Of a DNA stretch of 52,740 bases, positions 1 through 52,740 are shown in pieces (positions within the stretch are counted from its first letter, which is position 1; each line of letters opens with the position of its first letter). Below the pieces are notes generated by a model. The model was not told the DNA's origin. It made no database searches and was given only the letters and a program-made list of their open reading frames with translations. Both the position numbers and the translations under genes were made by a program. The DNA lies in the NCBI GenBank assembly GCA_000697665.1, contig KL197738.1:242388-295127 (forward strand). The letters are read 5' to 3'. The DNA is from Jaapia argillacea MUCL 33604 (taxonomy: Eukaryota; Basidiomycota; Agaricomycetes; Jaapiales; Jaapiaceae).

Positions 1-994
1 GATGCTACTGTAAATTGGCAAATAGTCCGTGTTCAAAGAGGATATAATTTATTTGGAGGCCAACTAATGTGATACGGCTCAACTGGCCAACAGGCTTATA
101 TAGCAGCCGTTATCCCAAGTCTTTAAGCTCTTGTAGTGCAGTGGTTGTATGTGTCATACTCTACACGCTGCTTTCCCCTGTGTCTAATGGTCTGGTGTTC
201 GAATCCCCTTGTGCACACAGTTCTTAACTTTTCTTTTTCCAATGTATTTCTCCATCATTTCCCATCAAAAACCCTTGATTTTCTCTTAGCCGTCTGATGG
301 AAGCTTGATTCTCGTTGTCAATGGACCCAAATCTCGAGCCTCGTCAAGCAAAATCGAGCGACCTAAAATCACGACCGATTTCGCTCGTTTTCGCTCACAC
401 GACTTTTGGCTGGGCGTCATCCACTGTACAGTAGAGTTTGCCGCCCGCCCTGGTCACTCGTCACTGCCGCCGGCTACGTGTCCACTTCCCCGCTGTCTGG
501 TGGGTCCTCTCTTCATTGCGAAGAATTGCTCTTAAGCTTACATAATCAAATACATACGACTTTCACCAGCACCAATCAGTGCCCAGGCTGTGCCAGCTGT
601 TGTCGCCGGAACCAAGTATCCAGAGACTAGTTGAACTCTTTTCAGAGGTGAGCATATGTTTATATACCACGGACAGTCCCCATGATTGAAAAGCTCTTCC
701 ATTAAAGTTTTGCACCCATTCAATGAACTGATCGGCGGCCGCTCGCTCGCTGTTAAGCAGTGCTTGGAAGCGCTGCCAATGCAATTATACCAGCCGAGTA
801 TTATCAGCGAGCTTTTGCCCTTTAAACTCTTCGTAACTCTTCCGGCCTTAACCTTCGATCGCTAAAACATTCAAACGCGAAATGTTTAAAGTTGCATCCC
901 CTGCTGACGAGCTTGGCCGTTGGTCATCACACCCCCTCCCTTCACTTCTGAGATCACCGCCAGGTCAGCGTCGTCAGACGTGCCGTCGTTGTGA
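1..994. other. Left-edge intergenic region
   Basis: I see no convincing gene before position 995. Short open frames occur on both strands, but none has splice-joined continuation or a recognisable motif. The stretch contains a tRNA-like relic near 128-215 and, from about 540, the start of the first 3.07-kb tandem repeat unit. The last 400 bases directly precede the DUF6533 gene and should hold its promoter; no specific element could be identified. Confidence 0.5.
128..215 (+). repeat. tRNA-like relic, possible SINE head
   Basis: Bases 134-144 fit the RNA polymerase III A box (TAGTGCAGTGG) and bases 197-207 fit the B box (GTTCGAATCCC), 52 bases apart. A T-run typical of a pol III stop follows at about 230. 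The flanking bases do not form a proper acceptor stem and the T stem is mismatched, so this is not a working tRNA gene. A tRNA-derived SINE head or a decayed tRNA are the likely explanations. Confidence 0.35.
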
Positions 995-3612
995 ATGACT
1001 CAGCAAACGATGGCGTTGGCCGCCCAATGTACATTAATGATCAATTATAGCTCTCGTAGGTGCTCTCCCCAACCGACGATCCTACCTAATCTTGATATCC
1101 CAATTATAGTATCTTCGATAACGTTCTTGGTCTGGGATATCCTGCTAACACTGGACGACGAGGTCGCCTACATCTGGCCGTCCGTTCCATCTCTTCAACC
1201 ATAACGGAATCAACGAACTGACTTCACCCCCCCAGCCAACACAAACGGTCACCGTCGAAATGGCTCTTCCTCTTCACTCGCTACTTCTCACTCGCATGCC
1301 AGGTGTCCGTCTCTCGCTTCCTCCCCCACGGCCTTGATTTTGACCGGCCCATTTCTTCTAATATTCCCAGAGTATCATACCTCAGATCTCTCGGCGTACT
1401 CGGGGCATCTCACCACTCCCACCGTTCATGTCTCTGGTGGCTGATCTTTCAATCCATATCGCTCCAAGCATTAGTGACGGCGGTCGAGCTCATCCTCTCG
1501 ATCAGAGGTCTGAAACCCCTTCCAACCGTTTCGCATCACCCGCTCACAATATTCCATTTGCACGTAGTTTACGCGCTCTATGCCGGTAGTCGGCATATCA
1601 GGATGCTCATCGTAGCTCTCTTCACTTTCGAGCTCACAATGGCTATACCCTGCTTATCGATCTCACTCTCCCGTGCACGATTTGCAAATGGATGTACGCT
1701 AATGGTAACAAAATCGACTACGGTATTCCTCGCCCTCTTATCGCAAGTTACCATCGACCCCCTCCTTTCTCTGCTCGTTCAACTGACCCATTCTTGGTGT
1801 CCCTAGAATGACATCCTTGATAAACCAATTAGTCCTCTTCGTCCTGGCTTTATACAAATCGGTCAAAGCCATTCGGATGACCCAAGGGAAGAGTAGAGTA
1901 GCGACTATCGTAGCTCGCGATAGCTTGTGGGTTTTCTTCCTCATCACTCGTATGTACCCGCCCTTTGGAAGTTTTCAGGTTCCGTCATCAACTGAGCTTC
2001 ACGCTAGTTATCCTAGTACTTGAAGGCTTGCTATACCAGTCTCTCGGACCTGTGATGCAGACCTGGATATTTACGTGAGCTTTCTCACCTTTTCGACTCC
2101 TTGCTCCCTAATCAATACCCACTGGCACATCCCTTCAGCTGGATGATGTCGATCTTCACATTCTCGGTAAGACCTCCAATCAAGCCCCTCCACCTCGCTG
2201 CGAACACATTCTCACTCAGTACGACACACAGAGCTGCCGACTCGTACTCAATATATGTCGCTTAGGGGCGAAAGAGTCGGAGGAGGATGAGGCGGTATTG
2301 ACGTCGAACTTGGAAGGCATATTGTTGGACGTGTTCGATTCATCACAGATGTCTATCGTTGATTTGAGGGCGTGCGATTCTAGGGGAAGAGCACGGTTGA
2401 GGGTTGGTGCTCACGTCGACGACACAAGTGTGATTAGCAAGGGTTGATGGGTTCTTTTGTATCACTTCACTTGGGATATTGGGGGCTCGCATGGCGTCCC
2501 CGAGGAGAGTTGCACACTGCGGGTTTGGTGTAACTACTTGTTTGGTACATGGAGGGCTCGCATTGAATGGTTATCGACGCTAACCTTGGCTTGGCTTTTC
2601 GTTCCGGGGAAAAGGACCAGTCAGTTCGCTTCGCCAAATATAATGGCTGGCTGGCCGGATGGATGTATCAGTGTGCTACAACGATTGGGCGTGTTCAAAT
2701 AAGGAGCGACGGATTCACTTTGCAGGGAGTGGGCTCATCGTCTTCGAGTGCGCCTCTCGGGCCTCCCAAAACCTGGAATGCTCTGGACACGAAGCCAACA
2801 TCAGTGGCATAGTTTATGGTGTTGGGGCGAAAGTTTCCGAGGAGCACAGGTGGACGACAGATTCGTAGAGCAGCGGGATGGATGGCGCCAGACGCCTCCC
2901 GAGGCGCTCCCGTGAAAGGTCCATAGCAAAACGCCTCCTTCACACTCGGAACTGAAAAGGGAAAACTCGCACCTCTGAGAGACGTGCCACGCTTAGAGCG
3001 AACGAGCAATGTTTCGGTATCGTAAATCACTGAGAGCTGCTATTCGCGTATTTATTGACAAGGAGGCGGTCCGTTGGATCCGTCGAGCGTGGTGAAGAAA
3101 TATCGTAGTGCCTAACATTCTGTCCGAGGATGAATGTCCATACATTGATTTGTGAGGACGGAGGGACTCGCTGGCTTGTGGTAGCTTTCATTGTCTGAAA
3201 GACAAACTCGCCCTCCCGAGAGCGTAGAGTACTAGCACTAGTATGTTCTCCCCTTCTCTCAAAGGAGTTTCTGGCCAACTTTGTTGGGGTTCGAACAGGA
3301 CCCGCACCGTGTGTTCACCGTGTTGGGACGAGCAACCTATGGCGCAGTCGCAAAGTACGAACCGTCAGTATGCCTCTCTACTTTTGCACTCGTGGTATAA
3401 TTTTTTGAAAGAGGATTAGGTCGGTATCCAGCCAGCGAAGGTAATCCAGGGAGTTCAGGTTGGTTGTATGCGCATTTCGAGGCTGGGAACAGTTCGCGAG
3501 GAGACGGGATAACAACTCGTACGGTGCAATGCACTGCTACTTGTCATTCAAGTCTCAAGGTTAGCTTCCAGGTGTCCACAACTCCCACGATCACATACTC
3601 CCAAATACTCAA
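540..3612. repeat. Tandem duplication unit A (about 3.07 kb)
   Basis: This segment is closely repeated in direct orientation at about 3613-6650. Matching landmarks keep a near-constant offset: 560 against 3633 (3073), gene start 995 against 4063 (3068), gene stop 2447 against 5524 (3077). The unit carries one DUF6533 gene plus about 1.1 kb of downstream DNA. Differences are point changes and small indels, concentrated in introns and flanks. An AAGCTTA-like motif lies near both left ends. Confidence 0.85.
995..2447 (+). CDS. DUF6533 multi-pass membrane protein, copy A
   Basis: Multi-exon gene of the basidiomycete DUF6533 family, predicted multi-pass membrane proteins of unknown function. The start is ATG 995, just after an in-frame TGA. 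Readable exons are 995-1055, 1110-1179, 1236-1304, 1371-1507, from 1568, about 1807-1949, 2008-2074, 2139-2166 and 2232-2447. Exons 1-3 give the DUF6533 core (SSITFLVWDILLTLDDE, then SPSKWLFLFTRYFSLACQ). Later exons give hydrophobic helices (SISLQALVTAVELILSIR, VYALYAG, INQLVLFVLALYKSV, LILVLEGLLYQ) and an acidic cytosolic tail ending VISKG. The join between the exon starting at 1568 and the one near 1807 could not be made with canonical sites in one frame. Copy B has the same problem, so either an unusual junction exists or my model is wrong there. The neighbour is its tandem duplicate. Confidence 0.75.
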
Positions 3613-4062
3613 GCTTAATCCAATACGTACGACTTTCACCAGCACCAAACGGTGCCCAGGCTGTGCCAGCTGTTGTGGCTGGAACCAAGTACCCAGAGAC
3701 TAGTTGAACTCTTTTGAGAGGTGAACATATGTTTATATACCATGGACAGTCCTCATGATTGAGAAGCTCATCCGTTAAAGTTTTGCACCCATTCAATGAA
3801 TTGATCGGGCCCCGATCGCTCGCTGTTAGGCAGAACTTGGAAGCGCTGCCAGTGCAATCATTTTCCATATGAGCGGCCTTTTTGCCCTCTCAACCCTGTC
3901 GTAAATCTTCTGGCCTAGACCAAGGACTGTCGACGACTAAACCATTCAAACGCGAAATGTTTAAAGTTGCAGCCCTTGCTGACGACCTTCGCCGTTTGTC
4001 ATCTCATCCTCCTTTCACCTCTGGGATCACCGTCAGGTTGGCGTCGCCAGACGTCGTTGTGA
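2448..4062. other. Intergenic DNA between the duplicated DUF6533 genes
   Basis: About 1.1 kb belongs to the 3' part of unit A and reappears at 5525-6600; the rest is the upstream part of unit B. Minus-strand open frames near 2695-3278 have diverged counterparts in the second copy with frame-breaking indels, which argues against coding. No RNA gene was identified. Confidence 0.5.
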
Positions 4063-6650
4063 ATGACTCATCAAATAACGGCGACCGCTGCCCACTGTAC
4101 ATTAATGATCAATTATAGCTCTCGTAGGTTCTCTCTCCAACCGGTGATCCTGCCTAATTCTGATATTCCAATCCCAGTGTCTTCGATAACGTTCTTGGTC
4201 TGGGATATCCTGCTAACATTCGACGAGGAGGTCGCCTATATCTGGCCGTCCGTTCCAATTCTTCAGTCATAACCGAATGGACCAACTGACTTCACCCCCC
4301 AGCCAACCCCAATGGTCACCGTCGAAATGGCTCTTCCTCTTTACTCGGTACTTCTCACTCGCATGCCAGATGTCGGTCTCTCACTTCCACCCTCGCGGCC
4401 TTGATTTTGACCGGCTCATTTCTTTTGATGTCCTCAGAGTATTATACCTGAGGTCTCTCGGCGTATTCGGGACATCTCATCACTCCCACCATTCATGTCT
4501 CTGGTGGCTGGTCTTCCAATCGATATCGCTCCAAGCATTGATGACAGCCATCGAGCTCATCCTCTCGATCAGAGGTATAAACCCCCCTCCAACCGTTTCC
4601 TATCACCCGCTCACGGTACTCAATACCTCCACAGTTTACGCGCTATACGCCGGTAGTCGACATATTAGGATGTTCATCGTAGCTCTCTTCACTTTCGAGT
4701 TCATCATGGTCATACCCTGCTTATCAATCTCGCTCTCCCGAACACGGTTTGCAGCTGGTTGTACACCGATAGCAACAAAATCGAGTATGGTATTCCTCGC
4801 CATCTTAGCGCAAGTTACCATTGACCCCCTCCTTTCTCTGCTCGTTCAACTGACCGATTCTTGGCGTCCCTAGGATGACATCCTTGATAAACCAATTAGT
4901 CCTCTTCGTCTTGGCGTTATACAAATCGGTCAAAGCGATTCGGATGACGCAAGGGAAGAGTAGAGTAGCGACTATCGTGGCTCGCGATAGCTTGTGGGTT
5001 TTCTTCCTCATCACTCGTATGTACCCGCCCTTTGGATGATTTCAGGTTCCGTCATCAACTGAGATTCACCCTAGTTATCCTAGTACTTGAAGGCATGCTA
5101 TACCAGTTTCTCGGACCTGTGATGCAGACCTGGATGTTTACGTGAGTTATCTCACCTTTTCAACTCTTTACTCTCTGATCAATATTCACTTGGGCATCCA
5201 TTTAGCTGGGTGATGTCGATCTTCACATTCTCGGTAAGACCTCCCACCAGGCCCCTCCACCTCACCGGGAACACATTCTCACTCGGGTGCGATGCACAGA
5301 GCTGCCGACTCGTACTCAATATATGTCGCTTAGGAGCGGCGAGAGAATCGTCTGATGATGAGGTGGTGTTGACGTCGAACTTGGAAGGCATCTTGTTGGA
5401 CGTATTCGATTCACCGCAGATATCTACGGTTGACTTGACTCGGAGGGCGTGCGATTCTGGGGGAAGAACACGGTTGAGGGTTGCTGCTCACGTCGACGAC
5501 ACAAGTGTGATTAGCAAGGGTTGATGGGTCCCTTTGGATCACTTCACCCCTTGAGATGTTGGGGAACGCGCGCATGACGTCCCCTTAAGGAGAGTTACTC
5601 AGTTCGTGTTTAGTGTAACTACTTATTTGGTGAATGGAGGGTTCGCGTTGTATGGTTATCGACCCTCTCCTAGGCTTGGCTTTTCGTTGAATGGCAAAGG
5701 TCCCATAAGTTCGCTCCACGAAATATTTTGGATGGCTGGGCTGATGTGATAGGATGCTACGACCATCGGGCATGTACGAATAAGTAGCGACAGATTCATT
5801 TTGTAGGAGGTCGGACTCATCATCTTTAAGCGCACCTGTCGGGCCTCCCATAAATTAAGCTACTCTGAATGCAAATGTCAACATCCGTCGAATCGTTTAT
5901 GGTATTGAGGCGAAATTGTCCGAGGACCACAGAGGTGGACGACATATTCGCAGAGCAGCGGGATGAATGATGTCAGGCGCTGGCCGAGACGCCACGGGAA
6001 AGGCTAATGGCAAACGCCTCCTTCCCACTCGGAACTGATAAGGGAAAAGTGGCCCCTCTGAGAGATGGGCCACACTCCGTGAGCCAGCAATATTTCGGTA
6101 TCGTAGATCGCTGAGATCTGATACTCGTGTATTTATTGACGAAGGAGTGGTCCGCTGGATCCGTCGAGTGTGGTGAAGAGATTTCGTAGTGTCTGTCCGA
6201 CGATGAATATCCATACATTGGTTTGTGAGATTGGAGATTTCGTTGTCTGAATGACAAACTCGCCCTCCCGAGAGCGTGAAGTACTAGCACCAGTATGTTC
6301 TACCCTTCTCTCAAAGGAGTTTATTGTCAACTTTTTTCGGGTTCGTCCAGGTCCCGTACCGTGTGTTCGGGTTAGGACGAGCAACCTATGGCGCAGTCGC
6401 AAGGTACGACCCGTCAGTATTCTGAGCCTCTCGACTTTTTGAAGGATCGCACTCGTGGTATAATTTCTTGAAACAGGATCAGGTCAGGGTCCGGCCAGCG
6501 AAGATAGACCAAGGAGTTCAGGTTGGTTGTATGCACATTTCGAGGTGTAACAGTTCGCGTGAGACGGAAGAATAACAAGACGTACGGTGCAATGCGCTGC
6601 TACTTAAGCTTGTCATTCGAGCCCCAACTTGAAGGTTAGCTTCCGAGGGT
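3613..6650. repeat. Tandem duplication unit B
   Basis: Second copy of the 3.07-kb unit. The junction lies near 3600-3630, where sequence matching the end of unit B (about 6610-6665) passes directly into sequence matching the start of unit A (about 540-560). This is the structure of a simple head-to-tail duplication. Confidence 0.85.
4063..5524 (+). CDS. DUF6533 multi-pass membrane protein, copy B
   Basis: Tandem paralogue of the gene at 995-2447 with the same exon layout: 4063-4123, 4178-4247, 4303-4371, 4438-4574, from 4635, about 4874-5016, 5075-5141, 5206-5233 and 5300-5524. The DUF6533 core (SSITFLVWDILLTFDEE, YIWPQPQWSPSKW) and later helices are kept. The last intron is 66 nt here against 65 nt in copy A, so it is length-variable and not coding. 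The acidic tail differs by substitutions and one in-frame insertion near 5430. The same unresolved exon join occurs between about 4800 and 4874. Open frames are retained in both copies, so both may be functional. Confidence 0.75.
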
Positions 6651-7607
6651 CCCACGATCACATACTCCCAGATATGGGTGATCAACGCCGGTCCACAACG
6701 AAACGTTTCCATAACTCTCCAGTCGGAACTCTGCTTTCGTTTGTTCTTTTGTTGGTTGATCAGCTGCGATGGTGCCGGTGGATATTGGCCACTTTTAGGA
6801 ACCCCAACGACGAATAGAAGGACACCGGAGTAGGAACAGGCCGTGCTAACAGCGAGGAATACGGAGGAATCGAAGAGGTCTGTGATTCATTGGGGTTGCA
6901 CTTTGAATCAAACATTGAACGTGATTATTACTGCACAGTGTGTTCTCCGCCACTGCCCCGCGTTACGTCCATTGCCCAGTGGAGACACCCTGATCTGATT
7001 TCGGAGGTATATGTGGGCGTTGCATTCACCGGTGCAGTACAGTCAGTCGCTCTCCTTTCTTTACCGCGCCTTGTCATGGTATTAACATCGGGATACTCTC
7101 CTCATCTCCGCTTCTGACACAGGTCGCGACTAGAATGGCTATCTATAACCGCGATACGATAATGTCCAGCAGTGCCACGGTCCTATCTTAAATCCACAAG
7201 CGCCCAGGAAGCATACACGGCCACTAGCGTCCCTGACATGTGAAATCGTGGGTGGACCAGATTTTCTCTGGTCTTGTCCTACTTGGATCACTCCCTCTGC
7301 CACTCCAACTTAGCTGCGTCCAGTCCTTGTTCCCGTGCACTGGTTCAAGTGTCATTCCTTGTCATCCTATTGGTCCACTTCGCACCCATTTATCCCCCAA
7401 TGGATCCTACTTACTATCCTCAGCCAATATTGGCGGGGCCACACAGCATTCTTGGATGCCATCGAGCACGGAGAATGATTAACGCCGAGAGCTTGTAAGC
7501 CACCATCTTCAGCGCCTGTTGGCCAATATATATGCTCGCCTTTAAAGGTGCTCAGAGGTGAGATATCTGCTTATCATTTCCGCCCCCCTCCATCTAATCC
7601 ATTAACA
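5525..7607. other. Intergenic region before the DUF2235 gene
   Basis: Bases to about 6650 are the downstream part of unit B. From 6650 to 7607 the sequence is unique in the window, with only short frames on both strands and no family match. A pyrimidine-rich leader (about 7585-7600) and CATTAACAATG at 7600-7610 mark the start of the next gene. Confidence 0.5.
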
Positions 7608-10178
7608 ATGTCTCAACCAGTCGTCTCAAGTAGAAAACGAATCTTGGTGTTTTGCGATGGTACTAGTGCTGATGGTCGTAGAGGGATGACGCTTGGTGGT
7701 GAGCTATCTTCGTCTTATCATTAACGTCCCTCTCCAACTAAGTTATGTGGCGTAGCTGGACTGACAGGCGACGGTGTCACGAACGTCATCCGACTGGGTA
7801 AGTCCTTCAACCGCCACCTGTTAAACCAGTCATCAATGCCCACATCCCATTAGCTCGAGCCGTAAACATGATGGGAAAGGACAAGGCTAGGTACAACTAA
7901 GCGTTCACGTACGATTGTCTTGTGGAGACTGACTATTTTGATATTAGTGGCCAAGCAATCCATCAAATCGTATCATACAATATCGGAGTGGGAGCTCAAT
8001 CTGGGTTCGATGGAGAGTATAATGTGGGAGACGCCGATGAACGTGCGTCTCCGCATCCTCCTCCTCTCCTCCTCCACATTCTAACATCCTCTCCCTATGT
8101 AACAGTCGCGATAGGCTTGGAAGTCGGTGAGTAACCCTACCTGCCCCAGCCCGACGCTCAAAGTTAACTTGAAAATCAGCCAGCAAGATTCGAGATGCAT
8201 ATGGTTTCATAGCCGATAACTACGTCGAAGGCGACGAGATCTTCTTGTTTGGTTGGTCAAGAGGCGCATATACCGTGCGAAAAGTAGCGGGGCTCATCGT
8301 ACGTTCCCTTTCCCCTTATTGTCCCTTCCGTCGAAGCGTTCTGACTTTGGGGGTAAGTATCGGATGGGTCTCCTTTCCAAGGAATACATGGGTCTCTTCC
8401 CTCAATATTGGGCTGCTCTTAATAATCCTGATTTGCCATGGGCCGTCGTACCGCCCATGCCGGAAAAACCAGTTCCTATCGAGTGAGTCTTCGCCCTCGA
8501 CTACAAAAATTCCAATATCGTTCCATGGCCGTTAACTCGCGTTCTCGTTCAACTTTAGATGCGTCGGCGTATTCGATACAGTGGGCGAAATTGATCTTTT
8601 GGACCCCGTCATCGACGCTCTAGGAATCAAAGATAACCTCCTCCCACCAAACATCAAACATGCCTTGCACGCTCTTGCTTTCCACGAGAATCGAGACAAG
8701 TTTATGGCTACGCTTTGGCAGAAGGATAGACAGGAACCAAAGGATCCTGTCTTGAAAGCTGTGCGTCCCTTTTCGTTTGCTTCTTCGCTTATTGTCCGCT
8801 GACAGAGGTTCTCGCGTTAGATCTGGAAGACACAGGTGTTGAAACAAGTAAGTGTTAGATTTGGTGGGTGGTGATGGGCGATGTTCTGATTTTTCTTTCT
8901 TTGGCAAGGTTTGGTTCGCTGGGGATCATACGGATGTTGGAGGTGGTTATATCAACCACGAACGAGCCGATATCGTTCTATACTGGATGGCGGTTCGTCT
9001 CCCTCCCTTCCTCCCACCACGAAAACGCAGGCTAACTCTTTTCACAGGGAGAAATCGATAAACTCGTCGACCTAGACCACGATTTCTTAAAGCGAGCAGG
9101 GATGCGCGAACCTTCCGAAGCCTGGGGTATGTACCCGCCCACCAACGCACTCCTCACCTACGAAGGTGTCGGTAGTATCTTGGATAAGAGGCTTGGGTTA
9201 ATGGATCCCGATGATTTGTTCCATGAGAGCACGTTGTTATGGGCCCCTCCGGCTCGTCCGGATCCGTTTAGTATGCTTGGTTTGAAGGATTTGCAGCAGC
9301 GGTTTGGGGATGGGTGGAGGCCGGTTGCTGCGCCTATGAACGCGTTTGAGAGTGAGAGGAGAGTGGGGTGGGGGAAAACTGTATGTCTTTTTTTCTTTCT
9401 CCCGATGTCGTCCGAGGGTTGGGTCTGATTTACCTTCTGCGGTTTAGGATGGACTTATTCCGACTTTTGAGACGGGAGTGACGTTTGCGCTTGTGTTGAA
9501 TGCCCTCAAGAATAACCGAATGCCTGCTTCCAAAGGGGATGTTCTGCTCGTTCCTCCTTACGAGCCCAACGCGAGGTATACGAAAGTGACGATTGCGTGG
9601 AGGTCTTATCTCCTCGAAGAGAGGGGTGAATATTATGTCTTAATCGTCAAGAACAAGTCCAAAGGTGCGTTTGACTCCCCCACCCCCCCTTTCGAAGCAT
9701 GAAGTATTGGTGCTGATGGACATTGGGGTAGGCGATGCCGATGTTGTTTTCTTCATTCAAGCCGAGTGGTATGGACCTGATCGAGGTATCTCGAGACATA
9801 TCAACAAGATTGCTCGATTGGTAAAAGGTCTGCACGTTTTTCCCATTTCGTGATATTTCCCTTGACTCATGGGAGCTGCTATCTAGGGAACTACGAGTTT
9901 ACCGTCGATACTCGTTGTCAGTATGGGCAGGATGCGGAGGGTATGAGACGATTCGTAGTTTATCATGATAAAACTCGGACTCCAGGCCAGGTCAGCTTTT
10001 CCATCCGCCATACCACTCGTCTCATACACTGACACCACCCCCTCCCCCTCGCTTATAGCTAAACTTCGTGGACTACAATGACGAAGTCGACGAGGTTAAT
10101 AACGCGCTTGGCGTCTTAGGAAAGGGCATAATCGGGATCGGTCAAAACTTGCTCGACGAGCCTCTCTCCGATTATTAG
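7608..10178 (+). CDS. DUF2235 alpha/beta-hydrolase (Tle1-like catalytic domain)
   Basis: Fifteen-exon gene of the DUF2235 family (PF09994), which shares an alpha/beta-hydrolase fold with bacterial Tle1 phospholipases; fungal substrates are unknown. The start is ATG 7608. Exon 1 reads KRILVFCDGTSADG, the family's opening strand and aspartate. Exon 6 carries the nucleophile elbow GWSRGAYTVRK, where Ser is the predicted nucleophile. Exon 8 has VGVFDTVGEI with the predicted acidic residue, and exon 10 has WFAGDHTDVGGGY with the predicted His. Exon 5 (8106-8126) is only 21 nt. All introns are short with canonical borders, including a strong GTAAGT donor after the QVLKQ codons near 8850. The C-terminal exons (9451-10178) follow the catalytic domain and end LSDY. 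No signal peptide is visible. All expected catalytic motifs are present. Confidence 0.9.
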
Positions 10179-10770
10179 AGTGACTTCCCCCTTTTCCCTC
10201 GCCGTGGTTGATTGATTGGAGTGTAGTATTGTATCGTCCTTCGTGTCGTTGGGTTGTTGCACGGTCGGGTATAGTTGTACTGTAATTTTTCTCTGCCTAT
10301 ATATACATCGGACAGATTGTTGTAATGTGATAATCCCATGCTTGTCTCAACGTCTTGCTTTATCTGGCGACGAAGTCGACGGGCTCGTTATTTTCGAATC
10401 CAAGTCTTTTACCTCCAGGAGATGGGGAAGCAGAACATGGCCATCTGTCGCATCTGGAATGGTGAGAATTCAAGCGCCTGCAACGGAGGATTCAAAGACA
10501 AAGTCGAAGAATTGAAGTAAGGGGTGGCGAAGAGGGAATTGTGACCCACTGCACCATTGCTCACAAGCTGAAAGAGGACGGAGACGCAAGGTAGTCGACA
10601 CGAGAAGCAATGTTAAATTGATTAGAGAGACGAAGGTGCGAAGTGATAAACGGCGCGAAAAGCGGTGCCGTCCATTACAGCCTAGGGAAACAGACCGGGG
10701 AAAGGCGTAGAGCAAAATGAGGACACCGACTGAACGACCAAGGGAACATACAAGTGGGAACGACGAGGAG
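10179..10770. other. 3' flank of the DUF2235 gene and left duplication breakpoint
   Basis: Short space between the DUF2235 stop and the minus-strand gene that ends at 10771. From about 10249 the sequence recurs at about 15341 (the shared start includes GGGTTGTTGCA, then GGTCGGGTATAGTTGT). The left end of the 5.1-kb duplication therefore lies about 70 bases after the DUF2235 stop. Confidence 0.6.
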
Positions 10771-12708
10771 TCAGGAAGGCAAAGATGGTCCGTTGACAGG
10801 GGGTACGGGCGTAGAACCAGCTTGGTCACCACCGAACTGATCACGGAGGTATATGTTCCAAAACTCGGTCCACTCGGCTACGCCCGCAAGGGAAAAGACG
10901 TGCCCTCGAGGTTTATAGGTGCGTTGAAAAATGGACCGACCATCACCATCAACGAAAAGCAATTTAAACAAGAACGGATTGGTCTTTGTTGAAAATGTCA
11001 GCGTATGACCGGTTGGCGTTCTCGCCTGGGTGATCCCATGTGTCTGAGAAAACTGGAGGGATATTAACGCCTAAGAATTGATATTCCATTGCAAAAAGGA
11101 GAAATCGTTACCTCTCCGTTTCCAAGATCAATATTTTCGTGGGCGTTACGCAGGATCAATAGATTCAGATGGATGAAATCTTCATTAAATCGATTTCTCA
11201 AGGTGGAAGGATCGGGGGGACGACTCGGCTGTAATTGGGATATCAAGAAAGCCACTCGAGCGAGCAAAAAATAGAGGAAAGCGTACAAGGATTCTCGTCT
11301 CAATGAGGTTGGGGTTGCGGAATGCTAGCCATACATCACTCTTCAATATCATCCGAACGTCGAAAACTTGCGGCATTCGCTCTGCATTCGACGGTTACAA
11401 TTGATCCGCAACAAATATGAGAGACAGCTCACCTAAATGACCGTCCTGTGCGAATTGACGAAGGTAACTGAAGCAAGTTACTGCATGTGACTGCGAGTTG
11501 AAGACAAGGTCTACTGTGTCCAGGTAAGAGAGTTGCAGCTCGATAGAAGATCTATCGCGGTGCAACGTCCATTCACAATGGCCGCCACGTGAGATCGCCT
11601 TGGAGATGTACTCATCTCCGCAAGCCTGAAATTTGCCTTGAGCACCGAGAAACAATGGGATCTCCTAAACAAAAATGATGAGACGCATGCCTATAAGTAG
11701 GAAGACAATCCGCCGTACATTACCAATGCATGGTTGGACGTAAAAATGGCCATTTCCGCCGTACAGAACTTGAGCATCAGAGACCTCTTCGCAGCGAAAG
11801 TCTTCGACTGGAGTGAGTTTAGAGATGGACTGTGACCAGACGGATTGAACCTGATTGACATCATTCGAGAAAGAGAAGAACCCTGCTGGGACATAGGTCG
11901 CCGGGCGACCCTTCTGATCGAATGCAGGGCCTCTCGTCACGACACCCTGCCTGTAGGATTTGTCCACTACGACGTCCCAGATGGTAGATGCGAACCAAAA
12001 GCATGCCTTCCCAAGGGCATGGTAGCGGGGGTAGTGAGTCTCGATGACTTCGAGCAAGTCGACGATACGGCGAAGAGGAGGCGCGGATGTCGTGGGGGAG
12101 TAAGTGACCTGCTGGCAAACGTCGTAACCCATCCCCTCCGCCCTAAAGAACTCATTACGATTCATGGCAACGACAGCCTTGTCTTCTGCTGGAAATTCTT
12201 TGACGATAGTCGGAGAGACGGAAGAGAGGGAGGTTGCGCTCGAACTAGCGGTGGAGAGCGTCGGCCTCTTGGGCTTGGCACTTGCGCCCGCCTGGGATGA
12301 ACACTCTGCACCACATGGACGATCGGCAATGGGTACGGCGGCTCCAGAGGAGGATGGACCGGGGGAAGCGAAGGTTCCGTTCGCCGTCAGATCGATAAAT
12401 CGATCTAGACGGATCCAACGGATGGATGGGGGCTGCTCGTCGGCAATGCACCGTACTTGAAGTATGAGACATTCGTGGTGTGGTTTAGGCCCGCGACCTT
12501 TGACATGCTCCATAGAAATCAAGTAGTATGAGTCGAGTGGGGGAAAATCCAGGAGTTCGTCACAGAACTCAACGACGGGGCCGTTCCACACGGCGTTATC
12601 TTTCAGACTCGCACTTGGTGTCAAGAGGAGGGTCAATTCTGTTTCCTTTGGTTTACCCATGTCGGGGTCGATGTCGAGGGAGTGTTTGCGAGAGAATGCA
12701 GAGCCCAT
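10771..12708 (-). CDS. Uncharacterised protein, MGxxxS N-terminus, paralogue 1
   Basis: Five exons on the minus strand: 12708-11719, 11664-11433, 11366-11287, 11228-11112 and 11052-10771; the joins keep frame and give 566 aa. The N-terminus MGSAFSRKHSLDIDPDMGKP fits the MGxxxS N-myristoylation consensus, so a membrane-tethered cytosolic protein is possible. An internal Ser-rich linker (about residues 125-170) separates a first block (HECLILQV, IRWIRLDRFIDL) from a second (RIVDLLEVIETHYP, CFWFASTIWDVVVD). The second block resembles the CYWF...TIW motif of an uncharacterised Agaricomycete protein family as I remember it; this is not verified. Exon 2 and the last exon look beta-rich and might form a PH-like fold (inference). 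All splice sites are canonical. Function unknown. Confidence 0.8.
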
Positions 12709-15104
12709 GACGAGGGTTTAAGATCTCGAGCAAGGTTTGGGCATGAGCCAACACGAGGGGTACAGGTACCTTCCAGCAGGCAAACTGTGATAGAGCCTAC
12801 GAGACACCAGAGACGCCGTGCTCAGCCCAGATCAGTGCTTATTGCTGGATCACCAGTCTTGAGAGGAAAGATCGTTTGGAGTCGTATGTATTGCGAGGGG
12901 AGTACTGTTTGCAGCATGCCTGGAAGGAATGCACGTTACACCAAACATGGGAAAACGAAAGCCTCGATTGTTGGCGGGAGTGATTCCTACAAAAGCGGAG
13001 ATGGGAAACTGATAATCCTTCTCCATCTTGGTCATCGTGGAATCTTCATGGGGAGGCCTTGCGCCACTTCCGGCGACAGTTCGGTGAAAGACAATTGATG
13101 GGGTTTCATAATGAGGGATAGTTCGGCGATGGTTGTCACGGCAGATGGGTAGGAGTTTTTACAGCATAACACACTCAACTAGCGCCGACAGCCTTCCACC
13201 AGCCTTCAACGTCAATTCATTGTGGGATCCAAGAAGTTGACAACAAGGTGAGTCCCCAATCAGGCAGGGCCCTCGATCACTGTTGAAGCCCTTTCCAGAA
13301 ATTCTGGGTGCCTTCAACCATAATCTCGCAAAGCTAGGGATTCACGGATTCTACGTACCATTCACACGCGGCGTTCTGTCGTTCTAAAGGTTTGTTCAGG
13401 ATTGCCAGCCAGAAAAGGAAGGTCGTCAAAAGATCTTCGGTGAAGTCACATTGTCACGCCAGCTGCTCCCTTCGACTAATTTTATGCGCCTGTTTTGGCG
13501 AACCTGCGGCGGTCACCAGAGCTTCCCTTCTTCATCGTGTTGAGCTTGACTCCCGAGCTATCGGAAGTCGCTGTGCAATATCACCATGAGTCCTCCGCAT
13601 GTAAAGCAGCGCTCCGTGCCTCCGGGTACTAGAACAGACGCCAGTTTCTGAAACAATCAGTAGAAGTCACGGTGCGTCCTTCCCGTTTCCCGTTACTCTC
13701 AGTTTGTCAGGTTCGAAGTGGTACTTCTTAAGTACCTCCGTCGATCCTCTACACTCTACCGAATTCAAATTTGATTAGAATTCAAATTGAAGGTGCCATG
13801 TCGACGCCGTCAGTTCCAGTGTGACATGCCTCGATCGTGAGCCTGACTCAGGCTGGTCCGTAGACCAGCCGACCCACACTTTCCGTTCAACTTCTGACAG
13901 TGAAGAAAGTACACTGACACCCATTGGGGTGGTCTTCACCCCAGCGCACCTACCTGAGGACGGACACCACATGTTAACCCTTCTTATAGCGAGGAACTTT
14001 TGGACCATATCTTGGCCGCCCACATCAATCGAACGAATTTTCATTTGTCAGAGTCACTCCACATTGGGGGACCATCGTGAACACGCTGCCCAAGCGCATG
14101 GAAGTGGCGGAACTGGACCGTCCATTCCGGGATTGAACCGGGAGCAGAATATGCCTCAAGGGGCGGATAGACTAGAGAATCGATGACGAATGAATGCGTG
14201 TTCGAGTGGAATGCTGCCAGTGGAGGGAGTACGTCGGGCTTCCTCCGTATGTACCGGGTTCTTGACTCATGATACGACTTGCCGTTGGACATCTTACAAT
14301 GGTCCATTTGCGCGGAGATCGAACGAGTCCGCTGGGAGGAAATTGAGGAATTGCTGAGATAGACGAGAGGAGACCCCTGGTAAACGAACTGCGAGCAGAC
14401 ATCACAAGATGAACACCAGTCAGGCAGCTCCTCCGTAGATTTACTTGCCCCACACACCCCGTTGCCTTTTACACAACCAGCCACGATACTGTCGTTATAT
14501 GTATTTCAGCAGCCGCTTACAAGCTGCTCCGCGTCTGTACTCTTAGTTAGTGCGTAGCGGTTCTCTAGAACTCATCATCATCATCACCAGTCAGGCAACG
14601 ATGAGGCAAGCGAGGGGAGGCATCTGTCCGATTGCGGTTTTCCGTCCGGCGAATATTGGTGACAGGTCCCTGTCACAGGCATAGCAAGGAATCATTCAAC
14701 GATAACGAATGGTTTCGGAGTCCAACTTACCAAAACTGCTCACCGTGAGTAACAATCTTCAAAAGGTGCTAGTTCGCTGTGATAAGGGAGCCTGCCGGAT
14801 AATCGGGTGTAGGTAACAGATCAGCTAGACGATAAACGTAGACACGGAGGACGCAGCCGCAAGAAACAACCCGTAAAGCGAAGAACGAGAAGGGAAAGTG
14901 ATGAAGACGACAACACTGCAACTGATAGCAAAGCGGAAAAGCACACGGGCACTGAACGGAATCAACGAAGGAAAAGAGATGTATAGCAAGCACGATTGAG
15001 AAAGCAACTAGGATGACAAGCGAAAGCGGATGTCGAGAATGGCAGTTACTCGACGATAGAAAGGCCGGTCATATTCTTGGATGGGGGAGTAGAAGTGAAT
15101 TCGC
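12709..15104. other. Intergenic part of duplication unit 1
   Basis: I find no supported gene. Short frames (for example 13821-14186 plus and 14041-14484 minus) overlap each other and are not preserved in the duplicate at 17660-19944. Near 13761-13788 the 11-mer GAATTCAAATT occurs twice, 17 bases apart, around the palindrome TCAAATTTGA. This lies in a segment (about 13760-14050) that appears poorly matched in unit 2. Confidence 0.45.
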
Positions 15105-15260
15105 CTATCGAGTCAGCTGGGCCTGAAGGGAGGATTTCCAATATCCTGTCCACCGCTCCATATCTTCATTCGCAGCGACATCGCCGATGGCACTGTAGGA
15201 GCATTGGAAGAATACCCTCCCGGTCGCATCGATCCATCCTAGCTCAAATAGGCAACTTTA
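15105..15260 (-). pseudogene. Truncated 3' exon of the paralogue-3 gene
   Basis: The minus frame reads WIDATGRVFFQCSYS, then ERWTGYWKSSLQAQL and a stop. It aligns with the last exon of the gene at 19945-21794 (WIDATGRAFFQCSYS, KRWTVYWKTFLQAQL). Sequence homology fades upstream of this exon (towards 15340), and no other exon of that gene is present, so it is an orphan tail left at the duplication breakpoint. Without upstream exons it cannot encode the family protein. Confidence 0.75.
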
Positions 15261-15852
15261 ATCCTTAACTCTGTAAGGACAGGCTCGCGAGATGCCAGCC
15301 ATGCCTCGCAGCTTTCTTCTTAACCCTCAGTGCCCCCTTGGGTTGTTGCATGGTCGGGTATAGTTGTGCTGTAGTTTTTCCTCTGCCTATATACACATCG
15401 GACTGATTGTTATAATGTGATAATGCCTAGTCTTGTCTCGACGTCTTGCTTTACCCGAAGACGAAGTCGACGGGCCTGTTGTCTTCGAATCCAAGTCTTT
15501 CACACCACGAGATGGGGGGAAGCAGAACATGGCCGTCTGTCGCATCTGGAATGGTGAGAATTCAACCGCCTGCGAAGGAGGATTCAAAGATGAAGTCGAA
15601 GAATCGAAGCAAGGGGTGGCGAAGAGGGAATTGTGACCCACTGCATCATTGCTCACAAGCTGGAAGAGGACAAAGACCCAAGGTAATCGACACGAAAAGC
15701 ATTGGTAATCCGACTGGAGAGACGAAGGTGTGAAGTGATAAACGGCGCTGTCGTCCATTACAGCCCAGGGAAACAGGCTGGGGGAAGGCGTAGAGTATGA
15801 CGAGGACACTGACGGAAGGACACCAAGGGAACATACAAGTGGGAACTATGAG

Positions 15853-17659
15853 TCAGGAAGGCAGAGATGGGCGGTTAGCATGGGGTACAGGCGTAGAACC
15901 AGCTTGGTCACCACCGAATTGATCACGGAGATAAATGTTCCAAAACTCGGTCCATTCGGCTACGCCCGGAAGGGAGAAGACGTGCCCTCGAGGTTTATAG
16001 GTGCATTGAAAAATGGGCCGGCTACCACGTCAACTAGTTGGTGTAGTCACTGGGGCGGGACCTTCCGTCTGAGAGAACTAGAAAGATATTAACAAGAAGA
16101 ATCAATGTTGAACCGCGAACAAGAAATGCTACCTCTCCATTTCGAAGATCGATATTTTCGCGGGTAGTACACAGGGTCAGTAGGTTCAGATGGGTAAAAT
16201 CTTCATTAAATCGATCCCTCAAGGTGGAAGGGTCGGAAAGCCTCGGCCGTATTGGAATGTCAGGAAAGCCACTCGAGCGGGTAAGAGTCGAGGAAGGCGT
16301 ACAAGGATTCTCGACTCTACGAGGTTGGGGTCGTGGAATGCTAGCCATACGTTGCTCATCTTCAATATCATCTGAACGTCGAAGACTAGCGACATACGCT
16401 CTGCTTTCAGCGGTTAGGGCCCATTCGCGAAACAACATGATAGAGAGGGCTTACCTAAATAACATTTTTGTGCATATTGACGAAGGCAACTCAAGCAATT
16501 GACCGCATTTGAATGCGAACTGAAGATAAGGTCCGCCGTGTCCCCGGAAGAGAGGTGTAGCTGGATAGAAGATTTATCACGGTGCAGCGTCCATTCACAA
16601 TGGCTACCACCGGAGATATCCTTGGCGATATAATCATCTCCACAAGCCTGGAACCTGCCCGTAGCGTCGAGAAACAATGGGATCTCCTATAAAACGATCA
16701 GAAATCATGCCAGTAGGAAGAGGACCCTCCGTACGTTCCCAATGCAAGGTTGAATGTAAAGATGACCGTTTCCGCCATAAAGGATTTGAGCATCAGAGAC
16801 CTCCTCGCATCGAAACTATTCGACCGGAGTGAGTTTAGAGATGGACTGTGACCAGACGGATTGAACCTGATTGAGATCATTTGGGGCAGAGAAGAGCCCT
16901 GCCAGGACATAGGTCGCCGGGCGACCCATCTGATCAAATGTGGGACCTCTCGTCACGACACCCTGCCTGCAGGACTTGTCCACCAGGACTTCCTGAATGG
17001 TAGATCCGAACCAGAAGCATGTGTTCCCAAGAGCATGATGGCGAGGGAAGCGCGTCTCGATCACTTGGAGCAAGTCGACGATACGAGGTGGGGATATGGT
17101 GGCAAACATCGTAACCCATTCCCTCCGCCCTGAACAACTCATGGCGATTCATGGCGACGACAGCCTTGTCTTGCGCTGGAAATTCTTTGACGATGGCCGG
17201 AGAGACGGAAGAGAGAGAGGTTGCGCTCGAACCAGCGGTGGAGAGCGTCGGCCTCTTGGGCTTGGTGCTTGCGCCCACCTGGATGGATACTCTACACCAC
17301 CTGGGCGATTGGCAATGGGTCCGACGGCAGCGCCAGAGGAGGACGAGGGACCAGGAGAAGCGAGGGACCCGTTCGGGGTCAGATCGATAAATCGATCTAG
17401 ACGGATCCAACGGATGGATGGGACTGCTCGTCGGCAATGCACCGCACTTGGAGTATGAGACATTCGTGGTGTGGTTTAAGTCCACGACCTTTGACATGCT
17501 CCATAGAAATTAAGTAGTATGGGTCGAGTGGGGAAATCCAGGAGCTCACCACAGAACTCAGCGACGAGGCCGTTCCACACGGCATTGTCTTTATGGCTCG
17601 CACCAGGATTCAAGAGGAAGGTCAGATCTGTGTCATTTGCGAGAGAATACAGAGCCCAC
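15853..17659 (-). pseudogene. Broken paralogue 2 of the MGxxxS family
   Basis: Closely matches the gene at 10771-12708 over all exons but is disabled in several ways visible by alignment. The start codon is GTG in place of ATG (minus strand at 17659). A block of roughly 40 nt after the SRK codons, which would encode the conserved DPDMGKP motif, is missing. A 2-nt loss in the DFPPLDSYY region (about 17530) shifts the frame. About 60 nt are gone from the start of the last exon (about 16020-16060). Smaller indels lie in the Ser-rich linker and near 17085. The last exon still reads EWTEFWNIYLRDQFGGD. The combination of lost start and frameshift makes an intact product implausible, though a shorter product from an internal ATG cannot be excluded. 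Confidence 0.8.
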
Positions 17660-19944
17660 GATGAGGGTTTAAGATCTCGAGCAAAGTTTTGCACATGAAT
17701 CAACACGAGGAGTACAGCTGCTTTCCAGCAGGCAAGCTGTGATAGAGCCTACGAGACACCAGAGACGCTGTCCTAAGCCCAGATCAGAGGTTGGTGCTGG
17801 ATAACCGGTCCTGGAGGAAATGTCGCCTGGAGTTATGTCTATTGCGAGGGGGGGGGCACTGGTGAAACATGCTGCAAGGAATGGTGCCCATCATCGCCAC
17901 GTTACGCCAGGCATGGGAAACAAGGGCCCGATTGTGAGGGGAGTGACGGCGAGTGACGGGAATCTGTCGAAACTGGTGATGCTTCGCCATCCACGACTTC
18001 AGCTTGCCTTCTGCGTTGTCATCCTAGAACCTTGATTGGGAGGCGATGTACCATTTTTGATCATCACGATCACGCTTCGGTGAAAGTGAGCCGGCACTCA
18101 AAGTGTCATAATATAGGATATCACGGTCAGTGTCACTGTCAAGCGCTGGGCTGGAAGGGCTACTAGTGCCGACAGCTCCTACCACGGACCTTCAGCGTCA
18201 ATTAATTGTGGGATCTTGGAAGCCAGCTCAGGAAGTTGTTGAACAAAAGGAGTTCCCAATTCAGCAGGGTTAAGAAATCGTTCCGTCACCGTCACAGAGA
18301 ATTTCCTGGCTAGGGTTGCAGGTCCAACACCTCTTCTAGAAATCCGGCGTGCCTTCAGCTGCGTTGTAACCTCACAATCTTTTGGGATCCATCTAGATGC
18401 TCTTTATCAGACGCGGACCCTGTACTACTCAACGAAGTACACCTCCTGGATGCTAGTCAAATTTATACAGGCGAGCAACTTACAAACGATCTGTGACTAA
18501 GTCACACATATTAGGCTCCCGCATCTTTTTGATGGGTTGTTTCGGCGAAGCAACAGCGGTCTCCGAGCCAACATGTGCGCTCCGTTGCCTCCCTTCTGTG
18601 GAGTTTCGTCGAAGAATCGGGTATGGCAGAGGCCAGTTTCTGAAAAAACCATTTAGGCTTGCCAAGTCGATCAGATATGACCAACCGTCCTTTCCGTTCC
18701 TTTCCGCGACCGATTAGAGCCAGGAGGTACAATTGTCCGCACACGCAGGTACGATCTATCGCGAGAACCTGGACAGAAATATTTATCAAACTACCTCCGT
18801 TGACCCTCGTTCGTTTACTCTACGCGAGCCGTTTCGTGAATGATCGTACAATAAGAAAATATTCACAACCTGGCGACGAATCCACGCTTCCCATAGTTCC
18901 CCGCTACGGGGCGTACGACCATCCTATATCCACCCAGGTGAAACAGCTGGAGCGAAGACAACGTCCAAACGCAGAAGTGGCGTCCATTCGGAGATAGACA
19001 CTCTGAGGGGAATCAAGGGACTCACATGTGGGGTCTCTTCGAGGCAGATAACGTGGAGATGACACAAGGGAGGTTTGGGTCATGGGTGCTTACATGAGGA
19101 TCGAGGTCAGTGATTGAAGTCGGTGGACGGAAGCACGTCGTTGTGTGGGGAGATCCTGTAACCTTATTAAATAAGGCCTGTACTAATTGGAAAACATACC
19201 CCTCTCCACCGAAATAAACATCGAACGAGTCCATTGGGAGGGAATCGTGGGGATGGCTGGCATACAATGTTTGTGAAGCTCAGAGTTCCGAGAAGTCCTG
19301 TTAAAGAGTTGGCTTCTCATTTATAGGAAAGTTGGAGAAAGAAACTTATAAGTAAGCGTTGTAGCAGACGGACGCAGCCGGCAGCGATGAGGCAGACTTA
19401 ATTATATCCGGTGCTACTGACTCTCCGATCCGGCGGAGGAATTGTCGGTGTCGGTGACGGACCTGTCACAAACGTAGTAAAATGAATCGTATTTTGGAGT
19501 GCACATTGCCAAACTGCTCACCGTGGGTAACGATCGTCAAACGTTGCTAGTTCGGTGCGATAAGGGTGACTGCCGGATGTGTATGGAAGTAGGCATTGAT
19601 GCTTTGTGTGGTCGGTGAGACGTGAAGCGAGGGATACGAGGCCAACACAGGACATCCATAACGCAACGAAAGCAACGAAGCGAACGAGAGGAACGAAAGC
19701 AATGGAAGAAACCAACAACGAAAGCAATGAAAACAATGAAAACAACGAAAGCAATGGAAGAAACGAAACAACAAAAGCAACGAAAGACAAGAGATTAAGA
19801 ACATAGCGTCGGCAGCGAAAGCGAAGGATATGGATCGCATGAGAATCGAAGAAAGCACTGTGAAGTAAATTAAGAACGACTAAGGAAGGAATGCAAATGA
19901 CGAAACGAAAGCGAATGACGGTTACTAGGTGATGGAAAGACTCC
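17660..19944. other. Intergenic part of duplication unit 2
   Basis: No gene supported. Open frames are short and not shared with the duplicate. A purine-rich low-complexity tract occupies about 19650-19795. A G-run of nine lies near 17850. Homology to 12709-15104 is patchy, most visible near 18100-18300 and 19480-19590. Confidence 0.45.
19650..19795 (+). repeat. Purine-rich low-complexity tract (AACGAAAGCAATG type)
   Basis: An irregular array of 6- and 12-base variants such as GAAAGCAATGAA, AACAACGAAAGC and GAAACAACAAAAGC. One strand is almost entirely A and G with regular C. The opposite strand therefore reads as runs of Phe, Leu, Ser and Val in long open frames (19518-19858), a composition artefact and not a membrane protein. 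The matching place in unit 1 (about 14830-15000) is similarly purine-rich but not repetitive, so expansion occurred after duplication. Confidence 0.7.
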
Positions 19945-21794
19945 TCAGGCGAATTCCCCCGTTGACAGCTGGGCCTGAAGGAAGGTTTTCCAATACACAG
20001 TCCACCGCTTCATCTCCTCGTAGACAGCGACATGATTGCTTGGCGAGTAGGAGCATTGGAAAAATGCCCTCCCGGTCGCATCAATCCATCGCAGAGTAAA
20101 TAGCGAAAGGTCAGCGGAGAAGGTCAGAACCTGGCCGGTCTTTGAGATCACTTGCGCTCCATCATTGGTTTCAACAAACTGGGAAAATCAGACTTCGATA
20201 AACTGTCACTTGAAAGGAGATGTGAAGGGCGACTGACAGATGCGTCGTCGAGTCGAGTCGATTCGAGGTCGAATTTACTCCGACAGTAGGCGAGGGTTAC
20301 GAAATCTTCTCTCATTTGTGACCTGAGTGCCAAATCATCGACACGTTTATGCTGATTCTAATGAGTAAGATGCCTGACACCAAAGGAGAACCAGCCTTAC
20401 TCGGATCCTTACTCCCATAAGTAAAGGGTCACGAAATGTAAGCCAGGCTTGGCAACTTTCCCACATCGTCACTCTGAATGTCTTGGACAGGGGCGCTGAA
20501 AGACGACCAAGGGTGAGCATCAAATGAATAGGATTTGTAGGCGGAGTCAATGCTAACCTGAAGAGAGAGTAGAGGCATACTGGAGAATGTACGAAAAGCA
20601 TTCCGCGGCTTCAGAAGGGGAAGTAAAGTCGATGGATAGAGAATACAGCAGCGAGGGTTTTCGGAGTTCGATAGACCTATTCCGGACGGAGAGCATCATC
20701 ACATAGTTGCCTTCCCCTGTCACGACCTTCGATATGAAACCCTCCCGAAGTCCTTGGAAGACGCCAGGGGCATCTAAACCCAAAGGGACTGCCTAAAGCA
20801 AGTTGGCATGAGTGTTGAATAACCAAAACGACGAAGATCTCACCTCTCCCACAATCGGTTGCACAAAAAAGCACCCTTGTCCCCGCTGGAAGAAGATAGC
20901 GTCCGTAGATTCTTCGTAAAAGAACTCTCCCATGGGAGTGAGTATGGACGGCGATTGTACCCATCTCTCGCGTACTTCTCGTTTATTATCTGAGAACGAA
21001 ACCGACATCTTGTGTGGAAAAGCTGGAAATGGACGACCTTTCTTCTTCACAGCAGGTCCCTTCTCGATCTCGGACGGCGAGTGGCAATCAACAATCACCT
21101 CCCATACGGTAGATGCGAACCAAAAACAAGCTCTGCCGATAAGCTTGTATTCGGGATAATGTTCCTCGATCACGTTCAACAGGTCGAGAACGGTGCGGAG
21201 GGTGGGCGCGAGTGACTTGTCGATGTAGGTGGCCTTCTGGCACAATTCGTACGTCGATCTGTCGGGATCGAACAGATCTTCACGTGCAAGAGCCACTCTG
21301 GCTTTATCCTCTGCGAGAAAGTCCTTGAAGACATTGGAGATAGATTCCGGGGAGGACGAGGAGGAAGTCGAGGTTCGCGTGGCGGATGGTCGAGTTCGGG
21401 AGGGTGGTGGAAGGTGTTCGGCTTGGCAAAGCCGGTCGCAGACGTCTCCGCTCTGGGGGGTCGAAGAACTCGGTGAGGAGTCTGCATTTATGAACCTATC
21501 GAGACGCATCCAGCGAACGGAAGGCGAGTCCAGGGCTTCGAATTGAACGACTAAGCATTCGTGGTACGGTTTCCCGTCGCAACCCTTCAAGTGCTCTATG
21601 CAAGCCAATCGATATGAGTCGACAGGCGGAAAGTCGATCAACAATGTATGCAGCTCCGTCACGGGACCTCTCCACAACGGACGCACAGGTAGCCTCGCAT
21701 CAGGTGTAAAGAGCTGCTCCAAGTTAGCTGGGTTGGGTTTGCCCATGTCGGGATCAAGGTCGAGAGAACGGTTTCGAGAGAAAAAGCCGCCCAT
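19945..21794 (-). CDS. Uncharacterised protein, MGxxxS N-terminus, paralogue 3
   Basis: Five exons on the minus strand: 21794-20844, 20792-20558, 20495-20401, 20357-20238 and 20178-19945; these keep frame and give 544 aa, close to the 566 aa of paralogue 1 with the same intron positions. The start is placed at the ATG giving MGGFFSRNRSLDLDPDMGKP, because paralogue 1 starts at the same point; a longer in-frame ORF begins at 21908 but is unconserved. Conserved blocks are HECLVVQF, SVRWMRLDRFI, TVLDLLNVIEEHYPEY, CFWFASTVWEVIVD and, last, WIDATGRAFFQCSYS. The Ser/Pro linker (about residues 115-160) is variable. MGxxxS suggests N-myristoylation. No catalytic motif is visible. Divergently arranged with GAL1. 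Confidence 0.82.
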
Positions 21795-22722
21795 GGTGAG
21801 TATGCACCTGGCGAGGTGCGCACGAGGATACCCGCAAGCAAACTGTGTTTGAGCTTGAAGGACTGAGCCGCCGACCTGTTCCAATCTTTCCCTGCCTGTC
21901 TGACGCACCCTGACCCCTCTGACGCCCTTGAACCCAACGTACCAAACTTAGAGCTTAGCTGTTGGGAATCCAAATGCTTGATGCGAGAAATTCCTGCAAG
22001 GCGTGTGATGCAGCGAGGACACGTAAATCCATACTTTGCGTAGCAATGCACGCAGGCGTATCCAAAGTGTACTTATTCCACGGAACACGGCGGGCCTTGG
22101 AAAATGTCGATAACTGAATGAGGGGATTTTGACGCGGTGATGCTGACAACTGATTTCTCTGGTAGGATTCCTACCGAGTTCGGGGAAAACAGTGAGGGCA
22201 TCCGGGGAGTCGGTGATCTGACAGCAACTGAAAAGCCATAATCGGTGAAGGCCCCGCACCAGAGAGAATTCTTGTGCATTTGGTACTCATAGCAGCGTTG
22301 GAGATCCGTGACTAGGCCAGTAGGTGTAACAGCCTCACAGATTTTGAATCGCATTTTGCAAAGCACCCAAAGTCGTCCGGAACCATGAGGTCCTGGAGAA
22401 GCGCTGTGGCCGGTTACCGAGTATATGCGCTCGGATCACTATCACAAAAATCCGGACCGAGTATTTCTGCCAAAGTTTCCGCAAATATATATGCCTTATT
22501 TCCCTTTGCTTTGTCGTGGATTGTATCGTCCCAAACGATGAGAACGAGCGACGACCGGCCCTGGTTTTCTCCCTCGAGAAATCGGTCATCTGCCACCCCC
22601 CCGGATCGCAATTTCCGGCTGATAGTACTTCTACAGCTATCAACTCACTCATCATGAACGAATCGCGTGTTTCTTTTTCCCTAGTATCGCCAGCTGCACT
22701 GGTTGAGTTGTGTTGAATTATC
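21795..22722. other. Divergent promoter region between paralogue 3 and GAL1
   Basis: About 930 bases between two outward-facing start codons. No supported gene lies here. A minus-strand frame at 22414-22611 reads fairly protein-like but has no splice partners or family match. A Gal4-type site (CGG, eleven bases, CCG) was not found by eye, and basidiomycetes generally lack Gal4 regulation, so no operator is claimed. Confidence 0.5.
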
Positions 22723-24873
22723 ATGGCTGCGTCTTTGCCCATACCGATATACACGTCTTTGGACGAGGTTTACTCCAGTCTTGGAACAGCAACCAACCAT
22801 GCGTGAGTTCCTCAAAAATTTCGTGAATTTTCTCGTTGAATTCAACGAGGAGATTGTAGAGTTAGATGGAATGACCTCGCTGAAGAGTTTGAGAATCGGT
22901 TCGGTCGGAAGCCAGCGTTCATAGCCAGAGCTCCCGGACGAGTCAAGTATGTAACCTTTCATCCAGGATTTCCAAAGCAAGAGCCTCGAATTAACCCAAC
23001 CTTCACAGTCTAATCGGCGAACACATCGACTACGCCCTTTTCGGTGTCTTCCCAGCTGCAGTCGAACGAGACATCCTAATCGCTTGCGCTCCGCGATCCG
23101 CCTCCTCTTACGCCTCTTACACACCAGCTTCCAACGAACCATCAATGGAACAAGAAAGAGGCCGAGTAGCAGATCCCGAACCTCTACATCTGCCTGGATT
23201 CGTCGTCGCCGAAAACTTGCGGCACGAGAAATATCCCAGAAAGACTTTCGCTCCGATGCGCGGGATGTCGACCTCGAAGCTTTTGGATGAACCTACGGAG
23301 GAGGATGTGAGAGCTGAGGAGTGGATGTTGGATATCGATAAAGGGAGGCTGGCTTGGGAGAGTTATGTCAAGGCCGGGTACTACGTTCGTCCTCCACTCC
23401 CCTGAAACCGGTCTTCGCTGATCTCTCTTCGCTCACACCAGGGTGTCCTCAACCGCTTCTTCCCGCCCACGTCCCTCGTAACAACCACCAACCCCCACCC
23501 CATACCCGTCGACATGCTGGTGACGGGCACTGTCCCCGCGGGTTCTGGACTCTCATCGAGCGCCGCTATGGTCGTAGCGTCTACCCTCGCCTTCCTCGCT
23601 GTCAACGGGAAGTTGCAGGGTATCAGTAAAGGCGAACTCGTAGAGATGGCTATGGAGAACGAGCAACGAGTCGGAGTGAATAGCGGAGGGTGAGCACGAT
23701 TCCTTCCCTTCGTCGGACTCGCGGGTTGACTTACTAGTGACCGCTGTTGTTAGAATGGATCAAGCAGCATCCGTGATCTCGACAACGAACTCCGCGCTCC
23801 ATATCACCTTCTTCCCTAAACTCGCAGCCGAACCCATCCCACTCCCCGGATCTGTCTCTTCCTCTGCAGCAAGCTCGCACGCAGTTTTCATCATCGCAAA
23901 CTCCCTCGTGGTCTCTGACAAGGTGGTCCACTCCAAAACTCGTTACAACCTTCGAGTCGTAGAAACTCTGGTCTCTGCTCGTATCCTCGCTCTCCGTCTC
24001 GGCATCTCCGTTGGTAAGAACGAGAAGGTCACGTTGAGGGAGGTATTGGGGAGGTGGTTGGGTGCGAAGGAGGTCAAGGGTGGTCAGGAGGAGGTGGACG
24101 TGGAGAAGCTCAGGGACGGATTGGAGAGAATTGGGGAGGAGGTCGAGAAACTAAGGCCTGAAGGAAAAGGGGATGAGGAGGAGCTAGGTGTCACCCTAGG
24201 AGAGATGATACAGATGTCTGGTTTGTCCGAGGAGGAATTCAACGAATTGTACTTAAGCTGGGTCAATGGTGCGTCGTCCAACCAATTCCTCCCATAACTC
24301 TTCCTCAGTTGAAGCTTGAATACCTTAGTGGAAGCGACGCATTTCCAACTTTACAAGCGCTCCAAACACGTCTTCTCAGAAGCCCTCCGCGTCCTCCAAT
24401 TCCGCGATGTCTGTCTCCGCTCCGCGACATCGTCAATCACAACGCAGTCCACTCTCGAAGAGTTGGGCGCGCTGATGAACGAATCGCAAGAGAGCTGTTC
24501 GAAGCTCTTCGAGTGTTCTTGTCCTGAGTTGGACGAACTCACCCGGTTAGCTAGGGAAGCAGGTGCTTACGGGAGTCGGTTGACGGGTCTGTACCAACCT
24601 TCTTGTATTTCACTGAATTTCGACTCACGTTTACTGTTATTTACAGGTGCTGGATGGGGAGGCTGTACTGTCTCGCTCGTCGCTGAGTCGGACGTCGATT
24701 CATTCATATCAAAGATCAAGAAAGCCTACGCTCCGTACCACAATCTTGAAGGAGAAGCTCTCCATGAAGTCATCTTTGCGACAAAGCCCAGCAGCGGCGC
24801 TTGTGGTAAGCCGTTCACAGTTGTCTCGGGCTTACTCCGACTCACCCCCCTTACAGTGTATAAATTCGAGTGA
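22723..24873 (+). CDS. GAL1: Galactokinase
   Basis: Phosphorylates galactose to galactose-1-phosphate in the Leloir pathway; cytosolic GHMP kinase. Eight exons (22723-22802, 22860-22946, 23009-23385, 23442-23689, 23755-24268, 24329-24586, 24647-24805, 24857-24873) total 1740 nt and give 579 aa with every join in frame. Family signatures appear in order: galactose-binding FIARAPGRVNLIGEHIDY across the exon 2/3 border, ATP-binding VPAGSGLSSSAAM in exon 4, NSGGMDQAAS with the predicted catalytic Asp across exons 4/5, and GAGWGGCTVSL in exons 6/7. The Ser-Ala pair missing from the yeast sensor Gal3 is present, so this should be an active enzyme. Exon 5 holds a charged insertion (EEVDVEKLRDGLERIGEEVE region) that helps make it longer than yeast Gal1. 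Convergent with the Zn2Cys6 gene. Confidence 0.95.
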
Positions 24874-25252
24874 ACTGAACAGTGCCGTGGCGATCCAATC
24901 AATTTTATGTATAAGTAATGTATCACCGGTTCTTTACACCTGAATAGAAGTCGAGTTGGGGAATCACCAATATACATACGAATACAGTATAGACACTTGA
25001 GAGAGCAGGAGGTGGGATTATCTAGGCTAAGTAACGGGGTAAAGGGATACACGATGTTGAAGGAACCACTTGAACCTAGTGCTACAAAGCGTCATACAAC
25101 GGTGAAGGTCTATCGGTCGGGCTTCGAGCTATGGGGGTGGTGGGCTTGCTGTGAGAGGTTGCTCACGCTCGTAATGTAAGTGCCCCAGTCGTCCAACCTT
25201 ACAAGACAGATGGTGAACTTCCCCGCCTAGGTCAAAAAAATTTTGGCGGAAC
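24874..25252. other. Convergent 3' intergenic space
   Basis: About 380 bases between the galactokinase stop and the stop of the Zn2Cys6 factor on the other strand. It should hold both 3' ends. No coding or RNA feature was seen; no strong poly(A) signal can be singled out. Confidence 0.5.
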
Positions 25253-28200
25253 TCACTCAAATCCGGTTGGAGCGTTGGACCACATGGTGATAGTGTCATT
25301 GTTCACAAAAGGTTGGGACTGTTGGGCGGTGCCGATTCCGTCGGAGTACATAGGCGGATGTTGTTGATATTGTTGTGGTGGAGCATTGGAAGATTGGAGG
25401 TAGGATCCGGGATATCCTGATAGCATTTGTTCGTACATGAGCGGGTCCATCTGGAACATCGATGATAGGGAGTCGATGCCGTTCGAATGGAGACTAGCCG
25501 CGGAGGAGTTTTGACCGGATGGACCCGAAGCCATAGACGTCCCTCCATACCACATGTTGTCCTGCGAGTTGAGCGGAGGTTGGTTTTGAATTGGCATCTC
25601 AAAGCCAGGGTGGAGCGGAAGGCGGCCTAACTCCGCGCTGTGGATCGGCAGTGTAAATATACTCGAGGAGGTGGAAGAATTCGCTGTCGTCCGCTGTGTT
25701 GATGTTGCCGACGGTGCACCTTGGTCTCTGGACACACGTCGAGATCCCGCAATCACTCGTGTTCCATCGGATGGTGAAGGGGCCGAGGAGGGCATGTCCC
25801 CCGCTGAGGTTGACGATGAGTGCGCAGAACGAGGGCTGTCAGACTCGCGGTCTCGTTTGTAAGGGGCAGGGCTGCTTTGTGGCAGGGGAAGCTCGCCAAC
25901 CGTAGCTAGTTCGCAAAGAACATCCCTGAAACACAAGTCAGTCCGCTGCGATAAGCACAAATTTGAGCAAGCCAACCATAAGCGACCAGCGGAGTGAAAG
26001 CTACAGATGATCACAAATTAGTATACATGGATTGAGAGGCGAAGGGACCTTACCGATGCTCAGACATCTTGAGCAGTTGCATGCATTTGTGGACCTCCGT
26101 CATTTCTTTGGCCGGATCGGTGGAAAGCCCAGAACGTTTACCTCCCCAAATGTTCAACAGGAGGACGATAGCGGCGCTAAAGACGGGCATCTATAGGAGG
26201 ACCGGATAAAAAATACTACACGGAATAGATGAGGGGAAAGGGCTTACTAGTAGATGAGGATAACCTTCCATGGGATCCGACCGCTTCCGCAATACATCAA
26301 CGACGTGACTGCATGAGCGGGCCGCGTTTGTACATATGGCGAGGGATGGGAAGGACAAAGGGGAAGGTTTGCGGGGAAGAGGGATAAAGGGACGATGGAC
26401 CAGGATTTGAAGGTGATAATAATGGCAATACAAGTTCGCGGATTGTTTGAAGAAAACCAACGTTTCTCGAGTCGGGTCCCAACGCACTAGAAGGCCATGG
26501 TAAGGTAATACACATACGCATTAGCAAGAACTCACAATGATCAGGTACAGAGTCGATCCATTTGTTCAATGCCGAGTCGAGTTCGGCAACTATGTGTTGC
26601 TCCCATTGTTGGCCGACAAAACCTAACAATACTCGCGACTTGTTGATGGAATACTATCCGAGGGGGTCAATCGAATGGGACAACATGATCTCGCAATACC
26701 AAGCTTACGATAGTTCGGAGAGCGAAGGCGAGTATTTGGTTCAGCTTCAAGTAGCTATTGAAGAATGCGATCTTGGACGGCTTCCCTTCTGGTTGCTTGA
26801 AAGCCGTTTTAGGATCCCCCGTTTCCCAATACTCGTCATCAACTTCGACGGGGAAGTCAAGGTCAAAGCTGTGAGAAATCATGTCATCAATGATGGAACA
26901 CGATGGTTACACGGATTAAGCTTACTCCTCGTCTTGTATTGCACATGGCCTGCCGAGGGCTGAACTGTAGAACCGATCGAGTGAAACAAGGATCCTGATT
27001 CGAGAAAAAAAATTTGAGCAACGGATGCTAAGGAAAATCGTCGAAGCTGACCAGAAGGCGCGTTTCCACATTTCGTCTTCGACGGTAAGGGTTTGGCTGT
27101 ATACCTTCCTCCGATGCGCGCCAACATCTTGGGCCAATCGCAATCCGATGCCTGCCATGGTCCAACAACCTTGAGGCGCCGAGGATCCTTGGAGGAAGAA
27201 TACGGATAACTGTAGTAAGAGGTCAGGCGAGTCCCCAAGGGTCAAATCAGACGAAAAAGCTAACACAGTAGAGTTGGACATCAAAAAGACAGGGAGGAGA
27301 TAGCAGGGACTTTCGAATGATTTGCGCTTGGCTAAACCATTTCCATCCAGCGGAATGAATATTGTTCGTTCCCTCCATAAGCACGCGAGGATCGTTCGAC
27401 CACCTCGCTCCGACGGCGCATACAGCGAGCAGGACCGAGGCGAAACCGTCATTAGTGAGGTGTAGGCCCTCTGCGACATTCTTCTCGAAGGTTGGGCGGT
27501 GGAAGAGCGGGTAATAGACGTTCGTATATTTGAAGTAGAGATCCACAAGGGATTCGACGAGTCCCTCAGCCGGAAAATCGAAACCCGGATCACCATCGAG
27601 GAATATATTTTTCTCCCACTAAGAGAAGCTTTAATTCCGCCACCGTGAACGATTGTGAGCAGGCACGTACCGGGAATAGATTCCAAAACTCGGGTCGCTT
27701 AGCGGCAAACTGAGGGTCCGCTGATTTCATGTTATCCAAAGGAATCACCTCTTCTCCCGAGTATTCATTTTTCATGTCGATGGCGGTTTGAATGAGCATG
27801 ACACCGCTGGACTTTCCAAAGAATCGGTGGCTGTTGGGATTGATGGATAACTTCTTAAGTTGTTCCAAAAGGCTGGTGTTCATGTATTCATCGTCGCTCG
27901 GATCGAGCTCGTCTTGATCGATTTGGTTCGAGCCAGAGGGGTTTGGGACTCCACGTAAGGGTGCACAAGGACTAGCCTGACCAGACGATTGGCCGTTGAC
28001 CTTTCCTGCAGAACGCCCCTTTTCTGCGGACATCTTCAACCAACTGTCCCTATCGAGTTGACCACCAAGCTCTTGGCTGAAGTCAGCGTCGGGGCAAAGC
28101 TGGGACGATCATAAACGACCAGGAAGGGTGCATATATCGATTGAACGTACCTTCGACAGCAACTTCTCCATCTTCTCCAAACGATTTTCCAGACTCTCCA

Positions 28201-28638
28201 CATATCTATTGCCCCGATGAGTCCCTGCCAAATGAGCGGCGGGAAAAGCAACATACCCTTTTGGAGGACCCCGTTTCTAACATCCGTGTAATCAGTTTCT
28301 GGCAAGTCAAGGTATAGAACTTCCATCTCACCTTCGCCGCTTCAACATAGGTACACTCGAAATTATAAGCTATACAATTCGAGCACCGATTGTTCGGCAT
28401 TTGACCGCCATCGCCTAAAGACATCCCAATTTGAGAGGGGGCGTCCCGCTAGATTATCAGATTGCGCTTACATCGAACTGCAGGTCCCCAGGTCAGCCAA
28501 AGGAGAGGAATAAGATCTGGGGTGGTACTTGCTTTTCTTCCGTCTACACACATCGCAAGCTCGCTGCACTCTCCGTTTCTTCGACCCCTGGGTCGTGTGA
28601 GATTCCCCATCTTGATAATCCTCTTCAGCGGACGACAT
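25253..28638 (-). CDS. Zn2Cys6 fungal transcription factor with Fungal_trans domain
   Basis: Nuclear DNA-binding regulator of about 870-880 aa spread over at least 12 exons. The zinc cluster is built from three exons: 28638-28533 (ending RACDVCRRKK), a 6-nt exon at 28472-28477 (adds Ile-Arg and the first base of Cys) and the exon from 28414 (DGGQMPNNRCSNCIAYNFEC). This gives the six Cys of a standard cluster. Next comes KRGPPKGYVESLENRLEKM, a linker and short coiled coil, then an acidic stretch. The middle domain (PF04082) shows YYPLFHRPTFEKN, AVGARWSNDPR, AGIGLRLAQDVGAHR and SLDRFYSSALGRPCAIQDED. The C-terminus (25253-25970) is Ser/Gln/Asn/Pro-rich and resembles an activation region. An in-frame ATG at 28701 could extend the N-terminus by 21 aa. 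The regulated pathway is unknown; closeness to GAL1 alone does not show it controls galactose use. Confidence 0.92.
28472..28477 (-). other. Six-nucleotide microexon of the Zn2Cys6 gene
   Basis: Bases TTCGAT on the minus strand, preceded by CTGCAG and followed by GTAAGC. The upstream intron (28478-28532, 55 nt) starts with GCAAGT and is therefore of the GC-AG class; the downstream intron (28415-28471, 57 nt) is GT-AG. Skipping this exon keeps the reading frame but removes Ile, Arg and the third zinc-ligand Cys. Confidence 0.8.
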
Positions 28639-29361
28639 ATTCGGGAGTTCAGACAAGTATCGGGATGAAGCGCGAAGTGTCGTCAGTGCAAACTCGGGCA
28701 CAGCTTCAAACGAGTGATCGCCCGTAAAGTCCTCGAGTCAGGCGATTTATAAAGCAGACAAGAAAGGGTTCCACCTTCCGACGTAAACCGCGCGAACCCT
28801 GCAGGCCGCGGTTTCATGAGATTACGAAGCCTCTCGGCTCATACCAAGTCAGACGGACGTGGAGACTGCGGCACCGTGTCAGCAACGTATTGAAATCTTG
28901 TTGATCGTCACGTCCGTCCCGTTCAATCAGACTCTAGGGTAGTAAAATGATGAGACCATAGCCAATTCAATATTTATCAGCGCAGCACAATCTCGACATG
29001 CGCAGAGGTACACAGCGCTTCCCATTAGCATCGAGACTAAGTATTTACTGCCGTGATTATAGTACAACAATTGTGGGTGGTTGGATGAGGGGGAAGGAGA
29101 GATGATAATGCGACAAGGGGATGATGAGTGCGACGAAAGTGATGCAGCAACGATTCGATGGTAGAAACAGGGGGGGGGGGGTGTTACGAGAAACACACAA
29201 TTGCACAGAATGCATGGGGATGTTCTCGCCCAGCAAAATAGAGAGATGTAGAGAACCGATAGCAAGAAGAGGAGAGACGGGACGAAACATGATACCGAAA
29301 AAGAAAATAGTTTGCGATGTCCAACGTAACATGGCTGGGGGAACGTTGAGTACCAAAGCCC
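28639..29361. other. Region between the Zn2Cys6 start and the DUF3295 stop
   Basis: About 720 bases holding the Zn2Cys6 promoter side and the 3' end of the next minus-strand gene. No gene supported. A run of ten G lies near 29171. Confidence 0.5.
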
Positions 29362-32137
29362 TTACCATCCTGAATAATGATAATCATCCGCCCAACTCCT
29401 ATTGCGAGCCATCGCTTGCTTCTTCCTCGCCTCCCTCTCAACCCTCTCTCCTTCATTCCCACTCTGACTCGCCTCGTCTGTATGCCTCGAAGTCTGACCA
29501 TTCGCATTCCCACCATTCGCCTCACCGGAAACCACATTCGCCGTCACAGTCGTCAAAGGCCTCAACCCATTCCCAAGTAACCCATGCCTCCTCGCACCCC
29601 CAGTCATGTTAATCTTACTCACTTGTCTCTCCCACAACAAATTCCTCCTCAAACTCTCCGACAACTCAGTCGCCAACATCTGCCTCCGTGTAGTTCTCGG
29701 CGTCATCGGTTCAGCAGGAGCAGGTAAGTTATACGGGTGGCCTAGAGCAATAGGTGCCGTAGCGACGCTAGTCAACGTAGGCCTTTGCTGCTGGTTCGGC
29801 GCGCGACGTTCAGGGGATCGTTGAGTATCAGGTGGTGGCATGGTCGTACGACGCCTCGGCCCGGCGAGAGCAGCCAACTTCTGCTGCGCCAAACTAGTCG
29901 AAACTTGAATAGTGTTATCAGCTGCGGATTCATCCTCCGTATCCGTATCTTCTTCTAGCTCTTCACCTTGAGGTCGACCCTTCGGTCGATACCCATTCCC
30001 ACTAGTCCCCCCAGGAACAGGCGCCGTCACTTGTACCTTTGCCTGCTGCGGCAAAGCCGCCGAACTCTTACTCGTCTGCAACGGCATCCGCATCCCAATC
30101 GCAGTCCCACTAGAACTGCTCCTCTGCAGTTGCCTCGTATGCTGCGTAATGTCATCCGAAGAGAACCGAGAACGATAAGGATGATTAAGGGGGAAGATTG
30201 TAGGATCGGGATTTAGGAGTTGAGATAATAAGCCGGATTGTGTACGTTGTAACTGCGAATACGATCGTTTCGGTAATTTGGCGAACATATCGCGTTGTCG
30301 CTGCGCCTCCAAAGCAGCCTCTCGTAACTTCACCTCCTCTTTCGTAAGTTTTTTGCTGGTAGAGGGAGCAGGTTTTCGCACTTCCTCGTGGCTGAGATCT
30401 TCGGATTCCCAAGAATCTTCATCAGAATCCGTAGTCTCGTATTCTGAAGAAGTGCTGACGACGATACCCCGACGAGGCGGAAGCTCCGAACGTCGTTGAT
30501 CCTGCGATGGTCGTGCAGCCGCAGCTGGAGGTACAGGTGGCGGACCCATAGGCGACACCTTGCGAGGAGCGCCATTGCCGTTTACAACCGGAGGAGACCG
30601 TTTTGTGGCAGGAGAAACGGCGGGTGGACTCTTCGGATCCTGATCAGAAGCTGGGCGACCGTCGGACCCGCCGTTCGTGCCCTGTTTCGATCCAGCCGAC
30701 GAAGTAGAACCGATCCTAAACATTGGTCGAGCTTTCGGTGCAGCACTAGCTTTGGGAGCAGCGCCAGCTTTGGGAGCAGGCGCCGCACTGGTAGTAGCTG
30801 CATTCTGGGTGGCAGTGGACTTGCGTTGGGCAGCTGCAGCTGCAGCGTTATGGTGGGTAGGACGCTGAGTCTGCGTCCTATGCATCCCAGGTCTTGTAGG
30901 ACGTGGATGACCAACAGCCGCCTCCTTTCCCCTTCTCTTGCCAAGAGCAGAAGCTGACCTTCTCGAGACATTACTCTCCTTTCCGATACTTCCATCCTTC
31001 CCAGATGCGTTACTCTGTCGACTACCTGTCGATGTAGCAGACGTTCCACTCCCAACTTCCAGTAAATCAGGGGGGTTGACCAGGGTGGATGGCTCTCCTC
31101 GCTCTGGAGACTCCTTATCCGGAGATTCTGACTGGAGGAAGAACCGACGACGGTCAGACAGTTTGAGCGTTTCGTCGCGGCCATTGGTACCCCGGGAAGT
31201 TGAAGGAGATGATAGCGGAGGGAGCCCAGACAAGACGGTCCCTTTCGAAGAAGGACCAGGCGGAAGAAGGGAAAGAGGGGTCCCAGAACTCGTTAGAAGA
31301 GGAGGGTTAGAGGTTAGATGAGGAGTTGCAGGTGGTGTGGGATGCGGGGTTGGATTAACGATCACGACGCGAGGGAATAAAGTAGATGCTTGGGGGGTGG
31401 AAGGCGCGGAGATGCGAGGCTCGACGACGACGACGGGCAATGTGTTTTCAGCCTTTTCGTGCGGCGCTGCAATCGCTGCCGGTGTAGGAGCAGGAGGTTG
31501 TTCAATGGAAGGGGATCGCTGAGGGGAGACGGGAACCACCAACTTGTCGGGAAGGATCTCGCAGATAATTCTGCCGACGTGCGACCCAGTCCGAGGACGT
31601 CGAGAGGGGAGATGACTCGAGCTCAGATGCGACGATGAGATTACTGATGGGGATGATGGGTGCGGAGATGCTACGTGCGCACCATAATGGCGTGGTGGGG
31701 AGGAAGGCGTTGGGGGACCGGGAGGGAGGAGCAAAGCAGACGCTGCTCAAAAAGGTCAGACAAAGGATTGGCCAGGAACATCATAATGAACGTACCGAAG
31801 AAGCCCACTGTACCGCCAGGATCTGGAGTTGGAACTCGAGTCGGGGACTCCGAGTTCGCTACCGAGAGTTGGGAACTCGGGGTCGACGGAGCACTGGAGT
31901 GTGCAAGGGCCATCTCCCTGTACCACAATCTCCAGGATATATTTTCGAGTCTCCGCCCGTCCTGCAGAGACTCCTTGCATTTTGTGAAGACTGCAAGAGA
32001 AAAGGGTTACGACTGAATGTAATCCGAGGGTGACGGAACATACGCGTCCATAGATTTGAGAGAGTATCTCCTCCCTCCAAATCCTTGAGGACATCCGAGG
32101 CCAAAGATAATACAGGTGATGGAAATTGGCCTATCAT
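29362..32137 (-). CDS. DUF1752 (areA GATA-like) / DUF3295 regulatory protein
   Basis: Three exons, 32137-32044, 31990-31796 and 31742-29362, joined in frame to 889 aa. Exons 1 and 2 together make the areA GATA-like (DUF1752) motif: LSNLWTLFTKCKESLQDG, then RRLENISWRLWYREM. This motif is split by intron 1, so a gene finder starting in the long exon would miss it. The long exon is Ser/Pro/Ala-rich and disordered, then carries the DUF3295 blocks: EYETTDSDEDSWESE, LREAALEAQRQRDMFAKLPK, RSYSQLQRTQSGLLSQLLNP, TRRQMLATELSESLRRNLLW and the terminal DDYHYSGW. Ascomycete proteins with this layout are linked to nutrient signalling (Mks1-like); the role here is inferred from that. Nuclear or cytosolic; no membrane segment. 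Confidence 0.92.
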
Positions 32138-35100
32138 TGAGAAGAGAAAGGAGTGAAAAGGCGATAGAGTCGATAGAATAAAGGGAAAGAAAGATGGGGT
32201 TCAGATGAGGGCGGATGGACCGTTGACGAGGGGATATTTAGGAACGTGCTTAGCCACGAGCAGACGGGGACCTCAGGATTATGAGGTACGATTGAGGGTT
32301 CGGCACGGAGGCACGGAGCCGCTGGACGACGACGGGGACAGCGACGGCGAGGCAACTGGTAGTCGCAGTGACGCTAATATTTACGGTGGGATTGGTACGG
32401 TTGAAATGAGGATATGCTTGAGCATCACGGGGAATGAGCAGCAACTGGAATGGCTCTCCGGACCGAATCAAGAAATCATCTGCTACTCGCTTGTCCTCCC
32501 ATTACGTAATCTGCTATATATGTCCCCGCCGGAATCTCACACGCCCTAGACCACACTAGCCAATCACAAATTTTATCAGCCCAATTTTCCTCCGAGGTGT
32601 CTGCCACGGACATCCGCCACCGTGCTGCCTCGTTCCCAACAATCACCGTCACCTGAACACCCCTCGAGACTTTGCGGGTGCCATCTTTAAATTGTTGCTA
32701 TTCCAGATCTCTTCATTTTCATCCCTGCGTCACTATCCACTTCGTTTCCGCAGAGCAAACACGGCAGATCTACCTCGGACATGTGAGCTCCGTTTCTCGG
32801 ACATGAAACTCGCCAAATGCTGCGCGCCTTCGTCCTGTTTTGTGGCCGCCGTTGTTCAGCCTTGTTCAGCCCATCTCAGATTAACTCGCCCGCCCTGAGC
32901 GGGGGATTGCTGTGCAACCAGTGCCGTCGGAAACCAGAGAGGTCGATTTCAACCCGTCAGGCAGGTCCTTTTCACAACGCCCGGCACAGGTTCGCAGTTG
33001 TGTGGCAACAAGCGAGGAATTTTAGACGTGTGACCTGAGGGTGGCGACGAAACGGGACCAAACTATGAAATCCGGGTCGACGAGGGTCGATCCGGTCACA
33101 CAAAACCCCACAACCCAACCAACCGGCGGATCGCATGTTGTCCTGGGCACGCAATCCATCGGGGTGATGAACCAAAATGAGCACCCTCCAAAGACACGCG
33201 CCTCCTGGTGAACCCATGTTCTTGTACGACCAAAAAATCCAAGCTTGTGAAAACCCCTGCGTTGCGTTGACATATGACTTGAAAACGCACGTACACGGGA
33301 CAACGTTGCATTGAGATCTGTGCCTCCAGCGGTGAGATCTGTTGTCTCCAAAAGGATAACCCGGGTGAGATCTTGAGAAGAACCGACGAACGGCTCGACA
33401 ATACGTCGCCTTGTTCCATTCACCGCTGCCCGAAATAGAATAAAGCTCGAAAGAGTGAGCGCCTCGCTGACTTCGGATCTCTACCCCAATCAAAGTCTGG
33501 GGTAAGAATCAAGGTTCGTCCCTTCCCCACAAAGATCACGGGGTCGTCGTCGTGATGGGAGAGAAACGCGAAATGCACGCCTCAACAGCTGTGCAAGATG
33601 AACGAGGCTGCTTAGCGACCAAAGTTCATGCAACTAGTCAAAGCGGGTATGAGTATCGTCCGCAACCAACACGGCTAAACCCAATGGAACAAGGTCATGA
33701 CACGGAATGACAATACAACAGCGTAAGCCTTACCGTTTACCGTCATTGCCAACTCAAATTTCATCTTCAAATCACCAATTTTTACTTTTGGATTCGAGGA
33801 TCGTTAACATGAAGAGAGACCAGCAGACATAAAAGCGGTAAAACGACTTACCCCATAGACTATTGCATCATTCCGTCACTAAACGACTGCACGCGTGCAG
33901 AAATGATCGAGACGGAAACAACAATGCCATCCAATTTCATTTCGCCTTGGGTGACTTGTGGCAGGAAAGAAAAGCAAACAAGGCTTCATGTAAAGCTTGC
34001 TGGACAAGACTATGAACCCAAGACCCGGAATGAGGGCACGTTCCATTGGTCACCATCAACTTCCATCTTCATAACCGTCTGCAACGCCAAGCAACCTCGA
34101 AACGGTACCGAACCTACACGCTAAGAAAATTTGAGACAATCAATGATTCAGAACAGGATACAAACCCATGACGTACGCCAGAAAGTTACCGAGCGCCAAT
34201 GAGAGCATACACGGTGACTCGGTGACGAAGCGCTGCGCTTGACGCTGATCCCTGTGATTCGTTTCAAGATACCGGTGTTGCAGGAAGTTGAGGCGATGAG
34301 AGCATAAATTACGGTTGGTGGCGATAGAAGGGCTTGCAAGCTCAAGGAGTTGATAATGACTGTCTCAAAAGCAAATTGAGACCGGAAGGGCATCCTATTG
34401 GGACGCCGGGCTCGACGATACTTACGCGAAATTGCGACATACGCTGACATTTGGCGTTGGAGGTGTTGAACCAATACCAGAGTCAATTAAACGCGAAGGC
34501 GTCATCTTCATCTCGCAAACACAGGCAGAATGTCAAAACCCAGTTACAGAGGCGAGAACCAGCGAGAACCACTCTTTAGAAAATGCGTAGGTGACTGCGA
34601 TTGGACGAAAGCTGTTTATCAGAAGAACTCTTGATGAAGAACGCGATGGAACACCCACAGAGGCCGTCAAAACGTAACCATGCCGAATACAACCGAACCT
34701 GCTGCTACTGGCTTCAACTTCCCGATATGCCTGAGGGGTGATTGAATTGGCTCACCAAAGCATCACATTCAGCTGTCCGTGATTCGTGGTTGGCCCGTAG
34801 GGCAGTTGAAAGAAGTCTCTAGCACACAATCTATAATCCGAGACCACGCCTGGGGCTTAGAAGCTGAATGGGAGGGCGATGCTAGGCCTGAATTGTGAAG
34901 TCCGTTGGTTGTCAATCCCTCAAAGACATGGAGTGGAAGGGTTGAAAAGGGGGATGCAAAAAGTCGCAGAGGGGACAGCATAATTCCCACGCTTACTTAT
35001 TGCGTTCCCATGGCAATACCGCGCAATCCAACGCTCGCAACCCCAAACCCGACTCATTATTACTTGACAAGAATTTTTGTCAATCGAGTATTGCTCTCCT

Positions 35101-35405
35101 GCTTCGGTGATCTGATTTCCAGAGACCCATCGTAATGCTCAACACAACCAACGCCTTTTTTCTTTGGCAGAGGAGCCAATGTCATAAATACAAGTGTCAA
35201 TAATGCAAACGATACAGTGATCATGATAGCGACAGACGACAGTAATCGCGAAGCTACAGTGTCGTCGGGGTACCAGTGGAATATCTAAGTAGCACAAGGT
35301 CGACCAGTTAGTTCTCCAAGCACATGGGCGGGAACACAAGAATATAACTCACACATGCTACTAGTTCCGGCATACACCACGTTGGATAGATAGGCACTCC
35401 CGCCT
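32138..35405. other. Long stretch without a supported gene
   Basis: About 3.3 kb. Open frames are short, overlap on both strands and lack splice-joined continuation. Frames around 32205-32549 and 32972-33493 were examined and not accepted. No tRNA, LTR pair or long repeat was recognised. The first few hundred bases should contain the promoter of the DUF3295 gene. Confidence 0.45.
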
Positions 35406-36520
35406 TCAGTCTCCCCGGTTGGGCAGATAAAGATCCGGGTCAATCGTACAGGTCCCCTTCTCAAGATGGTATTTCAGCCCATTTGGATTCAGATAGGACT
35501 GCAAATCGATAGGAACGTTCAATATAATTAGAGACGCAGCAAAAGATCGAATGTACCTTTGTGCATCCAGTTTGCTATAGGATGATAGGATGTCAATTCT
35601 GAAACTAATTAAACGCGGAATGAAAGGTGGCGTACCGGACATTTAAACATTCGTTCTCTCTTCTTACTTTTGGGCCCTGACCCACCTTTCGAGACACCAT
35701 GATTCCGTTCGGGCATCAATGAAGTCTCCCGACCTCTTCTATCTGTAGATCCGGCCGAAAAGCGAGATGGATCCAGGGAAACGAGTGGAGAGACGGGACG
35801 TGTCTGTTGGCCGAGCGGGAGAGAAAGCGGCAGAGAATCCGTCGGAGGACGCCCAGCGGCTGCGGGGTTCCCTCGCGCAGTAAATATGCTACCAGGATCT
35901 GGTGCCGAAGGCCTATATGAAGGATTGGTGGCAGAATGTGATGTCGGCTGGGGCTCGACAACCCGTGGATAATCGTGGCTGATAACAAGATTGGGCCGTG
36001 AAGGACTAGAAGGAGCAACATTCGAAGTATGGCCATGCGATTCTTGATGATCGGTCGGAGCAGGGTATCTCAAAGCATCTCCTAGCGTATATGAAGATTG
36101 CGGCTGTCCAACATGTTCTGGGAATGGCGGGGTATACAGGGGGAGATCGTTGGAGTTGAATACGGATACATGCGCCTCTTCGAAATGAGCGAGCAATTGA
36201 TGCATATCGGGCAGAACGAGGCCACAGCAGGCGAAGTTTGAGCACTAGCAATTCATGGATCAGCTCCCGGGCATGGAAATTGGTAGCTTGCTCCGTACAA
36301 AGCCTTGTTCCTCTTCCTGATACGGGGCATCTGTTGTGTATGGATATGAAGTCGAAGATATTTGGTACATAGAAGGATCCTGTGGTGTCGATGAGTGGAG
36401 GGCAGAGTCAACTGGGGTCGGCAATGAAAATCTATTTTGGGTTAGTCTCAAGATGCACGCGTCGCGTGGAGGGACTTACTCAAAAGGATCCTCTTGATAT
36501 GGCAGCATACTAACGCTCAT
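35406..36520 (-). CDS. SFP1-like split C2H2 zinc-finger protein
   Basis: Five exons on the minus strand: 36520-36480, 36431-36299, 36244-35636, 35574-35557 (18 nt) and 35498-35406, in frame, 297 aa with ATG 36520. Finger 1 opens the third exon: CSNFACCGLVLPDMHQ followed by LAHFEEAHV. A Ser/Pro-rich spacer of about 170 aa with a basic stretch (SKKRERMFK) leads to finger 2, built from three exons: MFKCP, QTGCTK (the 18-nt exon) and SYLNPNGLKYHLEKGTC. The last ligand is Cys where many fingers have His. Two fingers far apart with PNGLKYH in the second match the fungal Sfp1-type arrangement (family knowledge). Likely a nuclear regulator, perhaps of growth or ribosome genes by analogy. An upstream in-frame ATG (36769) would extend the N-terminus; I preferred the shorter start because the added part looks unlike coding sequence. 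Confidence 0.85.
35557..35574 (-). other. 18-nt microexon of the C2H2 gene
   Basis: Encodes Q-T-G-C-T-K in phase 0, flanked by CTATAG upstream and GTACAT downstream. It supplies the second Cys ligand of finger 2. The exons before and after it stay in frame without it, but then the finger loses a ligand. Confidence 0.8.
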
Positions 36521-37171
36521 ACAACTTGCTCTCCAAGATACGCCCAAGGGTGTGTGGACCTGAGTCTGGTAGTCCTGGCCAACGCCAAACGTCGATGACT
36601 TCCTTCGAAATGCGAACAAGGGACGTTCGATCTTCAGAGGTACCGGCATGGAAGTATATCTCGGATAGCAGCGCCTAGTGGTGAACCGCACGAAAAGTGA
36701 GTTGAGAAGGCCGCCGCTATCGGAGTGTAAATCTAGCTGAGGAACGTACAACGGCAGGGACCTGGGCAAAACAAGAATGAAGACCGGCCTTATAGCGGTT
36801 CCGAAAACAGGGGAAACGTCCTAGTAGAAGATAGACGGTCGAAAGGATTCTAGACGATCAGGACAAGTACGCAATCTGATCAGGGAGAGGGAGTCGTGTG
36901 GTCGAGTATCGATGAGCGCTGAACGAATATTGGTTTGCGACTGGAGCACGGTGCCTCCCAGAAATAGGGCGCTCTGAAGTACTTCTGGGGTTCTTTTGGA
37001 GTATTTGCGTATGAAAGGAAGTTTGCGTAGATGGATGCGTGGAGATGCAGCGTCATGAACAGTATTGGCGAATCCATGGAGACCAGACACTCCAAAAATT
37101 TCGACGATAATTCCTCGATACGCGAATCCAACTAGAACAGGGTACACCAATTATACCAGTTGCTTTGCTAA
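36521..37171. other. Upstream region of the C2H2 gene
   Basis: Holds the promoter side of the C2H2 gene. A minus-strand frame at 36880-37131 (including TLHLHASIYANFLSYANTPK) reads protein-like but could not be joined to other exons. It is listed here only as an unexplained coherent frame. Confidence 0.4.
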
Positions 37172-37781
37172 GTGCCCCCGGCGCTCAGGCTACGTTCCTG
37201 GGCAGGGACTCTGATCGTCGTGTGGGAGCGTTCCAGACGGCTCCGTAAGTCTCAAGAGAAAGCTCAATTTTCCGTTGACGTACTTTCAGCCCATTTCAAG
37301 ACCAGTCCTTTCCCTGAAACAGCCAACGCCGCGACGCAAGAAGCAGTATATCCAGTGGGATCTCCAAGTGAGCGCGATTTGGAGCCGCACATTCTAGAAA
37401 AGCGAATCAAGCTCATGGGCAAGGATAGATGGGTAGGCGACCCAGATGTTCGGCGGTCGATACTCCTCTTGGACAGATACCCTGAGATCGAATCAAATCA
37501 CGGTGGAGTTGGTTGGGAGGCATTTTCGTCACGCAAGGGGCTTCACGGACTTGGAATTGGCGGTTTGAGCGGAAGGTATGATGCAGGTGACGATGTGAGT
37601 TCATGTCTGAAACCTTTGCCGCCCATGTAAGAATATTCGCTACTGCTTCTTCTCGGGTGGTGGTTCGCAAGAAAGGTTTAGAACTTGGAAGCACCTCCCA
37701 GCCAATCCCCATTACAGCGCCCGTACAGACTGGTCTAGATTCTACACCTATCTCTGGGTTCCACAAGATAAGACGGGATGA
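37172..37781 (+). CDS. Possible two-exon gene fragment, unknown
   Basis: An open plus-strand frame up to 37594 ends at a strong donor (GAT, then GTGAGT). After a 37-nt intron with CTGAAAC as a possible branch site, it continues in phase at 37632 with an aromatic-rich stretch (RYCFFSGGGSQERFRTWK, WSRFYTYLWVPQDKTG) to a stop at 37779-37781. The first exon contains VGDPDVRRSILLLDRYPEIE. No ATG opens the frame, so a first exon further left is missing from the model. No family recognised. It could be a relic. The opposite strand also has a long frame (37413-37826) that I consider a shadow. Confidence 0.35.
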
Positions 37782-39760
37782 TGAGGACTCACAACGATGA
37801 ACATACAGATGTACGACAGTAGACATGGTGTCAACACATGAGATCTGAATCTGAATCAGTACTTAGTCCCACACAATCCCCCATATCCAACAAACTCAGT
37901 GGTCACGGGCAAACCGATGAAACTCTGCCCTACACAACGCGAGCCCAAACCAAAGTAAATACAGAGTCGTCAAGCTGACCCATTGCCAAATCGCAAATAC
38001 CTATATTCCACAAACCCCAGGAACGGACCACACAGCTTGACAAGCATCAACGGATCACAACACCAAACGACAGATCTCCCACCGCCCGATGGCAAATCCC
38101 TCCGAGCGCAGAGAAACCTCTCCGAGGACGATCACGATATCCCGCCACGAAGTTGTTCGGCTTTGAGGGTAAACAGCGGAAACACCCCGGGCGACATGCA
38201 CGAATATCACATCCGCATTGCCATGTGGTAATGCGACCTTCATGTGATCCTGGTTCCACAGTATGTGTGAGAACGACTCTGAGCAGAGAACAAACGTACA
38301 TACCTAGATATCCTGATGTTGAAATGACTCAATGTCGCTAGACTCGGAGGGAGTTGGTTTTGGGAATTTGATGGGGTTGAAAGTTTTAGGGAGGCGGCGG
38401 CGGCGGCGGAGAGCACCGAATTGTTTACAGCAGCAACAACTCGAGAGGCCCCTCGTGAATAGCATGTACGATACTTGATGGTGAGAAGAAGGATGGCGAT
38501 AGGGATAGGGTATGAACCGGACCGACGGCTGGAACGTTGCAGAGGAGGAAAGACACCTGAACGATGACGATGATCAGCAAACGCTTGATGCCTCGCGGAG
38601 AACCCGGGAGGGTGTGTTGGCAGGTGAACAAGATGCTGACATGAAACCAAGGAGGTTATTCGCTGCGTGAATGCCGGTCAGGTATGCGTGGCTGGGGTCC
38701 GTGGCTTGCCTCTGGGTTTGGACATGGCTATCACAGGCTATACAAGGATCGTAGTCAACAACTTCGGTACTGAAAGACATTGATTGGTCCGCCGGATCAA
38801 TGTGTCACAAATAAAAACATGAAACTTGAGTGATCCACGTGAGAATTGCTGGTGGCCAGCTGGGGTACGGGTAGCAGTCGAACGGAACTCCCGACAGAAA
38901 AACTGTATACGGGACAAGGATGATTTGCAATAAGCGACCAAGAGCGGTGTAAACGCGTGGAGAACAACGCGCTTGTCCCAACAGGTGCCGGACAATCCTC
39001 CATTCGAGTAGGGCCCAGTGAAAGGTCCAACACACTCGATGAATGTCATTTAGCCAGGGCGGTAAGACCAGGGAATCAAAACCACTCGGAGGCTAGAAGC
39101 TGCGGGACTGACAGGACCACGAGAAACAGAAGCAGAAGCAAAGTCTGGCGTTCATGACAGGGGATCGACAAGGGGACGAGAGAAGAACGGGTGATCCAAC
39201 GAAGGCTGATTATCGCCAAAATCCTGCCACACGTTGAACATGTCGGAGCAGTGATCGATCCGAGATGCACGGGATACCGTGGTACGTAGGAGACTGATTG
39301 CCTAACGTTGCCGAGGAAGGCTGAGGAGCGGATGGCAAAACCAGCATGAAGGAATGGGGTAGCGATGTCGGGTAGAAGTCAATGTCCTGGGACAAGGAAG
39401 ACCTAATCCCGGAGAAGGTAGTATCCGATTCGTCGAAGCCCAGAAACCCTCGACAACACGAAAGGGGAAGTAGATTCGTGCAGGGAGTGAAACGGTACTC
39501 ACCTAAGTTTCTCCGACGAGCCTGGTGGGCCAACCGAACCGGGGAATAGCGGATATGAGACAAAGAAGCAAGGGAGAAAGATGGAACAGATCTCCACGTC
39601 CTGCTGCCGTCGAGGTGGAATAGCTAACGCAGTAAAGGGACACCAGTCCTGCCGCGACGACCCTCCCCTGGTTCAATCTGCATTCTGGCATTAGGATACC
39701 GGGGGGAAACTTCTTGCGACAGTGTTGTCGGATTACCTGTTCAACAGCAGAACCTCTGGG
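37782..39760. other. Unresolved region
   Basis: Coherent but unassigned minus-strand pieces occur: a possible N-terminus at 38780 (MSFSTEVVDYDPCIACDSH) and a possible C-terminal exon near 39156-39250 (DFGDNQPSLDHPFFSRPL, then a stop), with a frame at 39300-39490 between them. I could not build one consistent transcript. A GGC-rich run at about 38393-38411 makes a short poly-Ala frame on the minus strand. Confidence 0.35.
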
Positions 39761-40975
39761 TTACATACAGCAAGAACGCGATTCCGCGTTTGGGATGGTA
39801 ATCACAAGGTTATCGTCGTTCATCATTAGTTTCCGGAGACCGTCCTCTGGATTGCTCGAAGGGGGCCTCGCCCTATCCTCCATTGACGGAGACTCCTCAC
39901 TGGATGGCTTGGCCTCATTCTCTTGTAAGGGTTCTGGCGAAGTGCCGTCCTCCTCGGAGGGTTCCGAGGCCGAGCACCTCTGTAATACTGTCAGGGAATC
40001 TGGAGAGCACAGGCATAAGTATCTGACGATGCATCCTCATCCACTATAACAGCCGAATGACCATATAAACCCCGTCGCCAACCAGAGCAGCGATGGCCTG
40101 ACATCGGAGTGTCGGTCGAGGAATAGTCCACCTCTCGCCCAAGGTGCATCCGCACAGATTGGTGGCTGTATGGGGCCTCTTCTTCATCCGCGGATGGCTT
40201 CGTGACGGACTTGAGGCGGGATGGGTTGTGAAACCGCTGAGCATATGGGATAGGCATAGGATGACAGGGGTTCTGAGGTACAAACAGGTCAGCAAAACCG
40301 ATTGCATGAGGGATGAATCAAGATTTACTCACTTCGACCATATACTCCCAATGGCGATCTCGTTCCTTCTTCTCGCCAAGCTGAAGTTGTATACGTCGGT
40401 TGATGGCGGTAAATCGTTCGCGAGGCTTGACCATATGCGGGGACGGTGAACCCAGATCTCCACTTTCGCGTTCGCGAGTCCGAATGTTGATCGAGGCAGA
40501 ACGGCATCTACGAAGATCTTGTCCGTCACTAGAGAACAAGAGCAACGAGAGAATACGTACATTGCCGCAGGCTCCGTTCTCAGCCTCGTGGGCACCCTCT
40601 CCTCATCGTGGAGCAGCTGAGAGCCCTCCGGCGCACTCATCATATGATACTCCCTCTTGAGATCAATGAACGCCATCCACTCCTCCCATCCACGCTGCAC
40701 GACCCCAATACTTGCTCTCTTGGTTGACAGCGACGAATTCCACAGAGACGAGGCGTTCCGTTTGTAGATGCATCAGTCTGTCCGAGCAGGATACCTGTGA
40801 GGTCCTCGTTGTGCAGATGGCCTTGATTACTTGTCGTTCGGGAGCAATCATAAGCTTCATTCCTCCTGTCAGCCTTGGAAAGCTGAAATCGCGTTGTGGG
40901 AAAACGGAAACTGAAGAGGGAGAAGAGGAACTCACACCCAACACCGGAAATCGCATTCGAGAACTTGGGAACCAT
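39761..40975 (-). CDS. Hypothetical multi-exon protein with acidic Ser/Glu C-terminus
   Basis: Exon chain on the minus strand with consistent phases: ATG 40975 (MVPKFSNAISGVG), then GGMKLMIAPERQVIKAICTT, then GWEEWMAFIDLKREYHMM, then (after a 32-nt intron) DGQDLRRCRSASINIRTRER through MVKPRERFTAINRRIQLQLG to HWEYMVE at a GTGAGT donor. Next comes NPCHPMPIPYAQRF through MSGHRCS, and a last exon with SASEPSEEDGTSPEPLQE and LVITIPNAESRSCCM ending at 39761. The strongly acidic, Ser-rich tail, the basic middle and the repeated frame-compatible canonical sites support a real gene. I recognise no family. The second join (intron of about 101 nt starting GTATCC) is the weakest. Confidence 0.5.
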
Positions 40976-43900
40976 CTTATCTTAGAAGTCCCCCATTCCC
41001 TCCCTTCTCCCTCGCTGTCTCCTTCCAATAGGCAACCTCCCATCCGATAAAATAGTTGCGTGATCCTCGATGGCACTTGCGTGGATTGCTGTATATGTTG
41101 GTAGGTGGTTAGGAGACGGAACGAGGATCATGAGCGGTATCGGAGAGGGATATTGGACGGGGTGTCGCTTTGTAGGTGATGGGGCGGTACGTCTGGAAAT
41201 GTACTTGATGTTCTTCAAACGACCAGGTATTCATCTAGCGGGTAGAACACCGTCGGATCACTGGGGCCGGATCAGAACGACAGAGACTCGCATGTGAGAC
41301 GGGATTCTAGTTGGACGCCGACTGGAGGCGGTCATAGGAGCCCGAGCCAGCTACTCTTCATGCTATCTCCACTTCGACGACCTCGGTTTCATCCCAACCC
41401 TTGCCCCACCCCACCCCATGGCCCAGGCTGTGCGCAACGACCCCAGCGAGGCTCTGAGAAGTTACGGGCAGGATATGTTTGATATCCTGGTCAGATTGAG
41501 AGGCTAGAGAAAAAAAGACGAGGGCTTCGAGACATGAGATTTGCGATTGGCACTCGCATCTGAAGGTCGATGACTGGACACTGGGAAAGAAAGGACACGA
41601 AGGAATGAGCCCAAATGGGAAGGGAGGGACTGGAGGCCTGTGTTCAACGTACTGACAGTGTCTTGACTAGCATCACGCAGGCTCAGCTGCTGCTGGATGC
41701 TTTCGATCACGTTGTTGAGCTTCGTTGAAATCTAAGGAGTCGACCAGTGTTAGTTGCTGAGGGGACGGACAGCGTCCAGACGAGGATGCATATATACCCG
41801 ATCTGCTGTCTCTCACCGAGAATCTGCGGATAGCTGATTGAAATGATGTGACGGCCGTAGTCGACAAGGAGGTTGATCAGAGCGTGAGCCGACATGGTTG
41901 AAGTACTGCATAAGATTGAAGAGTCTTCGTGAGCCTTCGGCAACATTTCGGCAGTCATCGTCGATCCGCCACTTGTCCTTGTCTTCGTATCATCGTGGCT
42001 CTCCTTTCGAACCTCGTCTTCCGGGTGGGCGCGTAACTGCTCAGCGCTCAACGTCCTAGTCTGACTCGCAATCGACGCTGCGCAACGAGTATGTCCCGAC
42101 TACACCTTTGATTTGCACAGTCTTGCCTGCCACAAACTAGCAACCTGATCAGTGATCGCTCACTCGGTACGCCTTCCATACTATTTCATGCGAGCTATAC
42201 CACTCGATGGTGCCCCTGCCATGCTTCCCTGGACTCCCTGACAATGCTTGCGAGAAGTCATCATAGGCAGCACCTGTGCATCTTTGGTTGTCCTATGGGA
42301 TATTCCACCGGACGAGGCTTTACGTTCAGCAATGACTTATGATGATGCCTTTCTGTAGATTTTCGACATAGCGCCTTCGTCTAAAATCGTTGTCGCTATG
42401 ATTCTGACTCGGTTTCTTCCTCACACCTGTCAACCAGCTCGACGATCCGTTCATGCCACGGTATCGACCTTCCCCAGCGATCGTGGTGTCCCTACCTACT
42501 GAACCGCTGCGGATTATACGCCAAACTAGATCAGGATCGGTTCACCGCGATACCAGATTGAAGGACTAGGATTGGATGATTGATGGAGAAACAAGAATGA
42601 TAAAAGTCGAACGGTAAGATAATATGTCTATATGTGCGGTTGCGTGAGTTTCGAGCTAACGTCCCACTCTTATCAATGCTGCCTGTCTTCCATATGTGAA
42701 AACGCCCTATTGTGTCAACATGGCCATACGAACCCCTTACTCAACAGACCGCCTATTCAGACTATTCTGCAGGAAAGATGATCACTATTGTCTAGGTGAG
42801 GCCTTGGATGGACGATCTCTTCGAAATCACCAAAGAGCTCACCTCCTTGTCAGTTCTTCTCGGCCCGTCATATCAGAGTTCAACCCTATCCGTGGCGGAC
42901 GGTACTTAGCGTTACATATACGCGACCATGGCGAATGGACAAGATTGGAAGTTGACGCACAGCCCGTGCTTTGGGGCGAAGAAGATTTCCACCAGAGACA
43001 TATGTATCAGGTCCCTCGTAGCTGGTGAGTCATATGCATCACCCCCAGTTCAGTCTGGCCCTTACCGCGTGGTCCGTTGGATGTACCTTAGTTGCCCAAC
43101 ATGCCTTCTCCCCTTCTTGCTCTGCGCGACGTTACTCAAGCGTACATCCCCAATACCTCCACTCAAGCTACTCGGAACGGACCCTGTGTACTATAATCGC
43201 CGGGATGAACGGGACGAGAGTGGGAAACTTGCGTCGCCTGGCTGTGAGGGGTAATGGATCCAATCGATGAGACGACTTTTAGGAGCTCACTCCAAGTATC
43301 GGGCTGACGGCGTATATGGATATCTGCCCTGGTGTATGCTCTTGCTCACGCCTTCGCGGTGTATGATCCCGAAAGCTATGAGGACCAACGAAACCGACGG
43401 TTACCACGACCCTCTGCCCTTCTCACACACGAGCTACCTGCGCCCTTCTTGGTGTCTCCATGAGATTGTCGAACCCCTATTCCGCAGCTCAGTAATCGAT
43501 CACGCGTGCATCGTTTACAACACTCTGACCATGAGACTCAAATGACGAGGTAATCGGTCACTATATGCGTGTTTGATTCTACTCTTACATTTCGGACTGT
43601 ATCACCTTAGTTCGAACCCAGCCTCAACCTCGTCTTCCTGCCTTGTATCAGCGTCTTCCTTCTCGTTGCCGTCTCTACAATCGACCCAATGTAATGGTTC
43701 ATGTCTTCCAACATAGTTCAGAAGGGACGTCGTACAATATGGATTAAAGGGACACATGTTACGAGAGCAAACCTCCCACTTCACGAGGGATGTGAACCGT
43801 AGCTACTCCACGACCGCTCTGTACAATCCTCTCATTCGATCAACGAAGTAATCTATAGCACATCCGAGTCCGAGAACGTTGGGCCACACTGTCCACGTAC

Positions 43901-45281
43901 GGTATGACCGGGGTTCATTGAAAGCCGATCTCAGGCCTAAATTTCGGTCATCTCATGCGAGTTCCACATCACTCCTCGTCTCGTATGATCCCCTCGTTGA
44001 AAGATACCCGCCAATCGCATCCATCTCACGCATGATATGCCAACCACCATCGACTAAGGCTGAAGTCTCACCTGATGGAAGATGAGGAGCCGAAGGTGAA
44101 CTCGTCTCGCTAGAAGCGAGTACATACGTTCGGTAGGGGAGGACGACGCGTAGCTCGTTCTAGATGCTGCGAGCTGGACTGGCAGAGGATTACCGAAGCA
44201 AATGGGCGACTCTACGGCGAGGATCAGCAGAAGTACCCACGACGACGGAGCAACAAGACGAAGCCACGAGCCGTTGATCCCCCATCTATGCGTTCCATCT
44301 TTCGCGCTTCCTCGCTCTCAACCATCCTCCACTTATGTGCTCTCAGCCTCCTTTCCATCGTCTTGGACTCATCGTTCCGGAAACCTCTTGGGTATTCGTT
44401 GAGGCGTAATGTCGCTCCTCTGTTTGGAAAGGGCTGGGCGATGAGGGGCGCTATGTGAGTGGGAGGGAGAATGTTCATCATGGATCAGGATCGGAAGATA
44501 GTGTTGGTTGGCACTTGGGGCCATAAGTTTGTCAACGATCTGTAATTCGGATCATGGTGGTAAATCCAAGAAGTAGTTGATTAGCATCGAGCACCTAGGT
44601 TTGTCGATCGACCAACATATGCCATCCATACTCACCAAACTTCAACGTTCACCAAACCTCCAAACGATCCTCACACAACTCCCCACTACCAACTCTTCGA
44701 CTAATTCATCGTTGACGGTTATGTTGAGACACTCGCATCCGATGAAACGACAATAGTTGGTATGGCCATCAGGATGCGTAAAATTCCGGCAGGGTAAGGG
44801 CTTCCAGACGTTTCTCTCGGAGTAGTTGCTGATGCCTCCCACGATGTTAAGCCTAGGCGGAGAGGAGTAATGGGGGGGTGGGTCGAGGCGGTGCATTGTT
44901 CGGTTTCTCACTCCGCAGAGCTATCGGGTCATTTCACTCGAATCAAGCCTCTGCTTTACAGGATATGCGCTCGCCGTTTTGGATCTTCGGCGACTGAATG
45001 AAAGATAGGAACAAAATCCCATCAAAACAACATCCATATCGCGTCGTGCCCGGAATTCAACGGCGATGGATATTGAGCTATCGCATAACCAGAAAGGTGG
45101 GGAGGGGTGGGCGTCGACGCGACTGGTGTGGAAGTTGGGGAAGGGGGACGACGGATGTAAAGATCGAATTGACCGAGAAATGTGATCGTCTGGCGCGGAT
45201 AGGTCAGTGTTGACTAACAGAAAAAGATCATGCATACACGCACCTGGATGGTAGCCGTGCATCAAAGTTTCTTCCTACTCC
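40976..45281. other. Mostly unresolved region with isolated coding-like frames
   Basis: No complete gene could be built. Coding-like pieces are: minus 41700-42051 (LINLLVDYGRHIISISYP, and in another frame NNVIESIQQQLSLRDASQ), plus 42801-43024 (GGRYLALHIRDHGEWTRLEV to QVPRSW at a GTGAGT donor), plus 43335-43465 (YALAHAFAVYDPESYEDQRN), minus 44224-44481 and minus 44642-44911 (LNIVGGISNYSERNVWKP, GCECLNITVNDELVEEL). These may be exons of unknown genes or decayed copies. Confidence 0.4.
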
Positions 45282-45710
45282 TCAAAATCTCCCGGACGCA
45301 CAACTGACCATCGCAGGCTTCGTGTCTCCAACGACCAGCCGGCACCACCCACGGTGTTGCAAACTTGCAAGACGCTGGATGATGACTCGGAAATCCCGAC
45401 GGGCTCTGGTGTCGGAGATAGAGATAACCCTAAGTCGGGCACAACGGCATGTTGAAGGGACTTCGTCTCCGTCAGCGAATAGAGAACATTGGGTGGCCGA
45501 TGTGGGTGGTCTGACGGTGAAGACAATCTGGTACGGAACCTGGGACACCAAATATGAGTATCAGCAAATGGACAGAAGGGATAGCAGAACGTAATGGACT
45601 GGCACATACTTCGGTGATCCACTTGACCGCCTCAAAACTCGATGAATCGCCCTGTTCAATGGATGATCGTGAGGCAAACCAAGTGCCACCTGACTGATAG
45701 CGAATGGTTG
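45282..45710 (-). CDS. Possible gene fragment, unknown
   Basis: Two exons join in phase across 45540-45609 (GTATGT to CAG): one reads GTWFASRSSIEQGD, then SSFEAVKWITE; the other VPYQIVFTVRPPTSATQCSL through LRVISISDTRARRDFRVIIQ to a stop at 45282. The composition looks globular. A 5' acceptor after CTATCAG near 45700 suggests further upstream exons. No family recognised, and a competing splice frame through the same DNA is also open, so confidence is low. Confidence 0.3.
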
Positions 45711-45938
45711 AGAACTAGGTCGGAGAGACCAATGAGAGCCAATCGAATACAGCGTGCCAGCAGAGACGATCAATGCCATTGGTTCAACGTCGAGGTGGAG
45801 GAGGTTGCACGTGCAACTGGCACGAGGTGGCATTTGGACTCCGCTCGCAGCCCTCTCGTTGTCGATGTTTCCACCCACTGAACGCCTCTGTCGACACCAA
45901 GTCCTCACTCCGCCTCATTGATCTATCTACCGCCGAAT

Positions 45939-48206
45939 ATGTCTGCCATCCAAGAGGTATCCAGAGTCATCAACGCCGATGACAATGGTCCATCCGTACC
46001 CCGCAGCGGAGCCATCGATATCATGGCGCTTCGAGCCAGCTGCCCTCAGTTCCGAATCCTCGTCATCGGGAAAGCTAACGCAGGGAAGACAACCATCCTC
46101 CACAAGGTATGCAATGCAACACCCGAGACCAAGCCGATCGTCTATGATCAGAACGGAAAAGAGGCATGTAGAACCGATCTTCGGGGTTGGCAAGCGAATG
46201 GTGCTGAATGTCTCTCAGTTGATCACGAAGAGAGGATTCTTGCGCAAAGCAGTTTCTGCGTTCCAGAAACCGACTGCAGAGGTATGCATTAACGTGGTTC
46301 AGCGGTTCATAGATGAAAATAACTTCTTCGTTGTAACTTGTGTAGCGCGGGGAGCACAATATCGAGCATCAAATCACCTATCCTGGAAGTCACTTCATAT
46401 TCCATGACTCCCGTGGGTTTGAGTCAGGATCGGAAGGAGAGATGGAGGCTGTTCGGAACTTCCTTAAGGAGCGGTCTGACCATGAGCTGTTGAAGGACAA
46501 AGTGCATGCAATTTGGTAAGAATTGATGTTCCGAGAATATCGTGACTTGGCTACAGCTGGAGGATTTCAGGTATTGTGTTCCAATGGATGACTCCCGACC
46601 ACTTTCAGACCCGGAATTGAGCTTTTTCAAGGAAGGAACTTGGGGAGGTAAGCTTGTCATGTGGGAATGAGGTAGAGTCTAACCTGTCAATCTTCCCAGT
46701 TCCCGTGATTGCAATCTTTACCAAATTTGATGCCCAGATCAATATTGCCTTTGGAAAGCTCTTGGAGGATGGCAAGAGTGATCGGGAAGCACTTCAAGGA
46801 GCATGTCAATATGCTGATAAAATATTTCGGGAGCAGTATTTGTCCAGGTTGAAATCAGTGCCTTATCGGCCAAAGGAATGGATGTGCCTGAGAGGTAAAT
46901 TGAGCTGCTGATAGGCCCTCTCATAAATATATAGCTGATAAGATATCCACAGATATGGATAAACCAGAAAATAACTGTTCTGAACTTGTTGAAAGGACTG
47001 CTGCTGCCATTGATGATAATGGTTTACGCAGCTTGTTCATTTCAGTACAAGCAAAAGATTTAAAACTCAATATCAAACAAGCAATTAGGTAAAGTGCTGA
47101 GATTGGTTCTATGATAACACATTGACGATGATGATGGTTTAGAGAGGCTCTTGAGGTGACTGAACAGACCATTGATAGAGAACTGGGGTTCACAGTACTA
47201 CCATTGTTTCCAAAATTCTGGGTAAGTTCAAAGGAATATTGGCTAGTTGAAGTGACATACTAAAATCTACTAGCGAGTGAGTGCTCTGTTGAGGGTGGTC
47301 TATCTTGCACTCATTACCTGACCTGCTTTTGCTGGCTTTCATTGCCTACTAGTGTGAGTGCTCTGTTGAGGGTGGTCTATCTTGCACTCATTACCTGACC
47401 TGCTTTTGCTGGCTTTCATTGCCTACTAGCGAGTGAGTGCTCTGTTGAGGGTGGTCTATCTTGCACTCATTACCTGACCTGCTTTTGCTGGCTTTCATTG
47501 CCTATTAGCAAGTGAGTGCTCTGTTGAGGGTGGTTGCCATAGCTTAATTCATTTGTTCAGATTGTATGCATATTCAACATTACTATGTACCATTTCATCC
47601 CACCTTTACTCTTACAATATATTCTAGGATTCATGTCTTAAGGACCTGAAGTCAGCTCTTACAGGGTTTGACCATGCTGATTCTGTGAGAATTTATTTGC
47701 TTACTCCATTATTCAAACTCCTCATCAATCCCTTTAACCAGTCTTCTACTTCAATCAACATCTATGCCCTTGCTGGTATTTTTGATCAACTTTATACTTT
47801 TATTACTGTTCTCATTATATTACCAGTTATGCTTGTGATTGCTGAGCATGCTGAGAAGTTACCTGAGCCAGACTTCTCCAAAGCATTTACCAAGGCCACC
47901 AGTGAATGCCAAACTTCTAGAACAATCCTGAAGCTTCATGGCTGTCTTCAAGACACCTTCAACTCTAATAGGTCCAAGGAGAAGACTCAAGAATGGCTTT
48001 TTCAACAAGTGATTCAAAACTTAATGGTACACCTTACTTCATGCAACTTAGTTTCACTAAAACATTGTGCTTTATAGACTCTTTAAATCTCTTCTTTTCA
48101 GGCCTCAGATTCAACTTTATGTTTTGTCTGTACATATTTTGGTGATGCCTTATGTTGGATAGTTTTGTTTGTCATAAGAAACTTCAACTACATAGCAGAT
48201 GACTGA
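45939..48206 (+). CDS. G-domain (P-loop GTPase) protein with C-terminal membrane segments
   Basis: Nine exons (45939-46167, 46253-46281, 46346-46515, 46571-46647, 46700-46894, 46953-47088, 47143-47221, 47628-48026, 48102-48206) total 1419 nt and give 472 aa in frame. Motifs run in GTPase order: FRILVIGKANAGKTTILHKV (P loop), GSHFIFHDSRGFE (G3, DxxG type), WYCVPMDDSRPL, and VIAIFTKFDAQ (G4, TKFD). This fits the G-domain-containing proteins common and often amplified in Agaricomycetes; their role is unknown. The C-terminal exons hold hydrophobic segments (YTFITVLIILPVMLVIAEH and LCWIVLFVIRNF), suggesting membrane anchoring. The intron 47222-47627 is 406 nt, far longer than its neighbours, because of a tandem repeat. 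From about 46300 on the DNA is AT-richer than the rest of the window. Confidence 0.82.
47274..47540 (+). repeat. Tandem array of about 78-bp intron-like units
   Basis: The motif GTGCTCTGTTGAGGGTGG starts at 47281, 47359, 47437 and 47516, giving periods of 78, 78 and 79 bases; the fourth unit is cut short. Each full unit runs from GTGAGT through CCTGACC and a pyrimidine-rich stretch to CTACTAG or CTATTAG. The spacers between one unit's AG and the next GTGAGT are CGA, T, CGA and CAA. The array sits inside an intron of the G-domain gene, directly after a complete intron-like piece (47222 to a first CTACTAG near 47273 with TACTAAA as branch site). Confidence 0.9.
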
Positions 48207-50233
48207 AAGCCAGATACTGAAATGAGATTAGGAGGAACAGGAAGCAGAGCAGGAGAAACTTCAAGATATACATAAAGGTGCTACAATACAGCTTGCAAGT
48301 CACTGGCCAGTTACAATGTTGATTGAGACAACATCTTGAGCAGGAGACTGACATTTGTACCAACTTGGTCAATGTGAGGTGTAAAGAATAATTTTAAATA
48401 CATACTCATAGAGTGCAAGTATAGTGATGATTAAAATATATGTAAAGATAAGAGTGGTGAGAAGCTGAGCAAAAACTCAAAATAATAATCACAGTGAGGC
48501 TCAGCATGGATGCATCCGCAGATGCACCCACATCCATACCAGCAGGTGAGTACAAATCATTATCAGCTACCAACATCTGCCAGGTAAAGCTGCCTTGGAT
48601 ACCTGTATCCATGGATTCAGATCCACAAATATTCAGTTACTTGTGAGTCCAAGTACCTGTAAGTATTGAATGCACCCACTTTACAGGTACCCACATGTAC
48701 ATACAGGTATCAGTCCAGTAGAAATCAACAGATCACTTTATTTTGCTACTCAGATCAGTCAAGCCCCAATCCAGGTATCGTCTCTTCATGACTCTCCACA
48801 GGCTCAAGGTCAGGTAAATTGTCATCCTCATCAACACCTAAAGAGTTGTGCCAAACATCCCACACTGTTCAGCTATTTTTTGCCTGTATTAATGCACCAG
48901 CCAAAGGGACAAAGTGCATACAATAACACATCAGGCCCTGCAATATCTTGTTGGCAGCTATGGTATAGTAATGTAGCAGCTGATATGGGGTAGATGGAAC
49001 AATGTAGCAGGGCCAATTGATGGGTAGGGGGGTAGTATAGGGTGAGCCAATGGAGGGGGAATAGTATTGGGTGGGCTGATGAGGGGTTTTATGGTTGGTA
49101 TGCGGTAGGCCGAGGGTAATGGAATGGGTTAATGATGCGGTATGTGGTGTAGTGGGTGACTCTAGGCACCATTGGGATGGTGTTGGGGTCATTTTCCTGG
49201 GTGGGGAGAGATAATATGGGTGGACCCCATGGGTGGGTGAGAGCAATCCTGGGGACACATTGGGATGGTATAGGGAGCTTGTAGAGTGATGTGATGGGTG
49301 ACTCCAGGCACCCATCAGGATGCTGTTGGGGTTATTTTACTGGGTGGAGAGGGGCAATATGGGTGGACCTAGGGTATATGAGGGTGTGTATGGGCAAATT
49401 GGGGATGAGGTATGGGTGGGTGAGAGTGATCCTGGGGACATATTGGGACAGTGCAGAGAGCTTGTAGAGATGCAATGGGTGACTCCAGAGACCCACCAGG
49501 ATGGTGTTGGGGTCATATCCCAGGGTTGAGAGGAGGAATCTGGGTGGACCCCAAGTGTTGGGGATGAGGCAAGGGTGGGTGGGGGTGATTTTAGGGACAC
49601 ACCCAGGATGGTATAGGCAGCTTGTAGAGTGATGTGATGAGTGACTCCAGGCACCCATTGGGATGGTGTTGGAGTCATTTTACCAGGTGGGGAGAGGTAG
49701 TATAGGTGGACCCAGGGTATATGAGAGTATGTATGCAGAAGTGGATGATGAGGTATGGGTGGCTGAGGGTGATCCCAGGGACACATCAGGACAGTATAGG
49801 GAGCTTGCAGGGGGATGTGATGGGTAACTCCACAAACCCATCGGGATACTGTTGGGGTGATTTTCAAGGCTTGGGACAGGTAATATGCTAAGACCTGGAG
49901 ACTGCAGGATGGTATAGGAGACCTTGCAGGTTGACATGGTGGGTGACTCTCATGGTGCTGGGATGTTTCCCCAGGGTGGGGAAAGTTAAGACCATAAAGG
50001 TGCAATAATGTGGAGGGATCTGAAGGGTGAATGTAACCACCTGTTGGGATGCCCATTGAAATAAGCTTCGGCATCAGCACAGTGTGGAGTTGGGATAGGT
50101 ATCAACATTATCAGAGTCAGCATAATATTGGGAATGTCAACTGAATTGCAACTGGAGAGACACATTCAAAGATGCTTTAACAAAAGTGTACTAGGGGTAC
50201 ATGCACAATGTAGGAAGGCAAGGGGTGCCATCT
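48207..50233. other. Repeat-rich intergenic DNA
   Basis: No gene supported. From about 48500 to 48720 there are several CAGGTAC/GTACCTG-type palindromic words (for example near 48653, 48687 and 48705). From about 49015 to 49960 the plus strand is strongly G and T rich and made of degenerate repeats. Long minus-strand frames here are by-products of the repeats. Confidence 0.55.
49015..49960 (+). repeat. Degenerate G/T-rich tandem repeats (about 155-180 bp period)
   Basis: The block TGGGTGACTCCAGGCACCCA, followed by GGATGGTGTTGGGGTCATTTT, recurs in degenerate form near 49145, 49300, 49478, 49645 and 49820. Between copies lie recurring words such as GGGTGATCCTGGGGACACAT and GGTATGGGTGG. Spacing varies from about 155 to 180. 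The strand is very poor in C outside the CCCA words, giving marked strand asymmetry. It resembles a decayed minisatellite. Confidence 0.75.
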
Positions 50234-50541
50234 CTAATTGTTCACAGCAACCAACAGGACAGCAGGATCTTCAGCATCACTCATATACTCTCCAGCTACC
50301 TCTTCATCATCACCAATGAGATATTCCAGCTCACCCTCAACCCATTTATCGATCTCAAACAGATCAACCAATTTATTCCAGTTGAACTGAGTTGGCCTAA
50401 CTGAGGACCCAATTAACTTTCCCAACTGCATTTCACAGTAGGCCCAATTGAACTGAATGGTATCAGCACCAGAGCTTTGACAGCCAAACTTGACACTTAC
50501 CTGCAAGTCAATGGCATTAGAGAGCCATGCTTCATACTCTT
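50234..50541 (-). pseudogene. ORF fragment interrupted by the LTR element
   Basis: The minus frame reads KEYEAWLSNAIDLQVSVKFG, then QFNWAYCEMQLGKLIG, FEIDKWVEGELEYLIGDD and GEYMSDAEDPAVLLV to a stop at 50234. It looks like a genuine protein C-terminus of a kind seen in Agaricomycete repeat families, but I cannot name it. Reading towards the N-terminus, the frame runs straight into the LTR at 50542, so the original gene or element was cut by the retrotransposon insertion. Confidence 0.5.
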
Positions 50542-51069
50542 TGTTGTGAACGTATTCGGACTTGTATATTTCATTTTGTATTGTTTGTATTTTCATCGAA
50601 CTTCATTCGTTTTTGTATCGTTTCCCTTGTCTACGATACTTAGTACGATTTCTCTTTATCTTATCTCATCTTATCTTATCTCAGATCCTGTACAGCCTCG
50701 TACAGCCTTGTACAGCCTTACCATTGTTCTTGGTCTCATTGTTTCTCTTTCATTGTACTTCGTCCATTATCTCAAACCTTAACTCGTTCGCCATTGTGCA
50801 AATACATTGTCTCACTCGTTATTGTTCGTAGTACATTGTTCGACTCCTCATTGTTCCTGTAGTATATAAGGACGCCTAGCTACGTTGTATTCGGTAGCTT
50901 GTCCACTTGAACAATACAGCGCTTTAGTTGTATCCTTCAACCGGTTCGCTCCCTCATTGTCATCCTCTACTCTTCAACATCGTAGCCTGAGTACTAGTTA
51001 GCAAGAAGTATCCAAAGGACTTACAAGCCTTATTCGCTACCTTACGCTAACGCTAAGGCGCTCATAACA
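50542..51069 (+). repeat. 5' LTR of a Ty3/Gypsy element
   Basis: Begins TGTTGTG and ends CATAACA, giving the usual TG...CA ends with a short terminal inverted repeat (TGTT/AACA). The five bases before it (CTCTT, 50537-50541) would be one half of the target-site duplication; the other half lies outside the window. A TATA-like box lies about 205 bases before the end. The length of 528 bp is normal for fungal Gypsy LTRs. Borders were inferred without the second LTR. Confidence 0.65.
50864..50871 (+). promoter_or_regulatory. LTR TATA box
   Basis: TATATAAG lies in the LTR, followed about 30 bases on by a T/G-rich stretch where transcription could start. This fits a U3 promoter driving the element. 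Confidence 0.5.
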
Positions 51070-52501
51070 CTTGGACAAGCTCTTACCAACCCTACTCACT
51101 CTACGATACCGACGCAGTCAGGATCCGCGATCATTCCACCCACACGCCCCGTACACATCCAGTTCGTCATCCTCTTCCTACAATTCCTCAGCGACGTACT
51201 CATCGACATCGCATCGCGAATCGATCGGTACTTACGAGAAGTCCGACGGAAGTACGACGAACGCCGAAACAACTAAGGATTCCCTGTCACAGGTCTATTA
51301 GGTCTAGACCTTCCATCACGGCGTCCCCACGAAACCACAGAAGTCCAGGACGTCGACCACACCCGACTTGTCCAAACCAACGTTGCAATCGAAACGAACA
51401 TCACCCACATTGCATCAACAACCCACGCAACGCACCACCAGCATACGACGCACCTCGAACAAATATCAGAAGCACAAATCCCATAGCGATCCCAACAGCG
51501 AACCCACAACCTAGTTCACTTAACTTCATAGAATTCCTAATCGAATTTCATCGGATCATTCTCACAGCCATCCACTTCACGATCACCAATTACCTCATCC
51601 TCAACAAACGACTATCACCTCCGAGAACCTAATCATTCCCTATTCACTCATCTTTACCGTCCTATCAGAACTCCTCGATATTATAATCAACCTTTTAATC
51701 GGGATCCGCAATCTCCTTGCCATCCTCCACGAATACTCTTAAAGAAAAGAGAGTAACAACGCCGCCATCACGGAATCAATAAAAACCCCGAGCTTCAGAA
51801 ATAACCTCCGCGCGGCAACAGTCGACGAAGTCAAAGCCGTCACTGAAGATCAGTTTGATAAAGCACGATACGATCCGAGTACACGGTTACTCTACGCTCC
51901 GGACGGACAACTCCTTGTCTGGAATACCACAGACAACGCCGTCCAATTCGCAAATAGTCCCTCACACCCATTTAAACAAGCGTTTCCAACTTACGTTGAG
52001 TGGGAACAAGAACAGTTACGTGCCTTATCCCCACGAGAACCGGAACCACTCTCGATATCCACCGCCTTACCCTATCATAATCCATATTCAAGACCAGGAA
52101 CCCCAAAGACTCCTAGATTACATTCTCCTTGACTTCCCTCACGCGCCCCATCTCGCTTACGCAATAGGGAACCAACCGAGTATATTGCTACATCTTCTAC
52201 ACAACCGAGCCGTGCAGTTACTCCAAATCCGACTCTTCAAGCATCGAACGAAACAGATTCCGAAGAAGACGAAACAGAAGAAGACCACACCGTACGACAA
52301 CCACTCGGTACAAGTACCGTACCAACCGAGACACCGAACCCTGAAACCTACCAGATCGATCCTCAAGAAGACGACCCCATAGACACCGAACACCCGTTCG
52401 TCAATCCACCTAATCCACTCGATCCAATCATATTCCAACCTCAACGACCACCGTCTCCACCCGCTCCAACACCGAACCCTCCTCCCCCGCCACCTATCGT
52501 C
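51070..52501 (+). other. Retrotransposon leader and Gag-proximal frame with a stop
   Basis: Several frames read hydrophobic or amphipathic peptides (for example VHIQFVILFLQFLSDVLIDI and SLIFTVLSELLDIIINLLI) but none starts with ATG and they lie in different frames. From 51743 one frame (EDQFDKARYDPSTRLL, AFPTYVEWEQEQLRAL) runs to a TGA at 52130-52132. The same frame then continues open, with an acidic NETDSEEDETEED stretch and Pro-rich sequence, into the Gag ATG at 52502. No primer-binding site could be named. Confidence 0.5.
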
Positions 52502-52740
52502 ATGACTAACCCCACACCCAAAGGACCCAAACTCGCCGCACCAACCCCATTCACAGGAGATCGCCGTAAAACTGACAAATTCCTCTCGGAAGTCAAACTA
52601 GTCCTTGGTGCTAATCAAGGAGACTTCCCAGACGAATGGTCCAAGGTCGCCTACAGTCTTTCATTTATGAAAGAAGGAACGGCAGGGTCCTGGGCAATGC
52701 AGCTATTAGAGGACATAGACGCAAAAAAGACAGCAGCAAT
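52502..52740 (+). CDS. Gag capsid region (Retrotrans_gag), partial
   Basis: Starts MTNPTPKGPKLAAPTPFTGD and continues through RKTDKFLSEVKLVLGA to VAYSLSFMKEGTAGSWAMQ, the capsid-like Retrotrans_gag motif (PF03732) in its Agaricomycete Gypsy form. The frame is open to the window end. The ATG is preceded by 123 in-frame codons without stop back to a TGA at 52130, so either this ATG is the true start or an original longer Gag has been interrupted by a nonsense change. Gag forms the particle that packages the element's RNA. Confidence 0.85.
   Translation, partial: MTNPTPKGPKLAAPTPFTGDRRKTDKFLSEVKLVLGANQGDFPDEWSKVAYSLSFMKEGTAGSWAMQLLEDIDAKKTAA

Follow-up and report, generated by a model that had tools for sequence, protein, structure and literature searches.

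How is an intron of 406 nt (47222-47627) built that holds, one behind the other, several copies of what look like complete small introns, and is it removed in a single step or piece by piece? The question is raised by a gene on contig KL197738.1 of the basidiomycete Jaapia argillacea MUCL 33604, in a stretch of 52,740 nucleotides referred to here as the window. The exons of this gene, joined by hand, match the Pfam family MMR_HSR1 (E 2.1e-6, above the family cut-off), and among solved structures GTPases of the EngA/Der and TrmE types are matched no more than weakly, with E 0.0015 at best; neither a NACHT nor an ankyrin domain was found in these exons with Pfam up to E 1. A previous reading of the letters of the window (the sequence-only reading) had described a tandem array of 78-bp intron-like units nested inside one intron, for which recursive splicing, tandem insertion of introner-like elements and a minisatellite grown from a piece of intron were all considered. 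The answer favoured here, with good though not complete confidence, is that small spliceosomal introns, each functional in its own right and with homogenised cores, follow one another along the 406 nt, parted by one-codon micro-exons that would encode a hypervariable peptide. The features of the locus on which this reading is built are collected in Table 1.

Table 1. Features of the array and of its host gene (positions in the window).
Feature	Position	Strand	Basis
5' exons and introns of host GTPase gene, from ATG at 45939	45939..47221	+	reading frames, Pfam match; exon borders inferred by eye
Last exon before array, ending ...FPKFW	TGG at 47219..47221	+	exon border inferred by eye
First small intron, 52 nt	47222..47273	+	sequence; splicing inferred
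Micro-exon CGA	47274..47276	+	inferred from unit family
Intron unit 1, 76 nt	47277..47352	+	sequence
Defective 1-nt spacer T, frame shift if included	47353..47353	+	sequence
Intron unit 2, same as unit 1	47354..47429	+	sequence
Micro-exon CGA	47430..47432	+	sequence
Intron unit 3, one difference (CTATTAG)	47433..47508	+	sequence
Micro-exon CAA	47509..47511	+	sequence
Truncated unit read as 49-nt intron	47512..47560	+	inferred
Possible micro-exon ATT	47561..47563	+	inferred; ATG in C30b, ATT in C8
Last small intron, 64 nt	47564..47627	+	inferred
Downstream reading frame DSCLKDLKSAL...	47628..48026	+	86% identity with C30b

The array is present where it had been reported. TRF scores a period of 79 bp over 47267-47534 (3.4 copies, 95% matches), and the 19-mer GTGAGTGCTCTGTTGAGGG occurs four times without mismatch, compared with 0.01 expected when up to three mismatches are allowed; none of 100 shuffles reached four occurrences. 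Three intron-like units of 76 nt are preceded by a 52-nt intron with its own TACTAAA and CTACTAG, as had been recognised, and are followed by a truncated fourth. The repeat itself had thus been seen correctly, and its length has to be corrected to 76+3 nt (once 76+1); likewise the layout GTGAGT ... CTGAC ... CTACTAG fits units 1 and 2, and unit 3 ends in CTATTAG instead. The distance of 1-3 bases between the AG of one unit and the GT of the next is accurate, so that complete-looking introns stand back to back, and the length of 406 nt agrees as well; the phase is 0 on both sides, as judged by eye. The last stretch, downstream of CAA, is readable as one truncated unit or as two introns separated by ATT, and an equivalent split is possible in the two paralogs named in Table 1. 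The frame that follows the array may hold another intron, and two stops occur in it in the C8 paralog.

One unit of the window, searched against the 43.7-Mb genome, finds at least 64 matches in six loci, the window included. The presence of the unit in five other loci removes the circumstance that had been said to favour a plain minisatellite, namely a unit found only here. The six loci hold paralogous genes, each with its array at the same position; in three of them the array is interrupted, by the contig end in C53 and by N runs in C8 and C1b. Two exons of the window gene used as query extend the number of loci to 22, and an array of two or more junctions is present in 21 of them, the other (C1c) entering N after its first unit; further GTPase relatives exist outside these loci. 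Besides the 79-bp units of this first family (F1) there are at least four further unit families, F2 (77 bp), F3 (70), F4 (79) and F5 (78), and the five are dissimilar in sequence except for their splice signals. Of 29 stretches examined 28 arrays were counted, C1c being excluded; further arrays on C18, on C22 at 522k, 576k and 597k, on C32 at 215k and 318k and on C49 are outside this count. GTPase exons, in phase 0 by eye, precede 22 of the 28 arrays (six of F1, 12 of F2, three of F5 and the F4 array C32a), and the DNA adjoining C20, C32c and C48 is N or missing. All 128 matches of the F3 unit fall on contig C22, with arrays at 368-370k, 510-512k, 522-524k, 576k and 597-602k; two GTPase queries matched no GTPase exon on this contig, and the host of the three F3 arrays is possibly a second, unrelated gene family. 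Across the 22 GTPase loci, three exons of the G domain hold no stop in aligned codons and have median dN/dS values of 0.11-0.25, by which the G domain is under purifying selection. Arrays are frequent at contig ends (C53, C48) or at N runs, which may be assembly gaps, as is expected since repeats break assemblies.

In the 28 arrays the introns are mostly 67-76 nt long and each is followed by one codon. With junctions located by the last and first 14 bases of the units (up to four mismatches in each, the spacer being ignored), 311 of 316 junctions over the five families are 3 nt in length; the five exceptions are the single T of the window, a GTAC in C24a, a TAGACA in C13 and two places in C32a, where units overlap once and an N run intervenes once. 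To judge from the DNA, these would be several one-codon exons in tandem. In recursive splicing and in stwintrons the splice sites abut or interrupt each other and there is no exon between them; recursive splicing with zero-length exons does not match junctions that contain 3 nt instead. The same length stands out when the whole genome is searched for two consecutive junctions of the form YAG-NNN-GTRAGT, with the pattern read backwards as control: 386 places compared with 13. Spacers of 4 and 6 nt, tried as alternatives, were rejected with one and two matches against 14 and one in their controls.

These numbers bear on the reading of the locus as an intronic minisatellite, by which one large intron would be removed in a single step, the repeats would be non-coding and the triplets would vary for mutational reasons. 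Intronic minisatellites consist of tandem units in variable copy number, and the F1 paralogs conform to this, being tandem repeats that range from 2.5 to 23.4 copies by TRF; the spacers that would break the frame if included, 1 nt in the window and 4 nt in C24a, point in the same direction. The specificity for 3 nt over 4 and 6 nt, and the common design of five unlike unit sequences, are by contrast hard to accommodate. The constancy of the spacer length was also considered as proof of coding and set aside as weak, because length changes (four exceptions other than gaps in 315 spacers, 44 in 266 cores) are about equally frequent per base in both.

Among the 311 triplets are 41 different ones, including one stop, and all 20 amino acids are represented; read in order they give peptides such as FGYREFRGARGEYFRDVDEPGGK in C30b and CTRDLEYMDLDLDLDNKEYD in C3. 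One stop among 311 compares with 15.8 expected when positions are shuffled within families, and none of 5000 shuffles is as low. When each triplet is counted once per array, one stop remains among 177 (10.6 expected; 1 of 10,000 shuffles as low), and the depletion is weaker when each is counted once per family (1 of 102, 4.7 expected; 273 of 10,000 as low). The single stop, a TGA in C22a, stands ahead of a unit disrupted by an insert whose ends are LTR-like. This insert, about 430 nt long and located near the start of C22:367900-370700 (L076, minus strand), splits an F3 unit, has ends of the TG...CA type (TGTTAG...ATAACA) and a possible ATGGT repeat on either side, and resembles a solo LTR. 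A third-position C is rare in the triplets (5 of 311), which might be expected directly ahead of a 5' splice site. In the window copy, inclusion of the single T would shift the frame and skipping it would leave R-R-Q-(I); the window array is best read as one short and in part defective representative of a system that extends through the genome.

A CTNAY site, picked by eye, lies 28-31 nt before the unit end in all five families, and donor (position 3 omitted), branch site and acceptor have a mean variability of 0.051, compared with 0.159 elsewhere in the units (Mann-Whitney p 4e-11), a roughly threefold reduction in a test that is somewhat lenient, as the anchors favour conserved unit ends and the choice of branch sites by eye also helps. 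The F4 acceptor (0.145) is not below the F4 remainder (0.108). Within arrays, the first two triplet positions differ pairwise by 0.59-0.80 and the cores by 0.10-0.19 on average, with a few core columns also variable (0.5-0.6). At a core distance below 0.03 (33 comparisons of units), divergence per site is 22-fold faster in triplets than in cores; when the core limit is raised to 0.05, 108 comparisons, 60 of them from F4, give on average 1.42 differences in the 3 bases of a triplet, and 221 ordinary 3-nt windows of the cores give 0.25, the most variable window reaching 1.4. The unit pairs behind these comparisons are not independent. Stops, signals and divergence rates together do not look like mutation that falls regardless of splicing and coding. 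Unlike in intronic minisatellites, the units retain their donor and branch site, and the variation is sharply confined to a stop-avoiding spacer between AG and GT; a plain minisatellite, the third option of the sequence-only reading, is contradicted by these observations and we consider it unlikely. That reading overlooked the spacer as the variable and seemingly coding part of the array.

The speed at which the triplets change could also be ascribed to a dedicated process that mutates or replaces the triplet only (in F4 only positions 1 and 2, NNT), as a diversity-generating element would. The F4 triplets, which end in T in 39 of 39 cases and are near saturation at positions 1 and 2 (0.72), would suit such targeted rewriting, as would the observation that units with at most four core differences share just 17 of 103 triplets on their upstream side and 15 of 104 on their downstream side, slightly more than distant units do. 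Duplicated blocks speak for ordinary mutation plus selection: in C30b (AGA/GGA, GAA/GAA, TTT/TAT) and C32a (CCT/CCT, TAT/CAT) the triplets were carried along with the block, some kept and others one base off, and rewriting appears the least probable of the explanations weighed here.

Between loci, cores have diverged less than the synonymous sites of the linked exons: in every one of the 82 pairs of loci the core distance is below dS, with medians of 0.119 (mean over cores, uncorrected) and 0.477 (dS, corrected). C4, C24a (twice) and C30c have identical cores of 74 nt and not the same triplets next to them. It follows that units were exchanged or homogenised from locus to locus, or spread recently, and the triplets stayed different. 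Both observations are also compatible with introner-like elements, i.e., mobile introns inserted repeatedly into coding sequence and leaving old coding sequence between them as triplets, and signals less variable than the remainder suggest that every copy would carry functional splice signals, as such elements should. Dispersal is not seen, contrary to what the sequence-only reading had allowed for: with F1, F2 and F3 units as queries no single copies were recognised in other genes, the hosts of the F3, C20, C48 and C49 arrays being out of view, and the matches sit in tandem arrays except for two isolated partial F3 matches on C22 at 414k and 577.8k, whose host is also out of view. Insertion exactly every 3 nt and in phase 0 is hard to explain by mobility, and block duplications carry triplets along, which makes insertion of introners very improbable.

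In the chain of small introns and one-codon exons that we prefer, each unit would be spliced as an intron and each triplet retained as a codon, stepwise, and the GTPase would thereby gain an internal peptide, 2 to about 35 residues long and different from one paralog to the next. Array length would change through tandem and block duplication, intron cores would be homogenised within arrays and between loci, and codons would change faster than their surroundings, most likely via mutation plus diversifying selection. The introns may serve as homology cassettes for recombination, by which single codons would be duplicated and shuffled, and as each exon is one whole codon, the skipping of any of them keeps the frame and makes combinatorial splicing possible. 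More speculatively, near-identical intron cassettes spread among GTPase paralogs, with only the intervening codon free to change, might form a codon-shuffling diversity system in which duplication, recombination and frame-safe skipping create a very large, possibly somatic peptide repertoire on the GTPase, akin to a receptor repertoire; we regard this as doubtful. At the level of sequence the architecture, the triplet length, hypervariability, stop avoidance, splice-signal conservation and low core divergence between loci are established, and from these we infer splicing itself, the inclusion of the codons, selection as the cause and a role in recognition.

The closest known system is the nank (NACHT-ANK) family of Tuber melanosporum, with alternatively spliced codon-sized microexons (Iotti et al. 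2012, as cited in PMC4986451, PMC3689799 and PMC10197012). It is an expanded gene family with 3-bp exons in their tens, a proposed means of diversifying a sensor protein, and alternative splicing is reported there, whereas the present arrays are known as DNA. The host here differs, being a GTPase of the MMR_HSR1 type in a basidiomycete and not a NACHT-ANK protein (the F3 host aside), and the measurements made here cover five families of units, the hypervariability of triplets and the homogenisation of introns. In fungi, NLR genes, those of the HNWD family among them, possess internally conserved, hypervariable repeats (PMC4986451) and are comparable in their concerted evolution and in the confinement of diversification to few codons, but the repeat there is protein (WD, ANK, TPR), whereas here introns are homogenised and a single codon varies in each unit. 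Fungal introner-like elements (PMC4457414) likewise amount to many near-identical spliceosomal introns in a single genome; the introns here are instead in tandem at one gene position, with no dispersed copies recognised in unrelated genes for the F1, F2 and F3 queries.

According to PMC11121469, functional microexons were undescribed in filamentous fungi until that study. In a literature search that left subscription journals and preprints mostly outside, no codon-sized microexon arrays were found in a GTPase family or in a basidiomycete, and such arrays appeared there only as citations of the one truffle gene family. Codon-sized microexon arrays are thus already known, and the GTPase and basidiomycete case is new relative to the literature searched. 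With a second case, from a different protein and probably a different phylum, these arrays would become a recurrent solution and no longer a curiosity, and five unit families in one genome permit comparisons of 3-nt exon splicing, of intron homogenisation beside diverging codons, and of selection versus a targeted process. Gene prediction will probably miss single-codon exons of this kind.

Elsewhere in the window, matches to Pfam DUF6533, a basidiomycete family, lie at 1106-1180 and 4177-4248, two of 46 genome-wide, in keeping with a basidiomycete genome. Tandem 9-mers of the CAACGAAA type, also scored at a period of 52 bp, occupy 19663-19790, and degenerate G-rich repeats (GGGTGACTCCAGGCACC and similar), recognised by eye, extend over 48960-49500, just downstream of the GTPase gene.
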